A DNA stretch of 33,049 nucleotides, from the IMG/VR virus record IMGVR_UViG_3300030090_001544, positions 1 through 33,049 of that record. One strand, 5' to 3'. Source of the DNA: a virus. A program made the translations under genes and the position numbers. Shown here piece after piece: positions 1 through 33,049 of the stretch (its first letter is position 1; each line of letters begins with the position of its first letter). The notes under the pieces were generated by a model. That model was not told the origin of the DNA. It worked only from the letters and a program-made list of their open reading frames with translations, and made no database searches.

Positions 1-81
1 CCTTCATCGACCAGATCGGTAGTGTGACTGCGCAACTGCGTAGCAGCCGCCATGCCGATACACCACAGATCGACACGCCAC
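1..81. repeat. terminal overlap repeat, left copy
   Basis: These 81 bases recur at 32969-33049 with a single difference (C at 71, T at 33039), a silent third-position change in an Ile codon. The repeat lies inside the capsid gene. It therefore looks like the overlap of a circular or terminally redundant assembly, not a natural terminal repeat, which would break the capsid gene in a linear genome. The mismatch suggests strain variation among the assembled molecules. Confidence 0.93.
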
Positions 82-755
82 ACCAGAGGCGTCGTCTTTC
101 AATTGCATCATACGAATTTGCCGACCTGATTGATGACCAGGACAAGGTGCGTATGTTGATCGACCCGACATCAAGCTATGCCCAAGCTGCTGCCGCAGCG
201 ATGGGACGCGCTATGGATGATGTCATTATCACCGCTGCACTTGGAACTGCCAATACTGGCGAAACAGGTTCCGGTTCAGCAACCTTGGATGCCACCAACA
301 ACATGGTTGGCTCTTCATCGTCAAACGATGGTCTGACTATCGCAAAGCTCACTGAAGCCAAGCGCAAGATGGACCTGAACGACGTTGATCCTTCAATCCC
401 ACGCTACATTGCTGTAGGGCCAAAGCAGATCGAAGACCTGCTTGGTACAACGCAGGTAACGTCATCGGATTTCAATACAATCAAGGCGCTGGTTCAAGGT
501 GATGTGGATACCTTTATGGGCTTCCAGTTCATCATGACCAATCGTCTGGACATTGATTCCAATGACATTCGCTCCTGCTTTGCATGGGCTGAAGATGGTA
601 TCACTCTTGGTATTGGCAAAGATGTCCAAGCTAGGATTGATGAGCGCAACGACAAAGGTTATGCGACCCAGGTTTACTACTGCATGGACATCGGTGCTGT
701 GCGGATGGAAGAAGCCAAGGTTGTCAAAATCTTCTGTGACGAAACCCCAGACTAA
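1..755 (+). CDS. major capsid protein, C-terminal part (gene continues from the window end)
   Basis: The frame is open from base 3 and enters without a start codon. Joined to 32845-32968 it gives one 879-base gene and a 292-residue protein. It would form the icosahedral shell. The residues around the junction (FIDQIG, SSRHADTPQIDTP, RRRLS, then DLIDDQDKVRMLIDPTS and the AAAAMGRAMDD helix) match the capsid family I know from marine podoviruses. The position just after the scaffold gene and before a decoration-like gene agrees. A GTG at 24 could be mistaken for a start but lies in mid-protein. A good ribosome site (GAGAGGAGG) precedes the true ATG at 32845. Capsid identity rests on recalled family similarity and gene order. 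Confidence 0.88.
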   Translation, partial: FIDQIGSVTAQLRSSRHADTPQIDTPHQRRRLSIASYEFADLIDDQDKVRMLIDPTSSYAQAAAAAMGRAMDDVIITAALGTANTGETGSGSATLDATNNMVGSSSSNDGLTIAKLTEAKRKMDLNDVDPSIPRYIAVGPKQIEDLLGTTQVTSSDFNTIKALVQGDVDTFMGFQFIMTNRLDIDSNDIRSCFAWAEDGITLGIGKDVQARIDERNDKGYATQVYYCMDIGAVRMEEAKVVKIFCDETPD

Positions 756-769
756 GAGAGGAGTAGGTT

Positions 770-1279
770 ATGGCTAATGTAAATACGACTCTCGTATCCA
801 ACCTTCTGGCGCTGCCACAAGTGGCATCTCCTGCAAGGACTTTGCACGGCACAAAGCGTGTTGCAATGGGGACAATCGCACTGGCCGCTGGCGATCTTTC
901 TGCCAGCGACACAGTGATGCTTGCTCCTATTCCTTCAAACGCAGCAATCGTGAGCATCAAACTTTTCAACGATGATCTCGATTCTGGCACAACCAACACC
1001 TGTGATGTTGGCATTTACTCAGAGAGCGACGGCACTTTCACCGCGCTTGATGATGATGCCTACGCATCTGCAATCACAGACCTTCGCGCTGCGGTGGGTG
1101 GTGTTGGCACAGATGTCACGTTTGAAGCGCGTAACATCAACCTGCTTGGTCAGCGAGTATGGGAGGATGCGGGTCAAACCTCAGACCCAGGTGGATACCT
1201 GTTTATCGGTCTGCTGTTTGATGCAGCGGGTGACACCGCAGGCGACCTTTCATTCGTGATTGAGTATGTCGTGAACTAA
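770..1279 (+). CDS. head decoration-like or minor structural protein downstream of capsid
   Basis: A 169-residue protein starting 15 bases after the capsid stop, with a strong ribosome site (AGAGAGGAG) before the ATG. It is rich in Ala, Gly, Thr and Asp with alternating hydrophobic residues, as in a beta-rich structural domain. It has no signal peptide, membrane segment or catalytic motif. It begins MANVNTTLVSNLL and ends with a hydrophobic strand (FVIEYVVN). Proteins of this size and composition directly after the capsid gene are often head decoration or stabilisation proteins. The exact role is inferred from position only. The hairpin at 1288-1305 closes this part of the transcript. Confidence 0.6.
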   Translation: MANVNTTLVSNLLALPQVASPARTLHGTKRVAMGTIALAAGDLSASDTVMLAPIPSNAAIVSIKLFNDDLDSGTTNTCDVGIYSESDGTFTALDDDAYASAITDLRAAVGGVGTDVTFEARNINLLGQRVWEDAGQTSDPGGYLFIGLLFDAAGDTAGDLSFVIEYVVN

Positions 1280-1287
1280 ACAAAAGG

Positions 1288-1305
1288 GGGGGCGGCACCG
1301 CCCCC
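1288..1305 (+). terminator. GC-rich hairpin after the capsid/decoration genes
   Basis: GGGGGCG pairs with CGCCCCC around a GCAC loop, a 7-bp stem. It lies 9 bases after the stop of the decoration-like gene and is followed by a pyrimidine stretch (TCTTACTT), not a clean T-run. It is probably a partial terminator or RNA stabiliser that lets the capsid genes be expressed more than the tail genes. Confidence 0.6.
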
Positions 1306-1332
1306 TCTTACTTGCAAAGGGGTGACATTGCT

Positions 1333-1929
1333 ATGCCTTCCGTGGTCGATATTTGTAACGAGGCGATGGACCTGTTGGGCGCTGCAACTATCACTGCCCT
1401 GACAGAAAACTCCAAAGAAGCCAGATTGTGTAACCGCCGGTTTGAAACCGTGCGTGACTCTGTTCTCCGCGCTCACCCTTGGAACGTAGCCATCACCCGT
1501 GCAACGCTTGCCAAAGACTCCGCTACACCCGCCTTTGGATTTACCAGCCAGTTTACTTTGCCGACAGACCCGTTCTGTTTGCGTGTTTTGTCTTTCTTCA
1601 ATAGTAACGTGGACAGCGACATAGCTGCCTACGACACACAGGTCATGTTCAAGGTCGAGGGACGGAAGATACTCAGCGACGAAGACACATGCCAGATTGT
1701 GTATATCGCCAGAGTAGAAGACACAGAGTTGTTCGACTCCCTGCTATCTAGCTCTATTGCACACAAACTTGCATCTGAAACAGCGTATGCAATCACCGGC
1801 AGCACCAGTGTTGCGCAAGGCATGCAACAGCTTTACGAGTTACGCTTGCGTGAGGCTAGATCAATAGATGCTATGGAGGGCATGCCCGATAAGATCATTG
1901 CTGATGATTTTGTGAATATAAGGTTCTAG
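1333..1929 (+). CDS. tail tubular protein A-like (T7 gp11-type adaptor)
   Basis: A 198-residue protein from the ATG at 1333. An in-frame upstream start at 1312 lacks a good spacing, whereas AAAGGGG lies about 12 bases before 1333. The N-terminus (MPSVVDICNEAMDLLGA) and the central stretch (NRRFETVRDSVLRAHPWN) are the signature I associate with T7 gp11-like proteins, which form the ring between portal and tail nozzle. A C-terminal helix is followed by an Asp-rich end. It sits one base before the tail tubular protein B gene, the usual order. It should act in the assembled tail, not in metabolism. Confidence 0.82.
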   Translation: MPSVVDICNEAMDLLGAATITALTENSKEARLCNRRFETVRDSVLRAHPWNVAITRATLAKDSATPAFGFTSQFTLPTDPFCLRVLSFFNSNVDSDIAAYDTQVMFKVEGRKILSDEDTCQIVYIARVEDTELFDSLLSSSIAHKLASETAYAITGSTSVAQGMQQLYELRLREARSIDAMEGMPDKIIADDFVNIRF

Positions 1930-1930
1930 G

Positions 1931-4348
1931 ATGGCGCGTGTTTCAACTATTGTCACAAACTTTCAAGCCGGTGAGTTTTCACCACGTTTGGAAGGGCGCA
2001 TAGATTTACAGAAATATAGCTCTGGCGCACAAAAGCTAGAGAACATGCTCATCTTTCCGCAGGGCGGCATTACTCGTCGTCCTGGCACTAAGTTTGCTGG
2101 TCAGTCAAAAGATGGCGGCAAAGTACGTCTGATTAACTTTGAGTTCAGTGATGAGCAAGCGTATGTGCTGGAGTTTGGTGCAAACTACATACGTTTTTTC
2201 AAAGATGGCGGCATACTGACCGAGGCAACCAAAACAATCACAGGTGCTACAGCAGCCAACCCTGTTGTCATAACGTCAAACTCTCATGGATTCAGCAACG
2301 GTGACAGGGTGTTTATATCAAGCGTTGCTGGCATGGTTGAACTGAACAATCGTGAGTTCACGGTAGCCAATCAAACTACAAACACTTTTGAACTGTCGGG
2401 CATTAACGGCAGTGCGTTCACGGCGTACAGCAGTGGCGGTGCCGCTGGCAAGATAGTTGAGGTGACCACTACATATAGTGTAACAGAAATATTTGAACTA
2501 AATCATGTGCAGTCAGCAGATGTTTTGTTCTTGGCTCACAAAGACCATGAGCCTGCAAAGCTGACGAGGCTGACAACTACCAGTTTCAGCTTGGCCGACA
2601 TAGATTTTATTGATGGGCCGTATGAAGATGAAAATTCAACAACAACCACGATTACTGCAAGTGCTAACACTGGCACAGTGACTTTGACTGCATCGGCTGA
2701 TTTGTTTGATGCGTCTAAAGATGTTGGATCGCTTTTTAGATTTAGAGATGTCATTGAGGTGTCTCACAGTGAGTGGGATACAAGCGATCAATATTCACAG
2801 AATGACATCATTCACTTCAATGGCAACGTCTACAAAAAGACTGACGCAGGCACCAATGAAGCAACAGGCGCACAGGCTCCAGTGCATCTTTCCGGCTCAG
2901 AGGTTTACGGGAATCATACTTGGCAGTATCAGCATAGCGGCACAGGTTTTGTAAAAATCACCGCCGTCACAAATGCAACTACGGCTACCGCGGTGGTGCA
3001 GAACAGCGGAACTAACAGTCTTATCAATGACTTAGTTCTACCGGCCAATGCAACGGCAGGCACAACTCGTTGGTCGCGTGGTGCGTTTAGCATCCGCAAT
3101 GGTTTTCCTAGAGCGATTGCGTTCTTTGAGGAGCGTTTGTTTTTTGCTGGCACAACAGCGCAGCCGCAAACAATCTTTGGTTCTGTCACGGCTGACTTTG
3201 AGAATCACACCCCTGGCACTGTCGATGACAACGCAATAAATGTAACGATTGCATCGGATTCCGTGAATGTCATCAAGCACATGATACAGGGACGTTTCTT
3301 GCAAATCCTGACATCTAGCGCAGAGTTTACGATGTCTGGTGGCACAGGCACGCAACCAATCACACCAACAAACGTCAATGTTTTGCGAGAAACTACTTTC
3401 GGATCATCCAACGTTCGCCCGATACGCGCTGGCTCTAGCACTATCCTTATCCAGAAAGGGCAGGAGAAGGTCAAAGAGGTCACGTTTGATTTAGATACTG
3501 ATGGTCTAGTTGGACGCGATCTCACCATCTTGGCAGAACATCTAGCGCGTGGTGGTCTTACCGATATGATCTGGCAGCAAGAGCCAGAGCTAATTCTTTG
3601 GTTTGTGCGTGCTGACGGTGTTTTGATTGGGCTGTCTTATGACCCACAGAACCAAACAGTAGGGTGGCACACTCATCCTATCGGCAACAGTGGCGTGGTC
3701 GAAAGCATTACTGCCATCCCATCAGGTGAAGAAGACCAAGTCTATCTGTCAGTAAAGCGCACCATCAACAGTGCGACTGTGCGCCATATCGTGTTCATGG
3801 AAAAAATCGAGTTTGGCAGCGATGTATCAGATGCGTTCTTTGTTGACTCCGGCCTGACATACGATAGCAGCGCAACGACCACCATCACTGGACTGAATCA
3901 CCTTGAGGGGGAGACAGTGCAAATTCTTGCGGATGGTTCTGCGCACGCGAACAAAACTGTCTCAGGTGGCGCTATAACACTGGATCGCAGCGCCTCTACG
4001 GTGCATGTAGGCTACTCCTTTGACTCTAAGGTACAAACCCTGCGGATGGAGGGTGGAGCCGATGATGGCGTCTCTCAGGGCAAAATAAAGCGTATTCACG
4101 GTGTGACGGTGCGGTTCTTGGATACAGTTGGTGCAGAGCTTGGCCCAGATGAAAACAATCTTGATCGTTTGCCGTTCCGCGATAGTTCGATGAATATGGA
4201 CACAGCCATACCGATGTTTGATGGCGACAAAGAGATATCCTTTCCATCTGGCTACGATAATGATGCGAGGGTGTTTATCCAGCAATCTCAACCGCTGCCG
4301 ATGACAGTATTGGCAGTGATGCGGAGGTCAAACACTTTCGATGCTTAG
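1931..4348 (+). CDS. tail tubular protein B-like nozzle protein with a carbohydrate-binding-type insert
   Basis: An 805-residue protein. The opening (NFQAGEFSPRLEGRIDLQKY, then FPQGGITRRPGTKF) is the hallmark of T7 gp12-type tail nozzle proteins. An insert at about residues 277-340 has the pattern W, Y, D-I-I-x-x-N-G-x-x-Y and a later W, as in short chitin-binding (CBM5/12) modules, so it may touch host surface sugars. Other beta-rich, Thr/Ser-rich inserts lie near residues 100-180. It starts one base after the gp11-like stop, and its 3' end overlaps the next gene by 8 bases. The length is close to T7 gp12 (794 residues). The CBM assignment is from pattern only. Confidence 0.85.
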   Translation: MARVSTIVTNFQAGEFSPRLEGRIDLQKYSSGAQKLENMLIFPQGGITRRPGTKFAGQSKDGGKVRLINFEFSDEQAYVLEFGANYIRFFKDGGILTEATKTITGATAANPVVITSNSHGFSNGDRVFISSVAGMVELNNREFTVANQTTNTFELSGINGSAFTAYSSGGAAGKIVEVTTTYSVTEIFELNHVQSADVLFLAHKDHEPAKLTRLTTTSFSLADIDFIDGPYEDENSTTTTITASANTGTVTLTASADLFDASKDVGSLFRFRDVIEVSHSEWDTSDQYSQNDIIHFNGNVYKKTDAGTNEATGAQAPVHLSGSEVYGNHTWQYQHSGTGFVKITAVTNATTATAVVQNSGTNSLINDLVLPANATAGTTRWSRGAFSIRNGFPRAIAFFEERLFFAGTTAQPQTIFGSVTADFENHTPGTVDDNAINVTIASDSVNVIKHMIQGRFLQILTSSAEFTMSGGTGTQPITPTNVNVLRETTFGSSNVRPIRAGSSTILIQKGQEKVKEVTFDLDTDGLVGRDLTILAEHLARGGLTDMIWQQEPELILWFVRADGVLIGLSYDPQNQTVGWHTHPIGNSGVVESITAIPSGEEDQVYLSVKRTINSATVRHIVFMEKIEFGSDVSDAFFVDSGLTYDSSATTTITGLNHLEGETVQILADGSAHANKTVSGGAITLDRSASTVHVGYSFDSKVQTLRMEGGADDGVSQGKIKRIHGVTVRFLDTVGAELGPDENNLDRLPFRDSSMNMDTAIPMFDGDKEISFPSGYDNDARVFIQQSQPLPMTVLAVMRRSNTFDA

Positions 4349-4763
4349 GCTGCGTCCATTTAAAATTGATGATGTATTCAAGGTGCAACTTGACTATGAC
4401 CTGCCGCGTGAGGGGCGTTGCGGCTTGGTTGAGCATCCAAACATTGATGCGTTCACGCTTGAAGATGACGACGAGATACTTGCAGTTGGTGGGGCGCATA
4501 TCATGTGGCCTGGAGTGGCAGAGGCTTGGGTTCTGGTATCGCCAAGCGGCAAACAGCATGGGCGCTTGTTCGCACGTTATGCAAAACGTCGTTTTGAAGG
4601 TATGCTGAAAGAGAATCATATAAGAAGGATGCAGGCCACCATCCATGTTACAGATGAGCCAGCGATGCGTTTTGTTGAATGGCTTGGGTTTGAGAAGGAA
4701 GGCTTGATGCGTAAGTACGGTGTAGAGGGTGAAGACTACATCAGAGTAGCGAGGATAGCGTAA
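4341..4763 (+). CDS. GNAT-fold protein in the gp13 (internal virion protein A) position
   Basis: A 140-residue protein with an acetyltransferase-like plan: a strand-turn start (MLRLRPFKIDDV), a mid hydrophobic strand pair (EILAVGGAHIMWPGVAEAWVLVSP), and the C-terminal turn RFVEWLGFEKEGLMRKYG, typical of GNAT proteins (WLGFxxEG). T7 gp13, encoded in the same place, is known to resemble GNATs, so this may be a virion assembly protein without enzyme activity. The acetyl-CoA pyrophosphate loop is degenerate (SPSGKQHGRL instead of Q/RxxGxG/A). It overlaps both neighbours (8 bases and 1 base), so expression is coupled. Confidence 0.75.
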   Translation: MLRLRPFKIDDVFKVQLDYDLPREGRCGLVEHPNIDAFTLEDDDEILAVGGAHIMWPGVAEAWVLVSPSGKQHGRLFARYAKRRFEGMLKENHIRRMQATIHVTDEPAMRFVEWLGFEKEGLMRKYGVEGEDYIRVARIA

Positions 4764-5269
4764 TGGAACCAGGAACTATTGCAGCGGCGGCAAGTGTTGC
4801 CCAAGGAGTCCTGGGTTTCAAAGGCAATCGCGCTATGGCCAAGCAAGCGCGACAGATCGGGGAGTATCAGGCGCAAGTTGAAGAAAACAACCTGGTCTTG
4901 ACGCAACGCGCTAGGGCGCAGCAAGAGGCATCTATTCGTGCAGGCGCAGAGAGGTTGCGTGGATTGCAACGAACTGCCACCGCAAAGTCCGGTGTGCAAA
5001 TGTCTGGTAGCCCCTTACAGGCAATGGCGGACACATATTTCAGCACGGAACGTGACGCTCAAAGGGTGCAGTATGCGGCATCAGTAGAGGCTGCACGAGC
5101 AGAGGGTGCAGCAGCGATGCGTCGGCTTGAGGGTCAGTCCCGCGCAGCAGGCGCAAAACTCGCGGCGTTGCAAAGTTTGCTTGGAGCCGCCTCTGGCTAT
5201 GCGTCTGCGCAGCAAGCTCAACAATCATATGATCTACAGGTCAGTGCTTATGAAAGGGATTTAGCTTAG
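4763..5269 (+). CDS. internal virion protein B-like (gp14-type)
   Basis: A 168-residue, Ala/Gln/Arg-rich, mostly helical protein. It opens with a hydrophobic Ala/Gly stretch (GTIAAAASVAQGVLGF), followed by long charged helices with the SGVQMSGSPLQAMADTY turn common to gp14-like ejection proteins of marine podoviruses. It has no catalytic motif. It lies between the GNAT-like gene and a 912-residue core protein, the order gp13-gp14-gp15. The ATG shares one base with the preceding stop. The likely role is an outer-membrane-inserted part of the DNA ejection channel, inferred from T7. Confidence 0.72.
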   Translation: MEPGTIAAAASVAQGVLGFKGNRAMAKQARQIGEYQAQVEENNLVLTQRARAQQEASIRAGAERLRGLQRTATAKSGVQMSGSPLQAMADTYFSTERDAQRVQYAASVEAARAEGAAAMRRLEGQSRAAGAKLAALQSLLGAASGYASAQQAQQSYDLQVSAYERDLA

Positions 5270-8007
5270 TGCCAAAAATACCTCTTTATAACAAAGGTCT
5301 TGGACCCACTGTCGATCTTGCTACAGGCCAGCTTGGCACCAGTGTTGACGCACAGGCTCTGTCTTCTCCTGCAAGGCAGTTAGCTGCTCTGGGCGAAACC
5401 ATAGGCAAGGCGGGTCAAACCTTTGCACAAAACCAAATTAACTATAACTCTCGCAAGGCAAGAATAGATTTTGAGTTTGAGAAAGCTGAACAGAACAGAG
5501 AAGCGCGAAAGATCGCAGACGAGCTTAGTCGTAAGTACGATGAGCAAGCCAGTGATTTCAATCTGAACAATCTCACGACTTACACAACGACAGATGTAGC
5601 GGCAAACGCCTTCAACATTGCGATTACAGATTCGGCAAGGCAGGAGATATCTGAGCTTGTCGTGACTGATCGTCAACGCACTTTGATTGAATCAAAGGTT
5701 TTGAACAGCCTTGCCCCCAAACTTTCTGACGCAAAAAAGAACGCTTACATCCACGGCACTAATGAAAGCGTCAGATCGCATGATGCAAGTTTTGCAAAGA
5801 TGCTTCAAAACATACAACCTGACGACAATTTTGAAGAGTTAGCAGCAAAAGTTCAAGACGCACAAGAAGAAGCAAACATCTTGATTGCTAACGGTGGCAC
5901 TCCAGCGGTGTTGCCATCAAATATTGAGGCTGCTGTCTTAGGAACATTTGTGCAAACAAGCATAGCAGCGGCAGTAGACTTAGAGCGTTTAGACCAGTTA
6001 GCAAAGACGATTCCTGCTTTGGCTGTGCCTAACGCTGTAAGGAAAACTCTTAGGAGCGATATCAGAGTAAGAAGGACAGCTATCATTGCTGAAAATGCAG
6101 AGGCTATTCAGGGGTATATCAACAAACTAGATTTGCGCGATTTCTCATCAGAGGATTTAGAGGATACCGCACAGCAGATACGAGATGGCAACGATGTTGT
6201 CACGTTGATGTTTGAGGTTCCAGACCCAGACGGGAATAAAGTAGTTGCGCGTCAAATAGATTTGACCGGCGCAACAGAGGGTCAAAGAGGCAATGTCATA
6301 AGTTTGCTGGATGCCGCTGCTGAGAAAAAGGAGAGAGAAGAAGAAGTCGCCTTGGTGGACACCGTAAAGACAGCGGCTGATGGTCTTTCTTTGACGCAGC
6401 TAGTAGATGAAATTGATCTTGCAAAAAAGGGAGAGGGTTTAGCAGAAGGCACAGAGGGTGTTGTGCGGTCTAGCATTTTGACTGCGCTGGAGTCTGAGTT
6501 TAACGAAAGAAAACCGCAAGTTGAGGCCCAAATCACATCTAATATGAAGAGAATACTAGACAACATCACTCGCCGTAACGGTTTGATAACTGACGAAACG
6601 CAAGATTTCATAGATCAAACAGCAGCGTTGTATCGCGAACTTGGACAAGATGTTGAGGCGGCTGATTTCTCAAATACTGTAAAAGCAACCGTAAATGCGG
6701 GAGAAATATTTTCAAACATACAGTTTGCAAGTCCAACAGCAAACAAAGAGGCAGTTGACGCGCTTGCAAAGAAGGTTGAAGGCCAAGCAGTTGACGCGCC
6801 CGTGAGGGCTTCTATCACTCAAGCATCTTTAATCAAAATGATTGAAAAGAGAGATAAGGAGATGAAAAATGATCCTGTGCGCTATCTCACACGCGAAAAG
6901 GGTGAGCTTTCAATCGACGAGGTAATCGCTCTCCAAAGAACTATGGGAGTTGCAGAGGTAGATATCAGGGTCACTGATAATGCCACCATCCTTTCATTTA
7001 GGAACGAATACGATCAGGCAGAAACCTATGATGCAAAAGCAGAGGTGCTTGAAAACTTTATTGGACAGTTTGGTGTAAACCAGGCGAGGGTCATGCGGCA
7101 TCTCACCAAAACTAAAGCCATCAGTCTGGTCGATAATGTTATTGCTAGTCTTGGCAGCAACAATATTTATGCAAAAGCTGTGTTTCTTGGAAATCAACCA
7201 GAGGGTGTTGAAAGAGCGGCACAAACCGTTGCTAAGGGGGGGCTTGGTTCTACAGCCCTTGCGGAGTTGCGGGTCGGCGCAAATGAACGTATGAGAGAAT
7301 ATTCTTCAAGCATCATAGGTGGCGTTCTCACGGACGGTGTTTTGGGCGGTGGCGTGCAGGATGGACGCACCTCTCATGTAACAGGCATGGAAGATATTGT
7401 CGTTAACACAGCGGCTTACATACAAATGGCTGACAGAGCAATTAGTTCTGATGATGCACTTGATGCTGCGTTTGAGGCAGTGATAGGCAATCAATATGTG
7501 TTCTCAGACATCAATGGTACGTCTGTGCGATTTGAGTCATCGCTTGAGGGCGACTATGTCGGCATGACAGGCTTGCTGGAGTTTTCTCTCACTCAAAGCG
7601 AAGACTATTTAAGGTCGGTGGTTGCACCGCCCCAGCGTCGAGAAGGTGAGTCAGATCAAGACTTTGAAGACAGATCAAATGAATATTTCAGTGACCTTGC
7701 GCAACGCGGAACTTGGCGAACAACGGTAGACAATCAAGGCTTGTTTATGGTGGATCAGCTTGGTGGTCTAGTTGAACTGTTGGAACCAGAAGACAGTGAC
7801 GAGCCTTTTGCTGCTTTTGTTTTTACCAGCATGGATCAAGTGCAAAATCTACTTGCGAAAGAAAGGGCTTTTAACGCCCAAAAAATCGATAAAAAAAGAG
7901 CCGAGTTGGTAAGAATGGGTTATGCAGTAGACCCAGCAACATTGACTGATAGAAGCGCTTTGAGAAAGTGGCGAGAGTTGACATTTGCTGAAGGCCCGTT
8001 GTTCTGA
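5269..8007 (+). CDS. internal virion protein C-like (gp15-type) core protein
   Basis: A 912-residue, highly charged, helical protein with a GTG start sharing one base with the preceding TAG. It opens MPKIPLYNKGLGPTVDLATGQLG and continues as long Asp/Glu/Lys/Gln-rich helices with no membrane segment. T7 gp15 (747 residues) is a periplasmic tube of the ejectosome, and the position here, third in the ejection series, is the same. I see no lysozyme or transglycosylase motif. The C-terminus is again helical (FTSMDQVQNLLAKERAFNAQ). The one-base stop/start overlap at 8007 joins it to the next gene. Confidence 0.7.
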   Translation: MPKIPLYNKGLGPTVDLATGQLGTSVDAQALSSPARQLAALGETIGKAGQTFAQNQINYNSRKARIDFEFEKAEQNREARKIADELSRKYDEQASDFNLNNLTTYTTTDVAANAFNIAITDSARQEISELVVTDRQRTLIESKVLNSLAPKLSDAKKNAYIHGTNESVRSHDASFAKMLQNIQPDDNFEELAAKVQDAQEEANILIANGGTPAVLPSNIEAAVLGTFVQTSIAAAVDLERLDQLAKTIPALAVPNAVRKTLRSDIRVRRTAIIAENAEAIQGYINKLDLRDFSSEDLEDTAQQIRDGNDVVTLMFEVPDPDGNKVVARQIDLTGATEGQRGNVISLLDAAAEKKEREEEVALVDTVKTAADGLSLTQLVDEIDLAKKGEGLAEGTEGVVRSSILTALESEFNERKPQVEAQITSNMKRILDNITRRNGLITDETQDFIDQTAALYRELGQDVEAADFSNTVKATVNAGEIFSNIQFASPTANKEAVDALAKKVEGQAVDAPVRASITQASLIKMIEKRDKEMKNDPVRYLTREKGELSIDEVIALQRTMGVAEVDIRVTDNATILSFRNEYDQAETYDAKAEVLENFIGQFGVNQARVMRHLTKTKAISLVDNVIASLGSNNIYAKAVFLGNQPEGVERAAQTVAKGGLGSTALAELRVGANERMREYSSSIIGGVLTDGVLGGGVQDGRTSHVTGMEDIVVNTAAYIQMADRAISSDDALDAAFEAVIGNQYVFSDINGTSVRFESSLEGDYVGMTGLLEFSLTQSEDYLRSVVAPPQRREGESDQDFEDRSNEYFSDLAQRGTWRTTVDNQGLFMVDQLGGLVELLEPEDSDEPFAAFVFTSMDQVQNLLAKERAFNAQKIDKKRAELVRMGYAVDPATLTDRSALRKWRELTFAEGPLF

Positions 8008-9818
8008 TGGTTGATATTTTTTTTCCAGAGCAAAAAGACGACAAGCCTTTACGAGATGGCTATCACGACTTTGCCAAAGCAGGCACGTTAGATGTTCTGG
8101 GCGCAACCCTTGATGAAACTCTGTACTACAACCCAGCAAGTGCGTTGGGACGCCTGTTGGAGCAAAAGCTAGGCTCTGGCAGAAAAGGCACAACTCTCAG
8201 CGCAGAGGAGTATCAAGACAGCGAGTTTTTTCGTCCTGGCATAGAGGTTGGAGACGAAGGCATCACAACTGGTTTGGCTAGTTTATTGGCTGACCGGCAT
8301 GATGAAAGGCGTGACTTTCAAACAACTCTAAGCCGTTCCAGAGGCGGCATTGGCCTTGGTGCAGCACAGTTTGGCGTTGCAATAGCTGGTAGTTTTCTTG
8401 ATCCGCTGAATGTGGCTTCTGTGTTCATACCATCCGTAGCTGCATCTCGTTTTGCCAGCCTGTCTGCAAGATATGGCACATCAAGATCGAAGATAGCCAC
8501 AGGCGTTGTAGATGGCGCGATCGGTGCTGCTGTCATCGAACCTGTAGTGATTGGCGCTGCTGTCGCAGAACAAGATCGTGATTATGGGTTGATGGACAGC
8601 TTTATGAATGTGGCGGTGGGTGCCGCCCTTGGTGGCAGTATCAATGCCGTGACCGGCGGCATCTCATCTTTTGGACGTTACAGGCGACAAAGACAACTCT
8701 CTAGGCTCAACGCTGTAGAGGCCGATGCAGCACAACGCATCTCAATCACGCAAGTGATGAACGACGAAGAAGTCAATCTTGCGCCTATTGAAGAGAGCGT
8801 ACAAACGCGCACACAGGCTGAAGATGCAGCTATCAGTGAGAAAAAGATTGTCTACAAAACAGATGGCACCCCTGTTGAGGTCGAGGTCTTAGACGTAGAC
8901 AATGATGGCAATATCACTGTGCGCACTGCGGAGGGCGAGGAGAAGAACCTTGATGCCAGTGACTTGCGCAGTAAATCGCCGTTTGATGAAGACTACGAAC
9001 TGAAAGATGAAATGGGTGTTGGCGGCGACATCAATGTTTCTGAGATGGACGATGAGTTCCTGGAGACAAATCTAAGTTTGCAAAAAGAGATTCTTGAGGC
9101 GATCAGACAAAATGAGGCAGATGGCATTGAAAGCAATAGACTTGGCACGCCTGAGACGGTAGAGGCCAATATCAAAGCACTCGAAGTGGAAAAAAAGCGC
9201 AGGGCTGGCGAAACTGTGGACAAGCCCAGAGAACCAGATATTAGTTTTGCAGATGCACAAGAAATAGAAAAATTACGCAAAGAAGCTAAAAAAATAGAAC
9301 GTGACATCATAAAACGCGCAGAGAAAGAGGCAGATGTCGGTTTTCTTGGCAGAATACAAGGGCAAACGTCAGCAGAGCCTGAGTTGCGTCCCACCGCAGA
9401 ACAACAAACAAGACTTGGACAAATTGCTGCAAGGATCAGCGAGTTGGAGTCTGCCGCACCAAAAGCTGATGACATGGTAGATGTGCAAGAAGGCGTGATG
9501 TCGTCGCAGCAGGCAGAGGATCAGGCCAACGCCGCCGCAATGCAAGGTGATGGCCTTGGGCGTCTAGGCGAGTTCCGCGAAGAGGTGCAGGAGATCAAGA
9601 AGGAGTCAATCGAACTTGATGAGCCTGACCCTGTAGAGCTAGAGGCAGAAAACCAAGTGTTGCTTGAGGATTTGGCATCTGATGATGTGCAGGCGATTTT
9701 GCCTGCCGATATCAAAAAGTCATTGTCAGATGTTGAGCAACTTGAAGCCAAGGCAGACAAGTATGAAGAAGTCAGCAGGGCTGGCGCAAACTGCTTGATA
9801 GGGAGTCCAAAGGTATGA
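8007..9818 (+). CDS. internal virion/ejection protein with hydrophobic segments (gp16-like, N-terminal half)
   Basis: A 603-residue protein. Residues about 105-215 are unusually Gly/Ala-rich and hydrophobic (GIGLGAAQFGVAIAGSFLDP, then AAVIEPVVIGAAVAE and MNVAVGAALGGSINAV), as expected for a segment that inserts in a membrane during DNA delivery. The rest is acidic and helical, rich in Glu/Asp/Lys, with coiled-coil character from about residue 340. It ends AGANCLIGSPKV, and its TGA overlaps the ATG of the next gene by four bases. With that gene it probably replaces the single very large gp16 of T7. No lytic transglycosylase motif was recognised. Function is inferred from gene order. Confidence 0.65.
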   Translation: MVDIFFPEQKDDKPLRDGYHDFAKAGTLDVLGATLDETLYYNPASALGRLLEQKLGSGRKGTTLSAEEYQDSEFFRPGIEVGDEGITTGLASLLADRHDERRDFQTTLSRSRGGIGLGAAQFGVAIAGSFLDPLNVASVFIPSVAASRFASLSARYGTSRSKIATGVVDGAIGAAVIEPVVIGAAVAEQDRDYGLMDSFMNVAVGAALGGSINAVTGGISSFGRYRRQRQLSRLNAVEADAAQRISITQVMNDEEVNLAPIEESVQTRTQAEDAAISEKKIVYKTDGTPVEVEVLDVDNDGNITVRTAEGEEKNLDASDLRSKSPFDEDYELKDEMGVGGDINVSEMDDEFLETNLSLQKEILEAIRQNEADGIESNRLGTPETVEANIKALEVEKKRRAGETVDKPREPDISFADAQEIEKLRKEAKKIERDIIKRAEKEADVGFLGRIQGQTSAEPELRPTAEQQTRLGQIAARISELESAAPKADDMVDVQEGVMSSQQAEDQANAAAMQGDGLGRLGEFREEVQEIKKESIELDEPDPVELEAENQVLLEDLASDDVQAILPADIKKSLSDVEQLEAKADKYEEVSRAGANCLIGSPKV

Positions 9819-12481
9819 GTTGCGTAGATGCCGTCATGGAGGCCGCCAAACGCGCTGGCATTGTTCTTGAGCAAGAAGAAGCAGATGAGATCATTGATGT
9901 TCTAAGTGAGCGTCTGTTCAAGCGTGTTGAGAAGGCAGAGGCTGGCGAAGAGCTTGATATCTTCAATCTTGCAAAACAGATCGCTAGGCAAGCGCGTATC
10001 AACGTGGTGATGCAGAAACGCAATCGCATACTCAATGCCAAGGCTTACGCAGACATTTTTCGGTTTATCAACTCTGCGCCTGATGATCCAGCTACAGCGC
10101 TGTCAGCGATTATGGTAGGTGACGCAAGGTATGCTAGGGCTGGCATGAACAGTGTTGACGCACGCCAACAAGGCATCGGTTTGCAGTATGTGGGAGAGTT
10201 GGCTGCTGCTTTGCGAGAGCAAAAGCTAGACAAATTGTTTCAAAGCAAAGAGCTAGAGCCTTTGATCTACGAGGCTATGTTTGATCCTGATAGTTTTCGT
10301 CGCAATAGGGTAGCTAACGATGAGGCCGGTGCAAAAGAGGCGTTAGCGATTGCAGAAACGGTGCAGAAGGTTCAGAAGCGCCTCTTGAAGCGTAAAAATC
10401 GTTTGGGCGCTATGATTGGCGAGTTGAAAAACTATGTGGTGAGGCAATCTCACGACCCAATTTTGATGCGTGCTGGCGCAAAAACAGAAACGGAGTTCGC
10501 AGCGGCGAAAGATAGCTGGGTGCGGTACATGATGGAGCCAGGGCGTCTTTCTGGGCGCACCTTTGAAAACAAGCCAGCCACCGTTGAGCGTCTTGTTGAC
10601 GGCAAACAGCAAAAAGTGCCTTACACAGAAGAGATGTTTCTGGGAGACATTTACGACAACCTTGTTTCTGGGCAGCATCAAAAGGTTGACAGAATGAGAG
10701 GCGATGATGGGTCACAGGATTCTTTAACGCCATTTACAGGCCCATCAAACCTTGCCAAAAAACTTAGTCAGGGCAGAGTGATACACTTTGCAACAGGCAA
10801 GTCTGCTTATGAATACGCAAAAAAATACAGTCGTCAGAGTTTTGCAGAGGCTGTTCTGAACGGTATCGACCATGATGCACAAGCGATTGGTCTGATGGAG
10901 AGGTTTGGCACCAACCCAGAGGCCATGTTCAATCGCGTTCTTGACGATATGAAGAAAAATGCGAGGGGTGAACCAGAAAAGCTAGATAAAATCAGGCGTC
11001 GTGAAAAACGAATGATTAATCAGTTCCGTGAGCTTGACGGCTCAACACGCGCTAGGGGCGCTGGGCGTCCAGTGTTTTTTGGCGCAGACTTTGCTGGCAT
11101 CAGCGCTGGCGTGCGTATGATACAAAACATGTCAAAGTTAGGCATGGCTACCATTTCATCGTTTGGTGACATCGCAACAAAGGCGCATTTCATCAACACA
11201 CGCACAGATCGTGGGATATTCGGCTCTTATGCCATAGCGTTCCGTGACATCTTCCGGCGTTACGGAAAGGATGAACAACGTCAACTGGCGTATCTGTTGA
11301 GTGTTGGCGTCGAAAACATGCTGGGTGATGTTCATGCCAGATTTGGTGCAAATGACAGTGGTCCAGGCATGATTGCCAAAGCGCATCAGATTTACTTTCG
11401 ACTAAACGGTATGACATGGTGGAACAACGCACAGAAAGTGGGTCTTGCACGCATGATCTCTGCTGATCTTGCTAACTACTCCTCTAGGGCGTTTGGTGAT
11501 GTGCCGCAAAGGACACGCTTGAACTTGCAGCGATACGGCTTTGACGAAACAGATTGGAGTCTGATGCGTCATATGGAGCAGAAGGCTGTGGATGGCGTAA
11601 ACTATCTAACGCCAAAGGCCGTCGAGACAATCCCTGATGAGCTTATTGAGCAAGCCGCTCTAGCACGCGCAAATGCCACAAGAAAGCGCAAGCTGAAAAA
11701 AGCCACAGAGGCGATGAAAGATAAATATCGTGATGATTTGTCTACAAAGCTATCAACATATCTGACCGACGCGGCAGATACGGCTATTCCCACACCTGGC
11801 GCAAAAGAGCGTGCGTTTATGAACATGGGCACAGAGAGAGGCACGATCCTTGGTGAGGCATTACGCGCTATCATGCAACTCAAAGGCTTCCCAATCACCT
11901 ATGTTTCCAAGGGAATGAGTGGTGCGTACTATGTCAATAAACAGTTAGGCGGCAGCAGCCGCAGTGGCGTGTTTGGCGTGGCACAGATGATGGTTGGCAC
12001 CACAATGATGGGATATTTGTCGGTATCGCTCAAAGACATTTTGTCAGGCAGAGAGCCAATGGAGGTCTTTGACGAGGACTACTTCCTCAACCCTAAGCTT
12101 CTTACTAAGGCATTTGTGCAGGGTGGCGGCGCTGGCATTTACGGTGATTTCTTGTTTGGCGAATATAACAAGTATGGGCAAAGTTTTACGCAAACGCTGC
12201 TTGGTCCCACATTTGGCTCAATAGATGACATTTTTAGAATATACTCTGATGTGTTGGCAGGCGATATGGATGCCGTCACAAAGAACGGAGCAAGGTTTGC
12301 CAAGAGCCATGTGCCTGGATTGAACCTTTTCTACACAAAAGCAGCGTTTGATTATCTGTTTGTGTATGGTTTGATGGAGCAAACAAACCCAGGGTTTTTG
12401 CGCCGCATGGAGAGGCGTATGAAAAGAGAGAATGAACAGGAGTTTTATTATGCGCCAAGCAGATTTGCCGTTGGCTCCTGA
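9815..12481 (+). CDS. large internal virion/ejection protein (gp16-like, C-terminal half)
   Basis: An 888-residue protein. It begins MSCVDAVMEAAKRAGIVL and is basic and helical, with a middle part (RMIQNMSKLGMATISSFGDI, then FRDIFRRYGKDEQRQLAYLLS and RLNGMTWWNNAQKVGLARM) that I associate with the C-terminal core of large ejection proteins in marine podoviruses. It ends with a region rich in aromatic residues. The ATGA overlap with the previous stop suggests translational coupling. The minus-one frame stays open for only about 17 codons upstream of the ATG, so a fusion with the previous gene would need a frameshift. No catalytic residues can be named. Confidence 0.68.
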   Translation: MSCVDAVMEAAKRAGIVLEQEEADEIIDVLSERLFKRVEKAEAGEELDIFNLAKQIARQARINVVMQKRNRILNAKAYADIFRFINSAPDDPATALSAIMVGDARYARAGMNSVDARQQGIGLQYVGELAAALREQKLDKLFQSKELEPLIYEAMFDPDSFRRNRVANDEAGAKEALAIAETVQKVQKRLLKRKNRLGAMIGELKNYVVRQSHDPILMRAGAKTETEFAAAKDSWVRYMMEPGRLSGRTFENKPATVERLVDGKQQKVPYTEEMFLGDIYDNLVSGQHQKVDRMRGDDGSQDSLTPFTGPSNLAKKLSQGRVIHFATGKSAYEYAKKYSRQSFAEAVLNGIDHDAQAIGLMERFGTNPEAMFNRVLDDMKKNARGEPEKLDKIRRREKRMINQFRELDGSTRARGAGRPVFFGADFAGISAGVRMIQNMSKLGMATISSFGDIATKAHFINTRTDRGIFGSYAIAFRDIFRRYGKDEQRQLAYLLSVGVENMLGDVHARFGANDSGPGMIAKAHQIYFRLNGMTWWNNAQKVGLARMISADLANYSSRAFGDVPQRTRLNLQRYGFDETDWSLMRHMEQKAVDGVNYLTPKAVETIPDELIEQAALARANATRKRKLKKATEAMKDKYRDDLSTKLSTYLTDAADTAIPTPGAKERAFMNMGTERGTILGEALRAIMQLKGFPITYVSKGMSGAYYVNKQLGGSSRSGVFGVAQMMVGTTMMGYLSVSLKDILSGREPMEVFDEDYFLNPKLLTKAFVQGGGAGIYGDFLFGEYNKYGQSFTQTLLGPTFGSIDDIFRIYSDVLAGDMDAVTKNGARFAKSHVPGLNLFYTKAAFDYLFVYGLMEQTNPGFLRRMERRMKRENEQEFYYAPSRFAVGS

Positions 12482-12545
12482 TGACTTTCGTACATTAACG
12501 TTTTCTGATACCTTTGGGCAGATTGGAGTAAAAAATGACTGTTAG
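12450..12545 (+). CDS. possible small overlapping gene, 31 residues, unknown
   Basis: An ATG at 12450 with a good ribosome site (CAGGAG, 8 bases upstream) opens a 31-residue frame, MRQADLPLAPDDFRTLTFSD and so on. It overlaps the end of the ejection protein gene in another frame, spans the 53-base gap, and stops 11 bases inside the tail-fibre gene. It may be a small real protein or a translation-coupling leader for the fibre. It has no recognisable domain. Without comparison to relatives it remains a weak call. Confidence 0.3.
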   Translation: MRQADLPLAPDDFRTLTFSDTFGQIGVKNDC

Positions 12546-15456
12546 CAGCCTCACAACTAAGAACAGTTACAGTGGCAACGGTAGCACCTCTGCCTTCAGC
12601 TATACGTTCAAGATTTTTGATGATGACGATGTTACGGTTATTATCCGCACTGACTCGACGGGAACAGAAACCGTCAAGACCAAGACCACGCACTACACAG
12701 TGTCCGGTGTGGGTAGTGCAAGCGGCGGCACCATCACATTCACATCTGGCAACATCCCAGCGTCAGGCGAGACTGTTTTATTGCTGCGAAACACACCGCT
12801 TACGCAGGCTACAGATTACACGCCAAACGACCCCTTCCCTGCCGCAACGCATGAAGACGCGCTAGATAAACTCACTCTTATCTCTCAGGACACCCAAGAG
12901 GAGATTGACCGCTCTATTAAGTTGTCGCGTGCCAACACGATGACAAGCACAGAGTTTACGGTGCCAGCGGCGACAAGGGCAAACAAGATATTTGGGTTTG
13001 ATGCAAGCGGTGAACTTACGGTTACACAGGAGCTTGGCACATTTAAAGGGGATTGGGCTGCTTCCACCTCTTATGTAGCAAGAGATTTGGTGCGTGATAC
13101 CAGCACTACAAGCATTTTCATCGTCAATGAGGCGCATACATCAAGCGGTTCCTTGCCCCTGACGACCAACACAAACTCATCAAAATATACCCTTATATTG
13201 GAAAGTGCTTTTTCCGGCGTTACCGCAGGCACTGTTTCAGCCAGTAAAGGCGTTTTGGTGGACAGCAACAAGGACATCACAGGCTTCCGTAATGTTACTT
13301 TGTCAGGCGATCTCACGCTTGGCTCTGGTGCTGTTATCAATGAGGCTGAGTTAGAGGCCATTGATGGCGTCACAGCAGGCACAGTAGCGGCATCCAAGGC
13401 TGTAGTAGTGGATAGCAACAAAGATGCTGCCAGCTTCCGTAATATCACGCTGACAGGCGAACTTGACGCTGGTAGCCTTGATGTATCTGGTGACGCAGAT
13501 ATTGACGGCACGCTAGAAGCGGACGCCATAACGCTGAACGGCACGGCCATCACAGCGACTGCCACACTGGACACAGGCATTTCAAACAACAATGTACCAA
13601 AGTTCACCAGCGGCGTGGCCGACAATGACTTCCTGCGTGTCGATGGCACAGCGATTGAGGGGCGTTCTGCCTCCGAGGTATTGTCTGACATATCAGCAGC
13701 ACCCGCGGCTGGTAGTTCCAACATTGTCACAACTGGTGCGCTTGACTCTGGTAGTATTACAAGTGGATTTGGCACGATTGACACTGGCTCAAGCAATATA
13801 ACGACCACAGGCTTGGGTACATTTGGCTCTGTAAATATTGATGGTGGCGCAGTTGACGGTGTTACCATCGGAACCAATAGTGCTGTTACGGATTTGCGCG
13901 TTGACAATCTAAAACTTGATGGCAACACCATAAGCAGCACAAACAGCAATGGTGCAGTTACTATTGATCCCAACGGCACAGGAAATGTTGCGCTTGGAAA
14001 CTTTACGTTTGATGCAGATCAAAGCGTAGGTGCAGGGCAAGACAATTATGTTTTAAAATATGATAACAGTGCTGGCACAATTCAGTTAGAGGCAGAAACA
14101 TCTGGTGGGTTATCAGATATAGTTAATGACTCTAGCCCCCAACTTGGCGGCAACCTTGACCTAAATAGCAACAATATTACTGGCACTGGTAATATTTCGA
14201 CAACTGGAACCGCGACTTTTGCCACTGCCGACAATAATCCACAACTTACGCTGAAGTCTACAGACGCAGACGGCAGTGTTGGACCTATGTTTGATTTAAA
14301 ACGAGACAGTGGCAGTCCTGCTGATTCTGATACTTTGGGCCGTATTCGTTTTTTATTTAACAATGATGCTGCGGAAGAGGTAGAAGGCGTTAGGTTAAAT
14401 TCCATATTAGCAGATGCCTCAGATGGCACTGAAGATGCAACTTTTGTAATAAAACACATGGTTGGTGGGACTTTACAAGACAGTATGCGTTTTACAGGCA
14501 CTGAAACGGTAATTAACGAAGGTGGCATAGACTTAGACTTCCGTGTTGAAAGCAACAGCAACGCAAACATGCTGTTTGTTGATGCAGGGAATGACCGTGT
14601 AGGTATCGGCACAAATTCACCGGCTTCTGGTACGACACTAGATGTTAGTGGTAATGGCGGTGGCGGTGCAGTTGTTAGTCGTATTCGTAACATCGGTGGT
14701 GCGGCGGGAGACGATGCGACACTTGAGTTAAGTATCGCGACAGCATCTGAAGAAATGAGGATTCTGTTTACTGATAGTTCTGGCACAGCGGGTCAAATTG
14801 TTGTCGATGGCGGCGACAATTCTATGGCTTTTGAAACTGGCACATCAGAGGCTATGCGTATCGACAGCAGCGGCGATGTTCTTATTGGCACAACATCATT
14901 TACCAGTGGTGGCGGCGGTATAAAGTTAGGTGCTACCACAGCAAGCAGAGAATTTAGCGCCGACAATACTGGAGCAAGACAGCAAATAGGTTTTCATAAT
15001 CCGAATGGCGAAGTTGGGTCAATCTTTACTAGTGGAAGTGCAACAACTTTCTCTACCTCATCAGACTATCGCCTTAAAGAAAATGTGGTTGCATTGAGTA
15101 ATGCAATTACTCGCGTAAAAACATTAGCACCAAAGCGATTCAATTTTATTGCTGATGCTAATACAACATTCGACGGTTTTCTTGCACACGAAGCACAAGC
15201 TGTTGTGCCAGAAGCAGTCATTGGCACACACAATGAAGTCGAGACTTGGACACAGCAACAAATTGATGACGGTGATGCACCGGACGGCACATCTGCTGGT
15301 GACAACAAGCTGGATGAAGATGACAATACCATTCCTGTTATGCAGGGCATAGACCACAGCAAGCTGGTGCCACTTCTAACCGGCGCACTGCAAGAAGCTA
15401 TTGCGAAGATTGAAACGCTCGAAACTAAGGTCGCCGCGCTTGAGGCCGGATCGTGA
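12535..15456 (+). CDS. tail fibre with T7-type N-terminus and S74-type intramolecular chaperone
   Basis: A 973-residue protein. Residues about 1-140 resemble the T7 fibre N-terminus that docks to the tail (MTVSSLTTKNSYSG, then FKIFDDDDVTVI, AATHEDALDKLTLISQDTQE). The middle is a Ser/Thr/Gly/Asp-rich repetitive shaft with a 50-residue repeat starting at residues 228 and 278. The C-terminus from Ser843 (S-DYRLKENV) to the end is a peptidase-S74 chaperone domain that trimerises the fibre and cleaves itself off before the Ser. A final coiled coil (AIAKIETLETKVAALEAG) is typical. GGAG lies 6 bases before the ATG. It is the likely receptor-binding protein, and its TGA overlaps the next gene. Confidence 0.9.
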   Translation: MTVSSLTTKNSYSGNGSTSAFSYTFKIFDDDDVTVIIRTDSTGTETVKTKTTHYTVSGVGSASGGTITFTSGNIPASGETVLLLRNTPLTQATDYTPNDPFPAATHEDALDKLTLISQDTQEEIDRSIKLSRANTMTSTEFTVPAATRANKIFGFDASGELTVTQELGTFKGDWAASTSYVARDLVRDTSTTSIFIVNEAHTSSGSLPLTTNTNSSKYTLILESAFSGVTAGTVSASKGVLVDSNKDITGFRNVTLSGDLTLGSGAVINEAELEAIDGVTAGTVAASKAVVVDSNKDAASFRNITLTGELDAGSLDVSGDADIDGTLEADAITLNGTAITATATLDTGISNNNVPKFTSGVADNDFLRVDGTAIEGRSASEVLSDISAAPAAGSSNIVTTGALDSGSITSGFGTIDTGSSNITTTGLGTFGSVNIDGGAVDGVTIGTNSAVTDLRVDNLKLDGNTISSTNSNGAVTIDPNGTGNVALGNFTFDADQSVGAGQDNYVLKYDNSAGTIQLEAETSGGLSDIVNDSSPQLGGNLDLNSNNITGTGNISTTGTATFATADNNPQLTLKSTDADGSVGPMFDLKRDSGSPADSDTLGRIRFLFNNDAAEEVEGVRLNSILADASDGTEDATFVIKHMVGGTLQDSMRFTGTETVINEGGIDLDFRVESNSNANMLFVDAGNDRVGIGTNSPASGTTLDVSGNGGGGAVVSRIRNIGGAAGDDATLELSIATASEEMRILFTDSSGTAGQIVVDGGDNSMAFETGTSEAMRIDSSGDVLIGTTSFTSGGGGIKLGATTASREFSADNTGARQQIGFHNPNGEVGSIFTSGSATTFSTSSDYRLKENVVALSNAITRVKTLAPKRFNFIADANTTFDGFLAHEAQAVVPEAVIGTHNEVETWTQQQIDDGDAPDGTSAGDNKLDEDDNTIPVMQGIDHSKLVPLLTGALQEAIAKIETLETKVAALEAGS
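13216..13515 (+). repeat. two-copy 50-residue shaft repeat in the tail fibre gene
   Basis: The peptide pattern GVTAGTV-ASK-V-VDSNKD, then FRN-TL-G-L, occurs from residue 228 and again from residue 278, a 150-base period. The two copies differ at many codons, so this is an old duplication, not a recent slippage. Such repeats are the spacer units of trimeric fibre shafts. Confidence 0.75.
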
Positions 15457-15623
15457 GCAAGCCCACGGCAGCATCTGTCCAAGCACAGATTGACACTCAC
15501 GAAGCTGTTTGTGCAGAGCGCTGGAAAGAAACTATTCTGCGCATCAAGCGCATCGAACATATTATGATTGGCACTGCTGGCACGACGATTATTTTATTGT
15601 TAGGAATTATTATTAATGGATGA
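15453..15623 (+). CDS. small membrane protein, XhlA/holin-like
   Basis: A 56-residue protein with a GTG start overlapping the fibre stop by four bases (GTGA). A polar, charged helix (residues 1-37, including TAASVQAQIDTHEAVCAERW) precedes one C-terminal membrane helix (about 38-54, IMIGTAGTTIILLLGIII). This plan, a cytoplasmic helix plus one C-terminal membrane segment, matches the XhlA-type proteins found in phage lysis regions. Its stop overlaps the next ATG (ATGA). It may help membrane permeabilisation or fix the holin. No functional residue can be named, and the call rests on topology and place. Confidence 0.6.
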   Translation: MSKPTAASVQAQIDTHEAVCAERWKETILRIKRIEHIMIGTAGTTIILLLGIIING

Positions 15624-15808
15624 TCCATGTCTTTCTTTTGTTTGTTTTTGTTGGGCTAGGTGAGGATAAAAGGCTCGTTAGTAACGATATGTATTTCCGC
15701 AGTGTTGATGACTGCGTGTACTTTGCACAAAGACTGCACAATCAGGGACACAACATCACCGCTTACTGTCTGCCAAAAATGGTAGACGAGAACACAAAGG
15801 TCTACTGA
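15620..15808 (+). CDS. small secreted or membrane-anchored protein, unknown
   Basis: A 62-residue protein. The N-terminus (MIHVFLLFVFVGLGEDKR) is a short hydrophobic export signal or anchor. The rest (NDMYFRSVDDCVYFAQRL, then YCLPKMVDENTKVY) carries two Cys that could form a disulphide outside the cytoplasm. I recall similar small proteins in marine phages at this location, without a known role. A spanin-type or lysis-accessory function is possible given the neighbours, but there is no lipobox. It is coupled to both neighbours by overlaps of four bases and one base. Confidence 0.6.
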   Translation: MIHVFLLFVFVGLGEDKRLVSNDMYFRSVDDCVYFAQRLHNQGHNITAYCLPKMVDENTKVY

Positions 15809-16509
15809 TGGACCCCATATCAGCAATGGCAACTGCCTCTGCCGCCTTTTCAGCCCTCAAGAAGGGCTTTGCTATTGGGCGTGATTTAGAGTCAATGGCT
15901 TCTGACTTGTCGCGGTGGATGGGTGCGCTTTCTGACCTAGATCAAGCTGAGAAAGAAGCCAAGAACCCCCCCATATTTAAAAAACTTTTTGGCGGTCAAA
16001 GCGTTGAGCAAGAAGCCGCAAATGTGTGGGCCGCCAAACGAAAAGCGACTGCGCAAAGAGACGAATTACGTCAATGGGTGCAGTTAACGCTCGGTCAAAA
16101 GGCTTGGGCAGATTTGGTCGCTGAAGAGGGGCGTATTAGGAAAAGACGCCAAGAGACGCTGTATCGGCAGCGAGAGCGCAGGCGCAAGTTCGTAGAGATT
16201 GCCGCCTGGACGGTTATGATTGGCGCGGGTATTGCCGTTCTTACATCCTTTGTCTTGCTTCTCAAGTCACACTCGGCCACAGCAGATGATTGGGCGAATG
16301 ACATGACTGTGTGCCGCCTTGTGAAATGTATGAAGGTTAACAAAACACAAGAGGCTTGCGTCTTTAGGGGTGCGCACAATACACAGGAAACACTGTTTTT
16401 TGAGTATGGCGAGTGGAAGCCGCGTGAGTATCTGTGCCAGTGGAACCCAGATCAGCCGCCGCCACCCAATGTGTACGATGTATTAGAGGCCATCAAGGAG
16501 AGCCAGTGA
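15808..16509 (+). CDS. membrane-anchored protein with basic helical N-domain, unknown
   Basis: A 233-residue protein. Residues 1-125 are helical and very basic toward the end (AEEGRIRKRRQETLYRQRER). A single membrane helix follows (about 130-150, TVMIGAGIAVLTSFVLLL). The C-terminal 80 residues have four Cys (CRLVKCMKVNKTQEAC, then LCQWNPD) and end in a Pro-rich tail (DQPPPPNVYDVL). The positive-inside rule places the basic domain in the cytoplasm and the Cys-rich part outside, where disulphides can form. It is placed in the lysis region. The role is unknown. Confidence 0.6.
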   Translation: MDPISAMATASAAFSALKKGFAIGRDLESMASDLSRWMGALSDLDQAEKEAKNPPIFKKLFGGQSVEQEAANVWAAKRKATAQRDELRQWVQLTLGQKAWADLVAEEGRIRKRRQETLYRQRERRRKFVEIAAWTVMIGAGIAVLTSFVLLLKSHSATADDWANDMTVCRLVKCMKVNKTQEACVFRGAHNTQETLFFEYGEWKPREYLCQWNPDQPPPPNVYDVLEAIKESQ

Positions 16510-16718
16510 TGACGGTAGAAGATGTAGCAAGGAAGATGCTGGAGTTGCGCATTTTACCGCGTTTTATGATGCTGATTATGACAGGTGTTTATGTGCGCTG
16601 TATTGAATGGGCGCTATCGCAACCGGATTTGTCAACGCAGCAAAGTGCGTTGATATCCGTGGTCACAGGTGCCATGACGGGTAGTTTGGCAGTCTGGCTG
16701 AATTCGGAGAAGCACTGA
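16509..16718 (+). CDS. holin-like small protein with two membrane helices
   Basis: A 69-residue protein from the ATG at 16509, which overlaps the preceding TGA by one base. Two hydrophobic segments (about residues 17-36, ILPRFMMLIMTGVYVRCIEW, and 48-64, ALISVVTGAMTGSLAVWL) are joined by a short polar loop, the plan of class II holins. The end is short and polar (NSEKH). It lies a short distance before the lysozyme gene. Topology and context support a holin, but another small membrane protein nearby (125 residues) is a competing candidate. Confidence 0.62.
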   Translation: MTVEDVARKMLELRILPRFMMLIMTGVYVRCIEWALSQPDLSTQQSALISVVTGAMTGSLAVWLNSEKH

Positions 16719-17095
16719 TGTTACAAGCGTTGATACCGGCTATCACAGAGCTTGCTGGTGGCTGGCTCAAGGGCAAGGCAGAGGAGAAGGCTGCACAGTC
16801 TAGGGTCAAGGTAGCCAAGGCAGAGGCCGAGGCAGAGGTGATGAAAGTTGCCGCCACGCATGAAGCTGGCTGGGAAAAGATCATGGCTGAAGCCAGCAAA
16901 GATAGCTGGAAGGATGAAGCCTGGACGATTTTGTTCATAGTTATCATAGGCATGTGCTTCATCCCGCCTATGCAACCGTATGTCGATCAGGGCTTTGCCG
17001 TGTTGGAGTCCACGCCTGATTGGTTCCAGTGGGCCATGTATGCTAGTATTGCTGCGTCATTTGGTTTGAGAGGGATCAAGGGGCTGAAGAAATGA
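16718..17095 (+). CDS. membrane protein with amphipathic helix, holin-region
   Basis: A 125-residue protein. It begins with a hydrophobic helix (MLQALIPAITELAGGWL), then a long Lys/Ala/Glu coiled helix (residues 18-60), then one or two membrane segments (about 68-86, AWTILFIVIIGMCFIPPM, and 103-116, WAMYASIAASFGL), and a basic end (RGIKGLKK). Proteins of this plan are common next to holins in marine phages. It may be the holin itself or a helper. It shares one base with the previous stop and overlaps the next gene by four bases. Confidence 0.58.
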   Translation: MLQALIPAITELAGGWLKGKAEEKAAQSRVKVAKAEAEAEVMKVAATHEAGWEKIMAEASKDSWKDEAWTILFIVIIGMCFIPPMQPYVDQGFAVLESTPDWFQWAMYASIAASFGLRGIKGLKK

Positions 17096-17274
17096 CACGC
17101 AAGTTTCCAAAAGTTCCCAAGACAAAGGGCGGCGTGCCAAAGAAATATGTGCGCGGTGCCAAGAACCCCAAGAAGCGTGAGGCAGAAATCAAGCGCACGC
17201 GGCGTCTTTACAAACAAGGCAAACTCACCAAAGCTATGATGGATCGCATCAGCAGGGAGAGGAGTCGCGGATGA
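17092..17274 (+). CDS. small Lys/Arg-rich protein, unknown
   Basis: A 60-residue, very basic protein (more than 40 percent Lys plus Arg) with start MTRKFPKVPKTKGGVPKKYV and end MMDRISRERSRG. It is the first of six consecutive tiny basic genes with overlapping stops and starts. It has no membrane segment. Such proteins could bind DNA or RNA, perhaps in the virion, but nothing in the sequence proves it. I recall similar proteins among uncultured marine phages. Confidence 0.6.
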   Translation: MTRKFPKVPKTKGGVPKKYVRGAKNPKKREAEIKRTRRLYKQGKLTKAMMDRISRERSRG

Positions 17275-17504
17275 GCAAAGCAGCCGTCATCGCCAAATAT
17301 TCCAAGTCCTCTGGCATATCCAAGTCAACTCTCAGTAAGGTGTACTCCAGAGGGTTGGGCGCATACTATTCCCAGGGCAGTAGACCAAAGGTTTCTGCGC
17401 ATCAGTGGGCGGCTGGAAGAGTACGCTCATTTGCCACGGGCAAGGGCGGGGCGAGAAAGGCAGACGCCGACTTGTTGCGTAAAAAGAAAGGCAAGAAAGC
17501 ATGA
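17271..17504 (+). CDS. small basic protein, possibly DUF5824-like
   Basis: A 77-residue basic protein. The stretch SKVYSRGLGAYYSQGSRPKV followed by SAHQWAAGRVRSFATGKGGA and KADADLLRKKK fits a conserved phage and giant-virus family that I believe is DUF5824. The name is from memory. The conserved core suggests a defined fold, not merely a charged peptide. The ATGA overlap with the previous gene indicates coupled translation. Confidence 0.65.
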   Translation: MSKAAVIAKYSKSSGISKSTLSKVYSRGLGAYYSQGSRPKVSAHQWAAGRVRSFATGKGGARKADADLLRKKKGKKA

Positions 17505-17635
17505 TGAAGAAAGCTACAAGGGCAAAGGTAAAGACAGTTGCCAAGAAGCTGCGCGGTGCATCGAAGGCACATGCGGGGCAAGCCAAGATGCTTGAGTCTT
17601 TGTTGAAAAAGCCAAAGCGTAAAAGGAGAACATGA
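17501..17635 (+). CDS. tiny Lys/Arg-rich peptide, unknown
   Basis: A 44-residue frame from a double ATG (17501 or 17504). It is rich in Lys and Arg, with core KTVAKKLRGASKAHAGQAKM and end PKRKRRT. It overlaps the previous stop (ATGA) and the next start in the same way. The unbroken pattern of coupled starts argues that it is a real gene. The function is unknown; nucleic-acid binding is plausible from charge only. Confidence 0.5.
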   Translation: MMKKATRAKVKTVAKKLRGASKAHAGQAKMLESLLKKPKRKRRT

Positions 17636-17760
17636 TGCCTGGTAAAAAATACTCTCCCAAGCAGAAGAAACTTGCAAGGGTTGCTGCGCCTAGGAACAAG
17701 ATCACTGGCGCCGACTTTGCCAAGCTGCGCAAGGGCAAAAAGAAGAAAGCGCGTGCATGA
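17632..17760 (+). CDS. tiny Lys-rich peptide, unknown
   Basis: A 42-residue frame from a double ATG (17632 or 17635) preceded by AAAAGGAG, a good ribosome site. The sequence PGKKYSPKQKKLARVAAPRN then GADFAKLRKGKKKK is one I recall from other marine phage genomes next to lysozyme genes. It overlaps the lysozyme start by four bases (ATGA), so it is translated with it. The role is unknown. Confidence 0.55.
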   Translation: MMPGKKYSPKQKKLARVAAPRNKITGADFAKLRKGKKKKARA

Positions 17761-18206
17761 ACAAGGACCAGCTTAGAGAAGAGCTTGCAGAAGACGAAGG
17801 CTGCAAGTTTGAGATTTACCTAGACCACTTGGGCTTGCCGACTTTTGGCATTGGGCATCTGGTGGTTGATGGCGATCCTGAACATGGGCAACCTGTGGGT
17901 ACACCTGTTGAGGACGAGCGTGTGCGTCAGGTCTTTGCTTTGGACATCGCCTCGACGCTGGACGAGTGCCAAGTTCTATATCCAGACTTTGATGACTTAC
18001 CCGAGGACTGCCAGTTAATCATCGCGAACATGATGTTTAATATGGGCAGGCCGCGTCTCTCCAAGTTCAAGGGCATGAAGGCCGGTGTTGATGCTAGGGA
18101 TTGGAACAGGGCGGCAGACGAGATGGTAGACAGTCGCTGGCACGATCAGGTTCCGAATCGCGCCAAGCGTTTGGTAAAGCGTATGAGAGCGCTGGCTGAT
18201 GGCTAA
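17757..18206 (+). CDS. endolysin, GH24 (T4-type) lysozyme
   Basis: A 149-residue muramidase that cuts the glycan chains of peptidoglycan at the end of infection. The catalytic triad is visible with the T4 lysozyme spacing: Glu14 (EDEG), Asp23 (IYLD) and Thr29 (PTFGIGH), matching E11/D20/T26. The GIGHLV motif follows. NMMFNMGRPRLSKF is the conserved helix of the family, and SRWHDQVPNRAKRLVKRM forms the C-terminus. There is no signal peptide, so release depends on a holin. Candidate holins lie at 15453-17095. Confidence 0.93.
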   Translation: MNKDQLREELAEDEGCKFEIYLDHLGLPTFGIGHLVVDGDPEHGQPVGTPVEDERVRQVFALDIASTLDECQVLYPDFDDLPEDCQLIIANMMFNMGRPRLSKFKGMKAGVDARDWNRAADEMVDSRWHDQVPNRAKRLVKRMRALADG

Positions 18207-18510
18207 GACTCCTGCATGGCAGCGCAAGGAAGGCAAGAACCCCAAGGGCGGCTTGAACGCCAAGGGCAGGGCTTCTGCTAGGCGACAGGGTATGAACCTG
18301 AAGCCACCTGTGAAAAGCGGGGATAACCCACGCAGAGCCAGTTTTCTTGCACGCATGGGCAACGCAAGGGGGCCAGAACGAGATGCGAAGGGCAAACCTA
18401 CCAGGCTTCTGCTTTCTCTCAGGGCATGGGGTGCAAGCAGCAAGGCTGACGCTAGGAAGAAGGCGGCAGCAATATCCAAACGCAACAAAGCCAAGAAGGG
18501 AAAAGCATAA
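18199..18510 (+). CDS. small basic protein of a marine-phage family (DUF6321-like)
   Basis: A 103-residue basic protein starting MAKTPAWQRKEGKNPKGGLN and continuing with KPPVKSGDNPRRASFLARMG and RLLLSLRAWGASSKADARKK. I recognise this as a highly conserved family in marine phages, which I believe is DUF6321. The name is from memory, and no function is known to me. It overlaps the lysozyme gene by 8 bases. The strong conservation suggests a specific structural or nucleic-acid role. Confidence 0.72.
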   Translation: MAKTPAWQRKEGKNPKGGLNAKGRASARRQGMNLKPPVKSGDNPRRASFLARMGNARGPERDAKGKPTRLLLSLRAWGASSKADARKKAAAISKRNKAKKGKA

Positions 18511-18638
18511 TGCCAGGACATTATGGAAAGATGAAACCAAGCGGAGGCATGAAGAAGAAGGGTGCCAAGGCCAAGAAACAAGCAGCTACAGCTATAGCGA
18601 TGAAGAAGGCTGGCAAAAGGCCAAAGCGTAGGATGTAA
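18510..18638 (+). CDS. tiny Gly/Lys-rich peptide, unknown
   Basis: A 42-residue frame with a one-base stop/start overlap (TAATG) after the previous gene and ribosome-site-like AAGAAGGGAAAAG upstream. It starts MPGHYGKMKPSGGMKKKG and ends KRPKRRM. It is the last gene of the late plus-strand block. Its TAA (18636-18638) directly abuts the stop of a minus-strand gene, with no space for a terminator. Confidence 0.55.
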   Translation: MPGHYGKMKPSGGMKKKGAKAKKQAATAIAMKKAGKRPKRRM

Positions 18639-18794
18639 TCACTTAGTCTTGCTGGTGTAGCACGCCCAGCAGATATCCTCGCCAGAGGCAAGTGACACCC
18701 AATCATCATGGGTATAGTCACAAGCCTTCTGACATCGGGCGCAGTTAAATGGAAGGCTCCTCCTCCGTGTCTTCTGTTTGCTGCGCTTCTTCAT
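18639..18794 (-). CDS. zinc-ribbon-like small protein, 51 residues
   Basis: A 51-residue frame from the ATG at 18794, starting inside the preceding gene. After a basic N-terminus (MKKRSKQKTRRR) come two Cys pairs, Cys18-x2-Cys21 and Cys42-x2-Cys45, with an extra Cys25, the layout of a treble-clef or zinc ribbon. The residues between (DYTHDDWVSLASGEDI) look like a folded domain. It is the terminal gene of the early operon. It could bind nucleic acid, but this is not proven. The stop abuts the stop of the convergent plus gene. Confidence 0.6.
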   Translation of the reverse strand: MKKRSKQKTRRRSLPFNCARCQKACDYTHDDWVSLASGEDICWACYTSKTK

Positions 18795-18942
18795 TTCTCT
18801 TCATCTCCAATCCTGCGTTCAAACATAGCAGAGCATGATTGAGCATTTCGGTAGCGTTCATCGGCTTTGTATGGCACCTGCCACCAAGGCTGACCACAAT
18901 GCCATCGTTACGCGGTATAATCAGAAAAGTCGGCTCCACCAT
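18745..18942 (-). CDS. small protein of unknown function in the early operon
   Basis: A 65-residue frame: a short beta-like start (MVEPTFLIIPRNDGIVVSLG), a helix (NATEMLNHALLCLNAGLEM) and an acidic, Glu/Gln-rich tail ending EEEPSI. Its ribosome site is AGAGAGGATCACAG before the ATG, close to the AAGGATCAG leaders of the second minus operon. It overlaps the HTH gene upstream and the zinc-ribbon gene downstream. No family recognised. Confidence 0.55.
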   Translation of the reverse strand: MVEPTFLIIPRNDGIVVSLGGRCHTKPMNATEMLNHALLCLNAGLEMKRNEEAQQTEDTEEEPSI

Positions 18943-19126
18943 CTGTGATCCTCTCTATCTCTGTTGCAGTGATGTACCACCTGCCCTGAAACTGGTATCC
19001 CTTGATAACGCCCTTTTGAAGCAGGCTACGCAGGTGTTGCACCTTGGAACGCTTATCAGTACCGAAAAGTATCAGAGCCGCCTCACGGGGGCTTAGAATG
19101 GCGCTAGAAGGGGATATCTGGGTCAT
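18908..19126 (-). CDS. MerR/excisionase-type helix-turn-helix protein
   Basis: A 72-residue protein. The middle (LSPREAALILFGTDKRSKVQ, LRSLLQKGVIKGYQFQGRWY, ITATEIERI) fits the winged HTH of MerR/AlpA/excisionase proteins: an Ala-rich helix, a recognition helix, then a wing with the typical GRWY-I turn. It probably binds DNA as a regulator or architectural protein. No integrase is present, so a true excisionase role is unlikely unless the integrase is lost. GGAGAGGACG precedes the ATG. It overlaps the SSB-like gene by 23 bases. Confidence 0.68.
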   Translation of the reverse strand: MTQISPSSAILSPREAALILFGTDKRSKVQHLRSLLQKGVIKGYQFQGRWYITATEIERITDGGADFSDYTA

Positions 19127-19451
19127 CGTCCTCTCCTTTGGCTTGTGGCGCAGCGTGCTTTGCGCTGATGACGTTGCCGATAGGCTTCATGGCCCTTTGT
19201 GATATGCCGTCAGCGATACTGTCCTCGCCCTCGTATTCGGTTACTCTTGAGATACGAATAGAGATAGTATTGTCCTCGTTGACGAACATCGACACTTGGT
19301 GACGCTGGCCTTCTCTGAACATGAGGTCAGCAGGAGCTTTCGACTCAAACGAATAAGGTTGCCAGTTGCCGTTGCTATACTGTGCCTTTGCTTTTGCATC
19401 AGTGTTTGCAAAGAGCTTGATGTATGTGATGGTTTCATAGCGTCTAGCCAT
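19104..19451 (-). CDS. single-stranded DNA-binding-like protein with acidic DIPF tail
   Basis: A 115-residue protein. Residues 1-85 are rich in beta strands and aromatic residues (YIKLFANTDAKAKAQYSNGN, then QVSMFVNEDNTISIRISRV), compatible with an OB fold. The end (EDDDPDIPF, residues 107-115) is the acidic-Phe tip that in bacterial SSB recruits partner proteins. It is encoded next to an ERF-like annealing protein, a standard pairing. It likely protects single strands during recombination and replication. The OB fold is inferred; the tail is seen. Confidence 0.72.
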   Translation of the reverse strand: MARRYETITYIKLFANTDAKAKAQYSNGNWQPYSFESKAPADLMFREGQRHQVSMFVNEDNTISIRISRVTEYEGEDSIADGISQRAMKPIGNVISAKHAAPQAKGEDDDPDIPF

Positions 19452-20037
19452 TCTTTTTGAACTCCTTGTTCTGCTGTAAGCATTTGTTTTTGATTTCTTG
19501 ATAAATGTCTGGGTGTTCGCGTCCGGCGACCTGCATCCATTTCTTGGTAAAGTCGCTGTTCATCCAATCATCAAGGCCCTTCTTATCAAATTCCGGTAGC
19601 CAAGTTTCAGCTTGCCGCTGCAACTCAATGATGTTTTCGTTGATTGTTTCTTGCTTTCTGTGTGCTGCGTCCACTTCATCAACAGACGCATACTCACCAC
19701 CAGCAAGACCAAGAGATGCCAAGGCACGACCAATCGCAGAGGTTTCACAGTTTTCCAAGGCACTTGTCTTGTTGACGTTGCCTTGTCCTCTGATCTCTTC
19801 AGCCATGCCGCTGCCGACAATCGTGCCATCCATGTTATGGATTGTAGCTTTGACAACGACACGCACTGTGTCGTCCACCAGAATGTGTGTGTCTACACCG
19901 AAGGCAGTGCCATGCACCTGACGAAACGCCTCCATTCGATGCACCACCTGGGTGTATTTCTTGCCACCCTTTTGTCTCACGCCATGAGTGTCGTTCAACT
20001 CAGAGACAAGTTGCATTGTTTGTTTTAGGTCAGTCAT
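19444..20037 (-). CDS. ERF-like single-strand annealing recombinase
   Basis: A 197-residue protein from the ATG at 20037 (GGGAGAGAA lies just before it; the longer frame from 20082 has no such site). The N-terminal part is beta-rich (THILVDDTVRVVVKATIHNM) and is followed by KTSALENCETSAIGRALASL, a motif I associate with ERF-type annealing proteins of phages. The C-terminus is helical and basic (DWMNSDFTKKWMQV, then NKCLQQNKEFKKNG). It should anneal complementary strands after exonuclease resection, together with the RecB-like nuclease at 22260-23153. The ATG overlaps the DpdA-like stop (ATGA). Confidence 0.7.
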   Translation of the reverse strand: MTDLKQTMQLVSELNDTHGVRQKGGKKYTQVVHRMEAFRQVHGTAFGVDTHILVDDTVRVVVKATIHNMDGTIVGSGMAEEIRGQGNVNKTSALENCETSAIGRALASLGLAGGEYASVDEVDAAHRKQETINENIIELQRQAETWLPEFDKKGLDDWMNSDFTKKWMQVAGREHPDIYQEIKNKCLQQNKEFKKNG

Positions 20038-20723
20038 ATTTCTCTCCCAAACATTGACTGTTGTACAGGGTGTGGCTCCCAAAACAATGGTGTTTGGACG
20101 CCATCAATTTTTCTCGCCATGTGCTCTGGGCATCGACCGTAATCTTTGAAGTTGCGTGATACATTTACACTGTCAGCACTCGCAAAAGGCCAACGTTCAC
20201 CGGCTAGAGACAAGCCTCTAAGCATATGTATCCAAGGCATCCTTTGATGTTTCTGTGCTAGTTTGTTGAACGCTGCGTCTGCCCTGGCGCACCAAGCATC
20301 TGATCCGACATTCCAATATTCACCGCTGGAGCCAAAACATATCTTGGAGTAGTGATCTGTGAGATACATCAGATAGTCAAAAGACATATCCATGTGCCAG
20401 ACAGGCGCTCCAAACTCCGGTCCAAACGGCCACTCGGAAAGCAAGTTTCTCTGCTGTTCCTCGTCTCCACCGATGACATCTGGAATCACAGCCCAATGTG
20501 GGTGTGCTATTTTATTCTCAAGCCAATGATAAAGTTTGGTGCGGTCAAGATGTTTGCCTTGCGTGTAGGTTGTGAATGCGCCGTTGTCCCACATGACTGA
20601 TTGCCCAATTTCCATGCAAGTTTTTGCCTGATATGCGTTGGCAAAACTCACACACAAATGTTTCCCAGCCATGCGGTACAACATCTCTTTAGGCGTCATC
20701 GGTGTGCCGTGGAAGTGAATCAC
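20034..20723 (-). CDS. dpdA: DpdA-like 7-deazaguanine DNA transglycosylase
   Basis: DpdA exchanges guanine in DNA for a 7-deazaguanine base and is related to tRNA-guanine transglycosylase (TGT). I choose the GTG at 20723 (229 residues): GGAG lies upstream and GTGA overlaps the previous stop. The longer frame to 20855 lies within the upstream gene. Visible motifs are H-F-H-G-T at residues 3-7, WDNGAF at 45-50 (Asp46, the TGT DSGGF equivalent), PDVIGG at 81-86, FGSSGEYW around 130-137, HMLRGLSLAGER at 166-177 and ADSVNVSRN at 183-191 (Asp184, the expected nucleophile, followed by the substrate-binding Ser/Asn/Arg). It is coupled to a small unknown gene and a YhhQ-type transporter. Identity is from motif and context. 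Confidence 0.85.
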   Translation of the reverse strand: MIHFHGTPMTPKEMLYRMAGKHLCVSFANAYQAKTCMEIGQSVMWDNGAFTTYTQGKHLDRTKLYHWLENKIAHPHWAVIPDVIGGDEEQQRNLLSEWPFGPEFGAPVWHMDMSFDYLMYLTDHYSKICFGSSGEYWNVGSDAWCARADAAFNKLAQKHQRMPWIHMLRGLSLAGERWPFASADSVNVSRNFKDYGRCPEHMARKIDGVQTPLFWEPHPVQQSMFGREI

Positions 20724-20974
20724 GGTGATTCCCACTCCGAAACGATTTCGACAGTGTTGTGGGTTGCGGTCAGACGCCCACTCTCTAACAAAAATTGTTG
20801 AGAGAGAAACGTCGCCAAGTCCTCTTGGAAAATTGGCTCGTGATCTCCAACACAAGCAGCTTGAATATCTTCAACCAAGACCTTGCGAGGTGACCATAAC
20901 TCCAAAACGTAGCGGATGGTGGAATCATCGACAGGACACAAACGTGCAAAACAAACCCTATACGAATGACGCAT
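20720..20974 (-). CDS. unknown 84-residue protein between dpdA and yhhQ
   Basis: The ATG at 20974 (a GTG at 20977 is an alternative) has AGAGG seven bases upstream, and the frame overlaps yhhQ by 17 bases and dpdA by four (GTGA). The protein starts MRHSYRVCFARLCPVDDS and continues with YVLELWSPRKVLVEDIQAAC. Three Cys and two His (in DHEP and ATHN) are present, but there is no clear zinc motif. The end is hydrophilic (EIVSEWESP). No family recognised. The full coupling to the modification genes makes it a candidate partner of the transglycosylase or transporter, an inference from position only. Confidence 0.62.
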   Translation of the reverse strand: MRHSYRVCFARLCPVDDSTIRYVLELWSPRKVLVEDIQAACVGDHEPIFQEDLATFLSQQFLLESGRLTATHNTVEIVSEWESP

Positions 20975-21449
20975 CACTTTTCCTCTTGAGCATGTAGTAA
21001 ACTGCTAACGCGCCAAGCATTTTGCTCACCACCATCACAACAAACCCATACCAACTAAAGAAGCCAAGCATGAGCATGAACACCGCACTATCTGCCGGTG
21101 TGCTAACTGCTGATGAGATAAGAATACGCTCTTTGAGTGGCTTGCCGCTGTAAGTGTAGACAGCCCAATCCACCAGCTCACTGATGGCAAATGCTACCGC
21201 ACTGGCAACAGCCACAAATGGGTTTGCAAGCAGGTAACTTAAAACCAAGCCTACGATCATGGGAATGAATACTTTGTGGCCCAAGTCGCGCTGTGCAAAG
21301 TCTCGCAAAACAAACACAAACCCAACAAGCAAACTCATGGGTGCAAACATTTCGCCGCCTGGCAAAGAAATCATAGGAATGTAAGTAAACCCTATATTTG
21401 CGATAACGATTGCGCCTACATATCCAGCGCTTGCGCGATATTTATTCAT
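20958..21449 (-). CDS. yhhQ: YhhQ/VUT-family queuosine precursor transporter
   Basis: A 163-residue integral membrane protein with five to six membrane helices (for example AGYVGAIVIANIGFTYIP, PMSLLVGFVFVLRDFAQRDL, MIVGLVLSYLLANPF, VFMLMLGFFSWYGFVVMVVS). The cytoplasmic motifs FVLRDFAQRDLG and SELVDWAVYTYSGKPLKERI and the later TPADSAVFM are the signature I know for the VUT (DUF165) family, which imports queuosine precursors such as preQ0 and preQ1. It is shorter than E. coli YhhQ (221). AGGAG lies upstream of the ATG, which overlaps the preceding stop. Next to dpdA it should supply the base for phage DNA modification. Confidence 0.87.
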   Translation of the reverse strand: MNKYRASAGYVGAIVIANIGFTYIPMISLPGGEMFAPMSLLVGFVFVLRDFAQRDLGHKVFIPMIVGLVLSYLLANPFVAVASAVAFAISELVDWAVYTYSGKPLKERILISSAVSTPADSAVFMLMLGFFSWYGFVVMVVSKMLGALAVYYMLKRKSDASFV

Positions 21450-21729
21450 TATTTTCTCCTGTTTGAATGTTAAGTTTTTCTGAGATGAGGTGAACGAACA
21501 GAGCCAAAGCCCTCTCCATGTCAGCTAACTTCTCGTTGTTCTTGTCTACCAAGAGTTGCAGATGATCGACGCGCTGAAAAAGATCGTTTACTTGGTCTTG
21601 CAATTCAGCGCCATGATCTATGCGGTCATTTAAAGCGCACTCCTGTTCATGTAGTTTCACAAACGCTTTATTGATGCCTTCCTGCAAATCAAGCGGTGTG
21701 AAATGACCCTGATCGTGTTCATACGCCAT
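21442..21729 (-). CDS. coiled-coil protein of unknown function
   Basis: A 95-residue protein from the ATG at 21729 (AAGGAG seven bases upstream; the longer frame lacks this). After MAYEHDQGHFTPLDLQEGIN it is a continuous heptad helix (VNDLFQRVDHLQLLVDKNNE and on), a likely dimeric coiled coil, ending in a polar tail (QTGENNE). It overlaps the winged-helix gene before it and yhhQ after it. The role is unknown. Confidence 0.62.
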   Translation of the reverse strand: MAYEHDQGHFTPLDLQEGINKAFVKLHEQECALNDRIDHGAELQDQVNDLFQRVDHLQLLVDKNNEKLADMERALALFVHLISEKLNIQTGENNE

Positions 21730-22033
21730 GGTAAAACTCCTTGTGCCACATGACCATTTGACCGCGCCCTGACCTAGCTTTGCGCCTGCTACCATCAGTG
21801 ATGATGATGCCCTTGTCTTTTAGTGGCTTGAAACGTGGCGTGATGCTGTTATAAGCATGTCGCGGCAGGGCATTGCAGACCTCATCAGCAATCGCGCCTG
21901 CTGCACCAAACTCCCAGATTGCATCGGCTACTACGCTTTCCAAGGCCGTCGCGTCGATGCTCTCTGCGGCGTCGTGGCTAGTGGCAGGGTCATCCCTGCG
22001 CACCAGCTTGTATACCGGGGTTGGTTCGATCAT
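21719..22033 (-). CDS. winged-helix DNA-binding-like protein
   Basis: A 104-residue protein. The stretch GAIADEVCNALPRHAYNSIT followed by PRFKPLKDKGIIITDGSRRK is a typical winged-helix: a first helix, a recognition helix with the NSITPRFKPL pattern, then a basic wing. It ends GQMVMWHKEFYHGV. Proteins with a DDPATSHDAA start are common small regulators in phages and prophages. It may control early gene expression. The stop/start overlap (ATGA) couples it to the gene upstream. Confidence 0.66.
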   Translation of the reverse strand: MIEPTPVYKLVRRDDPATSHDAAESIDATALESVVADAIWEFGAAGAIADEVCNALPRHAYNSITPRFKPLKDKGIIITDGSRRKARSGRGQMVMWHKEFYHGV

Positions 22034-22260
22034 TTAACATCTCCATACTTGCTGTCGCGGATTTCGCGCAATCTTGTGTACAACAGCATTTCATTGGCGA
22101 TGATGCGCAGGTGCTTGACCTCGTTCTGATCCATCATCTCACCAAGATCATTGACGCCAACACCAAGGTTAAACTCCAGAGCCGTCACGACCCCCTCAAG
22201 TTCTTCCTCAGAAAACGTAATGCTTACTTTCGCCTTGGGGCGACCTGCTTTATTAGCCAT
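22030..22260 (-). CDS. small helical protein, possible DNA-binding, unknown
   Basis: A 76-residue protein from the ATG at 22260, preceded by GGAGG. The N-terminus MANKAGRPKAKVSITFSEEE is reminiscent of a ribbon or homeodomain-like start with an AT-hook-like GRPK. The rest is helical (LGVGVNDLGEMMDQNEVKHL, LRIIANEMLLYTRLREI). It lies directly after the exonuclease gene, sharing one base. No family recognised with confidence. Confidence 0.55.
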   Translation of the reverse strand: MANKAGRPKAKVSITFSEEELEGVVTALEFNLGVGVNDLGEMMDQNEVKHLRIIANEMLLYTRLREIRDSKYGDVK

Positions 22261-23153
22261 TAGAACCTCCATAACTGGTTGGCTACGTCTACGATACTTG
22301 GGCCATGACGCCGTGCGATTTCGTTGAAGTCTGGCTGCACTAAGCCAGCTAGGGTGCGCCATGATCCGTTTGCGGCTTTCAACAGATTCTGACTGATCTG
22401 CCATGACCGCACTGCTTCAGCGTATGCCTTCTCCAAAGCGTCAGGCTTGAGTTGGTCACAGTTGTCGGCATCGGCTATGTAGTAGCCAGACGCGGAGACA
22501 AACAGCAGTGACGGTGGCTCACCTGTGGCTTTGTCATAAACGGATTGCTGAATTTGTTGCTGCGCTGTGGGTGTGATGCCTTCCACCTTTGGCACGCGCC
22601 AAGAACGGGTGCCGTCCTTTTTAGGTGGATTGCGCAGGGGCGGCTTGGCTTTGAGATCACATTGAATGCCGCCGCCGGAATAATCTTGATAGAGCATGAC
22701 CGGCACATCAATCTTTGGCTCGTTGTGCCAGCGTTGATATTCACCCTCAATCATGTTGGCGTGCTTAAAGCGCTCCTTCACACCTTCTGCGGCATGTAAG
22801 ATCATGTCAGGAATATACTCCTTGAACGCCTCAAACTCTTCAGCGTCCTTGCCGTCATCCCATGTGCGTGGCTTGTATTTGTTGAAACGCTGCATGGCCT
22901 CTGCGATCGCCTTGGTTTGCTCCATGCCATCTTGCTGGCCAATCAGTGGCTGATACTTGTCGAGTCCAAGTATTTTGTTTGCGCCGTCCTGCACGACGAT
23001 GCCGCACATGGGACGCGCTGCCATCGGCATCTTCACTTGCAAGTGCCTACAATGCAGCTTGAGAACAAACTCCCATTTTGGTTGCGTAGCGCCAAACGCA
23101 CTATCGTGCTTGGCGTTGAACTCTTCTCTGTACTCTGGCGTTTCCTGTGTCAT
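22260..23153 (-). CDS. PD-(D/E)XK (RecB/Cas4-like) exonuclease
   Basis: A 297-residue protein. The active-site strand is IQCDLKAK (Asp166 and Lys168), followed by KKDGTRSWRVPKV and then TAQQQIQQSVYDKATG with PSLLFVSASGYYI, the order of the RecB-like exonucleases of marine phages. An upstream acidic residue is likely at Glu136 or Asp149. It would resect double-stranded ends to feed the ERF-like annealing protein. It is the first gene of the minus early operon, so it is expressed first after the divergent promoter region. The catalytic Asp and Lys are seen; the exonuclease activity is inferred. Confidence 0.78.
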   Translation of the reverse strand: MTQETPEYREEFNAKHDSAFGATQPKWEFVLKLHCRHLQVKMPMAARPMCGIVVQDGANKILGLDKYQPLIGQQDGMEQTKAIAEAMQRFNKYKPRTWDDGKDAEEFEAFKEYIPDMILHAAEGVKERFKHANMIEGEYQRWHNEPKIDVPVMLYQDYSGGGIQCDLKAKPPLRNPPKKDGTRSWRVPKVEGITPTAQQQIQQSVYDKATGEPPSLLFVSASGYYIADADNCDQLKPDALEKAYAEAVRSWQISQNLLKAANGSWRTLAGLVQPDFNEIARRHGPSIVDVANQLWRF

Positions 23154-23207
23154 AACCTGCCTATTCGTGTGTTATCGTGTCTTTCGTCAACAGTATTTGC
23201 ATATGAA

Positions 23208-23222
23208 TTGACTATGTGTCAA
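23208..23222. promoter_or_regulatory. palindromic operator candidate TTGAC-N5-GTCAA
   Basis: A perfect dyad of two five-base arms around TATGT lies in the divergent gap (23154-23242) between the exonuclease operon and the XRE repressor gene. A third half-site GTCAA is at 23186-23190. The first arm overlaps the putative -35 box (TTGACT) of the repressor promoter, so autoregulation is likely. The spacing suits a repressor dimer. Confidence 0.6.
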
Positions 23223-23236
23223 CAACAATGTAGAAA
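23208..23236 (+). promoter_or_regulatory. repressor promoter, probably giving a leaderless mRNA
   Basis: The -35 box TTGACT (23208-23213) and the -10 box TAGAAA (23231-23236) are separated by exactly 17 bases. Six bases follow before the ATG at 23243, so transcription would start at or next to the A of the ATG. Lambda cI is expressed from PRM as such a leaderless transcript. No Shine-Dalgarno sequence lies before the ATG, in agreement. Confidence 0.55.
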
Positions 23237-23242
23237 AAAAGA

Positions 23243-23446
23243 ATGACGTTATCTGAGTATCTAAAAGCAAAGAAGATCAGCCAGGCCAAGTTCGCTTACA
23301 GGTGTAACTTGTCACGCGCCACTATCTGCCGGATACTCGACGGCAGTAGGTATCCGTCACCGGAAACCATGCGGCGTATTTTTCTAGCAACAGATGGCGA
23401 GGTGAAACCAAATGACTTTTTTACCGAAAAAATGCGAGGAATGTAA
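23243..23446 (+). CDS. XRE-family helix-turn-helix repressor-like protein
   Basis: A 67-residue protein consisting mostly of one HTH domain: helix 2-3 (ISQAKFAYRCNLSRATICRI) with the recognition helix SRATICRILDGSRYPSPETM. It then ends FFTEKMRGM. It lacks an extra dimerisation or peptidase domain, so it resembles Cro or a minimal repressor. It is divergent from the early operon and sits on an operator-like dyad, so it probably represses that operon and itself. A phage without an integrase could still use it as a timer. Confidence 0.82.
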   Translation: MTLSEYLKAKKISQAKFAYRCNLSRATICRILDGSRYPSPETMRRIFLATDGEVKPNDFFTEKMRGM

Positions 23447-23600
23447 CGGCTCTGGCTGGGTGCGTATAGCATCAAGCTGGGATGAGGGTGATGTTGTGCC
23501 TGATCTTTGCCCTGACTGTGATGGCACTGGTGAGTTTTACCTACAGCGTCCTGAGTTTTTCCAAGAAGGTGACACAGATGCGCAGGGTGCTTTGAAGTGA
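23412..23600 (+). CDS. DnaJ-type zinc-finger small protein
   Basis: A 62-residue protein with two CxxCxGxG motifs (CEECNGSG at residues 8-15 and CPDCDGTG near 33-40), the repeat found in the DnaJ cysteine-rich domain. Two such motifs can bind one zinc ion. The remainder is acidic (FFQEGDTDAQGA). Similar proteins are common phage accessory genes with unknown targets. It overlaps the repressor gene by 35 bases in another frame and the nuclease gene by four (GTGA). Confidence 0.7.
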   Translation: MTFLPKKCEECNGSGWVRIASSWDEGDVVPDLCPDCDGTGEFYLQRPEFFQEGDTDAQGALK

Positions 23601-23989
23601 GTCGCATGTCGCGCAACAAAGGCTCTGCCTTTGAAAGATGGTGTTGCAATGAAATTAAGGACCATCTTGGTTACGAGAATGTTCGCAGGAACCTTTCTCA
23701 ATATCAGGAAAAGGGCGGCGCAGATATCCTGATCCCGCACTGGTCTATCGAATGTAAACGCTACGCCAAAGGCCCTGTGGGCGGCTCTGACGCCATGTGG
23801 GCGCAAGCTGTGGACTCTGCTGCCCTGCACAGGCTGTCGCCTTGTCTGATCGTAAAATATGACAGGCAGGAGCCAACCTGCCGCCTGTTTCTCTCCAGCG
23901 TAAACCCTGAGTTTACTGGTAGTGACGCAACGGTTCTCGTTTCTCTGCCGACTTGGTTCTATATCGTGCGCGAGGCTATCCCGTTCTGA
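23597..23989 (+). CDS. Holliday-junction-resolvase-like PD-(D/E)XK nuclease
   Basis: A 130-residue protein. The active site is Glu13 (AFERW), Asp43 (KGGADILIP) and Glu52-x-Lys54 (SIECKRY), the classic E...GGxD...ExK arrangement of Hjc-type resolvases and related phage nucleases. The GTG at 23597 overlaps the preceding TGA; the ATG at 23606 is an alternative that drops only three residues. It probably cuts branched recombination intermediates and complements the ERF-type annealing protein. Confidence 0.78.
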   Translation: MSRMSRNKGSAFERWCCNEIKDHLGYENVRRNLSQYQEKGGADILIPHWSIECKRYAKGPVGGSDAMWAQAVDSAALHRLSPCLIVKYDRQEPTCRLFLSSVNPEFTGSDATVLVSLPTWFYIVREAIPF

Positions 23990-24198
23990 GGGTTGCGTGT
24001 CAACACGATCCATGATATTTAAGATTTGTTCTTAGCATTTGCCGTGCAGCAAACGGCGGCATTGCCTAGTAAGCAGCGCAATGCATCATGCTTTCCTTTT
24101 ATTTATATAAAAAAGGCATGGCTGAGTGCATCGCATAGCAGGCATTGCTTAGGATCATTGCCGCGCAGCATTGCTAGACGATTTTCCTCCCTAAACTA
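23990..24198. other. noncoding region with GCATTGC repeats, candidate replication origin
   Basis: No gene is visible. The region holds CGTGT-CA-ACACG (23996-24007), a hairpin GCCGT/ACGGC (24041-24057), an AT-rich palindromic stretch (about 24093-24116, CCTTTT with AAAAGG) and four copies of GCATTGC (24059-24065, 24142-24148, 24168-24174, and inverted at 24078-24084). Short iterons next to an AT-rich segment are typical of origins. The 13-base word CGCGCAGCATTGC (24162-24174) recurs at 27394-27406. Confidence 0.45.
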
Positions 24199-24218
24199 AG
24201 AGGGGCTTTCGCCCCTCT
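24199..24218. terminator. strong hairpin terminator between convergent genes
   Basis: AGAGGGGC pairs with GCCCCTCT, an 8-bp stem with a TTTC loop, followed on the plus strand by TCTCTTTTACTT. It lies between the plus resolvase gene and the minus HNH gene, so it can end plus transcription and, in the other sense, the minus operon. A second palindrome, CTTTTAC-TTA-GTAAAAG, is at 24221-24237. Confidence 0.75.
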
Positions 24219-24223
24219 CTCTT

Positions 24224-24625
24224 TTACTTAGTAAAAGACAGTTTGCTGCCTTTCCAGTGATAGTGATGCTTGGCGTGGCAGTTGTGGCACAACACAAAAC
24301 ATTTCTTCAGTTCTTCCACAATCGTTGCCCACTTGTAATGTGTGGCACTGCCAATGTTGAACAGCTTGTTTGTCTTGTGGTGGTGAAAGCACAGACTAGC
24401 AGGGTGTTTCTCGCCACATTTGCAGCAACCATGTGCTGCCTTGGCAAGGTCTAAATAGGCTTGTCGTCTAATTCTAATTTGCTTGTTGTCCACAGTGATG
24501 CGTTTCTTGCAGCGTGCAAACACCTCTGGTGATCGCCAATCCTCGCCGTTCTTGGACTTCTTGTTGTAGCCCCAGAATATCTTGCCATCCTCTCGCACGT
24601 CGCCGTGCTGTAGTTTTCTAAGCAT
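24224..24625 (-). CDS. HNH endonuclease
   Basis: A 133-residue protein. A zinc site of two Cys pairs (Cys67/68 and Cys70, then Cys113-x2-Cys116) surrounds the HNH motif: FHHHKTNKLFNIG (residues 80-92) with the histidine pair, then FVLCHNCHAKHH (110-121) with the Asn-Cys-His. The N-terminal part (KIFWGYNKKSKNGEDW) resembles the short phage HNH proteins with an extra basic domain. It could be a homing endonuclease-type or packaging-associated nuclease. It is the last gene of the second minus operon. The leader AAAGGATCAAACA precedes the ATG. Confidence 0.8.
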   Translation of the reverse strand: MLRKLQHGDVREDGKIFWGYNKKSKNGEDWRSPEVFARCKKRITVDNKQIRIRRQAYLDLAKAAHGCCKCGEKHPASLCFHHHKTNKLFNIGSATHYKWATIVEELKKCFVLCHNCHAKHHYHWKGSKLSFTK

Positions 24626-24643
24626 TGTTTGATCCTTTCTCTT

Positions 24644-24871
24644 TTACTTTTTGCGCCACACACGCCAACCGATTCTTGGCACCTTGCGCATGGTAGCAGC
24701 TTGATTTCCATGATAATGACGGATGCTATCCTTCAGTTTGCTGGCTTCCTGTTCTGTCTGGAATAGCACAGACTCACCGGCACGCATCTTGATGGCTAAG
24801 TCACCTGACCAAGATCGAGGTCGCCCGATTGGAATCGGAACTGTGGTGTCAATCTCTACAACTCTTTTCAT
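24644..24871 (-). CDS. small basic protein of a phage family, unknown
   Basis: A 75-residue protein with the core AIKMRAGESVLFQTEQEASK and LKDSIRHYHGNQAATMRKVP, then GWRVWRKK. I recall this pattern in many small phage proteins of unknown role. It may form a helix pair plus a wing. The leader AAAGGACCAG (a variant of the AAGGATCAG motif) is upstream of the ATG, which overlaps the stop of the preceding gene (ATGA). Confidence 0.6.
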   Translation of the reverse strand: MKRVVEIDTTVPIPIGRPRSWSGDLAIKMRAGESVLFQTEQEASKLKDSIRHYHGNQAATMRKVPRIGWRVWRKK

Positions 24872-25068
24872 ATATCTGGTCCTTTCTCTGCTACCAGCTT
24901 GTCATAGACGCGCTGTGACTTCAGCAACAGTGCTACAGGTTGCGGCACTTTGCGCTTGCCGCTTTCGTAGTACCAGATGGCCTGCTCACTCACTCCGATG
25001 CGCTGTGCCATTGCTTTGATGGTAAGCCCTAGCCTCTGCCTTTCGGCTTTGAATTGTTCCGCTGTCAT
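24868..25068 (-). CDS. XRE-family helix-turn-helix protein
   Basis: A 66-residue protein with a clear HTH: RQRLGLTIKAMAQRIGVSEQ, then AIWYYESGKRKVPQPVALLL, the WYYESGKR turn being characteristic of XRE proteins. It is a likely transcription regulator. Its leader (AAAGGGAACATAGC) differs from that of its neighbours. The hairpin at 25090-25125 lies just upstream and could control this gene and those after it. Confidence 0.82.
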   Translation of the reverse strand: MTAEQFKAERQRLGLTIKAMAQRIGVSEQAIWYYESGKRKVPQPVALLLKSQRVYDKLVAEKGPDI

Positions 25069-25089
25069 GCTATGTTCCCTTTGCTAGTG

Positions 25090-25125
25090 AAGGCAGGGGG
25101 CTTGCTGATCCTTTCCCCCTGCCTT
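25090..25125. terminator. long hairpin with the leader motif in its loop
   Basis: AAGGCAGGGGG (25090-25100) pairs perfectly with CCCCCTGCCTT (25115-25125) around a 14-base loop. A run of four T and a pyrimidine tract follow on the plus strand. On the minus strand, the direction of the genes, the loop contains AAAGGATCAG, the very motif that precedes the ATGs of this operon. It could be an attenuator or processing site within the operon. Confidence 0.65.
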
Positions 25126-25132
25126 TTCTCTT

Positions 25133-25378
25133 TCATGTGTCGATCTCTTGACCGGCTTTTGCCTTGTCAATAATCGTTTCCATTGAAAACCCGCACACAT
25201 GCGTCAAGACGCTATCCACAACCTCGCGGTATTCGTCGCCTTCAAGGTCATGCCACCTTGCCTCGTCAGCGTCTAAATATTTAGACACTAGTCGCCCAAA
25301 GTACCTGACAGGCTCCTCGTCGATCTGTATGGCTTTTGCGAATTGCTCATAGGCAAAGGTCTTTTGATCTTCAGTCAT
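25133..25378 (-). CDS. small acidic helical protein, unknown
   Basis: An 81-residue protein from the ATG at 25378, preceded by AGAAAGGATCAGAGA. The sequence (KTFAYEQFAKAIQIDEEPVR, then KYLDADEARWHDLEGDEYRE, VCGFSMETIIDKAKAGQEID) is acidic and helical. No domain recognised. The gene is in the middle of the second minus operon. Confidence 0.58.
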   Translation of the reverse strand: MTEDQKTFAYEQFAKAIQIDEEPVRYFGRLVSKYLDADEARWHDLEGDEYREVVDSVLTHVCGFSMETIIDKAKAGQEIDT

Positions 25379-25397
25379 TTCTCTGATCCTTTCTCTG

Positions 25398-25601
25398 TCA
25401 GCACCAGTGGTCGGTGCCTGTTGTGATGGGGCCAATCCCCGCGCTGTGCGTCGTGTCGTGTTCCAGTAGCTCGGCGTAGCGTTGCCGTGCCTCTGTCTCG
25501 GTCTCGCAGACCTCCCAATGATCATAGAGGAAAACACCCTCTGCCCATTGCTGGCACTGCTCACCAGTGCCGCGCCGCTCTGTATAGAAGACAACCCACA
25601 T
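25398..25601 (-). CDS. small protein of unknown function
   Basis: A 67-residue frame from the ATG at 25601 (the GTG at 25613 lies inside the upstream gene). It starts MWVVFYTERRGTGEQCQQWA and ends HSAGIGPITTGTDHWC. Two bases separate it from the stop of the upstream membrane protein gene, so it is probably translated by coupling. The ribosome site is weak (GTGGCG). The function is unknown. Confidence 0.5.
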   Translation of the reverse strand: MWVVFYTERRGTGEQCQQWAEGVFLYDHWEVCETETEARQRYAELLEHDTTHSAGIGPITTGTDHWC

Positions 25602-25603
25602 GA

Positions 25604-25723
25604 CTAGCGCCACAACGTCGGGTCGGGGAAGATCAGCACCATAACGACGACGACAAGCGCCATTGCTACGAAAAACAACAGGGTGTTAAATATCTCGCGC
25701 ACCCAGAACCACAGGTCGTTCAT
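25604..25723 (-). CDS. tiny single-pass membrane protein
   Basis: A 39-residue frame from the ATG at 25723 with GGGGGCAGAG upstream. It is MNDLWFWVREIFNTLLFFVA, then MALVVVVMVLIFPDPTLWR: one hydrophobic helix of about 20 residues followed by a short polar end. It could be a small inner membrane protein. The following ATG lies two bases after its stop. It is supported by its ribosome site, its composition and the tight spacing. Confidence 0.5.
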   Translation of the reverse strand: MNDLWFWVREIFNTLLFFVAMALVVVVMVLIFPDPTLWR

Positions 25724-25734
25724 TGCTCTGCCCC

Positions 25735-25950
25735 CTAGTAGTTGATGCCGACAATGCGCTGCCGACCGCTTTTGGTTGTCTCAATCTCAACATCGACGCT
25801 GCGACCTTCCATGCCAGCATGGATGATATATGCGTCTGATATGTTGGCTTTAGTGCGCACCGCTTGGCCTGTTGTGAATGTGATTTCAAAAGCCGGGTTG
25901 CCCATGCTGGAATTAGCCAGCCGCTTGATGGTCTTGATTGTCTTTCTCAT
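25735..25950 (-). CDS. small beta-rich protein, unknown
   Basis: A 71-residue protein (MRKTIKTIKRLANSSMGNPA, then FEITFTTGQAVRTKANISDA and VEIETTKSGRQRIVGINY) with alternating strands, perhaps a small beta barrel. GAGGG lies eight bases before the ATG. Its start and the stop of the preceding gene share one base. The function is not recognised. Confidence 0.58.
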   Translation of the reverse strand: MRKTIKTIKRLANSSMGNPAFEITFTTGQAVRTKANISDAYIIHAGMEGRSVDVEIETTKSGRQRIVGINY

Positions 25951-26252
25951 TAGTCTGCCCTCACCAGCATAAGTTCAAAATGCTCTTCCTCGCACAGGAT
26001 CGCCATGTTCAAACGGTCCATGACGCTGAACATCTGGTGCCATTTGCCATTGCCGCAGAAATCCTTGTGGTATTTCTTGGCGGCGTTGTTGGCGAAATAT
26101 GTCCACAGCTTTACCGCTTTGTTGCGGTCATAGGTGCCAGCATCAAAACGCTTTTGCAGGTTCTTCTCTATGCTCTCGCGTTGCTGTTGGTACAGGACGC
26201 CGTCATTGATTGCGAACAGATACAGTTCGCGGGTTTCGTGTGAGTGTTCCAT
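25950..26252 (-). CDS. small helical protein, unknown
   Basis: A 100-residue protein with leader AAAAAGGATCAGATC before the ATG. It is helical and mixed-charged (VLYQQQRESIEKNLQKRFDA, YDRNKAVKLWTYFANNAAKK, FCGNGKWHQMFSVMDRLNMA) and ends EEEHFELMLVRAD. It has no known domain. It is part of the operon with repeated leaders. Confidence 0.6.
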   Translation of the reverse strand: MEHSHETRELYLFAINDGVLYQQQRESIEKNLQKRFDAGTYDRNKAVKLWTYFANNAAKKYHKDFCGNGKWHQMFSVMDRLNMAILCEEEHFELMLVRAD

Positions 26253-26348
26253 GATCTGATCCTTTTTTGTTATGGGTTGCTGATGGGCCTCATCAGTGCC
26301 GGCATCACCGGTCAGACATAGCGCGACGTTGCCGCGCCATGTTTCGGC

Positions 26349-26570
26349 CTATGCCAGCGTGAAATCTGCCAGCGTGCGGGTGTTGTTGTAACGTCTGGCA
26401 CGCTTGCCCCATTCCAGCCATTCGGCATAATAACAATGGGTATGTGCTTCTAAAGCGTGCTTGCCGTCCTGATCGACAAAGACGCGACGATCCGTTTCGG
26501 TAAGCGGATGTTGTTCAACGTATCCGCTGCTGCCGTCAAACGCGATTGCGTGTTTAACTTCTATTTTCAT
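26349..26570 (-). CDS. small protein of unknown function
   Basis: A 73-residue protein from the ATG at 26570, selected because AAGAAAGGATCAGATC directly precedes it (a frame start at 26621 would lie inside the upstream gene). Sequence: MKIEVKHAIAFDGSSGYVEQ, then DRRVFVDQDGKHALEAHTHC and YYAEWLEWGKRARRYN. It has no known domain. Confidence 0.58.
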   Translation of the reverse strand: MKIEVKHAIAFDGSSGYVEQHPLTETDRRVFVDQDGKHALEAHTHCYYAEWLEWGKRARRYNNTRTLADFTLA

Positions 26571-26584
26571 GATCTGATCCTTTC

Positions 26585-26815
26585 TTATTTCCAAAAGCGC
26601 GTGCCGTAGGTGGCAAAGCAAAAGACAAAGCCCACCATGCTAACAATTGAAAGCACGATAGACGTTTGAGTAAGCCAATTATCGCCGCCGACATGCAGAG
26701 CAAAGATGCCAAGCACAAGCCAAAAGAACGACATAAACAGGGAAGAGGCCATAAATACGCCGCAGTCAAACTTGGCAGCGCGTGAATGGTAAGCGTCTAA
26801 GTCATAGCGTTTCAT
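26585..26815 (-). CDS. small membrane protein with two helices
   Basis: A 76-residue protein with leader CAAAGGATCAGACAA. After a polar start (MKRYDLDAYHSRAAKFDCGV) come two hydrophobic helices (FMASSLFMSFFWLVLGIFAL and about SIVLSIVSMVGFVFCFATYG) and a short C-terminal tail (TRFWK). It may act at the inner membrane in early infection, for example in exclusion of other phages, but this is a guess. Confidence 0.58.
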   Translation of the reverse strand: MKRYDLDAYHSRAAKFDCGVFMASSLFMSFFWLVLGIFALHVGGDNWLTQTSIVLSIVSMVGFVFCFATYGTRFWK

Positions 26816-26838
26816 TTGTCTGATCCTTTGTTTGATTT

Positions 26839-27168
26839 CTAGTAACTACGCTCAGCGCCGCCTTCTGCACGCCATGTAGCACACTCATCGTAAAACGCGC
26901 GGTCGTCGTGGTATTGCTCATAAGCAATAATAAATTGATCCTCTGCCGCTGTGTGAAGCGATAGAACAAGCGGGAAGGCGGTGGCGGACTCAATGTCCGA
27001 GATGATCACCTCAATGTCTTCCTGAATACGGTTATAGGCCGACACGCGTATTTCCTGATCTTCACCAAACATCGGGTTGTGCATGTCATGGTAATTGTCG
27101 GCCATGCCGTGCAATGCTTCGATGATGCCTTGTGCTTCGGCTTTCGTTTGAATTGCTGGTATATTCAT
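26839..27168 (-). CDS. first gene of the second minus operon, unknown acidic protein
   Basis: A 109-residue protein from the ATG at 27168 with leader GCGAAGGATCAGAACA. It is acidic and helical (MNIPAIQTKAEAQGIIEALH, RIQEDIEVIISDIESATAFP, FIIAYEQYHDDRAFYDECAT). It is the gene nearest to the sigma70-type promoter at 27204-27232, so it would be the first and probably strongest expressed early product. No family recognised. Confidence 0.62.
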   Translation of the reverse strand: MNIPAIQTKAEAQGIIEALHGMADNYHDMHNPMFGEDQEIRVSAYNRIQEDIEVIISDIESATAFPLVLSLHTAAEDQFIIAYEQYHDDRAFYDECATWRAEGGAERSY

Positions 27169-27203
27169 TGTTCTGATCCTTCGCAAAAATTGATAGAAAC
27201 TCC

Positions 27204-27232
27204 GTAATAACCATTGGCTAGTATACTGTCAA
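27204..27232 (-). promoter_or_regulatory. sigma70-type promoter of the second minus operon
   Basis: On the minus strand the -35 box is TTGACA (27232-27227, a perfect consensus) and the -10 box is TATTAC (27209-27204), 17 bases apart. Transcription would begin about 29 bases before the ATG at 27168. The -35 overlaps TGTTGAC, one of the shared repressor-like sites. It is well placed to be an early promoter used by host RNA polymerase. Confidence 0.7.
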
Positions 27233-27536
27233 CAAGAAAAATGATATTTGAGAAATATGCTTTGCACGGCACAGCACAGCACAGCACCGCACAGGCTCCT
27301 ATATATATGTGTTAGCCAAGGCATCCGAACTCCTGTCTGACATGCGCTGAACTCCTGTCTGATATATCTCAGCACGCACAGCATAGACAGAGACGCGCAG
27401 CATTGCCGGTGCAGCATTGCAGCGCCGCGACGCTGGCTGGTGCAGGGGGGGTCAAGACGAAGGCATGCCACCCGTGAGCCGACGCCGAGCTGTATATATG
27501 TTAATTGACCCTTACCCACACACAGCCGGAGGAGAC
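27233..27536. other. noncoding region before terminase with repeats
   Basis: No plausible gene. It contains a GC-rich run with ACAGC repeated three times (27271-27285), two direct copies of GAACTCCTGTCTGA (27327-27340 and 27349-27362, period 22), GCATTGC at 27400-27406 and 27414-27420, two TATATATG stretches (about 27300 and 27493) and the ribosome site of the small terminase gene. It may hold a replication origin, packaging site or late promoter, but no clear consensus promoter is visible on the plus strand. Confidence 0.5.
27327..27362. repeat. direct repeat of 14 bases, 22-base period
   Basis: GAACTCCTGTCTGA occurs twice with CATGCGCT between the copies. A 22-base period places both copies on the same face of the DNA helix, as for paired binding sites of a regulator or for iterons. 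Confidence 0.75.
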
Positions 27537-27926
27537 ATGGCTAGGCTAACCCAGAGCAAGGCAGAGGCAGTTGCATCGTTGGTGATGGACGGTCACAGTC
27601 TTGTGAGTGCTTGTAGGCAGGCGAAGATCAGTAGGTCGTCGTTGTATGCCAAGATGCAGGATGATGTTGAGTTAGGTAATCTTATCCGCAGGGCGCAGCA
27701 GCAGAGTGCTGAGAAGGCGTTAGAGGATGTAGAGGTTATGTATCAGGATCAGCTTCATGGTAAGAAGAAGTATGATCCGAATGTGTTGCGGGATTATGCC
27801 CTGCATGTGCGTTGGAAGGTCGGCAAGGTCATGCCGGATCAGTATGGTGATGCGAAGAACCGTGCTGGTGTAGAGGTGAGTGACGGCACCGTGCGCATTG
27901 TTTGGGAAAGCGATGCTGCAAGTTAA
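27537..27926 (+). CDS. terminase small subunit
   Basis: A 129-residue protein from the ATG at 27537, chosen because GGAGGAG directly precedes it. An N-terminal HTH-like region (QSKAEAVASLVMDGHSLVSA, then CRQAKISRSSLYAKMQDDVE) binds DNA. A helical part follows (QQQSAEKALEDVEVMYQDQL, then VLRDYALHVRWKVGKVMPDQ), as in Sf6-type small terminases. It should recognise the genome for packaging and bind the large subunit, encoded next with a 14-base overlap. It starts the late plus-strand block. Confidence 0.83.
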   Translation: MARLTQSKAEAVASLVMDGHSLVSACRQAKISRSSLYAKMQDDVELGNLIRRAQQQSAEKALEDVEVMYQDQLHGKKKYDPNVLRDYALHVRWKVGKVMPDQYGDAKNRAGVEVSDGTVRIVWESDAAS

Positions 27927-29202
27927 GATTCCTTACAAGCCAAGAGAGTTACAAGCTGAGATGCACACCAGCGTGAAGCGTTGGAACGTGCTTGTAATGC
28001 ACCGCCGCTTTGGTAAGACGGTTTGGGCAGTCAATCATCTGATAAAGTATGCACTGACTTGTGAGCTACCCAGGCCACGGGTTGCGTTTATTGCGCCCAC
28101 CTTTACGCAGGCGAAGCGTATTGCTTGGGATTATGTAAAGTATTATGCGTCTGTGATTCCTAGCGTTAGTTTCAATGAGACTGAACTGCGTGTAGACTTT
28201 CCTAATGGTGGCAGGCTGATGCTTTTGTCTGCCGAAAATCCAGATAGTTTGAGAGGTATCTACCTTGATCTATGTGTATTCGATGAGTTTGGCATGCAAA
28301 ATCCCAGGGTGTGGGGGGAGGTTGTACGTCCTGCCTTGTCTGATAGGGAGGGTGCGGCTGTATTTTTAGGCACCCCAGCAGGCCATAATCATTTTTTTGA
28401 TTTATTGGAACAGGCCAAGTCAGAGACGGCGAGTGGTTCTGACCAGTGGTATCACAAGGTTGTGAAGGCGTCTGAGAGCAATCTTGTAAAGGCAGAAGAG
28501 CTTGAGGCTGCGCAAGCGCAGATGACGCCGGAACAATACGAGCAGGAGTACGAGTGTTCATTCACCGCTGCGATTATCGGAGCCTACTATGCAAAGCTGC
28601 TGGTTGATGCCGAAGATAGTGGAAGGGTTACAAGGACTCCATATGATCCTGCTTATCCTGTGCATACCGCATGGGATTTGGGTATAAACGACAGCACAGC
28701 TATCTGGTTTGCGCAGGTCTTTCGTGGTGGTGCGGTAAATATCATCGACTACTATGAAAGTTCTGGCGTTGGTCTTGACCATTACGCAGACATTCTCAAG
28801 CAAAAAGATTATCACTATGGCGACCACTTGGCGCCGCATGATATTGAAGTGCGGGAGTTGGGGTCTGGTAAAAGTCGTCTGGAGACTGCATACTCGCTAG
28901 GCATACGTTTTCGTGTTATACCGAAAATGAAAGTTGCCGATGGCATCAATGCAGCTAGGCTGCTGATACCTAAATGCTGCTTTGACAGAGATAGGTGTAA
29001 GGATGGATTGGAAATGCTCAGACAGTATCGTCAGGATTGGGACGATAAAAGAAAGGTATTTCGCGATCATCCAAGGCATGATTACACATCTCATTGTGCG
29101 GATGCGTTTAGGTATCTGGCTGTTGGGCTGGAAAACAGGGCAAGTGTTGGACGCCCTTCACAGCAAACTGCGCTTAGTGAATACAATCCTTTCCAGATTT
29201 AG
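27913..29202 (+). CDS. terminase large subunit
   Basis: A 429-residue packaging motor from the ATG at 27913. ATPase: Walker A-like HRRFGKT at residues 30-36, Walker B LCVFDE with Asp124-Glu125, and the coupling-type motif LGTPAGHNHF. Nuclease: an RNase H-like fold with HTAWDLGINDSTAIWF near residue 245 and the late Asp in SHCADAFRYLAVGL. Both domains are complete. It pumps DNA into the head and cuts concatemers. The upstream extension of the frame (from 27880) lies inside the small subunit gene and has no ribosome site. Confidence 0.93.
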   Translation: MLQVKIPYKPRELQAEMHTSVKRWNVLVMHRRFGKTVWAVNHLIKYALTCELPRPRVAFIAPTFTQAKRIAWDYVKYYASVIPSVSFNETELRVDFPNGGRLMLLSAENPDSLRGIYLDLCVFDEFGMQNPRVWGEVVRPALSDREGAAVFLGTPAGHNHFFDLLEQAKSETASGSDQWYHKVVKASESNLVKAEELEAAQAQMTPEQYEQEYECSFTAAIIGAYYAKLLVDAEDSGRVTRTPYDPAYPVHTAWDLGINDSTAIWFAQVFRGGAVNIIDYYESSGVGLDHYADILKQKDYHYGDHLAPHDIEVRELGSGKSRLETAYSLGIRFRVIPKMKVADGINAARLLIPKCCFDRDRCKDGLEMLRQYRQDWDDKRKVFRDHPRHDYTSHCADAFRYLAVGLENRASVGRPSQQTALSEYNPFQI

Positions 29203-29211
29203 GAGATAGCT

Positions 29212-29751
29212 ATGGCACCTGTAGTAGCACCTGTTTTGAAGCCAATCAAACAAGTTGCAGATGTAGTAGCTGATCCTGTTGCTCAGGTGGTTCAAGAAGC
29301 TGTCAAAGCGCCTGCGGTTGCAATCAATGTGGCTGAAACACCATTGAAGGCAGCAACAAAAGCCGTAGAAGTTGCATCTCAACCTGTACTGGAAGCAAGC
29401 AAAACCATTGTTGAGACAGCCAAAGATGTGGTCGAGCCGCTTGAGAGGCCAGTCAAAAAGGCTGGCAAAGAGATAACAAACATTGCAAAGGATGTGGTTA
29501 AACTTGCAGGCGAGGCTTTTGAAGAGGTTGTCGAGAAGCCGGTGAAGAAAGTCGGCACAGAGCTTGTTGATACAATCACTGGCATGAACAAAGAAGATCG
29601 TCGCGGCACAACACCTGTTGCAACGCCAGAGGTCACACCAGAGGTAGTTCCAGATGACGGCGGTTTGCGTGGACGTAGACGAGATACGCGCTCAAAGAAA
29701 CCTGGTGCTGCTGGCACCCTTCTTGAGGGCGGGGGCGTTCTTTACGATTAG
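29212..29751 (+). CDS. repetitive helical structural protein, unknown
   Basis: A 179-residue protein. Residues about 1-125 are repeats of Ala/Val/Lys/Glu helices with Pro breaks (KPIKQVADVVADPVAQVVQE, KAPAVAINVAETPLKAATKA, then VEKPVKKVGTELVDTITG). The end (LRGRRRDTRSKKPGAAGTLL) has the basic RRR, then small-residue motif seen again in the next protein. This amphipathic pattern suits a lipid- or capsid-associated protein. It sits between terminase and portal, in a place where marine podoviruses have small unknown genes. Confidence 0.58.
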   Translation: MAPVVAPVLKPIKQVADVVADPVAQVVQEAVKAPAVAINVAETPLKAATKAVEVASQPVLEASKTIVETAKDVVEPLERPVKKAGKEITNIAKDVVKLAGEAFEEVVEKPVKKVGTELVDTITGMNKEDRRGTTPVATPEVTPEVVPDDGGLRGRRRDTRSKKPGAAGTLLEGGGVLYD

Positions 29752-29760
29752 GAGTAAGCC

Positions 29761-29967
29761 ATGAGTTTTTTAACACCAAAGTTTCCTGCACCGCCACCGC
29801 CGCCAGCGCCGCCACCAAAACCAGATATTGGCAGGGCGCGTGGAATGGCTGAAGAGGCTGAACGAGAAGAGCGTCAGCGTCGTCGTGGACGTGGCTCAAC
29901 CATTGTTGCGGGTGCGCTTGGTGAGCAAACAGAACAAACTGGCGGCACCCCAACCTTGATGAGTTAG
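29761..29967 (+). CDS. small proline-rich protein, unknown
   Basis: A 68-residue protein. It starts MSFLTPKFPAPPPPPAPPPK, continues with a charged Arg/Glu helix (EEAEREERQRRRGRGSTIVA) and ends GALGEQTEQTGGTPTLMS. The RRRGRGSTIVAG piece resembles the tail of the preceding gene, so the two may share an ancestral motif. Such proline-rich plus basic pieces are common just before the portal gene. The role is unknown, perhaps assembly. Confidence 0.58.
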   Translation: MSFLTPKFPAPPPPPAPPPKPDIGRARGMAEEAEREERQRRRGRGSTIVAGALGEQTEQTGGTPTLMS

Positions 29968-29969
29968 AC

Positions 29970-31559
29970 ATGGCAAAAGAAGCAGCGCCCATAATCAAAC
30001 GCTACAACAGCCTGAAGTACAAGCGTGACAACTGGGACACGCACTATCAGGAACTTGCCGACTACATGCTGCCGCGCAAAGCAGACGTTGTGAAGAAACG
30101 CTCTCGCGGCGAAAAGCGCATGGAGTTGATCTATGATGGCACGGCGCTGCAAGCCATAGACCTTATGGCTGCTTTTCTGCATGGCATGCTCACCAGTGGT
30201 GCATCTCCTTGGTTTCATTTGGATGTCAAAGATGAGGCCATGAACCGTGATGACGAGGTGCGCGGTTGGCTGCAAGACACCAGCATGCGTATGATGCAAG
30301 CCTTTCAAAGGTCAAACTTTGAGACAGAAGTGCATGAAGCATATGTTGATCTTGTTGTGTTTGGCACAGCCTGCATGTTCTGTGAGATGGACAAAGACAA
30401 GCTGCGTTTCAGCACACGCCATATTTCGGAATACTATGTATCTGAAGACCAGTACGGTATGGTCAACACCGTATATCGTCTTTACAAGTCGAGCGCACAG
30501 CAAGCTGTAGAACGGTTTGGTTATGACAATGTCGGTGATTTTATTCGCAAGACATTTGAGAAAAAGCCTGACGATGAGGTTGAGATTCTGCACGCAGTCT
30601 CACCGCGCATCCAAAGAGATGTGACGAAGCCAGACAATCTGAACATGCCGTTCATGTCTGTGTATGTCTGCAAAAAGTCAGAGATGATTATTAGCGAGGG
30701 TGGCTTTGAAGAACTGCCATATGTTGTGCCGCGCTTCTTGAAAGCAACGGGCGAGACTATGGGGCGCTCTCCTGCTATGACCGCTCTGCCTGATGTGAAG
30801 ATGCTCAATCTCATGTCAAAGACAATCATACAGGCTGCACAAAAACAAATTGACCCGCCATTGCTTGTGCCTGATGACGGCTTTCTTTTGCCCATCCGTA
30901 CACAGCCAGGTGGTTTGAACTTTTTCCGTGCTGGCACTAGAGAAACAATTACACCGCTCAACACGGGCGCAAACATTCCTATTGGCTTGAACATGGAAGA
31001 GCAGCGTCGCGCTGCCATTCGACAAGCGTTCTATGTAGATCAGATTCTGACCGCAGGCTCTCCGCAGATGACAGCAACAGAAGTCATACAGCGGCAGGAA
31101 GAACGTATGCGTGTCATTGGACCTGTGCTTGGTAGGTTGATGAATGAGTTGCTGCGTCCGCTAATTGATCGTGTGTTTGCTTTGATGCTCAGATCAGACA
31201 TGCTTGCGCCTGCACCAGAAGTGTTGCAGGGCATGGACATTGATATTGAATATGTTTCGCCGTTGGCAAGAGCGCAAAAGTCTAGTGGTCTGAACAACAC
31301 TATGAGGGCGCTTGAGATATTGTTGCCGCTGTCAGAGGGTCTGCCGGTTGCAGATCACATTGATCCTGATGGACTTGTGCGGCATGTCACTGACTCACTT
31401 GGTGTGCCAAAGGTTACTTTGAAGTCGCAACGTCAAGTCAATCAAATGCGTGAGCAACGTGCGCAGGCACAGCAAGAGGCGATGCAAAGACAGCAAGAGC
31501 AAGAGGATGTCTACACCACAGCACAAGCAGCGCAGGCTGTAAGGATGGTAAGCGATTGA
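29970..31559 (+). CDS. portal protein (head-to-tail connector)
   Basis: A 529-residue protein starting 3 bases after the previous stop. The N-terminus (RDNWDTHYQELADYMLPRKA, then GTALQAIDLMAAFLHGMLTS, then GASPWFHLDV) is the signature of the podoviral head-tail connector family (Head-tail_con). It forms the 12-subunit ring through which DNA enters and leaves. The C-terminus is a Gln/Arg/Glu-rich helix (REQRAQAQQEAMQRQQEQED), typical of the barrel region. The length is near that of T7 gp8 (536). Confidence 0.93.
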   Translation: MAKEAAPIIKRYNSLKYKRDNWDTHYQELADYMLPRKADVVKKRSRGEKRMELIYDGTALQAIDLMAAFLHGMLTSGASPWFHLDVKDEAMNRDDEVRGWLQDTSMRMMQAFQRSNFETEVHEAYVDLVVFGTACMFCEMDKDKLRFSTRHISEYYVSEDQYGMVNTVYRLYKSSAQQAVERFGYDNVGDFIRKTFEKKPDDEVEILHAVSPRIQRDVTKPDNLNMPFMSVYVCKKSEMIISEGGFEELPYVVPRFLKATGETMGRSPAMTALPDVKMLNLMSKTIIQAAQKQIDPPLLVPDDGFLLPIRTQPGGLNFFRAGTRETITPLNTGANIPIGLNMEEQRRAAIRQAFYVDQILTAGSPQMTATEVIQRQEERMRVIGPVLGRLMNELLRPLIDRVFALMLRSDMLAPAPEVLQGMDIDIEYVSPLARAQKSSGLNNTMRALEILLPLSEGLPVADHIDPDGLVRHVTDSLGVPKVTLKSQRQVNQMREQRAQAQQEAMQRQQEQEDVYTTAQAAQAVRMVSD

Positions 31560-31756
31560 AGGATATCGACCGATTAAAATTTATGTACCGTGAGACATTC
31601 GACACAGAACACGGTCAGAAAGTTTTGCGAGACTTAGAGGCACGCTCAAACTGGCGTGCTTCTAGCTATGTGGCTGGCGATGCCAATGCCACAGCTTTTG
31701 AAGAGGGCAAGCGTGCCGTTCTTCTACACATCCACAACATGATGATTAAGGAGTAA
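31556..31756 (+). CDS. Bbp19-like small protein
   Basis: A 66-residue protein. The frame has a TTG start (31556) overlapping the portal stop by four bases (TTGA); the next in-frame ATG would remove nine residues, including conserved DIDRLKF. The sequence (IDRLKFMYRETFDTEHGQKV, then AFEEGKRAVLLHIHNMM) matches the small Bbp19 family that often follows the portal gene in podoviruses. The role is unknown to me. Confidence 0.75.
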   Translation: MKDIDRLKFMYRETFDTEHGQKVLRDLEARSNWRASSYVAGDANATAFEEGKRAVLLHIHNMMIKE

Positions 31757-31758
31757 CT

Positions 31759-32601
31759 ATGTCAGAGGAAGCTATCGAACAGGTAGCCCAGCCCGAAGCA
31801 GCACCGCTGGAAACACCAGCAGAGGTTGCCCAAGGCGGGTCTGGTGACGATTTCTTGTCGATGATACCAGAAGAAATAAGAGAGCATCCAAGTCTTTCGC
31901 CTATCAAGGATGTCTCAAACCTTGCAAGGTCGTATGTCAATGCACAGCGTTTGATTGGTGCAGATAAACTGCCTCTGCCTGCCAACCCTTCAGATGCAGA
32001 CCTAGACAACATCTATGGCAAACTCGGCAGACCAGAGAGTGCAGATGGGTATGATATTGCAGCAGATGGCGCGATAGTCACAGAAGACGTTGCAAAGTCA
32101 TACGCAGAAGCTGCACATGCCCTGCGTCTTACGCCAGATCAGGCAAGCGGTATCCTTGAGTATTACAAGGGCATAGCATCTACTGCATCTGAGATGAGCG
32201 TCGAAGCAGAAAACCAACAAAGGGCTTCAACAGAAATGGCGTTGCGCCAAGAGTGGGGTGAAGAGTTTGATGCTAGGATTGCGGATGCAGGCAAGATTGC
32301 AAAACAGTTTGGTAGTGCAGAGTTGCTTGATATGCAACTTGCGGATGGCACCAAGGTGGGTAATCACCCAGATTTTATCCGTGCGTTTGCAAATATGGCA
32401 GAGTTCCGCTCTCGTGTTACAAGTGAGGACACTGTTTCAGATTCTGCGCAAACCAGTTTGCAGTCGCGTCAGTCCGCACAGGAAGAGATACAGGCGATCA
32501 TGCACGGTCCTAATTACATGAACAGAAAAGACCCTGTTGCACGCCAAGCCGCAATTGATAGAGTGAATGAACTTATGGGCGTATTGCATGGAACAGAATG
32601 A
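31759..32601 (+). CDS. scaffolding protein
   Basis: A 280-residue, acidic protein without Cys. The N-terminus is disordered and Pro/Glu/Ala-rich. NLARSYVNAQRLIGADKLPL, then LDNIYGKLGRPESADGYDI, is the motif I associate with marine podovirus scaffold proteins. Later residues are helical and charged (LTPDQASGILEYYKGIAS, then RIADAGKIAKQFGSAELLD). It lies two genes before the capsid gene, where scaffolds belong. It would be removed or released during head maturation. Confidence 0.8.
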   Translation: MSEEAIEQVAQPEAAPLETPAEVAQGGSGDDFLSMIPEEIREHPSLSPIKDVSNLARSYVNAQRLIGADKLPLPANPSDADLDNIYGKLGRPESADGYDIAADGAIVTEDVAKSYAEAAHALRLTPDQASGILEYYKGIASTASEMSVEAENQQRASTEMALRQEWGEEFDARIADAGKIAKQFGSAELLDMQLADGTKVGNHPDFIRAFANMAEFRSRVTSEDTVSDSAQTSLQSRQSAQEEIQAIMHGPNYMNRKDPVARQAAIDRVNELMGVLHGTE

Positions 32602-32818
32602 GTTGATAGAAATACGCTTAGAGTGTTTACGTTACGCAATCGAGTATGGTAGTGCGCGTGACGTTTTAGAACCTCACCTGCTTGCAGATAAATACTTTGA
32701 GTGGGTGATGCGGGGTAGCGATGAAAAACGTCCTGCTGGCAGTCGGAAAGACGACAGCGCCACAAGCGCTAAAAAAGCCAGGAGCGTCCGCAAGGGTAGC
32801 GCACCGACATTAGTGTAA
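32588..32818 (+). CDS. small protein between scaffold and capsid genes
   Basis: A 76-residue protein from the ATG at 32588, overlapping the scaffold end by 14 bases. The first half is helical and acidic (ELIEIRLECLRYAIEYGSAR, then DVLEPHLLADKYFEWVMRG) and the rest is Lys/Ser/Arg-rich. I recall similar proteins just before the capsid gene in several marine podoviruses. The role is unknown. Confidence 0.6.
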   Translation: MEQNELIEIRLECLRYAIEYGSARDVLEPHLLADKYFEWVMRGSDEKRPAGSRKDDSATSAKKARSVRKGSAPTLV

Positions 32819-32844
32819 ACGAAACCGTGTGAGAGGAGGACAGT

Positions 32845-33049
32845 ATGTCCCAACAAATCACCACGGCGTTTGTACAACAGTATTCTGCCAATGTGCAGAT
32901 GCTATCCCAACAGATGGGTTCTCGTCTGCGGGATGCGGTGCGCCTTGAGACTGTTGTAGGTAAGAACGCCTTCATCGACCAGATCGGTAGTGTGACTGCG
33001 CAACTGCGTAGCAGCCGCCATGCCGATACACCACAGATTGACACGCCAC
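32845..33049 (+). CDS. major capsid protein, N-terminal part (gene continues at base 82)
   Basis: The ATG at 32845 is preceded by GAGAGGAGGA. The first residues (MSQQITTAFVQQYSANVQML, then GSRLRDAVRLETVVGKNAFI) are the family N-terminus. The sequence continues seamlessly into the left end of the window, because 32969-33049 equals 1-81. The full protein is 292 residues. See the entry at 1-755 for the rest. Confidence 0.88.
   Translation, partial: MSQQITTAFVQQYSANVQMLSQQMGSRLRDAVRLETVVGKNAFIDQIGSVTAQLRSSRHADTPQIDTP
32969..33049. repeat. terminal overlap repeat, right copy
   Basis: This copy matches bases 1-81 with one silent mismatch at 33039. Both copies lie in the capsid gene and in the same frame. 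It shows that the molecule closes on itself and that about 32,968 bases are unique. Confidence 0.93.

Follow-up and report, generated by a model that had tools for sequence, protein, structure and literature searches.

How can a phage that carries a DpdA-type transglycosylase, and none of the genes for preQ0 synthesis, obtain the base that it would place in its DNA? The 2019 survey by Hutinet et al. (PMC6884629) left open how phages with DpdA only get their precursor. A locus that raises the question, in a viral record of 33,049 nucleotides (IMG/VR record IMGVR_UViG_3300030090_001544; the whole stretch is termed the window), offers an answer, namely that such a phage could bring its own importer, and among its relatives importer and synthesis genes are interchangeable at one locus. 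We read the locus as a salvage cassette and give this reading a probability of about two in three (0.66): preQ0 would enter through the importer, take the place of guanine in phage DNA and then undergo conversion of its nitrile, most likely to dG+.

The cassette in its genome

The window bears an 81-bp repeat at its two ends, and two relatives (33.4 and 33.7 kb) run uninterrupted across the junction of these ends; it is therefore a complete, circularly permuted phage genome of approximately 32,968 bp, and the absence of a gene from it is meaningful. Its left and right parts carry structural genes of podovirus type (major head protein, head-tail adaptor, tail proteins and terminase).

As the first-pass annotation had described, three overlapping genes are present on the minus strand, transcribed in the order VUT, small protein, transglycosylase (Table 1). 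The VUT gene starts at ATG 21449 and encodes 163 aa. The small gene, starting at GTG 20977 (85 aa) or ATG 20974 (84 aa), overlaps the VUT stop, and the transglycosylase gene, starting at GTG 20723 (229 aa), overlaps the TGA of the small gene. An ERF/annealase-like gene comes next, its ATG (20037) overlapping the transglycosylase stop. Inverted repeats around the cassette were chance-like. FolE, QueD, QueE and QueC had been described as absent, and this held over the complete genome: QueC, FolE (profile PF01227), PTPS/QueD and the radical-SAM protein (QueE) gave no match in the window.

Table 1. Coordinates of the cassette genes, the adjoining gene and the terminal repeats in the window.
Feature	Coordinates	Strand	Basis
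Left terminal repeat	1..81	+	98.8% identical to 32969-33049 (one mismatch)
Right terminal repeat	32969..33049	+	same 81 bp as the window's start
Next gene, ERF-like/annealase-like single-strand annealing protein by reading	19444..20037	-	phrog_11717, function not annotated
Short DpdA-type guanine transglycosylase	20034..20723	-	phrog_887, MED16 DpdA, CAjan DpdA, AlphaFold, VIA-align
QueF-L-like single-domain T-fold, predicted to act on the preQ0 nitrile	20720..20977	-	profile, AlphaFold, Foldseek, VIA-align, conservation, hhalign
VUT/YhhQ-family membrane protein, predicted preQ0 importer	20958..21449	-	PF02592, TIGR00697, phrog_4899, identity to CAjan transporter

Transglycosylase, predicted importer and a natural swap

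The transglycosylase is one of a large family found in phages and prophages (PHROG 887, ‘queuine tRNA-ribosyltransferase’, E 9e-39), in which the compact size of 229 residues, previously taken as distinctive, is a usual length. It is 35% identical over 199 aa to the DpdA of Pantoea phage MED16 (BLASTP E 4e-31), and hhalign aligned it with the DpdA of phage CAjan (probability 92.8, E 4e-7). With its AlphaFold model (pLDDT 88.5), VIA-align gave Z scores of 12.5–13.7 over about 200 residues against archaeal and bacterial TGTs, the archaeal arcTGT 1iq8 scoring 13.7, and this TGT fold (Z of about 13), together with the MED16 and PHROG 887 matches, upholds the earlier naming of the enzyme as DpdA-like. 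Foldseek with the same model returned no significant match, whereas VIA-align on the same candidates did; a search of the PDB with the transglycosylase profile HMM found no TGT, and hhalign against 12 bacterial Tgt proteins gave no significant alignment. The tie to TGT is one of fold, and one that runs through CAjan DpdA, direct sequence comparison with canonical TGT being not significant. Residues H5, D46-N47-G48, D82, H110, H166, R169 and D184 are invariant in 45 transglycosylase sequences. D46 (in DNGAF) and D184 (in ASADS) align with DSGAF and CDSS of CAjan, and by this alignment they may correspond to the TGT catalytic aspartates.

The match of the VUT protein to Pfam PF02592 (Vut_1) is borderline by itself (E 1.3e-5, 26 bits against a cut-off of 27.2), a cut-off that is exceeded by three of its homologues (L001, L002 and L021). 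It also matched the queuosine precursor transporter model TIGR00697 (E 4e-4) and PHROG 4899 (E 3e-32), and shares 41% identity with the annotated CAjan preQ0 transporter over 155 aa. Its assignment to the YhhQ/VUT family is consequently retained; its shortness, which had been regarded as unusual, is not, a length of 163 aa being normal among the phage members of this large family. The QPTR/YhhQ of Escherichia coli carries preQ0 and preQ1, and other members of the family carry queuine (PMC11130926). Because members differ in this way, we can only infer the substrate: VUT probably imports preQ0, its specificity (preQ0, preQ1 or queuine) not being readable from sequence.

The strongest evidence for the function of the cassette is a natural swap, seen in a sample of 20 whole records (the window and 19 related ones). 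QueC, QueD and QueE occurred in one record only (L027), and FolE in none of the 20. In L027, QueD, QueE and QueC lie directly upstream of the transglycosylase and no VUT was found in the locus, whereas another record, L082, carries VUT and the small gene beside its transglycosylase. The two transglycosylases share approximately 94% protein and 89% DNA identity, and the two records show an 85% alignment over 6.3 kb up to the cassette; the slot measures 722 bp in L082 (VUT and small gene) and 1,672 bp in L027 (QueD, QueE and QueC). The same replacement is seen when L031 is compared with L027. Furthermore, L021 has the order VUT-QueC-transglycosylase, with QueC filling the slot between the other two genes. 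Most simply, the import of preQ0 and its synthesis would be alternative feeds for the same enzyme. This exchange of importer for QueD-QueE-QueC, taken with a complete genome that has no preQ0 synthesis genes, strongly supports the dependence on precursor salvage that the first-pass annotation had proposed.

The three genes are separable modules that occur in many phages. Of the 80 nearest IMG/VR loci, 75 have VUT adjoining the transglycosylase, a pairing not due to chance, and the same holds for 74 of 132 representatives. The arrangements seen across 202 loci were VUT and transglycosylase in either order, with or without the small gene, besides some that included a short QueD-like gene and a few that included QueE or QueC. 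The small gene is missing from most cassettes with VUT, and in 25 loci a PTPS/QueD-like T-fold of about 100 aa occupies the position beside the transglycosylase. On a tree of the 132 transglycosylases, 19 changes are needed to account for VUT (74 rows) and 15 for the small gene (24 rows), hence both come and go. Every locus returned by searches that started from the small protein itself had a neighbouring transglycosylase. The small gene and the transglycosylase occur without VUT in prophages from Massilia, Janthinobacterium and Cupriavidus hosts that possess a strong QueC. Isolated phages with VUT beside the transglycosylase include Pam5, RHph_X2_30, RHph_N3_2 and Flyfo siphovirus Tbat1_6; of the isolated phages, RHph_N3_2 has VUT and transglycosylase only, and Mae-JY30 has transglycosylase and small gene. 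Host QueF was missing from 6 of 10 genomes with a VUT prophage and from 0 of 10 without (Fisher p 0.011), and host QueC from 3 of 10 and 0 of 10, respectively (p 0.21), a comparison that can be no more than suggestive, given that the two groups are phylogenetically unlike and include some MAGs.

The small T-fold and the probable fate of the nitrile

The middle gene had been left as an unknown; judged by profile, AlphaFold model and structural matches, its product is a T-fold most like the archaeosine synthase QueF-L. Single-sequence searches of Pfam, NCBIfam and the PDB found nothing for the small protein, which alone matches only the unnamed PHROG 37496. When a 24-member profile was compared with the PDB, the sole significant match was QueF-L 5jyx (E 1.3e-4). 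The topology of the AlphaFold model (pLDDT 93.6), beta-beta-alpha-alpha-beta-beta, is that of a T-fold unit, and the model's best Foldseek and VIA-align matches were the QueF-L structures 5jyx/5k0p (Foldseek E 1e-4; VIA-align Z 11.6, rmsd 2.0, 85 of 85 residues). GTP cyclohydrolase I, PTPS and QueF rank below QueF-L, whose lead in Z over the first GTP cyclohydrolase I chains (10.8) is less than 1. Likewise, hhalign of the family gave 92.8% with a fragment of QueF-L, 7% with QueF and 1% with FolE, the yardstick of QueF against QueF-L being 93.7%. Member-by-member scans gave scattered weak matches only, GTP cyclohydrolase PHROG 5949 appearing in four members (E 0.007). An identity as GTP cyclohydrolase I (FolE) was considered and rejected, the protein having no CEHH, no second conserved Cys and an hhalign probability of 1%. 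The family alignment was too poor in conserved stretches for a motif-based back-translated search.

In the numbering from the GTG start, all 37 relatives share C14, P15, Y23, E36, E52 and H73, and 36 of them have D17; Q51 is also conserved. C14-P15 aligns with C21-P22 of QueF-L, the CP motif with the nucleophilic Cys, and a more distant relative (L313) has CC in place of CP. The catalytic Asp of QueF-L (D28 by alignment) lies opposite I21, and the conserved D17, which sits elsewhere, could stand in for it. The position of QueF-L His62 is usually occupied by Gln (Q51); for H73, a residue reminiscent of GTP cyclohydrolase I, QueF-L offers no clear counterpart. Since the Cys and the conserved glutamates are kept and the aligned Asp is not, the protein is described here as QueF-L-like and not as a proven QueF-L. 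The NADPH motif of QueF was found in none of the 37 relatives, compared with 9 of 10 QueF sequences, which disfavours reduction to preQ1.

In QueF-L, C21 forms a thioimide with preQ0, attack by ammonium then gives G+, and the enzyme turns over preQ0 in tRNA, not free preQ0 (PMC5485725). For the cassette we propose the following sequence of events. VUT would import preQ0 made by other bacteria, as its family and the swap suggest. The short DpdA would exchange guanine in phage DNA for preQ0, a step to which its fold, its family and the modification measured in phages with related enzymes point. The invariant Cys of the small T-fold would form a thioimide with the preQ0 nitrile, most likely already in DNA, and the tailored base would be released, most likely as the amidine dG+ (archaeosine), as with QueF-L in tRNA. 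Among the conceivable products, dG+ would be the most likely, the amide dADG next and dPreQ1 the least. A preQ0- or preQ1-type final base had been predicted earlier; with a QueF-L-like middle gene and the NADPH motif missing throughout its family, a product of the preQ0 nitrile (G+ or ADG) is likelier than plain preQ0 or preQ1. The modules would be exchangeable, QueD-QueE-QueC being able to replace import and small gene together, with the small gene acting as an optional finishing step. The expected outcome is DNA that many restriction enzymes would leave uncut. 7-Deazaguanine bases are reported to protect other phages from restriction (PMC6884629, PMC5567051), and dADG seemed to give little protection in MED16 (PMC8306585).

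Conversion of the same nitrile into another product, either dADG by attack of water or the preQ1 amine by reduction, is rather unlikely, and it is the alternative that we take most seriously. It draws on the occurrence of dADG in phages with DpdA and no known DpdC, among them MED16 with its related DpdA, and on an active site that D17, Q51 and H73 make partly unlike that of QueF-L. The missing NADPH motif argues against its reductive branch, and the dADG of MED16 does not come from this protein family, because the 22 kb around its dpdA hold no homologue of the small gene. A role for the small T-fold as a partner or regulator of the transglycosylase, with no nitrile chemistry and plain dPreQ0 in the phage, would suit a gene that is optional, that always lies beside the transglycosylase and whose place can be taken by a PTPS/QueD-like T-fold; nevertheless, the invariant CP, E, E and H look catalytic, and the nearest fold and profile are those of an enzyme of the same pathway, which makes such a role improbable in our view.

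The small gene was exchanged along with VUT in L027, and its role could therefore belong to precursor supply, the importer bringing in a precursor other than preQ0 from which the small enzyme makes the transglycosylase substrate. The presence of QueC in the same slot in L021 and the varied substrates of the YhhQ family are consistent with this arrangement. It is opposed by the prophages that have small gene and transglycosylase without VUT in hosts with a strong QueC, and by the productivity of QueF-L on preQ0 in nucleic acid and not on free preQ0, and we consider it slightly less probable again than a partner or regulator. A target other than phage DNA, whether tRNA or, as for Cap10 in CBASS, a protein, is very improbable. 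The best single structural match of the transglycosylase was indeed Cap10 in the Cap10-CdnD complex (Z 14.2), tied with arcTGT (13.7); against this, CBASS genes were not recognised in the portion of the window's proteins that was searched, the gene lies in an early DNA-metabolism operon beside the annealase-like gene, and phages with related enzymes have modified DNA.

Novelty and relation to known systems

Phage DpdA, phage YhhQ and phage QueF-L are each already known, and salvage has been proposed for phages with DpdA only. As far as the literature searched shows, the identity of the small protein, the three-gene salvage-plus-tailoring cassette and the replacement of QueD-QueE-QueC by an importer at one locus are new. 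A candidate finishing enzyme can be named among the small unknown phage proteins (PHROG 37496). We suggest tentatively, and at somewhat less than even odds, that the small protein founds a family of minimal DNA-tailoring T-folds acting on preQ0 in DNA and that, with the importer and the short DpdA, it would form the smallest complete pathway known to us, at three genes and about 1.4 kb, to a charged or otherwise elaborated guanine in phage DNA, with parts swapped between phages. At about 1.4 kb, the triad could therefore be tried in E. coli as a transplantable module for DNA labelling or restriction protection.

Several systems share parts of this design. Escherichia phage CAjan (Seuratvirus), with dPreQ0 in its DNA (PMC6884629), likewise combines a DpdA with a preQ0 transporter (41% identical to that of the window); unlike the window, it has FolE, QueD, QueE and QueC, and its DpdA, at 306 aa, is the longer protein and no more than a distant relative. 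MED16, in whose DNA dADG was measured (PMC8306585), has a DpdA of the same short family, in contrast with neither VUT nor small T-fold in the 22 kb around dpdA. The MED16 gene immediately preceding dpdA proved not to be a homologue of the small T-fold, a relation that would have pointed to dADG. The QueF-L of Pyrobaculum calidifontis (5jyx/5k0p; PMC5485725) is similarly a single-domain T-fold having CP with the nucleophilic Cys and no NADPH motif; the phage protein differs in its length (84–85 against 109 aa) and in having D17, Q51 and H73 and no aligned catalytic Asp. Sphingomonas phage vB_StuS_MMDA13 also has a DpdA cluster with a separate QueF-L homologue, and, unlike the window, makes its own preQ0 (FolE, QueD, QueC, QueE) (PMC7472734).

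Bacterial dpd islands, about 9% of which contain YhhQ (PMC11888242), resemble the window in 7-deazaguanine modification of DNA, which for the window is a prediction, and differ from it in their dpdA-C and restriction operon, of which the searched window proteins showed no sign. In Pseudanabaena phage Pam5, as in Rhizobium phage RHph_X2_30, VUT, small gene and transglycosylase stand side by side. One small gene of RHph_X2_30 is of the same family as that of the window (42% identity), whereas the middle gene of Pam5 encodes an unrelated small protein (family B). The records of these two phages assign no function to the genes concerned.

The closest comparison is with the third phage group of Hutinet et al., 2019, which has DpdA without preQ0 synthesis genes and for which host preQ0 or uptake was suggested; in that survey YhhQ was present in some phages, uncorrelated with group (PMC6884629). 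The window resembles this group in having a DpdA-type enzyme without FolE, QueD, QueE or QueC, and departs from it in that importer and enzyme are tightly linked within a single operon throughout a large family, alongside a third gene resembling QueF-L, and in that the importer is exchanged for synthesis genes.

Synthesis genes beside the short DpdA

A complete QueD-QueE-QueC operon was found overlap-joined to the short DpdA transglycosylase gene in L027, whose phage is a close relative of some that carry the VUT importer and small T-fold gene; no FolE accompanies this operon. Two further loci carry QueE-QueD-DpdA, and since QueC is missing nearby, their pathway would end at 7-carboxy-7-deazaguanine (CDG). 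In L021 QueC, the last preQ0 enzyme, is the sole synthesis gene and follows the importer, which suggests either that CDG is imported or that a replacement is half-finished.

Small proteins adjoining the transglycosylase

In 25 loci the gene immediately upstream of the short DpdA encodes a PTPS/QueD-like T-fold of ~100 aa. Its neighbourhood usually shows neither QueC nor QueE, and the protein may be another DNA-tailoring T-fold rather than a true QueD. Loci with the small T-fold gene but lacking VUT occur in Massilia, Janthinobacterium and Cupriavidus prophages and one provirus; CC replaces the CP motif in L313. Small proteins of a second, unrelated family, which share the consensus RYxMVLDFSGADPHAVVAA, also adjoin VUT and DpdA, with prophages of Devosia and Agrobacterium among their carriers.

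Ends and early region of the window

The 81-bp ends of the window (1-81 and 32969-33049) are nearly identical, and their single mismatch hid its circularity. These repeats are unmarked in its record. The early region contains an HNH endonuclease gene.

Features of the compared loci and the window (coordinates within each)
Feature	Locus	Coordinates	Match
QueD-QueE-QueC	L027 (record G011)	6325-8004	
QueE-QueD-DpdA	L167	2740-4333	
QueE-QueD-DpdA	L197	4064-5684	
VUT-QueC-DpdA	L021	6930-8687	
Short PTPS/QueD-like T-fold	L144, L149, L153-L158, L160-L162, L164, L179-L184, L197		
Short PTPS/QueD-like T-fold, DMCA	L006	6705-7001	
Small T-fold adjoining transglycosylase, no VUT	L235, L238, L239, L260, L313		
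Second-family small protein	L001	16678-16938	
Second-family small protein	L002	5512-5757	
Second-family small protein	L006	7723-7977	
Second-family small protein	L208, L212		
HNH endonuclease	Window	24224-24625	PHROG 2255, E 1.5e-18
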